Positions 1-34,761 of a stretch of DNA of 34,761 nt are shown here, in pieces (within the stretch, counting starts at the first letter, position 1; each line of letters begins with the position of its first letter). Source of the DNA: Lactiplantibacillus garii (GTDB lineage: Bacteria > Bacillota > Bacilli > Lactobacillales > Lactobacillaceae); the NCBI RefSeq assembly GCF_003885105.1, contig NZ_QWZQ01000035.1, positions 1 to 34,761 of the forward strand, in the 5' to 3' direction. The position numbers and the translations under genes were made by a program. A model generated the notes under the pieces. It was not told where the DNA came from and made no database searches. It saw nothing but the letters and a program-made list of their open reading frames with translations.

Positions 1-87
1 TGGTATAACTACAAGCGTCGCCAAGAAACACTAAATGGCATGACCCCGAAAGAATTTCGGAATCATGCCATTCTAAAAACTGCATAG
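1..87 (+). CDS. IS3-family transposase OrfB, C-terminal fragment (partial)
   Basis: The reading frame is open from the first base of the window to a TAG at 85-87 and encodes 28 residues. It contains WYNYKRRQETLNGMTPKEFR, the typical tail of the rve/DDE integrase domain of IS3-family OrfB proteins (the Y-N-x-R-x-x-x-x-L-x-x-x-T-P-x-E-F/Y-R pattern). Only the C-terminus is visible, so it cannot be said whether the element is intact. The family call is from pattern recognition. The exact IS cannot be named. Confidence 0.75.
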   Translation, partial: WYNYKRRQETLNGMTPKEFRNHAILKTA

Positions 88-125
88 CTATTTTAATTAT
101 TTGAACTGTCTACTTGACTCGGAGC
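1..125 (+). mobile_element. 3' end of an IS3-family insertion sequence
   Basis: The transposase tail is followed by about 35 bases containing TTGAACTGTCTACTTGACT (101-119). This resembles the right terminal region of IS3/IS150-group elements, where GTCTACTT-type sequence closes the element. The exact end and the target duplication cannot be fixed because the left end is outside the window; 125 is approximate. Confidence 0.5.
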
Positions 126-126
126 A

Positions 127-146
127 GCCCCTTCGGGCGTTTTTTA
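127..146 (+). terminator. Short hairpin with T-run after the IS
   Basis: GCCC (127-130) and GGGC (135-138) can pair around a four-base loop, followed by a run of T from 140. It is a short stem but in the right place to end transcription leaving the IS. Confidence 0.4.
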
Positions 147-156
147 TTCCGGACGA

Positions 157-200
157 AAAGGCCCCCTGAGCATCGAACTCCGTGACCGCGTACTCAGGGG
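157..200 (-). terminator. Terminator of the IclR-family gene
   Basis: CCCCTGAG (163-170) and CTCAGGGG (193-200) form a perfect 8-bp stem with a 22-base loop. On the minus strand it is followed by four T (157-160). It lies just downstream of the iclR-type gene stop. Confidence 0.55.
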
Positions 201-218
201 ACTTAAATTGTAATACTT

Positions 219-983
219 TTATAGTAACTTTTGAATCCGGTGCTGAGTTTCCAATACTAAGCGAATAAAATTACGCCGGCGATCGTCTGGCATCCGGTAC
301 TTCGGTGCACTCACACTAAACGCCCCGTAAATTCGATGCTCACCAGCGATGACCGCGCCAATACAGTAAATATCAGGTTCATTTTCTTCATCGTCAATGG
401 AAAAGCCCACGTTACGAATATTGTCTAAATCATTGCGTAACCCCGGTACGGTAACAATCGTATTATCCGTAACCGGTTTTAACTTAACCCGTCCAAAGTA
501 ACCCTTTAGTTGCTCGTCCGAATATTGCGCTAAAATCGCTTTTCCCATTGACGAAGAGTAGAGGTTCATTTGTCCACCAATCGTTGACTTTAGCTTAATA
601 CTCGACGGACTTTCCAACTTTTCTAGGAGAACCACGTGATCATCCTGACAAATCCCTAGGTTAACCGTCTCCCCCGTTTCATTACGCAACCCTTGCAGTA
701 GTTCCCGGGTTACCGAACGAATATCAAAACTTTCAGAAGCCTTCTGACCATAAGCTAAGAACTGGGTTCCCAAATAGTAACGCCGTGATTCGGAATCGCG
801 CCGGACAAAGTTGAGAACCTCCAGCGTCGTTAATATTTTGAGCGTTGTAGGCGTATTAATTCCACTGGCCCGACTCACTTCATTTAAATTGGGAGCTGCC
901 TCACTTTTCAAAATTGCATCTAAAATTGTTTTGGCTTTAATTAGTACTGAACCGTAAAGTTTAGGCTTTTCATTATCTACCAT
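219..983 (-). CDS. IclR-family transcriptional regulator, probable KdgR-like repressor of kduD
   Basis: The 254-residue length is normal for the IclR family. A winged helix-turn-helix fills residues 10-70 (the EVSRASGINTPTTLKILTTL region). The rest is the IclR effector-binding domain, with the conserved SSMGKAILA segment near residue 145 and the C-terminal IGAVI/FSVSAP pattern. The start is preceded by AGGAGG about 8 bases upstream. The gene is divergent from kduD, and the shared intergenic region carries a palindrome of the IclR-operator type. It therefore probably controls kduD in response to a 2-keto-3-deoxygluconate-like sugar acid. The family is certain. The ligand and the KdgR role are inferred from the neighbour. 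Confidence 0.85.
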   Translation of the reverse strand: MVDNEKPKLYGSVLIKAKTILDAILKSEAAPNLNEVSRASGINTPTTLKILTTLEVLNFVRRDSESRRYYLGTQFLAYGQKASESFDIRSVTRELLQGLRNETGETVNLGICQDDHVVLLEKLESPSSIKLKSTIGGQMNLYSSSMGKAILAQYSDEQLKGYFGRVKLKPVTDNTIVTVPGLRNDLDNIRNVGFSIDDEENEPDIYCIGAVIAGEHRIYGAFSVSAPKYRMPDDRRRNFIRLVLETQHRIQKLL

Positions 984-1093
984 TAGCTATTTCCTCCCGC
1001 ATACCTTTCGTTTGCCAGTTTAAAACCGACCCGGGATAGCCACGCCGATTTTTATTATTAAAATTTTCTTATCCAGAAAGTAACTTTATTTAA

Positions 1094-1122
1094 ATTATAC
1101 TGTTAAGCACCAAATTAAACAA
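1094..1122 (-). promoter_or_regulatory. Promoter of the IclR-family gene
   Basis: On the minus strand TTGTTT (1117-1122) and a perfect TATAAT (1094-1099) are separated by 17 bases. The promoter sits about 110 bases upstream of the gene start. Confidence 0.6.
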
Positions 1123-1139
1123 GCACTTGACTATAAGGC

Positions 1140-1159
1140 GTTATATTCACTGATATAAC
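1140..1159. promoter_or_regulatory. Palindrome between the divergent promoters
   Basis: GTTATAT (1140-1146) and ATATAAC (1153-1159) are perfect 7-base arms around TCACTG. It lies between the two divergent promoters and could be an operator. No regulator is assigned. Confidence 0.4.
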
Positions 1160-1173
1160 TAGAAAAATAATTG

Positions 1174-1193
1174 CAAATTACCCTTGTAATTTG
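1174..1193. promoter_or_regulatory. Palindrome overlapping the kduD -35
   Basis: CAAATTAC (1174-1181) and GTAATTTG (1186-1193) form perfect 8-base arms around CCTT. The right arm covers the kduD -35 hexamer (1184-1189), a typical repressor position. Confidence 0.5.
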
Positions 1194-1212
1194 TGCGTAA
1201 GCGTTTTATATT
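1184..1212 (+). promoter_or_regulatory. kduD promoter
   Basis: TTGTAA (1184-1189) and TATATT (1207-1212) are exactly 17 bases apart. A loose cre-like match (CGTAAGCGTTTTAT, 1196-1209, three mismatches to TGWAAGCGTTWWCA) lies in the spacer, so carbon catabolite control is possible but weakly supported. Confidence 0.65.
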
Positions 1213-1225
1213 AGTAGTTGTAAAC

Positions 1226-1242
1226 AGGAAATGCAATTTCCT
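1226..1242. promoter_or_regulatory. IclR-type operator just downstream of the kduD start point
   Basis: AGGAAAT (1226-1232) and ATTTCCT (1236-1242) are perfect 7-base arms around GCA. The GGAAAT...ATTTCC core matches the known IclR operator style (TGGAAATNATTTCCA in E. coli), with a spacer of three instead of one. It lies about 15 bases beyond the -10, where a bound protein would block transcription. Confidence 0.55.
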
Positions 1243-1280
1243 ATAAAGAAATCACTTTAAAATTAAGGAGTTCCTATAAC

Positions 1281-2096
1281 ATGGCAGATACACGCGAAGA
1301 TATTTTGGCTCGGGAAAAAGATTTAGATCACTTTAACATGGACCTCTACTCACTAAAGGGTAAGGTCGCAATCGTTACCGGTGGTGATACCGGTTTAGGC
1401 CAAGCCTACACGGTCGCCTTTGCGGAAGCTGGCGCAGACATCTTCATCCCAACTTTTGGTGAAACCGGCTGGGAAGACACCCGTAAAATGGTTGAAAAAC
1501 GTGGTCAGCGGGTTGAATTTATGAACGTTGACTTAACCGAAGATGGTATCGCCGAAAAGGTTATTCAAAAGGCGCTGGATACGTACGGCCACATTGATAT
1601 CCTGGTTAATAACGCTGGGATGATTAAACGGAACCCGTTACTTGAATCAAAAGATGCTGACTGGGACCGGGTTATCGCTATCAATTTGAGTACTGTTTAC
1701 CACATGTCATTAGCCGCGGGTAAGGTCATGGCTAAGCAAAAGTCCGGTAAAATCATCAATATTGGCTCCATGCTCTCATTCCAAGGTGGTAAATTCATCC
1801 CCTCATACACTGCAAGTAAACACGGGGTTGCCGGCTTAACGAAGTCATTTGCTAGTGAACTCGCCGCTTACAATATTCAGGTCAATGCCATTGCTCCCGG
1901 CTACATCAAGACTGCTAACACGGAACCCATCCGTGAAGACCCGGTTCGCAACAAAGAAATTCTTGACCGGATTCCTGCTGGTCACTGGGGTGGTACTTAC
2001 GAATTAATGGGCGTAGCCGTCTTCTTAGCCAGTGCCGCATCAAACTACGTTAACGGTCACTTGCTTGCCGTCGACGGTGGGTACTTAGTTCGTTAA
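1281..2096 (+). CDS. kduD: 2-dehydro-3-deoxy-D-gluconate 5-dehydrogenase (KduD-like SDR)
   Basis: A short-chain dehydrogenase/reductase of 271 residues. The Rossmann motif TGGDTGLG is at 33-40, NNAG at 110-113, the catalytic serine at S163, and YTASK places Tyr176 and Lys180. The conserved end VDGG is present. It interconverts 3-deoxy-D-glycero-2,5-hexodiulosonate and 2-keto-3-deoxygluconate in uronate breakdown; related enzymes are annotated as 2-deoxy-D-gluconate 3-dehydrogenase. The N-terminus is about 20 residues longer than in E. coli KduD. AAGGAG lies about 10 bases before the ATG. No kduI, KDG kinase or aldolase is in the window, so its pathway partners are elsewhere. The exact substrate is less sure than the family. 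Confidence 0.8.
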   Translation: MADTREDILAREKDLDHFNMDLYSLKGKVAIVTGGDTGLGQAYTVAFAEAGADIFIPTFGETGWEDTRKMVEKRGQRVEFMNVDLTEDGIAEKVIQKALDTYGHIDILVNNAGMIKRNPLLESKDADWDRVIAINLSTVYHMSLAAGKVMAKQKSGKIINIGSMLSFQGGKFIPSYTASKHGVAGLTKSFASELAAYNIQVNAIAPGYIKTANTEPIREDPVRNKEILDRIPAGHWGGTYELMGVAVFLASAASNYVNGHLLAVDGGYLVR

Positions 2097-2227
2097 TAGC
2101 CCCACTACTACGCAACTAGCTGATAATTCAGTAAATTGAAAATTCATGATATCCCTAGAAAATTTAACTTTACGTCCACATTCCCGTAATCAACCGAGTT
2201 GAACGTTAAAAAGAACCCATCATTTAT

Positions 2228-2264
2228 AAAACCACCAATCGCAAATGTGATTGGTGGTTTTATT
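2228..2264 (+). terminator. kduD terminator
   Basis: AAAACCACCAATC (2228-2240) pairs with GATTGGTGGTTTT (2249-2261) around an 8-base loop, a perfect 13-bp stem flanked by A and T and so potentially active on both strands. Confidence 0.75.
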
Positions 2265-2413
2265 GACCTAATCATTCGTCATTAGTACCGGGATGTGCAC
2301 TACTACGAATCGGTAAAGAATCAGCAAAGTAAAAAATGGTCCCGCTGATTTTCGTTCTAGGCCATACCGTTGATTTATGATTTTAATACGGCTTAGGGTA
2401 CAGTTACCTACAA

Positions 2414-2466
2414 CAAGCGACGCACTTTTCAGAATTATTTTCCGAAAAATGCGCCGCTTGTTTTTT
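2414..2466 (+). terminator. Strong plus-strand terminator with no gene in front of it
   Basis: A 17-bp stem with two mismatches forms between 2414-2430 and 2444-2460 and is followed by six T (2461-2466). The T-run is on the plus strand only. The 150 bases before it (2265-2413) hold no open reading frame of note, only a weak inverted repeat AATCAGC/GCTGATT (2319-2325 and 2344-2350). An unrecognised small RNA or gene remnant may lie there. Confidence 0.6.
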
Positions 2467-2477
2467 GTAATCCATCT

Positions 2478-3194
2478 TTACACAAATAAATAGTAACAAC
2501 CACTAATCCCAATAAAAATATAAATCAGTTGTTTAACCGTGGCCATTGGTAACTTCGGTAAAATTCGGGCAGCCAACGCCGTTCCAATGAACGCACCCAC
2601 CATTCCAACGCCAATATACGGTGCTAAACTGGTCGTCACAATTCCGTTAATGATCCGAACCGTCGTAATGTAAAAAACATCAATTAAGAAGAAAGCTTGT
2701 AAATTACCCACGTAATCCTCGGTCGAGTCTGACAACGACAAAAAGTACAGTGCCATTAACGGCCCCCCGATGCCGAATAAACCATTAAAGAACCCCGAGA
2801 TAACCATGAACACACCGGCAACAAACCACGGATACCGTTTATCAGCGGCCCGTTGACTAAAAGTGAAATAGCCCGCTAAAATAATTAGTAAACCACCTAA
2901 CAATTTGCGTAGTAGTTGAACGTCTAAGACTTGTCCTAAATGTACCGACCAGGCCGCCACACTCGCGTAAACGATAAAGGGAATAATGATCCGTTTAACC
3001 CGAATAAAACGGTGGTAACGCCACGTCATGGTCACAACACTTGCAAGCATAATCAGACCCGCCACCCCGGCACTTTGATCCATTGGTAATAGTTGGGGTA
3101 AAAAAATCATCATTATAATTGCCGCTCCAAAGCCGGTCAAGCCCTGAACCAGCCCCGCCAGTAATGCCGGTACAACCACCATCAACCACGTCAT
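2478..3194 (-). CDS. TSUP-family (TauE/SafE) membrane exporter
   Basis: A hydrophobic protein of about 238 residues with around seven to eight membrane segments. It has the family pattern of an N-terminal GLVQGLTGFGAA motif and a matching second-half repeat FFNGLFGIGGPL, as in sulfite/organosulfonate exporters (DUF81). The start is set at the ATG at 3194, because GGGGGAG lies directly before it while a longer GTG-started frame would place that site inside the gene. It follows azlD after a terminator-like hairpin (3229-3256) with little room for its own promoter, so it may be expressed by read-through. The substrate, perhaps a sulfur anion or organic acid, is unknown. Confidence 0.8.
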   Translation of the reverse strand: MTWLMVVVPALLAGLVQGLTGFGAAIIMMIFLPQLLPMDQSAGVAGLIMLASVVTMTWRYHRFIRVKRIIIPFIVYASVAAWSVHLGQVLDVQLLRKLLGGLLIILAGYFTFSQRAADKRYPWFVAGVFMVISGFFNGLFGIGGPLMALYFLSLSDSTEDYVGNLQAFFLIDVFYITTVRIINGIVTTSLAPYIGVGMVGAFIGTALAARILPKLPMATVKQLIYIFIGISGCYYLFV

Positions 3195-3228
3195 CTTTTC
3201 TCCCCCCACTTTTCCGTGCCGACGCTAC

Positions 3229-3256
3229 AAAAAAAGAACCGGTCAATTTCCAGTTC
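3229..3256 (-). terminator. Terminator-like hairpin after azlD
   Basis: On the minus strand GAACTGG and CCGGTTC (3250-3256 and 3236-3242) pair around a 7-base loop and are followed by a run of seven T (3229-3235). It separates azlD from the TSUP gene and would lower expression of the latter. Confidence 0.6.
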
Positions 3257-3268
3257 CCTAGTTCCATT

Positions 3269-3619
3269 TTAGATGTGAAATACTAATACAAATACCATCA
3301 CTGATACTAAGCCAATCACGACTGACAACGTCATTGACCGCGTTCGGTAAGCCACAATTCCCACCAGAATGGCAGAAATGATCATCCCCAAATTACCGGT
3401 CGTCATGATTTGGTACTTACTATCAATAAAAACACTTTTAACCACTAAGGCCGTGAACAATGAGACCGGCACAAAGCGCATCCACTCGTTAAACCACTCC
3501 GGAATCGCCCGCTTCGTGAAGAATAACAACGGGAAAAACCGCGGAATGAAGGCCACAATGGCACAGAAAATAATCAGCCAAAAGTGGTCCATACTAGTCA
3601 TCGAACTAACTGATTGCAT
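3269..3619 (-). CDS. azlD: AzlD small subunit of branched-chain amino-acid exporter
   Basis: A 116-residue protein with about four membrane segments and the AzlD signature RFFPLLFF near residue 27 followed by a short hydrophobic second half (about 100-110 residues is usual). With AzlC it forms the two-component exporter of branched-chain amino acids and their analogues (4-azaleucine resistance). AGAGGAG lies 8 bases before the ATG. It begins 19 bases after azlC ends and is clearly in the same operon. Confidence 0.85.
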   Translation of the reverse strand: MQSVSSMTSMDHFWLIIFCAIVAFIPRFFPLLFFTKRAIPEWFNEWMRFVPVSLFTALVVKSVFIDSKYQIMTTGNLGMIISAILVGIVAYRTRSMTLSVVIGLVSVMVFVLVFHI

Positions 3620-3638
3620 AAGAAAACTCCTCTACGCC

Positions 3639-4403
3639 TTACTCGTCAGATTCTTCCATCGCGGATTGCCGGGTTGGATCGTGAACCTTATACAGTAAAT
3701 GACTTTCTGGCTTATGTTCCATTAAATAGCGTTCAATGAAGTAACCGGTCAACGATGCAATCAGCGTCGCCACAACTAACCCCAGCGTACTCTTCATTAA
3801 AACAAGGAAGAAAATCGTCAAAACACCGGATAACGCGGACACTAAAATAATTAAGCGGCTCTTTGTTTGCATAATTGCCATATAAATAAACAGTGCCGTC
3901 AGCGCAAAATCGACCACTTTTAAGTCAATCGTCAACGCACTACCGATCAAACTACCGATAATGTTGCTAATCGTCCAAAAAAGCAATGAATAGTGTTCAA
4001 CGAGCAACGCTTGTTTCGGTTTCCAGTGCTTATCAGTCGCGAACTTTAAATAGTTTACGGCGTAGTTTTCATCGTTCATTGAAAATGCAAACGTGAAAAT
4101 GAACGGTAACGACTGCCCTTTCAAGTAACGCGACAAACTAGAACCTAATAAGGCGTAGCGTAATTCCAAGAAAAACATCATCAAAATAATCGTGGTCATC
4201 GGTGCGTTGATCGTCAACATCGATGCAATCAAAAATTGGGCGCCACCGGAAAAGACCATCACTGAGATCAATGCCGTCAGTAGATGGTTGAACCCGGCCG
4301 CGTGTAATAGGACCCCACATGCTAACCCAATCGGGATATAGCTGAGTCCAAGTGGCATTACGGTTCGTAACACCATTAACCAATTTGGCTCGTTCTTTTT
4401 CAC
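3639..4403 (-). CDS. azlC: AzlC large subunit of branched-chain amino-acid exporter
   Basis: An AzlC-family membrane protein with the conserved opening LPLGLSYIPIGLACGVLLH-like segment (seen here as MPLGLSYIPIGLACGVLLHA), the SGGAQFL motif, and several further membrane segments. I place the start at GTG 4403, because GGAGG lies 8 bases upstream and the product then begins MKKNEPNW as homologues do. An in-frame ATG at 4448 would add 15 residues but has no ribosome binding site. It exports branched-chain amino acids together with AzlD. A palindrome at 4454-4473 lies just upstream and may be the operator. Confidence 0.85.
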   Translation of the reverse strand: MKKNEPNWLMVLRTVMPLGLSYIPIGLACGVLLHAAGFNHLLTALISVMVFSGGAQFLIASMLTINAPMTTIILMMFFLELRYALLGSSLSRYLKGQSLPFIFTFAFSMNDENYAVNYLKFATDKHWKPKQALLVEHYSLLFWTISNIIGSLIGSALTIDLKVVDFALTALFIYMAIMQTKSRLIILVSALSGVLTIFFLVLMKSTLGLVVATLIASLTGYFIERYLMEHKPESHLLYKVHDPTRQSAMEESDE

Positions 4404-4453
4404 CAAGAATGCCTCCAGTACCATACCAGTAAAGAATTCAAGCAACATTATTG

Positions 4454-4473
4454 ATGTCTATTTGTTTAGACAT
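4454..4473. promoter_or_regulatory. Palindrome upstream of azlC
   Basis: ATGTCTA (4454-4460) and TAGACAT (4467-4473) form perfect 7-base arms around TTTGTT. It lies about 50 bases before the azlC start and is a candidate operator for an unidentified regulator. Confidence 0.45.
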
Positions 4474-4546
4474 TCGGACTTAATTTTAACATGTTTTTTA
4501 TAGCAATCCTACCACCTAAAGTTAGATTGTTCGTTATTTCGGCAGT

Positions 4547-4560
4547 TGAAAGCGCTTATA
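4547..4560. promoter_or_regulatory. cre-like site
   Basis: TGAAAGCGCTTATA matches the catabolite-responsive element consensus TGWAANCGNTNWCA with one mismatch. It lies just beyond the GNAT stop and about 145 bases upstream of azlC. Function is only inferred. Confidence 0.35.
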
Positions 4561-4570
4561 TCATTGGATT

Positions 4571-5068
4571 TTAATCAAAACGCTTTCCCATAATGACTAG
4601 GTCGTTGGACCGTCCATTCAATTCCGCGACGGCTGGTAGAAAGCCCCACTGTTCGTAGCCAAATTTCTTAAATAATTTAATACTTGGTAGGTTACTTGAA
4701 AAAATATAGGCTAATACGGTCGTTAAACCGACTTGAATCAACTGGTTCGGTACCATTTCCAAAACCTGGCTGCCCAGGCCCTTTCCCCGCACAGTTCGGT
4801 CTAAATAAAGTGAAATTTCGGTCGTTTTAGCGTAGGCGGCCCGACCATAAAATGGTGAAAAACTAAGCCAGCCAACCACCATTTCATCTAATACAACCAC
4901 CCATAACGGATAGTGATCCGGTGTGTGTTCCAAAAACCACGGCCGGCGTTGATCAACCGTCACCGGCTTTAAATCGGCGGTCACCTCATGACTCGGAATC
5001 GTTTGATTATAAATATCGACAATAATTGGTAAATCGGACATTGTGGCTTGTCGTAGCGCCATGCTCAT
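4571..5068 (-). CDS. GNAT-family N-acetyltransferase (phosphinothricin acetyltransferase-like)
   Basis: A 165-residue GNAT protein of the normal family length. Strand and helix order fits: an N-terminal RQATMSDLPIIVDIYNQ opening, EISLYLDRTVRGKGLGSQVL carrying the acetyl-CoA pyrophosphate-binding R/Q-x-x-G-x-G/A motif (VRGKGLG, about residues 93-99), and the IFSSNLPSIKLFKKFGY segment with the asparagine and tyrosine typical of the Pat/YwnH subgroup. It transfers an acetyl group to an amino group of a small molecule or amino-acid analogue. The substrate is not predictable. GGAGGGG lies 5 bases before the ATG. It may be co-transcribed with azlCD. Confidence 0.8.
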   Translation of the reverse strand: MSMALRQATMSDLPIIVDIYNQTIPSHEVTADLKPVTVDQRRPWFLEHTPDHYPLWVVVLDEMVVGWLSFSPFYGRAAYAKTTEISLYLDRTVRGKGLGSQVLEMVPNQLIQVGLTTVLAYIFSSNLPSIKLFKKFGYEQWGFLPAVAELNGRSNDLVIMGKRFD

Positions 5069-5233
5069 GACTACCCCTCCATTTTAATTACTATGTTCAA
5101 ATCCATTATACTTGTTTTTGGAAAGGGTTACATCAGTTTTTCATTTTAGCTGCTAATCAACAGCCTCAACACACACGTTTTCACACCGATGACGTTAACA
5201 TTGCAAGTCACCGCGGCGCTTTTCTCATTTAAC

Positions 5234-5276
5234 CCAAAACGGCGGACAATCTCAAGACCCGGGATTATCCGCCGTT
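5234..5276 (-). terminator. Hairpin terminator, downstream of dacA
   Basis: AACGGCGGACAATC (5238-5251) pairs with GATTATCCGCCGTT (5263-5276) with a single mismatch and an 11-base loop. The minus strand continues with TTTT. It is the second of two hairpins behind dacA. Confidence 0.6.
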
Positions 5277-5430
5277 CTACGTTAATTTGCTTTTTGAAAC
5301 GTGTTCGCACCACCAATCGCTTCCGCTTAACCAAAAACGGGTGATAATCGCAAGCCCAGCGATTATCACCCGTTTTCCCTCATTTATCCTTTCGAAACGT
5401 GCTCGCTCGGGCAGCCCGTTCTACGTTAAT
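5272..5430. repeat. 15-bp direct repeats flanking a hairpin
   Basis: CCGTTCTACGTTAAT occurs identically at 5272-5286 and 5416-5430. Each copy lies close to a GAAACGTGYTCG motif (5296-5307 and 5394-5405). The region therefore looks duplicated and rearranged from copies of the interspersed hairpin repeat family described below. No gene is seen between 5069 and 5467; a 62-codon open frame on the minus strand (5146-5334) overlaps both the hairpin and the repeat and is probably not coding. Confidence 0.55.
5333..5376. terminator. Perfect 18-bp hairpin, bidirectional terminator
   Basis: The arm 5334-5351 (AAAACGGGTGATAATCGC) pairs perfectly with 5359-5376 around the 7-base loop AAGCCCA. T-runs follow on both strands. 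It is the best terminator candidate for the dacA operon. Confidence 0.7.
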
Positions 5431-5461
5431 ACTCGCAGGCTGTGCGCCCTCGCTCACACTC
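5394..5461 (-). repeat. Short member of the GAGTGTG...CACGTTTC repeat family
   Basis: Read on the minus strand this 68-bp stretch begins GAGTGTGAG seven bases after the dacA stop and ends CGAGCACGTTTC. These are the same termini as the 120-bp units at 11893-12260. Its core is shorter and carries a partly paired CAGCCTG/CGGGCTG stem. A second terminal motif, CGAACACGTTTC on the minus strand, lies at 5296-5307. Confidence 0.55.
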
Positions 5462-5467
5462 TTTTAA

Positions 5468-6799
5468 TTAGAACCAACTCTTGATTCCCCGCCACATGCG
5501 GACAAAAATGTTGGCCTTTTCGATTGAACTCTTCGGCGTTACGTTGACTTTTAACGTATCACTCTTAGTTCCGTTAACGACCGTAATGGCCTTCTTGTTT
5601 AAACTCAGGTTAGCCGTACCAACCGTCTTGCCGTTCTTAACCGGTGCCTGGATTTTACCAGCCGTCGTGGCCGTCTTCTTTAAGCTGACCTTACCCGTGA
5701 CCGCACTAGCATCTGAACCCACCGGTAAGTAAATCTTCGTGTTGCCACTGTTTGAAACTAACTTCGTGGTCAACGCCTTCCCATCTTGCACGTCCGCGGA
5801 TTTCACACCCTTGATCGTCCCATTCTTATTAATGGTCGTGGTTGTGTAGTTATGGTAAACGTAAGACATAATTTGAGCAGTTTGGGTAAAGTGTTCCGTT
5901 CCGTTATCACTAGCAGAACCCGCATGAAGGACGACCGTAATGATCCGGTTACCGTTGCTAAACTTAACCGTCCCGGTAAAGGCGTTCCCAGCCTTAGCCG
6001 AAGTCCCGGTCTTCAAACCATCCACTGGTAAAGCGGAGTAGTGTTTAACGAGGCCCTTTAACATGTAGTTGCGGTTATCCATCTTAGTTGCGGAACTAGT
6101 GCCCTTTTCAAACCAGGCGTGCGCAATGCTAGACGTTTTTAAAACTTCGGGGTAGTCCGTCAATAACTTCTTGGCAACCGTGGCGATGTCCTGCGCCGAC
6201 ATCATGTTCTCGGTACTGCCAGCAACGTTGCTGTAACCAATCGTGCTGCCAACTTCCTTATTGGTCAGCCCACAGGCGTTAACGATGGTCGCATCGGTGA
6301 TGCCCCATGACTTGGCCGTTTTTTTCATCATCGTCACAAATTTATGGGGTGAACCGGCCACCGCGTCCCCTAAAGCCGTAATGGCGGCGTTTGCGGAGTA
6401 AATTTCAGTGGCATTATATAGTTGGCGTACCGAGTACGTCTTGGTCGATAACAGCGGCACGTTGGCGTAAGTCTTATTTTGACTCATCTTGGCAACGGCC
6501 TTGCTGACACTGATCTTTTGGTTCCACGATAACTTACCTTCGTGAATGGCCTTCAAAACTAAGTAGGTACTTAACATCTTGGTCATCGAAGCAATCGCCA
6601 TCGGTTTAGTACTGTTTTTATCGTACAAAACTTGACCAGTCGACGCGTCAACCGCAATGGCCGCCTTTGCAGAAATTGACGGCGTGCTAGCCGCCTGCGC
6701 TTGAAGATCAGCCCCCGCAATGCCTAATCCGGTAGTGGTGAACGTGACTGCCGCAACGAGGGCAATCATAACTTTCTTTAACTTTCCCGCAAATCTCAT
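5468..6799 (-). CDS. dacA: D-alanyl-D-alanine carboxypeptidase (class A PBP5-type)
   Basis: A 443-residue secreted serine peptidase. A signal peptide covers about residues 1-36, with cleavage near the AQA-AST run. The penicillin-binding motifs are all present: SMTK (S71 and K74), SAN (135-137) and KTG (263-265). A PBP5-type C-terminal beta domain follows, and the last 20 residues (KANIFVRMWRGIKSWF) form an amphipathic membrane anchor. It trims the terminal D-alanine from peptidoglycan pentapeptides at the outer face of the membrane. It is the last gene of the operon with the two-component system, which suggests that envelope stress controls it. AGGAAAGGG precedes the ATG. Confidence 0.92.
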   Translation of the reverse strand: MRFAGKLKKVMIALVAAVTFTTTGLGIAGADLQAQAASTPSISAKAAIAVDASTGQVLYDKNSTKPMAIASMTKMLSTYLVLKAIHEGKLSWNQKISVSKAVAKMSQNKTYANVPLLSTKTYSVRQLYNATEIYSANAAITALGDAVAGSPHKFVTMMKKTAKSWGITDATIVNACGLTNKEVGSTIGYSNVAGSTENMMSAQDIATVAKKLLTDYPEVLKTSSIAHAWFEKGTSSATKMDNRNYMLKGLVKHYSALPVDGLKTGTSAKAGNAFTGTVKFSNGNRIITVVLHAGSASDNGTEHFTQTAQIMSYVYHNYTTTTINKNGTIKGVKSADVQDGKALTTKLVSNSGNTKIYLPVGSDASAVTGKVSLKKTATTAGKIQAPVKNGKTVGTANLSLNKKAITVVNGTKSDTLKVNVTPKSSIEKANIFVRMWRGIKSWF

Positions 6800-6862
6800 T
6801 TCTCAATTATCCCTTTCCTAAATGCTAGTTTTAGTTTAAATAAATTTTTCAATGGAAACAAG

Positions 6863-8023
6863 TTAATTCGCAACTTTCTGCTTAGTTTTTGTTAACGGGT
6901 GGTCATGATCAACTGGTAAGTGAATGACAAAACTAGTCAGTTCATCATCGCTCTGCGCGTAAATGTAGCCCCCGTGGTGTTGCACGATACTCTGAGCAAT
7001 GGCCAACCCCAGCCCGGACCCCCCCGTTGCCTGGGAACGGGATTCCTCGACCCGGTAAAACCGTTCAAATAGCCGACCTAACGCTTCGGCCGGAATCCGC
7101 TTGCCATCGTTAGCCACGTGGATCACCACTTCGTTATCCCGTTGCTCGGCTTGCAGAATAATTCTTTTCGCACCGGCCCCGTACTTAAAAGCGTTGGCAA
7201 TCAGGTTATTAAAGACCCGCCCTAACTTTTCCGCGTCGGCTTCGAGGTAGATTGGTTGGTCGCCGCTTTCCACTTCAATCGTGAGGTGCTTCTTATTAGC
7301 CTCCAGTTCAAAACTGGCCGCGAGTTGTTCCAGCATCGCCGTTAAATTCAAACGACTAATATTAAGTGGCGTTTCCGTTTGCCGGGCCTTGGTGTATTCA
7401 AACAGATCTTCCACTAACGACTTCATCTGGGTGGCCTTTAAATACGCTATGTGGGCGTATTTGACCAAGTCTGCTTCCGACTGGTACTGTTTATTTTCAA
7501 TCAAGCCGAGGTAGCCAATAATCGAGGTCAACGGTGTTCGAATATCGTGACTGACGTTGGTAATCAGCGCGTCCTTAGAACGTTCAATCTCGCGTTCTTC
7601 GTCCATCGAATGGATGGCGGAATCAACTAAAGCGTTCACACTTTCAACGACCCGTTGAGTATCCCCGGTCAAACTAAAATCGATCCGGTGATCAAAGTGT
7701 CCGGCCGCAATGTAGTGCAGTTCACTAATGATGTGGCGCAACTGCATCTGCTTGTACCGGCGAATCAGCCGCCAGTACAGCACAAAGCCGTCCGCCACCA
7801 ACATTAGCGCAATGAACAGGTTTTCGTAGCTCCACAACTGATAGTTAGTCGGCCCCAGTTTAATGGAACGTTTAATCTGAAAAATCCCGCTTTGCAGGCC
7901 CGGATTATGGGCAATCGCACTGTTGATCAGTACCACGATCGACAAGTTTAAAAGGAGTAGCAGAATTACCGTAACTACTCCTTCAAAAAACAATTCACTT
8001 TTTTCACGTCCTGTTAATTTCAA
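6863..8023 (-). CDS. Sensor histidine kinase, VanS/PhoR-like
   Basis: A 386-residue membrane kinase with two membrane segments (about 13-36 and 68-86) enclosing a short outer loop of some 30 residues, followed by a HAMP-like linker. The dimerisation motif SHDIRTP carries the phospho-accepting His159. The N box is FNNLIANAFK (271-280), the G1 box NDG near 305, the F box LFERFYR near 318-324, and the G2 box GGSGLGL at 334-340. The start is a TTG at 8023 with GAGG 7 bases upstream. It lies 15 bases after the response regulator. The small extracellular part suggests sensing within the membrane or of cell-wall precursors. The stimulus is unknown. Confidence 0.9.
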   Translation of the reverse strand: MKLTGREKSELFFEGVVTVILLLLLNLSIVVLINSAIAHNPGLQSGIFQIKRSIKLGPTNYQLWSYENLFIALMLVADGFVLYWRLIRRYKQMQLRHIISELHYIAAGHFDHRIDFSLTGDTQRVVESVNALVDSAIHSMDEEREIERSKDALITNVSHDIRTPLTSIIGYLGLIENKQYQSEADLVKYAHIAYLKATQMKSLVEDLFEYTKARQTETPLNISRLNLTAMLEQLAASFELEANKKHLTIEVESGDQPIYLEADAEKLGRVFNNLIANAFKYGAGAKRIILQAEQRDNEVVIHVANDGKRIPAEALGRLFERFYRVEESRSQATGGSGLGLAIAQSIVQHHGGYIYAQSDDELTSFVIHLPVDHDHPLTKTKQKVAN

Positions 8024-8038
8024 AAGCTGACCTCGCTA

Positions 8039-8728
8039 TTAGCGTGATTCGATCTTGTAACCAACGCCCCAGACCGTTTGGATCACCTTTTCACCATCGG
8101 TGGCCTCTTCGATCTTATCGCGTAAATGACTAACGTGTACCATGACCGTTTTGGCCGACACGATACTTTCCTGTTGCCAAACGCGTTCGAAAATATCGTC
8201 GGCGGAAAAGACCCGGTTCGGGTGGCTAGCTAGTAGGTATAAAATTCCAAATTCCAACGCGGTCAACTGAATGTCCTTCCCCGTCAACGTTTTGACTTCG
8301 TGGGAATCCTTGTTAATGGTTAACGGACCGATGTCTAAAACGTCCGGTTCGGTCGTTGTCACGTTGTTTTCGGAGCGCCGTAGTAATGATTTGACCCGCG
8401 CCATGATTTCTAGCGGGTTAAACGGCTTGGTGACGTAATCGTCAGCACCCGTGATCAACCCTTGAATCTTATCCATATCACCCGTCTTGGCGGATAACAC
8501 CAGGATCGGTAGTTGCGAATCTTTCCGGACTTCCTTAATCACTTCAATCCCGTCCATCTCGGGCATCATAATATCCAGGATCATCAACGCGATGTCCGGG
8601 TTCGTATTTAACTTAGTTAAGGCTTCCCGGCCGTTATAGGCGCTAATGGGTTCGTAGCCTTCGTTTTTAATATAAATTTCTAATAGTTGCGCAATTTCTT
8701 TGTCGTCATCGACTACTAAAATTTTCAT
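8039..8728 (-). CDS. OmpR-family response regulator, VanR-like
   Basis: A 229-residue regulator. The receiver domain has the acidic pocket VDDD (6-9), the phosphorylated Asp52 in LDIMMPEMDG, and the switch lysine in TKPFNP. A linker follows, then the OmpR winged-helix domain (LTALEFGILYLLASHPNRVFS onward, ending WGVGYKIE). It controls its own operon with the kinase and dacA. Two CGTTAA direct repeats spaced one helical turn apart overlap the likely promoter. AAGGAG lies 8 bases before the ATG. Confidence 0.92.
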   Translation of the reverse strand: MKILVVDDDKEIAQLLEIYIKNEGYEPISAYNGREALTKLNTNPDIALMILDIMMPEMDGIEVIKEVRKDSQLPILVLSAKTGDMDKIQGLITGADDYVTKPFNPLEIMARVKSLLRRSENNVTTTEPDVLDIGPLTINKDSHEVKTLTGKDIQLTALEFGILYLLASHPNRVFSADDIFERVWQQESIVSAKTVMVHVSHLRDKIEEATDGEKVIQTVWGVGYKIESR

Positions 8729-8759
8729 AGTACATTTCTCCTTAAATAATTCTGGTTTT

Positions 8760-8789
8760 ATTTTATCAAAAAGTTAACGTTGCTTAACG
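8760..8789 (-). promoter_or_regulatory. Promoter with OmpR-type direct repeats, two-component operon
   Basis: On the minus strand TAAAAT (8760-8765) can serve as the -10. Upstream, CGTTAA occurs twice (8784-8789 and 8774-8779) with a 10-bp period, overlapping the -35 position. Such tandem half-sites are typical of OmpR-family binding and suggest self-regulation. Confidence 0.5.
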
Positions 8790-8836
8790 TTTCACGCTGC
8801 TTTTTAGGGAAAGCTTAAGAGTGCCGCTGGATTTCC

Positions 8837-9538
8837 TCAGTCATCATCGACCCGCTTCGTCAATAACCAGGCGTAATAACTCCCAACAATTAGTAACAAA
8901 CCGTTGACCAGCCAAATTGTGCGGGTCGTCCACCAAATTTGAAGTAACGCTGAAATAATCGCCCCACCAGCAAAACACAACACTAATTCCCAATAGACGA
9001 GCGCCGTTTTTAACGAGTCTTGATTACGCGTCATACCAAAGTCCGTCAACGCAATCGTGGCCTTCTTTAAATTTCCCGTCGTAAAGACGTTGGCGTACCC
9101 GTGGCCGGAAATGTGGCTAAAAGCCGTTGTTTGCATCGCCATAACCAAAGCTAATAGTGGCACGATCAAAATATTATTCGTCGTTTTAGGGAGCGCGCCC
9201 ACAAATAGACAAACGACGAACTCCGCCACCATGATTGGTAAGCGCCAGTAGTGAGAATGTGCCCCTAAGTGATGGTTGAGAATACCCACGAAAGCTACCC
9301 CCACAATGAAAGCCAACACCGTACACAACTTAGTCACGGCTCCAGGTAAATTATGCTGAGCAATGTCAACGCTCAGAAAAACTAAGTTCCCGGTTTGCCC
9401 GGCAGCCAACACCCCACCACGTTGTACGAAGGTGTATGCATCAATAAAACCGCCGATAAACGTTAATCCCAGTCCAATCTCGCGTAACTGAAACAGGTGC
9501 CGGTTTTGATAACGCTGCATTTGGCCACCCACTTTCAT
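8837..9538 (-). CDS. DUF1275 (YoaK-like) membrane protein
   Basis: An integral membrane protein of up to 233 residues with about six membrane segments and the DUF1275 pattern: FIGGFIDAYTFVQRGGVLAA near the start, QTGNLVFL, and the second-half motif ANVFTTGNLKKA. The family is widespread in bacteria and has no firm function, though transport is suspected. The start is uncertain. The ATG at 9538 has no clear ribosome binding site, while the ATG at 9520 (product MQRYQN...) follows GTGGGTGG. The gene stands alone on the minus strand, between the two-component system and the XRE operon. Confidence 0.75.
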   Translation of the reverse strand: MKVGGQMQRYQNRHLFQLREIGLGLTFIGGFIDAYTFVQRGGVLAAGQTGNLVFLSVDIAQHNLPGAVTKLCTVLAFIVGVAFVGILNHHLGAHSHYWRLPIMVAEFVVCLFVGALPKTTNNILIVPLLALVMAMQTTAFSHISGHGYANVFTTGNLKKATIALTDFGMTRNQDSLKTALVYWELVLCFAGGAIISALLQIWWTTRTIWLVNGLLLIVGSYYAWLLTKRVDDD

Positions 9539-9591
9539 CTCAATAGTCTAATCATACCGCAGTCCCCCAATTAAAACTCGTTTGACCTAGT

Positions 9592-9621
9592 AAAAAAACG
9601 AACGGGCGTCCCGTTCGTTTT
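9592..9621. terminator. Terminator of the XRE/small membrane protein operon
   Basis: AAAACGAACGGG (9595-9606) and CCCGTTCGTTTT (9610-9621) form a perfect 12-bp stem with a 3-base loop. On the minus strand it is followed by seven T in all. Confidence 0.8.
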
Positions 9622-9639
9622 GAAATGAGCTATTTCTTG

Positions 9640-9882
9640 CTACTTATACCGGCGTTGCCCCAACCGATAAACGTGAACGTCCTCTGCAAGCTGAATACCA
9701 GTCATCACCATGGTCATTGCTAGTAATAATCCGTCCAACAACCACAACTGCCAAGCATGCCAGAAAATACAGGTTGCTACTACAACGATGAAGCTAGCGC
9801 CCTCCACGACGCGACGAATTTTATCAAACCGGTGATACCACCGCGGGTACCGCGAGCGGTCAACGTGCATTTTTAAATGCAT
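9640..9882 (-). CDS. Small membrane protein, unknown function
   Basis: An 80-residue protein with a basic N-terminus (MHLKMHVDRSRYPRWYHRF) and two hydrophobic segments at about 27-45 and 48-66, ending in a basic tail (LGQRRYK). I do not recognise a family. GGGGGAG lies 4 bases before the ATG, and the gene begins 10 bases after the XRE regulator stops, so the two are co-translated and likely linked in function. A membrane partner of the regulator is possible but unproven. The gene is closed by the terminator at 9592-9621. Confidence 0.6.
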   Translation of the reverse strand: MHLKMHVDRSRYPRWYHRFDKIRRVVEGASFIVVVATCIFWHAWQLWLLDGLLLAMTMVMTGIQLAEDVHVYRLGQRRYK

Positions 9883-9892
9883 GTTACTCCCC

Positions 9893-10465
9893 CTACATGT
9901 AGCGAACTTGGTACAACTGAATAATGTCGTTCACGCGCTTCGAGTTTTCTGGTGACAGCACGATTCCGTTTTGACGCAGACACTTCGATACCGCTAAACT
10001 AAAGCGCGTAAAGACGTACTCCGGTGAACCCGAATTTTGCTTGATCAACTCGGTATAGTAAGCCGCAATCAGTTCTCGTAACGGTTGCTCGGTCGTATTG
10101 TTGAGGTCGGCGACCAGGTCTAACATAATGGAAGTCGCTACCCGACTGCGTTCCTGACCAGTACGGTACCACTTACGGTTTTTATTCTCCGCCCGTTCCG
10201 TCATTTCTGGACGGTCCCCTTTACGGAACAACACGCTTAACCACGAGTGCTTTACCACCGGTTCGGTCAGTCCTAATAAATAGTCGGCCGATACGCCGAA
10301 CGTTTGGGTAAAAATGACCAAACTTTCCAAGTCCGGATAACTACGCCCCAGTTCCCACTTAGAAATCGTTTGGCGGGTAACGTGAAGCTTTTCCGCCAAA
10401 ACTTGTTGGGACCATTCCCGCCGTTCGCGTTGTTCCTTAATCTTTTTTCCGATAACATTTTTCAC
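9893..10465 (-). CDS. XRE-family helix-turn-helix regulator
   Basis: A 190-residue protein. Residues 5-60 are a Cro/C1-type HTH (IKEQRERREWSQQVLAEKLH, TRQTISKWELGRSYPDLESL, ending in the common SADYLLGL). The remaining 120 residues are helical, with no recognised domain and no membrane segment. It heads a two-gene operon with a small membrane protein. This arrangement recurs in lactic acid bacteria, where the regulator usually controls its own small operon. Targets are unknown. Confidence 0.8.
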   Translation of the reverse strand: MKNVIGKKIKEQRERREWSQQVLAEKLHVTRQTISKWELGRSYPDLESLVIFTQTFGVSADYLLGLTEPVVKHSWLSVLFRKGDRPEMTERAENKNRKWYRTGQERSRVATSIMLDLVADLNNTTEQPLRELIAAYYTELIKQNSGSPEYVFTRFSLAVSKCLRQNGIVLSPENSKRVNDIIQLYQVRYM

Positions 10466-10576
10466 TTTACCCGTTCCCCCGTTAAATTAACCTTTTCTGG
10501 GTGTTCATCACTTCCAGAGTATACCGTGTAGTGCGTTGCACTGACAACTGCGGTCATCAATTTAGACCGCATCCAT

Positions 10577-10619
10577 AAAAAAAGTCGGTCCGTAAAAGGT
10601 TATCCTTTACGAACCGACT
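10577..10619 (-). terminator. guaB terminator
   Basis: The arms 10583-10599 and 10604-10619 pair (AGTCGGT core) with one mismatch and one bulged base. On the minus strand they are followed by seven T. Confidence 0.75.
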
Positions 10620-10638
10620 ATTTAAATACTATTTTAAA

Positions 10639-11796
<1,158 letters not shown>

Positions 11797-11827
11797 TTAG
11801 CTCCTTATGGTTTTATTTTTATCTGTA

Positions 11828-11856
11828 AAGATACCAAAACATCGGGGTAAATGCAA
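11828..11856 (-). promoter_or_regulatory. guaB promoter
   Basis: On the minus strand TTGCAT (11851-11856) and TATCTT (11828-11833) are 17 bases apart. The leader is about 30 bases, too short for a purine riboswitch. Confidence 0.6.
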
Positions 11857-11867
11857 GTAACAAACAT

Positions 11868-11882
11868 GAATTTCAGAAAATT
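11868..11882. promoter_or_regulatory. CodY-box-like palindrome upstream of guaB
   Basis: GAATTTCAGAAAATT matches the CodY box AATTTTCWGAAAATT at 13 of 15 positions. It lies just upstream of the guaB -35. CodY responds to GTP, so the link is plausible, but no codY gene is in the window. Confidence 0.3.
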
Positions 11883-11892
11883 CTTATTTAAA

Positions 11893-12012
11893 GAGTGTGA
11901 GGTCCTGACAGGTTGGCGGCGAGGATTAGCCTAGTCATCAGTAGCATGCGGGCTGGGCATGGTGCTGGTGACGTAGCTAACCGCAACCGGCAGTCAGGCC
12001 CGAACACGTTTC
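11893..12012 (+). repeat. Hairpin repeat unit 1 of 3 (120 bp)
   Basis: This is the first of three tandem 120-bp units separated by AAAA. It runs from GAGTGTGAGG to CGAACACGTTTC. The outer stem CCTGAC/GTCAGG and inner stems GGTTG/CAACC, TTAGC/GCTAA and GTCATCAG/CTGGTGAC give a long, nearly continuous hairpin. No reading frame of note is present. Confidence 0.75.
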
Positions 12013-12016
12013 AAAA

Positions 12017-12136
12017 GAGTGTGAGGTTCCAACGGGTTGAGAGTGAGGATTAGCCTAGCGGGCAGGATGATGCGGGTTGGGCATCGTGCTGACTGCGTAG
12101 CTAACCGCAGCTCTCAGTTGGACCCGAACACGTTTC
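12017..12136 (+). repeat. Hairpin repeat unit 2 of 3 (120 bp), diverged
   Basis: It has the same length and ends as unit 1, but the stem sequences differ on both sides in a compensating way. CCAAC/GTTGG replaces CCTGAC/GTCAGG, and TGAGAG/CTCTCA replaces GGTTG/CAACC. TTAGC/GCTAA and CTA/TAG are kept. This paired change supports a conserved fold. Confidence 0.75.
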
Positions 12137-12140
12137 AAAA

Positions 12141-12260
12141 GAGCGTAAGGTCCTGACAGGTTGGCGGCGAGGATTAGCCTAGTCATCAGTAGCATGCGGG
12201 CTGGGCATGGTGCTGATGACGTAGCTAACCGCAACCGGCAGTCAGGCCCGAGCACGTTTC
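12141..12260 (+). repeat. Hairpin repeat unit 3 of 3 (120 bp)
   Basis: It is almost identical to unit 1, with GAGCGTAAGG at the start and CGAGCACGTTTC at the end. Its inner stem GTCATCAG/CTGATGAC is perfect, where unit 1 has a G-T wobble. It abuts the DUF1129 terminator. Confidence 0.75.
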
Positions 12261-12291
12261 AAAAAAGAACCCAGATTGCTCTGCGTTCTTT
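12261..12291. terminator. Terminator of the rsmG-noc-parAB-ychF-DUF1129 operon
   Basis: AAAGAACCCAGA (12264-12275) and TCTGCGTTCTTT (12280-12291) pair with one mismatch and a 4-base loop. On the minus strand this is followed by further T, totalling six. Confidence 0.65.
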
Positions 12292-12300
12292 AAAAATCGC

Positions 12301-13026
12301 CTAAAACAGGCTCGTTGTAATCTTGTAGCGGCGCTTAAGCCACATCCGGATGAAGAAGACGACCACCGCAATGGCTAAGTACGCCATTCCTGGTAAAATC
12401 GGGTTCCACGGTCCCTTGATCAAAGAAACGGTCGTAAAGACGAACATCCAGACGATCACGGCTAAGACCGACCAACCAATTTTTTTCCAAAGTGAAGCTT
12501 GGGGCTGACCCTTGGCCGGAGCCAAGTATTGGAATAACTTGGTAACGCCTAACCCACCAACCACGGAGGTTAATAGGATGGCGGTCAAGCCCATCGCACC
12601 CTGTGAATTTTTCTGGGTATTGGCGCCAATTAGGCCCATGATCCCGTACATTAAGCAGAAAATCATGAATAGCATTAAGCCGCTGTCCAATGATGAGATC
12701 CAAAAGTTAGCCTTCTGTTGTTCAACCGGCGTCTTCTTAGGATTGATGATTTCTTCAGTCCGTTCCTGGACCGTCCCGTATAGTTGACGGGCGGTCGTTC
12801 CACGACCCTGTTCAGCTAATAGCGTGGTCGTCATTTCATCAAGAACGGCCTTCTTCTTTTCACCACTAAGTTGGGTATCGTTTAACGATTTACGCATTTG
12901 CCGCATGTATTCGGCATTCCGTTTCGTTAACTCCGTCGATTCGTGGATTGGGCGTTCCGCAGCTTGAATCTGCTTAGCGCCGGCCGCCGCGTTGCGGGGT
13001 GTCTTTGGGGTTTCACTTTCACTCAC
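12301..13026 (-). CDS. DUF1129 membrane protein
   Basis: A 241-residue protein. The N-terminal half is soluble and charged (NAEYMRQMRKSLNDTQLS... near 38-56). The second half has four membrane segments, at about 110-130, 143-165, 185-203 and 208-227, and a basic end. This layout fits the DUF1129 family found in lactobacilli and relatives. Function is unknown. It lies 20 bases after ychF, at the end of the rsmG operon, a conserved position that may only reflect shared transcription. Confidence 0.75.
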   Translation of the reverse strand: MSESETPKTPRNAAAGAKQIQAAERPIHESTELTKRNAEYMRQMRKSLNDTQLSGEKKKAVLDEMTTTLLAEQGRGTTARQLYGTVQERTEEIINPKKTPVEQQKANFWISSLDSGLMLFMIFCLMYGIMGLIGANTQKNSQGAMGLTAILLTSVVGGLGVTKLFQYLAPAKGQPQASLWKKIGWSVLAVIVWMFVFTTVSLIKGPWNPILPGMAYLAIAVVVFFIRMWLKRRYKITTSLF

Positions 13027-13046
13027 GAGTCCATTCTCCTTTCGAC

Positions 13047-14147
13047 TTAAACGTTAAAGCGGAATTCGACAATGTCACCGTCTTGCATGACGTAGTCCTT
13101 ACCTTCTAAACGTAACTTACCATTTTCCTTGACCTTGGCTTCAGAACCAGCTTCGTCTAAAGCGTCAAACGACATTACTTCGGCCCGAATGAACCCCCGT
13201 TCAAAGTCCGAGTGAATGATCCCGGCAGCTTGAGGTGCTTTAGTTCCGCGTTTAAAGGTCCAAGCACGGGTCTCCTTGCCACCAGCCGTAAAGAAGGTTT
13301 CCAGCCCTAAGAGCTTGTAAGAAGCCCGAATCAGCTTATTCAAACCGGGTTCTTCAACCCCTTCGGCAGCTAAGAAATCGGCCTTATCAGCATCGTCCAA
13401 TTCGGCGATTTCTTCTTCGGTTTCGGCAGCGACCCCAATCGCCTGGGCACCCTCCGCCTTAGCGTAGTCTTCAACGACCTTGTAATACTTCGAACTTTCA
13501 GGATCAGCCATGTCGTCTTCGGAGATGTTGGCAACGTACAAAACGGGTTTGGACGTCAATAAGAAGAGGCCCCGGACGATTGGTTGTTCGTCATCCGTAA
13601 AGTCTAATGAACGCACCGGTTTGCCGGCTTCCAAAGCGGGTTTGATCTTTTCTAACACGGCAAGTTCGGCCTTAGCTTCCTTATCGCTCCCCTTAGCCGC
13701 GCGTTGAACCTTCGCCAACCGCTTATCAACGGCTTCTAGGTCGGCTAAACTTAATTCCAAGTTAATGGTTTCAATGTCGTCTTGAGGATCAACTTTCCCG
13801 GTAACGTGGGTAATGTTATCGTCGTCAAAGGCCCGAACTACGTGCACAATGGCGTCGACTTGGCGAATGTTTTCCAAGAACTTGTTTCCTAGACCTTCAC
13901 CCTTGCTGGCACCCTTAACGATCCCGGCGATATCGGTAAATTCAAAGGTCGTTGGAACGACCTTCTTAGCGGGAATAATTTCTTGAATCCGGTCTAAACG
14001 TTTGTCGGGAACTTCAACCATCCCCACGTTTGGATCAATCGTCGCAAATGGGTAGTTGGCCATTTCGGCGCCCGCCTTCGTAATTGCGTTAAACAATGTG
14101 GATTTACCAACGTTTGGTAACCCAACGATACCTGCTGTAAGTGCCAT
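13047..14147 (-). CDS. ychF: Redox-regulated ATPase YchF (Obg family)
   Basis: A 366-residue P-loop protein with G1 GLPNVGKS (8-15), the G3-type [10 protein letters not shown], and NISE in place of NKxD in the G4 position, which is why YchF prefers ATP to GTP. A helical insert follows, and the C-terminal TGS domain holds the universal [20 protein letters not shown] segment. It is a ribosome-associated ATPase involved in translation and oxidative stress response. It lies in the rsmG-par operon, between DUF951 and DUF1129. Confidence 0.95.
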
Positions 14148-14176
14148 ATCGGTTATTCACTCTTCCTTTTAAATAA

Positions 14177-14368
14177 TTAAGCTTGGTCGGCTTTCTTTTC
14201 CAAAACTTTTTTCAACTTTTTATTGAATTCACGGCGCGGCATCATGACCACGTGACCGCACCCGGTACATTTGATCTTAATGTCGGCACCCATCCGCGTG
14301 ATTTCCCAGCGGTTGACCCCGCATGGATGGGCTTTCTTCATTTCGACAATATCACCTAAATCATACAT
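14177..14368 (-). CDS. DUF951 small protein
   Basis: A 63-residue protein of the DUF951 family (YyaC/YyzM-like neighbours of parB and ychF in Firmicutes). The HPCG...W.I.R.GADIKIKC..CGH pattern is visible. The three cysteines and nearby histidines suggest a small zinc-binding fold. The start is ATG 14368 with AAGGGG 8 bases upstream; a TTG two codons earlier is too close to that site. Molecular function is unknown. Confidence 0.8.
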   Translation of the reverse strand: MYDLGDIVEMKKAHPCGVNRWEITRMGADIKIKCTGCGHVVMMPRREFNKKLKKVLEKKADQA

Positions 14369-14392
14369 GCGCAACGCCCCTTCACAAATTAA

Positions 14393-15286
14393 TTAATTTA
14401 AATCGATGTGTAAAATTTCTAAGATCCGGGTTAAATCGTCATTTGACAAGTACGGAATCTCAATTTTACCCTGATCTTTTTTGTTGGCCTTTGCCTGAAT
14501 AGAAACGGCGGTTCCAAACTTTTCTTGTAGCTGTTCCTCACTGGCGCGAATGTACGGTGACTTCTTAACGGTGACCTTCTTGGCCGGCTTTTCGGCGTCA
14601 CCGTTATAACGCGCCACGATTTGTTCCAATTGCCGGACGGTCAAGTTATCTTTAACTGCCCGCTTAGCCAGTGGTTCCAGTTTAGCCTTATCCTTTAATG
14701 AAAGCAGTGTCCGAGCTTGTCCCATCGCTAACTGCCCTTTCTGGATCAGTTGCTTAACACCAGCTGGTAATCCTAACAACCGTAAGTAGTTAGCAATGTA
14801 AGGCCGACTCTTTCCCAGGCGTTTTGAGACTTCCGCTTGGGTCAGCTTCAGCTTTTTCATCAGTGAGTCGTACGCCTCGGCTTCTTCTAACGGCGTTAAG
14901 TCTTCACGCTGGAGGTTTTCCAACACGGCGACTTCCATCATTTGTTCTTCGGTCACGTCGCGAACAATGGCCGGAATCGTCGTCTGTTTTGCCAGCTTAG
15001 AAGCACGGAACCGCCGCTCACCGGCAATAATTTCGTACTTTTTGACCTCAACATCCGGCTGTCGGACGATGATTGGCTGGAAAACACCGGACTTTTCAAT
15101 GGAACTAGCCAGTTCTTTTAACGCCGCCTGGTCAAACTTTTGCCGGGGCTGATACGGGTTCGCGTGAATGTCTGTCAGGGCTAAATCAACGACGGATTCT
15201 TCACTGGTGGGTTCGTCAACGTCGGCAAACAGGGCCCCGATGCCCCGGCCGAGCGCTTTGTTTTGATCCTTATCTTTACTTGCCAT
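14393..15286 (-). CDS. parB: Chromosome partitioning protein ParB (Spo0J)
   Basis: A 297-residue CTP-dependent DNA clamp that loads at parS and works with ParA in origin segregation and SMC loading. The N-terminal domain carries NPYQPR and the CTP-binding GERRFRA motif. The central HTH is LTQAEVSKRLGKSRPYIANYLRLL. A C-terminal dimerisation domain follows. It overlaps the end of parA by 11 bases. A paralogue (noc) lies upstream of parA in the same operon. This one is the Spo0J type by its position after parA. Confidence 0.93.
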   Translation of the reverse strand: MASKDKDQNKALGRGIGALFADVDEPTSEESVVDLALTDIHANPYQPRQKFDQAALKELASSIEKSGVFQPIIVRQPDVEVKKYEIIAGERRFRASKLAKQTTIPAIVRDVTEEQMMEVAVLENLQREDLTPLEEAEAYDSLMKKLKLTQAEVSKRLGKSRPYIANYLRLLGLPAGVKQLIQKGQLAMGQARTLLSLKDKAKLEPLAKRAVKDNLTVRQLEQIVARYNGDAEKPAKKVTVKKSPYIRASEEQLQEKFGTAVSIQAKANKKDQGKIEIPYLSNDDLTRILEILHIDLN

Positions 15287-16043
15287 GGGCGGCCAACACT
15301 TCCTTTGCTAAAGCTAAGTAAACTTGTGCACCCTTTGAACGGGCATCGTAATCAATAATCGACAGGCCGTGACTCGGCGCTTCGGATAACCGCACGTTGC
15401 GAGGAATAATTGTCTGATACACGGCGTCCTTAAAGTACTTGCGCACTTCCGCGTTAACCTGTGCACCCAGGTTAGTCCGGGCGTCATACATGGTTAACAG
15501 GACCCCCTCAATTTTCAACTGTTTATTAAAGTGTTTTTGAACCAACTTAACGGTATTGAGCAACTGACTCAACCCTTCCAAAGCGTAATATTCACTTTGA
15601 ACCGGGATCAAGATGGAGTCACAAGCCGTAAACGCGTTGATGGTCAGTAATCCCAGCGAAGGCGGACAGTCGATCAAAACAAAGTCATAATCGGCTTTCA
15701 CGTCATCAATAGCATCCCGTAAACGGGTCTCACGCGCCATCATCGGCGTCAATTCGATTTCGGCCCCCGATAATTGAATCGTGGCCGGGACGATGTCCAA
15801 CCCCTTGTGACTCGTGGGGATAATCGTGTCTTTAATGGGAACGTCGTTGATCAGAACGTCGTAAATTTCGTGTTCAATGGCTGATTTTTGGATTCCTAAC
15901 CCGCTGGTTGCGTTCCCCTGCGCGTCGGTATCAATTAACAGTACTTTTTGGCCTAGTTCCACGAGACTGGCACCTAAATTAATGCTGGTCGTGGTCTTGC
16001 CAACGCCACCTTTTTGGTTAGCGAGTGCAATTACGGTTCCCAT
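15276..16043 (-). CDS. parA: Chromosome partitioning ATPase ParA (Soj)
   Basis: A 255-residue deviant Walker A ATPase with KGGVGKTT at residues 11-18, LLIDTDAQGNAT, the DFVLIDCPPSLG Walker B region and a C-terminal basic region for non-specific DNA binding. The length equals Bacillus Soj. It partners ParB in moving the origin and in the control of DnaA. The gene begins 2 bases after noc and overlaps parB, so the three are translationally coupled. Confidence 0.95.
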   Translation of the reverse strand: MGTVIALANQKGGVGKTTTSINLGASLVELGQKVLLIDTDAQGNATSGLGIQKSAIEHEIYDVLINDVPIKDTIIPTSHKGLDIVPATIQLSGAEIELTPMMARETRLRDAIDDVKADYDFVLIDCPPSLGLLTINAFTACDSILIPVQSEYYALEGLSQLLNTVKLVQKHFNKQLKIEGVLLTMYDARTNLGAQVNAEVRKYFKDAVYQTIIPRNVRLSEAPSHGLSIIDYDARSKGAQVYLALAKEVLAAHGK

Positions 16044-16045
16044 AA

Positions 16046-16894
16046 CTACTTACCACCCCTTGGTTGATTTTTTGGAATTTCGATCGTGATTCGGTAGCCG
16101 TCATCCGTATTCTCTTCGTGCGTTTTAACGGGCATCCCGGCATCGGTCACCATTTTTATGGATTTTTTGATCGTATTAACGGCGATCCGGGTGTCGCCAG
16201 TCAACCCCCGGGGCCGTTTTTTCTTCGGTTTAGGCGGTGTTTGCAGCTTAGCCACTAGCTGTTCCGTTTCCTTGACCGTTAACTGGTCGGCTAGGACGTG
16301 TTTTAAAACCGTTTCCTGCTGATCAGTCGTTAGGTTTAACAGGGCCCGGCCGTGGCGCTCACTGATTTGACGACTTAGTAATGCCTGACGAACCGCTGGT
16401 GCTAACTTCAATAATCGCAACTTATTCGCCACAAACGACTGACTCTTTCCCAGTTCTTTGGCGAGGGCCGCCTGGGTCAACTTATTTAACTGCATGAGTT
16501 CGTGGTAGGCGGTCGCTTCTTCAATGACGGTCAAGTCTTGGCGCTGCAAGTTTTCAATCAACGCCATCGACGCCGTTTCACCATCGTCCATCTTTTGAAT
16601 AATGGCGGGAACGTCGGCCCAATGCAGTGACGTTACCGCCCGAAAACGACGTTCACCAGCAATAATTTCGTACTTTTGTGGTTCGTATTCCCGTAACACG
16701 ATGGGTTGGAGCAACCCGTGTTCGGCAATCGTTGCGGCGAGCTCCGCTATGCCCCCCTCGTCAAAGACTTGGCGGGGTTGAAAACGGTTGGGAATAATGG
16801 CAGTTACCGGGATGCGCACAATTTGCTGATTACGGTTCGGAGTTTCATCAGATTTATGCTTATCACGATTAGAACCAAACAAAGAAAATGCCAT
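16046..16894 (-). CDS. noc: Nucleoid occlusion protein Noc (ParB family)
   Basis: A 282-residue ParB paralogue, the same length as Bacillus Noc. It begins with a short amphipathic stretch (MAFSLFGSNR) fitting the membrane-targeting end of Noc. NRFQPRQVF, the CTP motif GERRFRA, and the HTH segment LTQAALAKELGKSQSFVANKLRLL follow. Noc binds DNA sites across the chromosome and blocks division septa over the nucleoid. The position between rsmG and parA is the classic Noc position. GGGGAGG precedes the ATG. Its binding site here is unknown; everted parS half-sites lie upstream of the operon. Confidence 0.9.
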   Translation of the reverse strand: MAFSLFGSNRDKHKSDETPNRNQQIVRIPVTAIIPNRFQPRQVFDEGGIAELAATIAEHGLLQPIVLREYEPQKYEIIAGERRFRAVTSLHWADVPAIIQKMDDGETASMALIENLQRQDLTVIEEATAYHELMQLNKLTQAALAKELGKSQSFVANKLRLLKLAPAVRQALLSRQISERHGRALLNLTTDQQETVLKHVLADQLTVKETEQLVAKLQTPPKPKKKRPRGLTGDTRIAVNTIKKSIKMVTDAGMPVKTHEENTDDGYRITIEIPKNQPRGGK

Positions 16895-16911
16895 ATCATT
16901 ACCTCCCCAAC

Positions 16912-17646
16912 TTACGCCTTCGCCGTTAACGGCTGTTTAGCCGGTGTCCCCGGTTTACGCGGATACCGCTTAGGCGAAGACTGCTTTTTATCGATCACGA
17001 TGATGTGCCGCGGATCCCCAGTCTCAGGCAGCGTAAAGGCTTCGTCGGCCGTAATCTGACCACCCAAAACTTTCACCGCGTACTCGCCTTCAGCCGTTTC
17101 GGTACGGGCATTAGCCGCTTTTAAAGCCACCATCTGACCGCCGACCTTAACTAGTGGCAAGCACAGTTCACTAAGTACCGACAACCGAGCCACGGCCCGG
17201 GCCGTCACGACATCGTAACTTTCACGGTGAACGGACTTTTTACCCGCAAAGGTTTCAGCCCGGTCGTGGAACAATTGGACGTTTTTCAGGCCAAGTTGGT
17301 CAACTAACTGCTGTAAGAAGTTGATCCGCTTATTAAGCGAATCTACGATGGTCACTTGTAACTGTGGAAAAACAATTTTTAACGGAATCGACGGAAAACC
17401 GGCGCCAGCCCCCACGTCACAAATCGTTAACGGCCGTTCCCGTAACGCCGACACGTAAAAGGCGGGCGTAATCGAATCGTAAAAGTGCTTGAGGTAGACT
17501 TCCGGTTCGGCGGTGATGGTCGTTAGGTTAAACTGCCTGTTGGTTTCAACCAGTAGTTTAAAATAAGTCGCAAACTGGGCAAGTTGTTGGGTCGTCAGGG
17601 CAATGCCATGACTTGCCAACGCCCGTTTAAATTCTTCTGGATTCAT
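16912..17646 (-). CDS. rsmG: 16S rRNA (guanine527-N7)-methyltransferase RsmG (GidB)
   Basis: A 244-residue SAM-dependent methyltransferase with [16 protein letters not shown] (motif I), the [11 protein letters not shown] motif and the RAVARLSVL segment with its arginine, all conserved in GidB. It methylates G527 of 16S rRNA near the streptomycin site. The start is ATG 17646, giving MNPEEF as in homologues, with AAGGAG 9 bases upstream. A longer frame to 17697 has no such site. It is the first gene of the operon that carries noc, parA and parB. Confidence 0.93.
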
Positions 17647-17688
17647 ATTAAAAAGCTCCTTAATTAAGGTCGCATTTACCTTACACTT

Positions 17689-17711
17689 GTGAAACAACTT
17701 AAATGTTTCAC
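17689..17711. promoter_or_regulatory. Everted parS half-sites in the rsmG leader
   Basis: GTGAAACA (17689-17696) and TGTTTCAC (17704-17711) are perfect inverted arms around ACTTAAA. They are the two halves of the parS consensus TGTTTCACGTGAAACA in outward order. The right half continues as TGTTTCACGT. It lies about 5-27 bases past the predicted start point of the rsmG-noc-par operon. Confidence 0.55.
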
Positions 17712-17722
17712 GTCACCTCATA

Positions 17723-17751
17723 ACTTTAACGTAAACGCGGGTTAAAATCAA
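17723..17751 (-). promoter_or_regulatory. Probable rsmG operon promoter
   Basis: On the minus strand TTGATT (17746-17751) and TAAAGT (17723-17728) are 17 bases apart. The -10 is only a partial match to consensus. Confidence 0.45.
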
Positions 17752-17857
17752 TGCACGAGCTTGGTTAAGCAACCACGTTAACCCCTTGAAAGACTTAGGT
17801 TTAGCGTGAGTCGGGAGGATTCATTTTGATTCCATTTTTTTGCAAATTAATTCCACC

Positions 17858-17890
17858 AAAAAAGGTTGCGAATCCATCGTTCGCAACCTT
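17858..17890 (-). terminator. Terminator of the nucleoside transporter gene
   Basis: AAGGTTGCGAA (17862-17872) and TTCGCAACCTT (17880-17890) form a perfect 11-bp stem. On the minus strand six T follow (17858-17863). Confidence 0.8.
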
Positions 17891-17923
17891 GTTATCATCT
17901 TTATAATAATGACCTACTTCAAC

Positions 17924-19204
17924 CTACCAGACAAAGAGGCCGACGACCCCGGCTGATAAGAGTGAAACTAAAATCCCAGAAAGTAACATGTAACCCACGT
18001 TACGGGAAATCAAGTCGTTCTTTTCGCGGTCCACGATTCCCTTGAAGGCCCCGATGATCATCCCAATGGTTGAGAAGTTCGCGAAGGAAGTCAAGAAGAC
18101 CGTTAAGACGGCGCGGAAATGGGGGGTAAAGGTATTGACCTTACTTGAAACTTCCCCCATGACCACGAATTCGTTAGTCACTAACTTAGTCCCCATGTAC
18201 GAAGCCATTTGGAACGCTTCGTGCGGGTTGAAACCGAGTAACCAAGCGAACGGGAACATGATGATCCCGAAGATATTTTCCAATGAAAGGTTTGAGTTGA
18301 TCAAGCCTAACAGTTTATCAATTAATTTAGCGAGGGCAACGAAGGCGATAACGTTCGCGGCAATGATTAAAATCAAGCGGCCGGCGCCTAAAATGGAGTC
18401 ACCCAAGAAAGAGAAGAAGGGTTCGCGGGCGGGTTTAGCTTGCTTAACTTGTTCGTTAGCTAAGTCTTCCGAACCGCTTTCAGTCGTGTCAGTGGTTTCT
18501 TCAACGGCGGAGCTCCCAGAAATTTTGGCAATGGTGTCTTCTTCTGGTTTAACTTCCACAGGATTCAAAATGGCCGCAATGATCGCCGCGTTTAAGACGT
18601 TCATCGGGACCGCGGTCAGAATAAACTGACCAGGCATCATTTGAATATAAGCCCCAAGAATTGACGCCGTCACACAACTCATGGACATCATGGCAATCGT
18701 CAAGTTCCGCTGTGCTTTCATTTGTTTTAACTGTAACTGTGAAACGGCTAAGGCTTCAGTGTTACCTAAAAACATCATTTCAACAACGAAGAATGATTCG
18801 AACTTGGGCTGACCCGTAATGTAAGCCAAGCCCCGACCAACCCATTTGATGACCCATGGCAAGACGCCAATGTAAGTCAAAATATCGAATAATGGCACAA
18901 TCAATAGAATTGGTAATAACGAACTCGTTACGAAGTCCATCTGTTTAACGTTGACCCAGCTGGCCAATGCAAATGAGATCCCTTCGTACGAAACGTCAAC
19001 GAGCCAAGTAAATCCGTCGGCAGCGGCTTTGACCGCGTCGACTCCGACTTGTGACCCCGTCAAGAACCATGCTAATAAGACTTCTAAGACCAACATGATA
19101 CCGACCGAGCGCCAATGAATGGCGTGCTTTTGCTTGGAGAATAAGTAGGCAATCGCAATGAAAACCACGATCCCGATTATATTAACCACCAAGTTAAAGA
19201 CCAT
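17924..19204 (-). CDS. Concentrative nucleoside transporter (NupC/CNT family)
   Basis: A 426-residue membrane protein with the CNT layout: an N-terminal membrane region, the gate and core segments with GNTEALAV and later NEFV (in TKLVTNEFVVMGE), and the SFANFSTIGMIIGAF motif, all of which form the nucleoside-binding core. An acidic soluble insert at about residues 218-262 is longer than in E. coli NupC. It imports nucleosides with protons or sodium. A ribosome binding site GAGGG lies about 10 bases before the ATG. A structured minus-strand leader or small RNA (19419-19524) ends 215 bases upstream. Which bases it prefers cannot be told. Confidence 0.9.
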   Translation of the reverse strand: MVFNLVVNIIGIVVFIAIAYLFSKQKHAIHWRSVGIMLVLEVLLAWFLTGSQVGVDAVKAAADGFTWLVDVSYEGISFALASWVNVKQMDFVTSSLLPILLIVPLFDILTYIGVLPWVIKWVGRGLAYITGQPKFESFFVVEMMFLGNTEALAVSQLQLKQMKAQRNLTIAMMSMSCVTASILGAYIQMMPGQFILTAVPMNVLNAAIIAAILNPVEVKPEEDTIAKISGSSAVEETTDTTESGSEDLANEQVKQAKPAREPFFSFLGDSILGAGRLILIIAANVIAFVALAKLIDKLLGLINSNLSLENIFGIIMFPFAWLLGFNPHEAFQMASYMGTKLVTNEFVVMGEVSSKVNTFTPHFRAVLTVFLTSFANFSTIGMIIGAFKGIVDREKNDLISRNVGYMLLSGILVSLLSAGVVGLFVW

Positions 19205-19418
19205 GTGTATAATCCCTCTTCCCTATAAGTGATGAATCAAAAAAGTTATAAAAAACTACCTTTATTAATTTACCATGTTCAGGGGGGTTGTGGTAGCCAT
19301 TTTTAAAGAAAATGTTAAGGGTGTAAATTAGGCCGTTCCAATCCTAGTAGTGGCGCCATCCAAAGTCAAAAATAATTGTAGTAATTAACAACTATCATCC
19401 GCTTTCTAAGTGAATCCA

Positions 19419-19453
19419 CAAAAAAGGTCGTGACCACCAATGTAATCACGACC
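19419..19453 (-). terminator. Terminator of the minus-strand structured RNA
   Basis: GGTCGTGA (19426-19433) and TCACGACC (19446-19453) pair around 12 bases. On the minus strand seven T follow (19419-19425). No protein gene lies upstream on this strand, so it ends a non-coding transcript or a leader of the nucleoside transporter gene. Confidence 0.7.
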
Positions 19454-19524
19454 ATTATTGAACAAAAACCGTTCAATTTTAAAAAGAACTCGGTGACTAA
19501 CCACGCCGAGCGCCCCTGCCAAGG
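19419..19524 (-). ncRNA. Candidate structured small RNA or nupC leader, unknown
   Basis: A perfect TATAAT stands on the minus strand at 19531-19536 with a poor -35. The roughly 105-base transcript from about 19524 would fold into three successive hairpins: CTCGG/CCGAG (19506-19510 with 19489-19493), TTGAAC/GTTCAA (19471-19476 with 19458-19463), and the terminator at 19426-19453. There is no open reading frame of note. It matches no RNA family that I recognise. It could act as a leader for nupC, which starts 215 bases further on, or be independent. Confidence 0.5.
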
Positions 19525-19626
19525 AAGTCCATTATACCGCGTTTAAGAAGTAACCGAACTAATTAATTGACCCAACCGTTAAATGGGAGTAAGCTACGGA
19601 CAATTAATGAAAGGGGGTGATGCTTT

Positions 19627-19686
19627 TTGAGTACCATATCTAATCTTAAAGCATCAGTCTCTGCCCTGTTCGGAGCACAAGACTGA
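19627..19686 (+). CDS. Possible 19-residue amphipathic peptide
   Basis: A TTG codon lies 9 bases after the run GGGGG (19613-19617). It opens a frame encoding MSTISNLKASVSALFGAQD. Residues I4, L7, V11, L14 and F15 fall on one face of a helix, so the peptide would be amphipathic. The start context (AAAGGGGGTGATGCT...TTGAGTAC), as I recall it, resembles that of short holin-like type I toxin genes in lactobacilli, but this product lacks their membrane helix. An alternative ATG at 19620 encodes only seven residues and is too close to the ribosome binding site. It could be a leader peptide, a toxin relative, a remnant, or chance. Confidence 0.4.
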   Translation: MSTISNLKASVSALFGAQD

Positions 19687-19697
19687 TACCTTTAAGG

Positions 19698-19728
19698 AGA
19701 CCCGGCCAAATCACTGGCCGGGTCTTTT
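19698..19728 (+). terminator. Terminator of the plus-strand small transcript
   Basis: AGACCCGGCCA (19698-19708) and TGGCCGGGTCT (19715-19725) pair perfectly around AATCAC, followed by TTTT. There is no T-run on the minus strand, so it acts one way. Confidence 0.8.
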
Positions 19729-19808
19729 GCTGTCTTAAAACTTTGCGGCCTAAATTGCACAAATGGTATCCCGTTTAGTTCACTGGTTTCCAAAATTACG
19801 GTTTGGAG

Positions 19809-19837
19809 TTGCAAGTTTTCCGGGACTACGCTAAGTT
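19809..19837 (+). promoter_or_regulatory. Probable promoter of the DUF915 gene
   Basis: TTGCAA (19809-19814) and TAAGTT (19832-19837) are 17 bases apart. This gives the DUF915 gene its own promoter, downstream of the small-RNA terminator. No other feature is seen between 19729 and 19875. Confidence 0.4.
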
Positions 19838-19875
19838 TAAGGGGAACGCTTTACGGAAAGATGAGTTAAAACCTT

Positions 19876-20721
19876 ATGAAAGCAACTACAAAACAAGTTC
19901 TAGTCGGGACCGCCTGGCTTATCACTTTATTGGCCGTCATTGGCGGCACCATGTTGTGGCAACACCAAGTTCGTAAACCCCGGCGTAATAGCACGAGTGT
20001 CATGGTCACGTCCACGGAACGCATTCCTTCGGTCCTACTACTGGATTCTTCGTTGGACACTGAGCAGCAGCGGCAACTAATTGCAACCATGCAGCGAAAC
20101 AACGGCTCTCAATCGGTGATCAACGTTCAGATTTTTAAGTCTGGTAAGTTAAAGTTAAGCGGTAAGCTCCGCGAAAGTGATAACCGCCCCTACCTGAAAC
20201 TGCAACTACCGAAAAACGTTGGTGCTACTAAACAGTCTCAACTCATTGAAGCCACGCTTACGACCATCAAAACGAAATTTCAATTTAAACAGTATAATTT
20301 AGTCAGCTACGGTACCGGGGGCCTAATCGCCACCCATTACCTGGAAAATGCACCGCGCCGGCTATCACCAGCGCACTTTATTACCATTGCCACCGCGTTT
20401 AACGGAACCAGTACCCAGAAAAACTCGCAACGGATCACGCCAGTCGCGACCAGTCACCGTACTGCGCAGTTAACGCAATTCGTTAACAAGCGGGGCGTCA
20501 TCGATCCTAGTATTAAAGTATTAGTCGTTGCGGGTAACGCCAAGGGCAAGCGTAATGGTGACGGAGTGGTCCCACTCCAAAGCGCCCTCGCTGCCCAGAG
20601 CGTTTTCCGTCCCATCGTTAAAACCTACCAGCAAACCGTTATTCGGGGGTGGTTTGCTGGCCACACCAGTATCCTTGAAAGCTGGAAGCTCAGTAACGTC
20701 ATTCAAAACTTTATCAACTAA
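19876..20721 (+). CDS. DUF915-type alpha/beta hydrolase-like protein without catalytic serine
   Basis: A 281-residue protein anchored by an N-terminal membrane segment (about 8-27) and otherwise extracellular. It follows the DUF915 alpha/beta-hydrolase layout of lactic acid bacteria: the YNLVSYGTGGLIATHYL elbow, the GDGVVP acid loop (D229) and GHTSILES (H263). In active members the elbow reads G-H-S-M-G-G. Here it is S144-Y-G-T-G-G, so the nucleophile is Gly146. The usual HG oxyanion motif near residue 55 is also replaced (LLLDSSLD). It is probably not an active esterase. The ribosome binding site is weak (GGAAAG, 14 bases away). It is monocistronic. Confidence 0.75.
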   Translation: MKATTKQVLVGTAWLITLLAVIGGTMLWQHQVRKPRRNSTSVMVTSTERIPSVLLLDSSLDTEQQRQLIATMQRNNGSQSVINVQIFKSGKLKLSGKLRESDNRPYLKLQLPKNVGATKQSQLIEATLTTIKTKFQFKQYNLVSYGTGGLIATHYLENAPRRLSPAHFITIATAFNGTSTQKNSQRITPVATSHRTAQLTQFVNKRGVIDPSIKVLVVAGNAKGKRNGDGVVPLQSALAAQSVFRPIVKTYQQTVIRGWFAGHTSILESWKLSNVIQNFIN

Positions 20722-20724
20722 CTA

Positions 20725-20764
20725 AAAATCCGTTCAGTCTTGCAAATTGACTGAACGGATTTTA
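20725..20764 (+). terminator. Terminator of the DUF915 gene
   Basis: AAAATCCGTTCAGTC (20725-20739) and GACTGAACGGATTTT (20749-20763) form a perfect 15-bp stem with a 9-base loop. Confidence 0.8.
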
Positions 20765-20782
20765 TTGATTTTACGGGTTCGG

Positions 20783-20853
20783 GTGAACACTTCCCAAATT
20801 GTGGTTAGCTACGCTATCAGCACCATGCAAAAACCGCACTTCCTTACCCTGAT
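20783..20853 (-). repeat. Truncated member of the hairpin repeat family
   Basis: Read on the minus strand it contains GCATGGTGCTGATAGCGTAG and GCTAACC, the same core as the units at 11893-12260. It lacks the GAGTGTG end. Its 3' end near GAAGTGTTCACCCGAAC is degenerate. Boundaries are approximate. Confidence 0.55.
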
Positions 20854-20858
20854 GGCCG

Positions 20859-20943
20859 AAACGTGTTCGGGCCAAGCTGGGGCTGTGGTTAGCTACGTCA
20901 CCAGCATTATGCACAGATTGCGACTTTCCTTATCCTGATTGCT
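20859..20943 (-). repeat. Truncated member of the hairpin repeat family
   Basis: On the minus strand it holds GCTGGTGACGTAGCTAACC and ends CCGAACACGTTTC (20859-20871). The GAGTGTG half is missing. It shares ATCAGGRTAAGGAA with the neighbouring truncated copy, at a period of about 90 bases. Confidence 0.55.
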
Positions 20944-21059
20944 GAAACGTGTTCGGAGTGGCTGATGCCTGTGCTTGCTACGCTATCAGCACCATGCAAA
21001 AACCGCATGATACTGATATCTAGGCAATGCTCAGCATCAATCCGCTACTCCTCACACTC
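20944..21059 (-). repeat. Full-length member of the hairpin repeat family (116 bp)
   Basis: On the minus strand it starts GAGTGTGAGG at the LysR stop codon and ends CGAACACGTTTC. The paired arms GGAGT/ACTCC, GATGC/GCATC and TATCAG/CTGATA keep the fold of the 120-bp units with different sequence. Confidence 0.65.
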
Positions 21060-21955
21060 TAAACCCACAGCATCTGGTCCGGGTACTCCCTTGTCAAAAA
21101 CTGCTTGATTGCCCGGATCATCATCGCCGTCGACGGGGCCGTCGCCTGGGTCTTATTCGCAACCAGCGCAATCTCCCGGTTATACGGCTCCGCAAACGGG
21201 TACGTGTTAACGTCCCCCGTTAACTTGCGTAACGCTAACTGCGGTAAAATTCCCATACCTAACCCCGATTCCACCATCGAAATAATCGACTGGTCATCAA
21301 TTGAGAACCGTAAAAAGTTATTCGTAACGTGGTAATGGTCCAGCGCCAACTTCGTATCACGGTCGTAGTCACTCTGTTGTAAAATAAAGTTTTTATCCGC
21401 GACATCGTCGGTCGTAATGTAATCCCCGTTTTCCGGAACAAAATCGGCCGGCGTTACGCAGTAGATCGGGTCGTTAATTAGTGAATGGACCAGTAAATTT
21501 TCATTGACTGGCATCGAAGTAAACCCAATATCGATCGTCCCAATTTTAGCCCAGTTGGTTATTTCATTAAAATTACCCTGCATCACCGAAATTTTAATGT
21601 TCGGATAATTATGGTTAAATTGGCGAATGATCCGCGGTAGCCAGTTGATGCAAACACTACTAAACCCGCCGATTCGAACCGACCCGGAGTGCAATCCCTG
21701 GATGTTATCCGCCACTTGTCGCAAGTTACTCTCCGTGTTTAGGATTTCTTGAACGTACGGCAAAACTTGCCGACCATCACTGGTAAGTTCAACCCCCGAA
21801 CGGTTCCGAATAAACAGTGGAAAACCGAGTTCCTTCTCAAACTGGTTAATGGAGTGACTGACCGCACTAGGCGTCACGTTAAGCGTGGCGGCGGCTTGGT
21901 AGAACGTGTGCTGGGCCACCACCGTTGCAAAGACTTCGTACGCAAAGTTTGCCAT
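21059..21955 (-). CDS. LysR-family transcriptional regulator
   Basis: A 298-residue LysR-type regulator of standard length. The HTH is at about residues 3-62 (FYQAAATLNVTPSAVSHSINQFEKELGFPLFIR). A two-lobe effector domain follows (VRIGGFSSVCINWLPRII onward). It is divergent from the aminotransferase and amino-acid ABC genes and is probably their regulator. The effector is likely an amino acid or its keto acid, which is inference. AAAGGGG precedes the ATG. Its TAG stop overlaps the first bases of a repeat element, so its 3' end may be shaped by that hairpin. Confidence 0.88.
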   Translation of the reverse strand: MANFAYEVFATVVAQHTFYQAAATLNVTPSAVSHSINQFEKELGFPLFIRNRSGVELTSDGRQVLPYVQEILNTESNLRQVADNIQGLHSGSVRIGGFSSVCINWLPRIIRQFNHNYPNIKISVMQGNFNEITNWAKIGTIDIGFTSMPVNENLLVHSLINDPIYCVTPADFVPENGDYITTDDVADKNFILQQSDYDRDTKLALDHYHVTNNFLRFSIDDQSIISMVESGLGMGILPQLALRKLTGDVNTYPFAEPYNREIALVANKTQATAPSTAMMIRAIKQFLTREYPDQMLWV

Positions 21956-21984
21956 GCGTTATAAACCCCTTTCACATGAATTAA

Positions 21985-22002
21985 TTTCATTTAATATTGA
22001 AA
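21985..22002. promoter_or_regulatory. Candidate LysR binding site
   Basis: TTTCA (21985-21989) and TGAAA (21998-22002) frame an AT-rich 8-base centre. This resembles a LysR box and lies between the two divergent genes. Further TTGAA and TTCA half-sites follow to 22024. Confidence 0.4.
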
Positions 22003-22011
22003 AAGTTGAAC

Positions 22012-22040
22012 TTTACTAACTTCAGCCCCCATTTTATCAT
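22012..22040 (+). promoter_or_regulatory. Aminotransferase promoter
   Basis: TTTACT (22012-22017) and TATCAT (22035-22040) are 17 bases apart, just downstream of the candidate LysR site. Confidence 0.5.
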
Positions 22041-22094
22041 AGTGACAATCAAGTAAACCAAAAAGCTTCTAAAAATTCAGTGGGGGAAATTATT

Positions 22095-23318
22095 ATGAAA
22101 AACTTATTTGCGAACCGTGTTTTGAATAACGACACTTCTGATTTAAATGAAATTTTCAAAAATAGCGCCAATCCGGAAAACATTTCCTTCGCTGGCGGTT
22201 TCCCAGATAACCGCCTCTTTCCGGACCACGATTTAAAAACGGCTTACCAAAACGCCATCAGTCAGGATGGTCAAGCCATCTTCCAGTACGCTTCTACCCA
22301 GGGACTCCCCGCCCTTCGGCAAAAACTAGCGAACCGGATGGCAACGTGCGCCGGGGTTCACGTCGATGCAGACAACGTGATGTTAACTCAGGGGGGCCAG
22401 CAGGCAATTGACTTAGTGGCTAAGTTACTATTAAATCGGGGCGACGCGATGGCCGTTGAGGGCCCCACTTACATGGGCGCCCTGGCCGCCTTTGATACTT
22501 ACGAACCTACTTACTACGAAATTCCGGTAGACCAGGACGGTATGGACGTTCATTACCTTAAAAACACGCTGAAGGCCCATCCCGAAATCAAACTGATCTA
22601 CACCGTGCCCGATTTCCACAATCCTACCGGCACAACGATGAGTTTACGTCGGCGCCAAGCCTTGGTCGCACTAGCTAACCAGTACGACGTCATCATTTTA
22701 GAAGACAGCCCCTACCGTGACCTGCGTTACAGCGGAAAAAATTTACCAGCCATTAAGCATTTTGATACCGAGGGCCGGGTCATTTTCATCTCCAGTTTCT
22801 CTAAGATCCTCTCCCCCGCGTTACGGACTGGCTGGCTCGTAGCCGATGATGAAATCATGACCGAATTAATCGGGCTAAAGTCGGCAATTGACGTCCAATC
22901 TCCCAACGTGACGTTAGCCGCCATTAATAGTTACCTCGACCACCACGATATTGATCACCACATTGCCAACATTAACGCCGCCTACCGGGTTAAACGTGAT
23001 GCCATGCTGAACGCGCTGGACCGCTACTTCCCTGCAAGCGTCACCTACACCCGGCCAGCCGGTGGATTCTTTATCTGGGTTAGTTTGCCCCAAGGAATCG
23101 ATGCACAACAATTACTGCGCGACGTCGTCTTGCCACAAGCCCACGTCGCCTACGTCCCGGCTTCCTGCCAGTTCGCTAGTCGCCAAGTCACCAACGGCTT
23201 TCGGTTAAACTTTACCAGCCTGGATCCGATCACCATCACGACCGGAGTCAAACGTTTGGGGGCCATCCTACACAACGTAACCACCAACACGACCGTTAAA
23301 GTTGGCGCTCAATTGTAA
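22095..23318 (+). CDS. PLP-dependent aminotransferase, class I/II (LysN/2-aminoadipate type)
   Basis: A 407-residue fold-type I aminotransferase. The glycine-rich loop TQGGQQAID is near residue 98, the VPDFHNPTG segment near 171, and the PLP-binding SSFSKILSPALRTGW places Lys237 and a phosphate-binding arginine. The FAGGFPDNRLFP opening and SFSK pattern fit the LysN/AadB/ARO8-like group, which acts on aromatic, branched or aminoadipate substrates. No N-terminal HTH is present, so it is not a MocR regulator. The start is ATG 22095 after GGGGGAA; a GTG 15 bases earlier lies inside that site. It is divergent from LysR. The substrate is unknown. Confidence 0.87.
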   Translation: MKNLFANRVLNNDTSDLNEIFKNSANPENISFAGGFPDNRLFPDHDLKTAYQNAISQDGQAIFQYASTQGLPALRQKLANRMATCAGVHVDADNVMLTQGGQQAIDLVAKLLLNRGDAMAVEGPTYMGALAAFDTYEPTYYEIPVDQDGMDVHYLKNTLKAHPEIKLIYTVPDFHNPTGTTMSLRRRQALVALANQYDVIILEDSPYRDLRYSGKNLPAIKHFDTEGRVIFISSFSKILSPALRTGWLVADDEIMTELIGLKSAIDVQSPNVTLAAINSYLDHHDIDHHIANINAAYRVKRDAMLNALDRYFPASVTYTRPAGGFFIWVSLPQGIDAQQLLRDVVLPQAHVAYVPASCQFASRQVTNGFRLNFTSLDPITITTGVKRLGAILHNVTTNTTVKVGAQL

Positions 23319-23364
23319 ATAAAAGAACGACCGCAGTATTCCGTTGCGGTCGTTCTTTTATTTA
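23316..23364 (+). terminator. Perfect 20-bp terminator starting at the stop codon
   Basis: The arm 23316-23335, which begins with the TAA stop, pairs perfectly with 23345-23364 around a 9-base loop and ends in a T-rich arm. The fold may also protect the 3' end. Between 23365 and 23544 nothing gene-like is seen. Confidence 0.8.
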
Positions 23365-23544
23365 CCGTCAGCAGCTTACCTTGCTGCTTATGTTCAGGAC
23401 AGGGTTGGAGAAAAACAATGCGGACTGATTGACATCAAGCATTAAGCCATTAACGGCGTCCCAATCCCGATTTGACATGCTTATACGCATTCGCTACACT
23501 AACGCTACGATACTTATTTACCGCGATGCTACGTTAAAATGGGC

Positions 23545-23553
23545 TGGTATAAT
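23545..23553 (+). promoter_or_regulatory. Extended -10 promoter of the ABC transporter operon
   Basis: TGGTATAAT is a perfect extended -10 (TATAAT at 23548-23553). No convincing -35 is present, as is usual for extended -10 promoters. Confidence 0.6.
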
Positions 23554-23567
23554 ACTTATTTTTTGTT

Positions 23568-23600
23568 AACACTTCCGTTTTTCGATAAACTGGAAGTGTT
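23568..23600 (+). promoter_or_regulatory. Leader hairpin of the ABC transporter operon
   Basis: AACACTTCC (23568-23576) and GGAAGTGTT (23592-23600) pair, with an inner GTTT/AAAC extension and a small loop. It sits in the first part of the leader and ends 12 bases before the ribosome binding site. It is not followed by T, so it is not a terminator. It could be an operator or an mRNA stability element. Confidence 0.5.
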
Positions 23601-23627
23601 GCAAAAAAGACTAGGAGTGTGTTGATA

Positions 23628-24431
23628 ATGAAAAGTTGGGTTAAAAAACTAGGTTTAGCCGTTTTTGGGGTCGCGTTAGCCGTCACTTTAACGGCCTGCG
23701 GAAGCAAGTCTAGTAGCACCTCAACCAGTAACAACTTGGGACTACAAAAATCGGGGACGCTTACCATCGGTCTGGAAGGTACTTTCCAGCCGTACAGTTA
23801 CCGTAAAAATGGTAAGTTGACCGGGTTTGAAGTTGACTTAGGGAAGGCCGTTGCCAAAAAAATGGGCTTAAAGGCCAAGTTCGTCCCAACTAAGTTCGAT
23901 TCGTTAATTGCCGGGTTAAACGGGAACAAGTACGACGTGATTTTAAATAACATGGCGGAAAATTCCCAGCGAAAGCAAAAGTATTTGTTCTCCACCCCGT
24001 ACATTTATTCCAAGGCCCAGTTGGCCGTTAAAAAGAATTCCAGCATCAAAAAAATTACTGATATCAAGGGTAAAAAAGTCGCTCAAACAACGACTAGTAA
24101 CAACGCGAGTGACGCTAAACGCTTAGGCGCTACCGTAACCCCAACGGACGGGTTCCAACAATCCATCGACCTCGTTACGCAGGGTCGGGTTGCCGGGACG
24201 ATCAACTCCCGTGAAGCGTTCTACGCCTACTTTAAACAAAACCCGAAGGCCAACATCAAATTAATTGACGCCGGTAGCGAGATTCCCGCCCAGAAGATTG
24301 CGGCGATGATCTCAAAGCAACACCCGAAGATGCAAAAACAAGTTTCTAAGGCAATCCAAGAACTACGTAAAGACGGCACCCTCAAAAAGCTCTCTAATAA
24401 GTACTTTGGCGGAAACGTCACGGATAAATAG
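23628..24431 (+). CDS. Amino-acid ABC transporter, substrate-binding lipoprotein
   Basis: A 267-residue lipoprotein of the SBP_bac_3 family. The signal peptide ends in the lipobox LTAC, with Cys24 as the lipidated residue, followed by a serine-rich linker. The binding domain runs from GTLTIGLEGTFQPYSY, through GFEVDLGKAVAKKMG and the DVILNNMAENSQRK hinge, to TTTSNNASDAKR. The last residues (LRKDGTLKKLSNKYFGG) are the usual end. It captures a polar amino acid, possibly cystine, glutamine or a similar one, at the outer surface. The start is ATG 23628 with AGGAG 10 bases before it; an upstream GTG is unlikely. Confidence 0.9.
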   Translation: MKSWVKKLGLAVFGVALAVTLTACGSKSSSTSTSNNLGLQKSGTLTIGLEGTFQPYSYRKNGKLTGFEVDLGKAVAKKMGLKAKFVPTKFDSLIAGLNGNKYDVILNNMAENSQRKQKYLFSTPYIYSKAQLAVKKNSSIKKITDIKGKKVAQTTTSNNASDAKRLGATVTPTDGFQQSIDLVTQGRVAGTINSREAFYAYFKQNPKANIKLIDAGSEIPAQKIAAMISKQHPKMQKQVSKAIQELRKDGTLKKLSNKYFGGNVTDK

Positions 24432-24438
24432 CCACACT

Positions 24439-24460
24439 TCGCCGGGCATCATTCCGGCGA
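24439..24460 (+). other. Intercistronic hairpin between binding protein and permease
   Basis: TCGCCGG (24439-24445) and CCGGCGA (24454-24460) pair around 8 bases without a T-run. Such stems often protect the upstream message and raise the amount of binding protein over permease. Confidence 0.5.
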
Positions 24461-24498
24461 TTACATAGCACCATCACTTATTTCACAGGAGGATTTTC

Positions 24499-25206
24499 AT
24501 GGATTCAATCTGGCACATTATCGTCACCTCGGCACCGCAGATTGCCGTTGCGGGCTTAAAGTACACCATTCCGATTGCCATTATTTCGTTTGCCATCGGC
24601 CTCATTCTGGCCGTCTTAACCGCGCTAGTTAAGCTATCTCCACGCCGCGGCTGGTTTTCAATTTTAAAAGCGGTGGCCTACTTTTACGTTTGGCTATTCC
24701 GTAGTACCCCGTTACTAGTGCAATTATTTATCGTCTACTTCGGCCTGCCCTACCTCAAAATTAAGGGGATTTGGCCCAACGGGATTCAGCTTGATCCGTG
24801 GACGGCCGGGATTGCGACCTTTTCTTTAAACACCGGGGCTTACTGTGCCGAAACGATTCGGGCCGCCATCTTGTCAATCCCCCAAGGTCAGTGGGAAGCC
24901 GCCTATTCAATCGGTATGACCAAAACGCAGGTTTTACGGCGCATCATTTTACCGCAGGCCGCCCGCGTTTCGTTACCGCCGCTCTCCAACAGCTTCATTA
25001 GTTTGGTCAAGGATACGTCGTTAGCCGCCTCAATCACGATTATCGAAATGTTTGAAGTCAGCCAACAAATCGCCGCCGAAAACTACCAGCCGCTCGTCAT
25101 GTATTCGCTGGTCGCCGCGTTTTACGCCGTCTTATGTACCGTTTTAAGCTGGCTGCAGGGCTACTTAGAAAAACGAACGTCCCGTTACTTACGCCCACTT
25201 AATTAG
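24499..25206 (+). CDS. Amino-acid ABC transporter permease
   Basis: A 235-residue HisM/TcyL-type permease with about five membrane segments. The EAA-type coupling loop WEAAYSIGMTKTQVLRRIILPQAARVSLPPLSN is present, which contacts the ATPase. FRSTPLLVQLF is the usual early motif. It follows the binding protein after 67 bases and is 11 bases before the ATPase. A single permease gene implies a homodimer in the membrane. GGAGG lies 8 bases before the ATG. Confidence 0.92.
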   Translation: MDSIWHIIVTSAPQIAVAGLKYTIPIAIISFAIGLILAVLTALVKLSPRRGWFSILKAVAYFYVWLFRSTPLLVQLFIVYFGLPYLKIKGIWPNGIQLDPWTAGIATFSLNTGAYCAETIRAAILSIPQGQWEAAYSIGMTKTQVLRRIILPQAARVSLPPLSNSFISLVKDTSLAASITIIEMFEVSQQIAAENYQPLVMYSLVAAFYAVLCTVLSWLQGYLEKRTSRYLRPLN

Positions 25207-25217
25207 GAGGTCCCGCC

Positions 25218-25979
25218 ATGATTAAATTTGAACACGTTCAAAAAACGTTTGGCGACCACCAAGCGTTGAGTGACATCAACACCACCTTTAACGCCCACGA
25301 AACGACCGTTATCGTCGGCCCGTCCGGTTCCGGTAAATCAACATTACTTCGTTCTTTAAACTTATTAGAGCGGCCCGAAAGCGGGCTGTACCACTTTAAC
25401 GACCAGACGATCGACTTTGCAAAGCCGCTGACGAGTAAAACCGTCCTAAACGTCCGCCGCAAAACCGGGATGGTCTTTCAAGATTACAACCTCTTCCCCC
25501 ACCTCAGCGTACTTAAAAACGTGATGGAGGGTCCGGTTCAGGTCTTGAAACAAAAACCAAGTGCGGCTAAGCAAACCGCCCTCGACCTCCTCACTAAAGT
25601 GGGCTTAGCGGATAAGGCCAACGCTTTTCCGGGCCAGCTTTCCGGTGGGCAGCAGCAACGGGTCGCCATCGCTCGTTCACTCGCGATGAACCCCGAATAC
25701 GTCTTACTAGACGAACCAACCAGCGCCCTCGATCCCGAATTGGAAGCCGGCGTCCTGCGAGTCTTACTGGCATTGGCACAGGAAGACAACTCGATGATCA
25801 TCGTGACCCACAATATGGAATTTGCCCGGGCCGTTGCCGATAAGATTCTCTTCGTAGAAGACGGTAAAATTTTATTTGACGGCACCCCCGCGGAATTCTT
25901 TAAGCAACCGACCCAACGCATTGCGGACTTCCTAGCCGCCATGACCTTTACCACCATTTCAGACAAAGCTAATCAATAA
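25218..25979 (+). CDS. Amino-acid ABC transporter ATP-binding protein
   Basis: A 253-residue ATPase with Walker A GPSGSGKST (35-43), a Q-loop at DYNLFPHLSV, signature LSGGQQQR, Walker B YVLLDEPTSALDPE, and the H-loop in IIVTHNMEFARAVAD. It belongs to the GlnQ/TcyN group for polar amino acids. It completes the binding protein-permease-ATPase operon. AGGAGG lies 8 bases upstream of the ATG. The operon ends at the terminator 25996-26029. Confidence 0.93.
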   Translation: MIKFEHVQKTFGDHQALSDINTTFNAHETTVIVGPSGSGKSTLLRSLNLLERPESGLYHFNDQTIDFAKPLTSKTVLNVRRKTGMVFQDYNLFPHLSVLKNVMEGPVQVLKQKPSAAKQTALDLLTKVGLADKANAFPGQLSGGQQQRVAIARSLAMNPEYVLLDEPTSALDPELEAGVLRVLLALAQEDNSMIIVTHNMEFARAVADKILFVEDGKILFDGTPAEFFKQPTQRIADFLAAMTFTTISDKANQ

Positions 25980-25995
25980 GTTTCACCCTGTTCAA

Positions 25996-26029
25996 GGCCC
26001 GTTTGACTTCAAGTTGAACGGGTCTTTTT
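25996..26029 (+). terminator. Terminator of the amino-acid ABC operon
   Basis: The stem 25996-26007 pairs with 26013-26024 (CCCGTT/AACGGG core), with some G-T pairs and a 5-base loop, followed by TTTTT. Confidence 0.75.
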
Positions 26030-26040
26030 GTCGAGGTTAG

Positions 26041-26069
26041 TTGACACAACGAGGGGCTTATCCTATACT
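26041..26069 (+). promoter_or_regulatory. Near-consensus promoter of the PadR operon
   Basis: TTGACA (26041-26046) and TATACT (26064-26069) are exactly 17 bases apart. It is the best promoter in the window. It also shows that a longer PadR frame opening at 26041 cannot be real. Confidence 0.8.
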
Positions 26070-26081
26070 ACGAATTGAACA

Positions 26082-26102
26082 ATACTATACGACGTATAAT
26101 AT
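26082..26102. promoter_or_regulatory. 21-bp palindrome, probable PadR operator
   Basis: ATACTATACG and CGTATAATAT are arms around A26092 with a single unmatched pair. It lies between the predicted start point and the ribosome binding site, the expected place for an autorepressor. Confidence 0.6.
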
Positions 26103-26118
26103 CGCAGGAGGAATAATG

Positions 26119-26442
26119 ATGGCCATTCAAATTAGTTCCGAATTACTGGACGGCTGCGTGTTAGCGTGTTTAAAAACGCAAGATTACTACGGCTACGCAC
26201 TAACCCAACGCCTACAGGCTTCCATTTCCGTTTCTGAATCGACCCTCTATCCCGTTTTGCGGCGATTAAAAAAGAACGGCTGGGTCACCACGTACGATCA
26301 AGCCTATCAGGGGCGGAACCGGCGTTACTACCAAATTACGACGACCGGCGAAGCACAACTAACCACCATTCAGAAAGATTGGGCAACCTATAACCAAGCA
26401 ATTAATACCTTACTTCAAGGTCAAGGAGGAGCGTTGGCATGA
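26119..26442 (+). CDS. PadR-family transcriptional regulator
   Basis: A 107-residue PadR-like winged-helix protein: LLDGCVLACLKTQDYYGYALTQRL, SESTLYPVLRRLKKNGWV, the wing, and RRYYQITTTGEAQL, all typical of the short subfamily. AGGAGG lies 7 bases before the ATG at 26119, preferred over the ATG one codon earlier (4 bases). A palindromic operator overlaps its leader, so it likely represses itself. Its stop overlaps the start of the DUF1700 gene (ATGA), so the two are coupled. PadR proteins of this context often respond to cell-envelope or toxic compounds, but the inducer is unknown. Confidence 0.9.
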   Translation: MAIQISSELLDGCVLACLKTQDYYGYALTQRLQASISVSESTLYPVLRRLKKNGWVTTYDQAYQGRNRRYYQITTTGEAQLTTIQKDWATYNQAINTLLQGQGGALA

Positions 26443-27077
26443 ACAACTACTTAGATAAATTTAACGCCTTACTCGTTCAGCTGAAGGATACTGAACGAGA
26501 AGAAGTCGTTGAATTTTACCGGGAATACTTACTGGACGCGCAGATTCAAGAATATGACGAGTGCGTGGCCGAACTGGGGACACCCAAACAACTAGCCCGT
26601 AAAGTCCTCGCCGACTATTCAATTAAGTTTAATGAAGACCTCAACGGTAATACTTCTAAAACGCAACAATCCCGGGCCGGAATTCGAACAATTTGGTGGG
26701 TCGTTTTAGCCCTGATCTCCACACCCATCACCATTCCAGCCTTACTCGTCATCGCGCTGGCCCTCGTGGTGATCGCCGCCCTCGCCTTTGCGGCGGTTGC
26801 GACCGTCGCCGCGTTAATTTTCGCTGCCACCATGCTGGCCATTTCGATGTTAGTTGCCGGTGTTGGCGTAATTGGCCAATCCGTTTGGGTCGCCTGCTTC
26901 TACATCGGTGCCGGTTTGACGGTACTCGGTGGCGAATTACTCGTTGCCCCGATCGTTATCTGGTTCGTTAACCTAATTATTCAGGGGATTTCAATCCTCG
27001 TTCAACGACTGTACCACCGGTTCGTCAAAAAAAACCGTGCTGAGAGAGGAGGCCGCCACCATGCGAAAAACCGTTAA
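26439..27077 (+). CDS. DUF1700 (HAAS-domain) membrane protein
   Basis: A 212-residue protein. Residues 1-65 form the HAAS helical region (MNNYLDKFNALLVQL, EVVEFYREYLLDA, ELGTPKQLARKVLADY), as in DUF1700. Membrane segments lie at about 90-110, 112-136 and 140-185. A very basic tail ends the protein. It overlaps PadR by 4 bases and the next gene by 17 bases, so expression is tightly coupled. DUF1700 proteins usually sit beside PadR regulators and are thought to act as membrane partners. The biochemical role is not known. Confidence 0.85.
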   Translation: MNNYLDKFNALLVQLKDTEREEVVEFYREYLLDAQIQEYDECVAELGTPKQLARKVLADYSIKFNEDLNGNTSKTQQSRAGIRTIWWVVLALISTPITIPALLVIALALVVIAALAFAAVATVAALIFAATMLAISMLVAGVGVIGQSVWVACFYIGAGLTVLGGELLVAPIVIWFVNLIIQGISILVQRLYHRFVKKNRAERGGRHHAKNR

Positions 27078-27993
27078 AGTCGGCGTTATTTTATTGGTAC
27101 TCGGCGTCATTATGTTAATCTTTGGGATCGCCAATAACGGCATTCAATCCGTTTACTGGGAAAAGGGCTTTAAAGTCGTTAAAACTCACGAAAAGACTTA
27201 CCAACCAAAAAAGATTACGGACATTACATTAAGCAGTAATGAAGACGTGGTCATTGAACGTGGCGACGTCGCGACCATTAAAGTCACAACAACCCGCAAA
27301 CTTGCTGACGTCGAAATCAACAATGGTCACGTGACCATTAGCTCCAGTTCTCCAACCGCGACGTCCGACACGGTTGGCTACATGTTTAACGACGGTAGCG
27401 AAAGTAACCGAATCGTGATCACCATCCCCAAACGCACCACGGTTAACTGGATCAAGGATACTGACAAACAATTTGGTGACGTAAACGTCCAAAACGTCAC
27501 CGCTAAGCACGTCCAATTGTTAAACGGCAACGGCGACGTTCGATTATCCAGCGTTAACATTAAAAACCAGGCCGAGTTTTCAGCGGACACCTTACATTTA
27601 ACTGACGTTACCGCTCCCACCCTAAAAGCCAAGGGAAGTGACGTTACCATCAGCGACAGTCACTTTAACGACGGTGCGTCGAAGGTCCAATCCAATGATG
27701 GTGATATTAAGATTGGGGAAACTCAGTTCAAAACGGCCAAGGTCCATTCAGACGATGGCGATATCCGTTTAAACCAAAACCACGTTACCAGCCTCAGCGC
27801 CACCACCGACGACGGTGACATTCATTTGTCAGCCAATAAAAGGGTTGGGGTTTACGCCCAAACCGACGATGGCGACCTCAGTATTTTTGGCTACCGCAGC
27901 GATACTGATCAAAGTTACCATTACAATAAAACGGCTAAACAGCAGTACCACCTGACTTCCGGTGACGGTGACGTTACCGCAACGGCAGCCTAA
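27061..27993 (+). CDS. DUF4097-family beta-repeat protein, membrane-anchored
   Basis: A 310-residue protein with an N-terminal membrane segment (about 5-25, VILLVLGVIMLIFGIA) and an outer region of repeated beta-strands. DGDI-type turns recur (NDGDIKIG, DDGDIRLN, DDGDIHLS, DDGDLSIF, GDGDVTAT), the mark of DUF4097/LiaG-like parallel beta folds. The start is ATG 27061 with AGAGGAGG 8 bases upstream; a codon at 27037 would lengthen it by 8 residues without reason. It forms a three-gene operon with PadR and DUF1700. It is likely a surface-exposed sensor or scaffold, without known function. Confidence 0.87.
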   Translation: MRKTVKVGVILLVLGVIMLIFGIANNGIQSVYWEKGFKVVKTHEKTYQPKKITDITLSSNEDVVIERGDVATIKVTTTRKLADVEINNGHVTISSSSPTATSDTVGYMFNDGSESNRIVITIPKRTTVNWIKDTDKQFGDVNVQNVTAKHVQLLNGNGDVRLSSVNIKNQAEFSADTLHLTDVTAPTLKAKGSDVTISDSHFNDGASKVQSNDGDIKIGETQFKTAKVHSDDGDIRLNQNHVTSLSATTDDGDIHLSANKRVGVYAQTDDGDLSIFGYRSDTDQSYHYNKTAKQQYHLTSGDGDVTATAA

Positions 27994-28012
27994 AAAAGTA
28001 GCCTAAAACCTT

Positions 28013-28058
28013 AAGGGGCGTAAATGACTCAAAGTAAACTGAGTCATTTACGCCCCTT
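28013..28058. terminator. Perfect 19-bp terminator between convergent genes
   Basis: The arm 28013-28031 (AAGGGGCGTAAATGACTCA) pairs perfectly with 28040-28058 around an 8-base loop. It ends the PadR operon and, on the other strand, the YdcF-like gene. Confidence 0.8.
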
Positions 28059-28092
28059 GTATTTTCGTAGTGATGGTACCAAAAGTTACTTT

Positions 28093-29208
28093 TTACAACT
28101 GACCATTATAAATATCGAACCAAACTAAGACTAACGACAGGATAAACATACCGATAAACGCGACCAGGTGCCACCACTTGTTGCGCACGAAGATGGCAAT
28201 GTATTCACGAATAATCGCGTCCGGTAAAAAGAACCGGGCCGTTCGAGCACCAATACCGTCCGCTTTTAAGCCGGCCTGCTTAGCAAACATCCCGGCCCGA
28301 AACGTGTGGTAATTATTGGTAACAAAAATTGTTCGCGGCTTTTCAACCGGCCCCTGATCGATTAAAGCTTTACTGTACTGCATATTTTGGAGGGTCGTTT
28401 TAGAACGCGTCTCCGCCCAGCCGTGTTCTGCCGGTAGTCCGTGTTTAACGGCGTAATCCAGCATGGCTTGCCCTTCCGGGACGGTTTCATCGGCACCCTG
28501 CCCCCCGGAGAAAATCATGACGGCCGGGTGCTGGGTCTTGGCCTGCTGCTTCTTATAAAACGCTAACCCGCGCATAATCCGTTGACCAAGTAACGGCGAC
28601 ACCTGGTCACCGTCTAACAGGCCGGCACCCAGCACAATAATGTAGTCTTGCCTAAGTCGCGGCCAATTAAATTGGTAAATGACCAACATTGTCAGGTAGT
28701 TATAAAACCAAAACGCCACGTAAAAAATAACCAGATTCGGGAAAATTGCCATCCAGTAACTAACCGGTTGGGGCACGTGGTTGCTAATTGTGTTGCCAAC
28801 AAACGGTAAAATTAAAATTGCCAATCCCAAGAATAAGGTCAACATGTTCGCCACCGTATGACTTTCGCGTCGCCAGACGATCCACGCGTTCCAGAGCAGC
28901 AGAAACGCTTGTAAAACAAACACTAAGCTCAGTAACATTAAAAATAGCACAAACAGCGTCCCACAAATGATAATCAACCAGTGATTGTTCGTTCCAAAAA
29001 TTGACATCGCCAGTAACGCTAGAAACGAATAGAAAAATAGCGAAAACCAAATGCCGTTGCTTAGTCGCACCTTATTATGATGATAACGCCAAGTAAAAAT
29101 CACCCCGAAAGTTATCGGAACGAGCCACGCCCAGTAAGCCATTGCTGGAATCGGGACCCAAACCGCCGAATTGTTCACGCCAACACCCCCATTGATGATT
29201 AATTTCAT
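28093..29208 (-). CDS. YdcF-like (DUF218) membrane protein
   Basis: A 371-residue protein. The first half has about six membrane segments. The DUF218/ElyC domain follows: DYIIVLGAGLLDGDQVSPLL, SGGQGADETVPEGQAMLDYAV, TRSKTTLQNMQYSK and FVTNNYHTFRAGMFAKQAGL. A final membrane segment lies near residue 350. The family is linked to envelope biogenesis (ElyC/SanA), and the domain resembles nucleotide- or SAM-binding folds. The exact role is unknown. It is monocistronic on the minus strand. Confidence 0.85.
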   Translation of the reverse strand: MKLIINGGVGVNNSAVWVPIPAMAYWAWLVPITFGVIFTWRYHHNKVRLSNGIWFSLFFYSFLALLAMSIFGTNNHWLIIICGTLFVLFLMLLSLVFVLQAFLLLWNAWIVWRRESHTVANMLTLFLGLAILILPFVGNTISNHVPQPVSYWMAIFPNLVIFYVAFWFYNYLTMLVIYQFNWPRLRQDYIIVLGAGLLDGDQVSPLLGQRIMRGLAFYKKQQAKTQHPAVMIFSGGQGADETVPEGQAMLDYAVKHGLPAEHGWAETRSKTTLQNMQYSKALIDQGPVEKPRTIFVTNNYHTFRAGMFAKQAGLKADGIGARTARFFLPDAIIREYIAIFVRNKWWHLVAFIGMFILSLVLVWFDIYNGQL

Positions 29209-29259
29209 GTTTTATAATAGCATATTTAATTAACCAACCAGTACCGGGACCCGTTCTAA

Positions 29260-30015
29260 TTACTTCAACTGTTTCTGGGCGTTATAGAAATTGCGGTAAG
29301 CTAAGTAGCAGGCAATGATCGAACCCAAGCTGGTTGCCGACAGCAACATGAAGGTCACCATGATCTGGTACTTGATGGCCCGCACCGGATCGACGCCGGC
29401 AAAAATCAATCCCGACATCATCCCCGGCAAACTAACTAGTCCCACCGTTTTGGCAGAATCAATGGTCGGGGCCATTCCGGTCCGGATTGCTTCACGGACA
29501 ATGGCGATCGACGCGTCAAGCAAGTTGGCCCCCAGTGCGAGTCGTTCCAAAACACCCTGCCGCTGATCGTGAAACTGACTATTAAGACTACGAAACGCTA
29601 ACCCAATCGCCACCATCGAGTTTGACGCAATCATCCCGGAAATTGGAATCATCTGTGACGGGATAAACTTGATGGCACCCGACAACACGAGCACGCCCAG
29701 CGTTACCCCGGTACTAGCTAGGATTGCCAGTAGTGAGATGGGCAGGGCGTGGTCGATGCCCGCGCCCCGCTTTTTAGCGTTCCAAGCCGCGTTAAAAATG
29801 ATAAAGCCCATCATGGCAAGTGTCAGCCACAAGTTATTGACCCGAAAAATATACTTTAACAAGTACCCCACGATAAACAGTTGGACCACGGCGCGGACAA
29901 CGCCCACCACGATGTCCTTGTCTAATCCCAATTTTTGCCACAAGCTAATTCCCAGCGCAACCAACACCAGCATGGCAGCTAGAAATAGCGACGTATTATT
30001 AACGGCTAAATTCAT
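29260..30015 (-). CDS. fetB: FetB-like ABC permease (UPF0014, YbbM)
   Basis: A 251-residue membrane protein with about seven segments. RAVVQLFIVGYLLKYIF, MIPISGMIASNSMVA and VSLPGMMSGLIFAG are the conserved UPF0014 motifs. It overlaps the ATPase gene by 4 bases. In E. coli the FetAB pair exports iron and protects against peroxide, but the transported species in lactobacilli is not established. Use of the symbol rests on homology by motif. Confidence 0.85.
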   Translation of the reverse strand: MNLAVNNTSLFLAAMLVLVALGISLWQKLGLDKDIVVGVVRAVVQLFIVGYLLKYIFRVNNLWLTLAMMGFIIFNAAWNAKKRGAGIDHALPISLLAILASTGVTLGVLVLSGAIKFIPSQMIPISGMIASNSMVAIGLAFRSLNSQFHDQRQGVLERLALGANLLDASIAIVREAIRTGMAPTIDSAKTVGLVSLPGMMSGLIFAGVDPVRAIKYQIMVTFMLLSATSLGSIIACYLAYRNFYNAQKQLK

Positions 30016-30662
30016 TTTCCCACCTCCAAACGACCATTAACGACCCGCATTAACTGGCTGGCTGCGGCAATCTCCTGCGTATCGTGGGTAATCATGATCG
30101 TTGTCACTCCCCGGTCCTGGTTCAAATGCCGTAACCAGTCGTGGATAATGGTTTTGTTCCCCTCATCCAAGCCGGCCGTTACTTCGTCCAACAGGAGGAC
30201 TTTCGGTAAAAATAAAATATTGCGAATCAGTGCGACCCGTTGCCGCTCCCCACCAGACAAATCGGTGACTTTTTGGTGCAGCGTTTGTTCCGTCAGCCCA
30301 ACGTAAGTCAAAGCTTCCAAAACGTGCGCGGAATCAACCGGCAATTTACGGATTTGATAAGGAAAGGCCACGTTATCTTCCACGGTTGCCCCGAACAGGG
30401 TCGGCTGCTGAAAACAGTACGAAACCTGCCGGCGGTACGCAATTGGGTCGTAATCCTCAATCGGGCGACCATCAAAGAACAATTCGCCACTTGTTTTGGA
30501 AATCATTGACGCGATAATTCGCAACAACGTACTCTTACCACTACCGGACGGCCCGGTCAAAGTCACGTGCGCCCCCGCTGGTATTTCCCAGTTCACGTCG
30601 TGTAAAATTTGTTTATCCCCGACCCGGTAATTAACTTGTTCTAGTGTCATTAAAGCTGTCAC
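30012..30662 (-). CDS. fetA: FetA-like ABC ATP-binding protein (YbbL)
   Basis: A 216-residue ATPase with Walker A GPSGSGKST, a Q-loop at CFQQPTLFGA, signature LSGGERQR, Walker B LLLDEVTAGLD, and ITHDTQEI at the H-loop. The VTAGLD variant and the paired UPF0014 permease identify it as FetA/YbbL. The start is GTG 30662 with GAGGAGG 8 bases upstream; a later ATG is spaced too far. It is transcribed with fetB from the minus-strand promoter at 30700-30729. Confidence 0.87.
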   Translation of the reverse strand: MTALMTLEQVNYRVGDKQILHDVNWEIPAGAHVTLTGPSGSGKSTLLRIIASMISKTSGELFFDGRPIEDYDPIAYRRQVSYCFQQPTLFGATVEDNVAFPYQIRKLPVDSAHVLEALTYVGLTEQTLHQKVTDLSGGERQRVALIRNILFLPKVLLLDEVTAGLDEGNKTIIHDWLRHLNQDRGVTTIMITHDTQEIAAASQLMRVVNGRLEVGK

Positions 30663-30699
30663 TCAAAAGGCCTCCTCACTTTTGTTCTAGTTTAGAATC

Positions 30700-30729
30700 A
30701 TTATAACTAATTGGTTAAACCGTTTTCAA
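30700..30729 (-). promoter_or_regulatory. fetAB promoter
   Basis: On the minus strand TTGAAA (30724-30729) and a perfect TATAAT (30700-30705) are 18 bases apart. Confidence 0.65.
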
Positions 30730-30763
30730 CTACGACGCTCACCCTTTTACCCTGCGCCTAACT

Positions 30764-30792
30764 TTAGTAACTGCCCACCGCCATGCTATAAT
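30764..30792 (+). promoter_or_regulatory. Promoter of the rRNA methyltransferase gene
   Basis: A perfect TATAAT (30787-30792) has TTAGTA (30764-30769) 17 bases before it. The start point is about 40 bases before the ATG. Confidence 0.55.
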
Positions 30793-30836
30793 GTTCTGAA
30801 GGCAGTTCTCACAGAAAACGAGGTTAAGAAATACCT

Positions 30837-32282
30837 ATGAAATCCAATAATCATTATTCTAATCAACACCGGTCGAACCGTGACCGTCGTGGTACCCACC
30901 CAACGGAAAGGGTTCAGGCTGACGTTCAGATTGGTCAACGCTTTCCCCTGACCATCAAGCGGCTCGGCATCAACGGCGAAGGGATCGGCTACTATAAGCA
31001 CGTTATTACCTTTGTTAAGGGGGCCCTCCCCGGCGAAGTGGTCGTGGCCGAAGTCACCGCCGTTCACCCCCGTTACTTGGAAGCCCGCTTACGAACGTTA
31101 CGTAAACCGAGCCCCGACCGCGTGGATCCCCGCGACGAATACACCGGTGAAGTCGGTGGGTTTGAGCTGGAACACTTGGATTACCCGGCCCAATTAAAGT
31201 TCAAACAGGATCTAATTCGCCAGGCCCTTGAAAAGTACCGTCCGGCGGGTTACCGCAATTACGAAGTCCGTCCAACCATTGGTATGGCCGACCCTTACGA
31301 GTACCGTAATAAGGCTCAGTTCCAAGTTCGGATGATCGACGGTCACGTTGCCGCCGGGTTATATAAAGAAAATAGCCACGACTTGGTCGACCTGCCGACT
31401 TGCTCCGTCCAAATGCCGGTGACCATGGAAGTCATGCGCCAAGTGGTCGCTTGGTTGGAAGAGCTCCAGGTTCCCATTTACGATGAAGAACACAACTCCG
31501 GGATCGTTAAAACGGTGGTTGTCCGGGCCGCTGCGGCCACTGGTGAAGTTCAGCTAGTCTTCATCACTAACACACCCAAGTTGCCTAAGAAACACCAGTT
31601 ACTGATGAAAATCGCCGCCAAGTTACCAATGGTGGTTTCCGTGATGCAAAACGTTAACGCGGGTAAAACTTCGTTGATCTGGGGTGATCAAACCACCCTG
31701 TTAGCTGGCAAACGGACCATTACCGAAGAACTCGACGGTCTTGCCTTTGACCTGTCCGCCCGGGCCTTTTTCCAACTAAACCCGGAGCAAACGCAAAAGC
31801 TGTACCGTTTAGCCCGTGAAGCACTGAACCTAGCGCCCAACGAAACGCTGGTTGACGCCTATTCCGGGGTGGGGACGATTGGGCTATCACTCGCCGACGT
31901 GGCCAAGGAAGTCCGCGGGATGGACACGATTCCGGCCGCGGTCGTGGACGCCAACGACAATGCCAAGCTAAACGGTATCACCAACGCCCGTTACGAAGTT
32001 GGTGAAGCCGAAGTACTATTACCCCAGTGGTTAGCCACCGGGTTTGCACCGGACGCGATCATCGTGGACCCGCCCCGTACTGGCCTGGACAACGTTTTGA
32101 TCGACGCCATTTTACAAAGTGCGCCCGAAAAACTCGTTTACATCTCGTGCAACCCGTCCACGTTGGCTCAGGATCTGCGGGAACTGACCCGCGGTTACCA
32201 AGTGGATTACATTCAATCCATTGATATGTTCCCACAAACGGCGCGCTGTGAAGCGGTCGTCCGCTTTACTAAGCGTCACTAA
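30837..32282 (+). CDS. rlmCD: 23S rRNA (uracil-C5)-methyltransferase, RlmCD/RumA type, lacking Fe-S ligands
   Basis: A 481-residue TrmA/RumA-family enzyme. A basic tail (1-25) precedes a TRAM domain (about 28-88). The SAM-binding VDAYSGVGTIGLSLA, DPPRTGL and catalytic ISCNPSTLAQDL (nucleophile Cys) are intact. It probably forms m5U in 23S rRNA. The usual [4Fe-4S] ligands C-x5-C-G-G-C after the TRAM domain read D100, V106, G, G, F109 (PRDEYTGEVGGFELEHL). Only the distal cysteine (C189) remains. The cluster is therefore probably lost. The symbol is by family; its sites are not proven. Confidence 0.87.
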   Translation: MKSNNHYSNQHRSNRDRRGTHPTERVQADVQIGQRFPLTIKRLGINGEGIGYYKHVITFVKGALPGEVVVAEVTAVHPRYLEARLRTLRKPSPDRVDPRDEYTGEVGGFELEHLDYPAQLKFKQDLIRQALEKYRPAGYRNYEVRPTIGMADPYEYRNKAQFQVRMIDGHVAAGLYKENSHDLVDLPTCSVQMPVTMEVMRQVVAWLEELQVPIYDEEHNSGIVKTVVVRAAAATGEVQLVFITNTPKLPKKHQLLMKIAAKLPMVVSVMQNVNAGKTSLIWGDQTTLLAGKRTITEELDGLAFDLSARAFFQLNPEQTQKLYRLAREALNLAPNETLVDAYSGVGTIGLSLADVAKEVRGMDTIPAAVVDANDNAKLNGITNARYEVGEAEVLLPQWLATGFAPDAIIVDPPRTGLDNVLIDAILQSAPEKLVYISCNPSTLAQDLRELTRGYQVDYIQSIDMFPQTARCEAVVRFTKRH

Positions 32283-32306
32283 TTACTTTGGAAGGAAGTT
32301 CTTGCG

Positions 32307-32750
32307 ATGGCAGAAACCGATAGTCAAATCGCATTAACGATGACCTTTACGTTACGGCCACCGTTCAAAACGCACTTTTTACTGATTAAAGATTATAACG
32401 CTGACGTGCACATTCCCGCCCGCGACGGCGTGTTAACGGCCATAATTGCCAAAAACATCCCGTTATCACCGGCTCTCGAGCAGTTGAAGGCCATCTTTGA
32501 CGACGTTCAAAATCCGGTTTACTGGCAACTACACGACCAGGCCGTGCACGAATACTTTACCAGTCATCCCAATATGCGGCCGGTGCTCCCCTTAGACTTA
32601 CTACAAGTCATGCTGAACACGTTATCGGCACAGGGGTTAAGTGATGACCAACTGACTCACATCATGAAGGCCGTTTTTGACCGGTTGCAAACCAACAACT
32701 TCAATGGTCAGGCCGCCCAACGAATTCTAACCGAATTTACCGCAAAATAG
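32307..32750 (+). CDS. Hypothetical protein, unknown family
   Basis: A 147-residue soluble protein that I do not recognise. It has no signal, membrane segment or cysteine. The N-terminal half looks beta-rich (LTMTFTLRPPFKTHFLLIKDY), the second half helical (LDLLQVMLNTLSAQGLSDDQLTHIMKAVFDRLQ). GGAAGGAAG precedes the ATG by about 9 bases. It follows the rRNA methyltransferase after 24 bases, so they share a transcript. Base composition matches its neighbours. A link to RNA modification is only suggested by position. Confidence 0.65.
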   Translation: MAETDSQIALTMTFTLRPPFKTHFLLIKDYNADVHIPARDGVLTAIIAKNIPLSPALEQLKAIFDDVQNPVYWQLHDQAVHEYFTSHPNMRPVLPLDLLQVMLNTLSAQGLSDDQLTHIMKAVFDRLQTNNFNGQAAQRILTEFTAK

Positions 32751-32771
32751 TTGACCGTACCAAAAAACAGA

Positions 32772-32887
32772 GTGTGCCAAAAGTCGGTTAGCGGGTGAGC
32801 ATTAACGGCGTATGGCGAATAATCCTGGGCTTGGATTATTTGACATACGTGGTTAAGCGGAGCCCGCTGACTTTTGGCGCACGTTTC
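32772..32887 (+). repeat. Long hairpin element, member of the repeat family by its ends
   Basis: It begins AGAGTGTG and ends GCGCACGTTTC, as the other members do, but its core is different. GTGTGCCAAAAGTC (32772-32785) pairs with GACTTTTGGCGCAC (32869-32882) with one wobble. AGCGGG/CCCGCT (32790-32795 with 32863-32868), TTAA, TATG/CATAC-type and AATAATCC/GGATTATT stems follow inward. The 111-base fold begins 21 bases after the upstream stop. Confidence 0.65.
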
Positions 32888-32907
32888 GACAATAATTATT
32901 CGGAGAT

Positions 32908-32945
32908 AAAACAGAGGCTGTGACTTTTGCCACAGCCTCTGTTTT
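32908..32945. terminator. Perfect 15-bp terminator between convergent genes
   Basis: AAAACAGAGGCTGTG (32908-32922) and CACAGCCTCTGTTTT (32931-32945) pair around an 8-base loop. It serves both the unknown gene and the HAD gene. Confidence 0.8.
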
Positions 32946-32959
32946 GACGTCTGACCACT

Positions 32960-33778
32960 TTACTTAAAATACCGGGCCAGGACCCGTTGAATGCCCGGCT
33001 GATCGTTATCGGTCGTCACTAGGTCGGCGGCCGCCTTGACCTGTGCGGGCGCGTTTCCCATGGCCACGCCAATGCCGGCCATTTGCAACATTGCCACGTC
33101 GTTAAAGTTATCGCCAAACGCAATCACCTGATCCGGAGTTAACCCATCGTCTTTAAGCAACGTCCTTAACGCGGCGGCTTTGGTTACTCCCGCCGCCACA
33201 ATTTCCAGGTAGGTGTCTTTCGAACGATAAGCGGATAGCCCGGCAAAGGTCGAGGCCGTTAACGCTTTTTCAATTGCCCTGATGATTGCTGGTTCCGCCA
33301 TGATCAGGATTTTATGGACCGGTTCACTAGCCGCCTCAAGCCAGGCCGTTAAATCGGTGACATGTGGCGGAAAACCAATTCCCGCCGCTTCCTGTTGCTC
33401 CCAGGAACCGTTTTGGGCTACAAACCAGTCGTTATTAGCGTAAACGTTAATTGACGCGTCCGGCCAGTGCGTCATGACTAACCGGTTGACGGCTTGCGCT
33501 AACGTTTGTGGAATCGGCCGCTGTTCAAAAACCTGCAATTCATTAGCCGCGTTGGTTTTAGCCGTGAGGGCTCCGTTATAAGCAATCATCGTGGAATCAA
33601 TGCCGAGTTGTTGCGCTAGCTGAAACATTCCTCGCGGCGGCCGGGCCGAAGCGAGCACCACGTTAGTCCCCCGCTGTACCGCGGTCCGAATCCCGCTAAT
33701 GGTAGTCGGTAACAGTTCACCCCGACTGTCTACTGGGGTCCCGTCAATATCACTGATAATTAATTTAACGTCGCTCAT
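32960..33778 (-). CDS. Cof-type HAD hydrolase (sugar phosphatase-like)
   Basis: A 272-residue HAD protein of the Cof/YidA subfamily. Motif I is DIDGTPVD (residues 9-16) with the nucleophile Asp9. Motif II is VVLASARPPRG, followed by a type IIB cap. Motif III/IV GDNFNDVAMLQMAG is near residue 225. It dephosphorylates small sugar phosphates or FMN-like compounds; the real substrate is unknown. It overlaps the DeoR regulator gene by 14 bases, so it is probably a phosphatase tied to the sugar controlled by that regulator. Confidence 0.88.
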   Translation of the reverse strand: MSDVKLIISDIDGTPVDSRGELLPTTISGIRTAVQRGTNVVLASARPPRGMFQLAQQLGIDSTMIAYNGALTAKTNAANELQVFEQRPIPQTLAQAVNRLVMTHWPDASINVYANNDWFVAQNGSWEQQEAAGIGFPPHVTDLTAWLEAASEPVHKILIMAEPAIIRAIEKALTASTFAGLSAYRSKDTYLEIVAAGVTKAAALRTLLKDDGLTPDQVIAFGDNFNDVAMLQMAGIGVAMGNAPAQVKAAADLVTTDNDQPGIQRVLARYFK

Positions 33779-34538
33779 AATTTGCCTCCTCTAAGTTAAT
33801 AAACCGCGTTGTCGGCGGAAACCACGCCCGTTCCGTTAAAGTTAAGGGTTCGTCAGTCAATACTAGTTGTAGTTGATCCAAGCGACCGCCACAAAAACGA
33901 GCGGAATTACCAAACTTACGGTGTTCACAAACCAGCACTCCGCGGGCCGTTTGATTGAGTGCCTGGCGTTTAACGGTCGCGTCGGTCGCATCACTGTAAA
34001 ACACCCCGTTGGCGTTGACGGTCGCCGCTCCAATCAACACCTGATCAAAATACACCGTTTTTAATTCGGCCAACGCCGCCGGGCCCATGAAAAAGCGGTT
34101 GTTTTGGTTAAGCTCACCACCTAATAGGTGTAAATCAACCGCGGCGTTCGTCGCTAAACTAATGGCGTTATCCAATGAATGGGTGTACACGGTGCAACGT
34201 TGCGTTACGAGCTGGGTCAGTTTTAACAGGGTCGTCGAAACGTCAATGAAGACGTATTGTTCCGGTTCAATTAGTGGTAGGGCCCGCTTGGCTAGCGCCG
34301 TTTTAACCGTATCAAACTGTTGTAACCGGTCCTGGTAACTCGGAATCGCACTTCCAAAATTCAGTACTTGTAGTCCACCGTGAATACGCTGAGCTAATCC
34401 CCGCTCCGTTACCGCCACAATATCGCGGCGGGCGGTGTCCCGGGAAACCGCCAAGAACACCATCACGTCCGCAACGCTCATTTGTCGAACCTGGTCTAGG
34501 TGGGTTAATAACTGCCGTTGACGCGTCACTTGATCCAT
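33765..34538 (-). CDS. DeoR-family transcriptional regulator
   Basis: A 257-residue DeoR/GlpR-type repressor. The N-terminal HTH is MSVADVMVFLAVSRDTARRDI (about 20-40) followed by the wing RIHGGL. The sugar-phosphate sensing domain has FIDVSTTLLKL, LGGELNQNNRFFMG and LIGAATVNANGVFY. It is expected to release DNA when a phosphorylated sugar binds. No sugar pathway is in the window. GGGAGG lies 8 bases before the ATG. It forms a two-gene operon with the HAD phosphatase. Confidence 0.88.
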   Translation of the reverse strand: MDQVTRQRQLLTHLDQVRQMSVADVMVFLAVSRDTARRDIVAVTERGLAQRIHGGLQVLNFGSAIPSYQDRLQQFDTVKTALAKRALPLIEPEQYVFIDVSTTLLKLTQLVTQRCTVYTHSLDNAISLATNAAVDLHLLGGELNQNNRFFMGPAALAELKTVYFDQVLIGAATVNANGVFYSDATDATVKRQALNQTARGVLVCEHRKFGNSARFCGGRLDQLQLVLTDEPLTLTERAWFPPTTRFINLEEANYERR

Positions 34539-34567
34539 CTAAATTCCTCCCCCCTTTTGTTACTATT

Positions 34568-34573
34568 AGTATA
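34568..34573 (-). promoter_or_regulatory. -10 element of the DeoR operon
   Basis: TATACT on the minus strand stands 30 bases before the DeoR start. The -35 is weak (TTATTT with a 16-base spacer). The bases 34574-34653 hold no other clear feature. Confidence 0.45.
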
Positions 34574-34653
34574 ACACGCTGTAAGGATTAAATAAGTATT
34601 TTTAAGCGGTTTGGTAATTAATTTAAGTAAAAGAGCAAAAACATACTAAGATT

Positions 34654-34690
34654 AGCTCTGTAAAACCAAAACGGTTTTACAGAGCTTTTT
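34654..34690 (+). terminator. Perfect 14-bp hairpin with plus-strand T-run
   Basis: AGCTCTGTAAAACC (34654-34667) and GGTTTTACAGAGCT (34673-34686) pair around AAAAC and are followed by TTTT. The T-run suits a plus-strand transcript, but the only adjacent gene end is on the minus strand (stop at 34714-34716). It may serve that gene with lower efficiency. Confidence 0.65.
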
Positions 34691-34713
34691 GAATTACAGT
34701 GGAATATGTGGAG

Positions 34714-34761
34714 CTAAAGATCACACATAGCCCCTTGGACTTCGAGTCCGTAACCATAAAC
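34714..34761 (-). CDS. C-terminal end of an unidentified gene (partial)
   Basis: The minus strand is open from the window end to a TAG at 34714-34716 and encodes VYGYGLEVQGAMCDL. A strong hairpin follows 28 bases later. The length is too short to name a family, and the frame is chosen only for its position in front of the hairpin. Confidence 0.4.
   Translation of the reverse strand, partial: VYGYGLEVQGAMCDL

Follow-up and report, generated by a model that had tools for sequence, protein, structure and literature searches.

In this study, we found that three hairpin units at positions 11893-12260 of a DNA stretch of Lactiplantibacillus garii (contig NZ_QWZQ01000035.1; the whole stretch of 34,761 nucleotides that was analysed is called the window) belong to a larger family of repeats. 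The family is probably a new non-autonomous, modular and structured interspersed element that behaves like BOX, and its fold is probably needed mainly for spreading. Its copies are dispersed, the structure is constrained on one specific strand, a given site can carry a copy in one species and lack it in a related one, and A-type units prefer terminator T-tracts. The step that assigns the fold mainly to spreading draws on small samples, one of which goes partly against it.

Hairpin units of the window and their fold

The original prediction placed three 120-nt units with AAAA spacers between guaB and a DUF1129 gene. Direct reading of the sequence bore out the units and the spacers, and guaB (IMPDH) and DUF1129 were confirmed as the flanking genes. 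TRF described the array with a period of 124 and 3.0 copies. Both flanking genes lie on the - strand, and the three units on the + strand are antisense to each of them. The near-identity of units 1 and 3 (97%) was also found as claimed, and the identity between units 2 and 1 was 77%. The replacement of both arms in unit 2, from CCTGAC/GTCAGG to CCAAC/GTTGG, and the unchanged TTAGC/GCTAA in all units agreed with the earlier description. For the second stem, the pairing TGAGAG/CTCTCA in unit 2 stood, while the register GGTTG/CAACC given for units 1 and 3 did not; the family consensus pairs TGG.CGG with CCGG.CA in these two units. On the + strand, unit 1 folded with -63.4 kcal/mol (z -5.9), and the fold of the - strand was weaker (z -3.95); on either strand, none of 200 shuffles was as good.

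The same family is found at four loci in the window, three of them besides 11893-12260 (Table 1).

Table 1. Units, modules and the tail of the hairpin family in the window
Feature	Position	Strand	Remarks
Unit 1 (A type)	11893..12012	+	128.7 bits
Unit 2 (A type), both stem arms replaced	12017..12136	+	130.8 bits
Unit 3 (A type), 97% identity to unit 1	12141..12260	+	121.8 bits
A-type unit	20944..21059	-	covariance-model match; adjoins LysR-family ORF 21059-21955 (-)
3' module: 3' half of a unit after AGCAATCAGGATAAGG, without its own 5' arm	20858..20943	-	
Second 3' module, degraded	20782..20857	-	outer end approximate
C-type unit, 20 nt 3' of the stop of ORF 32307-32750 (+)	32770..32887	+	73.2 bits
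3' tail common to most C-type copies	32888..32943	+	GAGGCTGTGAC/GTCACAGCCTC-type hairpin, T-rich stretch at the end
Shortened unit	~5394..5461	-	25.1 bits

The first base of the unit at 20944-21059 (-) is the last base of the LysR-family stop codon (21059-21061), and two further units of the L. garii genome likewise have one base in common with the ORF before them. The tail at 32888-32943 is terminator-like by eye and is absent from the list of the consensus terminator scan. Behind the shortened unit at 5394-5461, divergent modules continue on the - strand down to about 5230. Longer perfect hairpins (e.g. AAACGGGTGATAATCGC/GCGATTATCACCCGTTT) with the same ACACGTTTC end follow the shortened unit in this region (5230-5460, - strand), and they are perhaps a further module type.

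In the family as a whole, the units are non-coding and about 115-125 nt long. They start with A-GAGTG and end in CACGTTTC, which is usually followed by G(A/G)CAAT; the base before GAG was A in all 49 units having that end. On one strand the unit forms one long stem, in which the internal loops (CUA/GUA and UGA/G(G or C)A) and a CGGGU bulge are conserved, and most letters of the stem change freely in pairs. The nearly constant parts are the initial GAG, the CGG after the first stem, GAG.ATTAgCcTAg, cGtaGcTAA and CaCGTTTc. The subfamilies have only the conserved marks in common, and several of them have changed all letters of the outer stem and yet remain complementary.

Covariation was counted in two alignments, of which A1 comprises 20 of the 29 places that BLAST found in the L. 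garii genome, aligned by sequence, and A3 holds all 76 matches from 49 chosen sources aligned to the covariance model. The E-value cut used for A3 also dropped partial matches and the weak matches that the same palindromes gave on the opposite strand. In A1, 95.9% of 772 pair cells were standard and 25 of 39 pairs showed two-sided change; double-change cells numbered 120 against 36.5 in shuffled alignments (reached by 0 of 500 shuffles; slid controls 9-17). The A3 counts lean towards the structure because this alignment was fitted to the model, and there 96.5% of 2878 pair cells were standard, 35 of 39 pairs showed two-sided change, and double-change cells numbered 899 against 268.7 (0 of 500 shuffles; slid controls 88-171). 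G·T pairs strongly outnumbered A·C mismatches, by 58 to 7 in A1 and by 220 to 28 in A3; therefore the folded strand is one strand, the one that starts with GAGTG.

The observation of three units with covarying stems was real, as the double changes lay far above chance in A1 and also in the many-copy alignment A3 (76 copies; 0 of 500 shuffles in each), and paired change preserves the folded form. Its interpretation is supported in part: the + strand fold has been kept by paired change, and host use as the reason for this lies outside the supported part.

Distribution of the family and selection on the fold

A covariance model (R1) built from 20 L. garii units gave 50 matches in the genome of this species, which include two weak ones (28.7 and 26.5 bits) and one of only 56 nt; BLAST had found 29 places. 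R1 matched in all 20 other genomes of the genus, with 8 to at least 60 matches each, and in the same survey in 5 of 16 genomes of other Lactobacillaceae genera. No match was obtained in 23 genomes of other families of the order, with up to 60 candidates scored in each. The search of Lactobacillaceae genomes that had been proposed with the original prediction gave matches in at least 96 of 251 genomes and in 17 of 40 genera, and 96 is an undercount, since two genomes (G023 and G032) had one match in the order-level survey and none in this draw. In a draw of 200 genomes across the class, only the L. garii genome was positive and the other 199 had no R1 match, an absence that is weaker than it appears because of the same undercounting. 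The number of candidates scored per genome was up to 60 in the order-level survey, 14 in the 251-genome draw and 18 in the class draw, and the copy numbers are therefore lower bounds.

The exact core pattern is carried by Lactiplantibacillus plantarum EGD-AQ4, L. modestisalitolerans and L. plajomi, and further by Loigolactobacillus backii, Loigolactobacillus iwatensis, Companilactobacillus musae and Pediococcus stilesii. Six plasmids of Ligilactobacillus salivarius have a copy with 74-75% identity, and R1 gave 106.9 bits on the one examined. These plasmid copies point to horizontal spread of the family, and we count them in favour of the best explanation.

Selection on the fold was followed in two groups of similar copies. 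In the recent burst of 56 copies in G019 and G015, 30 private changes broke 13 pairs when 13.2 were expected, which is the neutral rate. Changes present in at least two copies broke 5 pairs (8.1 expected, P 0.078), and those in at least three copies broke 2 (5.3 expected, P 0.026). As the private changes are neutral and the shared ones break fewer pairs, the burst points to selection on spreading copies; it suggests, in a small sample, that the fold matters for the copies that spread. In the C type of L. garii (16 copies), 35 private changes broke 12 pairs (17.5 expected, P 0.016), changes in at least two copies broke 7 (9.5 expected, P 0.117) and those in at least three broke 5 (4.2 expected). 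This C-type result is weaker and mixed, it goes against a pure spreading-level reading, and it leaves room for a use at the site. Orthologous copies of G015 and G019 with both flanks alike amounted to one or few pairs with few differences.

Insertion sites, larger repeats and the search for a mobiliser

Related species differ in the presence of a family copy at the same site. Of the 20 same-genus loci that extend into the guaB-DUF1129 spacer, 3 have a unit there (L. garii, G012 and G003), always at the same point after TTCTTATTT and with different stems; G008 was left out of this count because its sequence ends before the spacer. The corresponding spacer of G018 (L126, 2157-3174) is about 1 kb long, AT-rich and without a unit. 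The sequence after a conserved terminator (GTACGAAGG, T-run, GTG) could be read in 14 loci and starts with a unit in 4 of them, the stems differing each time; seven more loci were unreadable and stand outside the 14. At a third site the L. garii unit is intact. In G004 and G016 no more than a resemblance to its 5' end can be made out by eye, and G010 and G018 carry a unit at another point of the same spacer, in the opposite orientation. Alternatively, the recurrent presence at the same terminators could come from old insertions that evolved in place.

The A-type units prefer the base just after terminator T-tracts: 12 of 25 isolated units have a T5 run in the 20 nt before their start, against an intergenic background of 0.062 (P 8e-9). 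Several of these T-run units visibly follow a terminator hairpin, and none of the junctions is clean enough to tell which stem part was lost. The remaining 13, unit 1 (11893) included, have no upstream T-run, and among the C-type units 2 of 16 have a T5 run upstream. Of the 16 C-type units, 11 lie after a co-directional gene, at no more than 63 nt from its stop in 10 of these 11, and most C-type copies have the hairpin tail. The neighbours of A-type units show no preferred orientation (9 +-, 9 ++, 8 --, 7 -+); the genes in these orientation counts are mechanical ORFs of at least 90 aa. No target duplication was evident by eye at the unit ends, where the spacers are strongly diverged, and a fixed short target is absent at the left end, as only the A before GAG is constant and positions -2 to -8 vary. 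A promoter scan at one locus and a terminator scan at the units gave nothing unit-specific.

The units are arranged alone, in tandem, together with 3'-half modules beginning GGCAAT, or as a module inside a larger repeat. At L058 (1050-1700, - strand), a unit is followed by four tandem modules of its own 3' half, and the single 5' arm faces several possible 3' arms. A noncoding repeat of ~1.05 kb in G019 and G015 encloses 122-nt copies that are nearly identical. Among 28 oriented G019 loci, 27 have more than 100 bp of 5' flank in common, and one has only 5 and 12 nt. At the chosen loci, the internal slot of the larger repeat held a family unit in 6 cases and another module in 8, and it was empty in 1 and rearranged in 1. 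This repeat (G019 loci L209-L240; G015, G003) has at least 40 matches in each of these three genomes, and Rfam gave no match in the four loci tested.

No mobilising gene was found in a survey of Y1 transposases and RVT_1 in 21 same-genus genomes, nor between the element ends of the candidate pairs that were opened. A Y1 transposase as partner, of the REP/RAYT or IS200/IS605 type, was rejected; it occurs in 13 of the 21 genomes and is missing from 8, and all 21 carry units. Reverse transcriptase was rejected as well, RVT_1 being present in 9 of the 21 and absent from the L. garii draft genome, and G004, G016 and G018 have neither of the two. Among 326 loci, six candidate pairs of ends lay more than 400 nt apart. 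No autonomous long version with the same ends was found in the opened set: the pairs at L146 and L149 enclose housekeeping genes and L058 is a module array; the pairs at L169 and L257 lay outside this set. Nor was a phage origin retained, with no match in phages and no exact core pattern in viral contigs. The idea that the sequence might be part of a known transposon found no support as far as tested, with no such phage match and no transposase inside the two end pairs opened out of the six.

Explanations and relation to known elements

The original prediction knew of no named element with these ends, and this agreed with Rfam, which gave 0 matches in the whole window at the gathering score and none within 11800-12300 with E values of up to 1. 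A literature search, whose coverage is thin for subscription papers, found no description of the family, and a search with pieces of the sequence gave, among the matches listed, titles on primers and other organisms. The family seems to be absent from Rfam and from the searched literature, and it is apparently undescribed. It is small, non-coding, multi-copy and polymorphic in its sites, as a MITE in the general sense is. It is also a modular composite with tandem modules, a BOX-like feature, as seen from the 3'-half modules in the window and elsewhere (L058).

The family behaves like BOX or EFAR, a likeness of behaviour and description rather than an established membership in either. EFAR of Enterococcus faecalis, credited to Venditti et al. 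2007, are reportedly modular palindromic mini-insertions that are inserted into stem-loop sequences. The hairpin family is likewise modular and palindromic, and the stem-loop insertion reported for EFAR resembles the T-tract preference seen here. Efa-1 has 163 bp and 65 copies and is described as a pair of adjacent stem-loops, in contrast to the one long stem with conserved internal loops here, a comparison made by description (PMC2267715). BOX of Streptococcus pneumoniae consists of small intergenic repeats with many copies that fold strongly when transcribed, vary in how many internal or tandem modules they contain and are enriched at gene ends, as in our family (PMC3049150). The same paper gives BOX ISSpn2-like terminal repeats and target duplications (PMC3049150); neither was evident in the hairpin family, the ends of which were read by eye. 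BOX is reported from streptococci; the hairpin family occurs across Lactobacillaceae, and its model R1 had no match in the 199 other genomes of the class draw. RUP and SPRITE of pneumococcus are small structured interspersed repeats too, but the published account gives RUP about 107 bp and IS630-like ends, and SPRITE an 18-bp duplex and a U-rich tail, both architectures unlike that of our family (PMC3049150).

Under the explanation that we favour, the units would be moved by an enzyme acting in trans that requires the folded strand, as RNA or as single-stranded DNA, and the structure would be selected mainly in the copies that spread. After insertion, the copies would decay and be carried as passengers of gene ends, and some of them may perhaps serve as 3'-end or terminator parts. 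Such service could instead be the main reason for the fold, if the family were a cis-acting RNA used by the host, a dispersed 3'-UTR or terminator element that acts on the ends or the stability of mRNAs and whose fold is maintained wherever it sits. The position and hairpin tail of the C-type units, the low pair breakage by their private changes (P 0.016), the conserved unpaired loops and the G·T bias, which fits RNA, are consistent with this. We consider it unlikely all the same, because the A-type units are not preferentially oriented, units occur at the tested sites in no more than 3 of 20 and 4 of 14 species, pairs are broken at the neutral rate in the G019 and G015 burst, and the three units at 11893-12260 are antisense to both neighbours. 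That the units are stand-alone genes of trans-acting small RNAs is extremely improbable: the fold is very stable and conserved, as such genes would have it, but a genome has tens of copies, which stand in tandem and are embedded in larger repeats, and there is no unit-specific promoter-like site in the scan of one locus.

The form of the moving strand is a separate matter. Group IIC introns insert behind terminators, and a retro-mobile element, a bacterial analogue of SINEs whose folded RNA moves, would be inserted in the same manner. The strand-specific fold with its G·U preference, the selection seen on shared variants and the insertion after T-tracts speak for such an element. It is nevertheless very improbable, as RVT_1 is absent from the L. 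garii genome and from 12 of the 21 same-genus genomes, several of which have about 50 copies (for example G012, G017 and G018), and single-stranded DNA accounts for the strand bias equally well. The broader proposal of a mobile element that spreads as one folded strand, in its boldest form RNA, and inserts at the exits of intrinsic terminators as a counterpart of SINEs appears improbable to us; if it were true, the fold would be selected for copying and not for a task in the host.

The explanation by a trans-mobilised repeat raises a concrete question, namely the mobiliser of the hairpin family. With carriers in 17 or more of the 40 Lactobacillaceae genera sampled, and with tens of copies in Lactiplantibacillus genomes, the family provides a very large natural collection of compensatory changes in a single bacterial structure. 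It is also a test case for structure that is kept by the host as against structure that is kept by spreading, and it is a likely source of variation at gene ends and terminators in food and probiotic bacteria.
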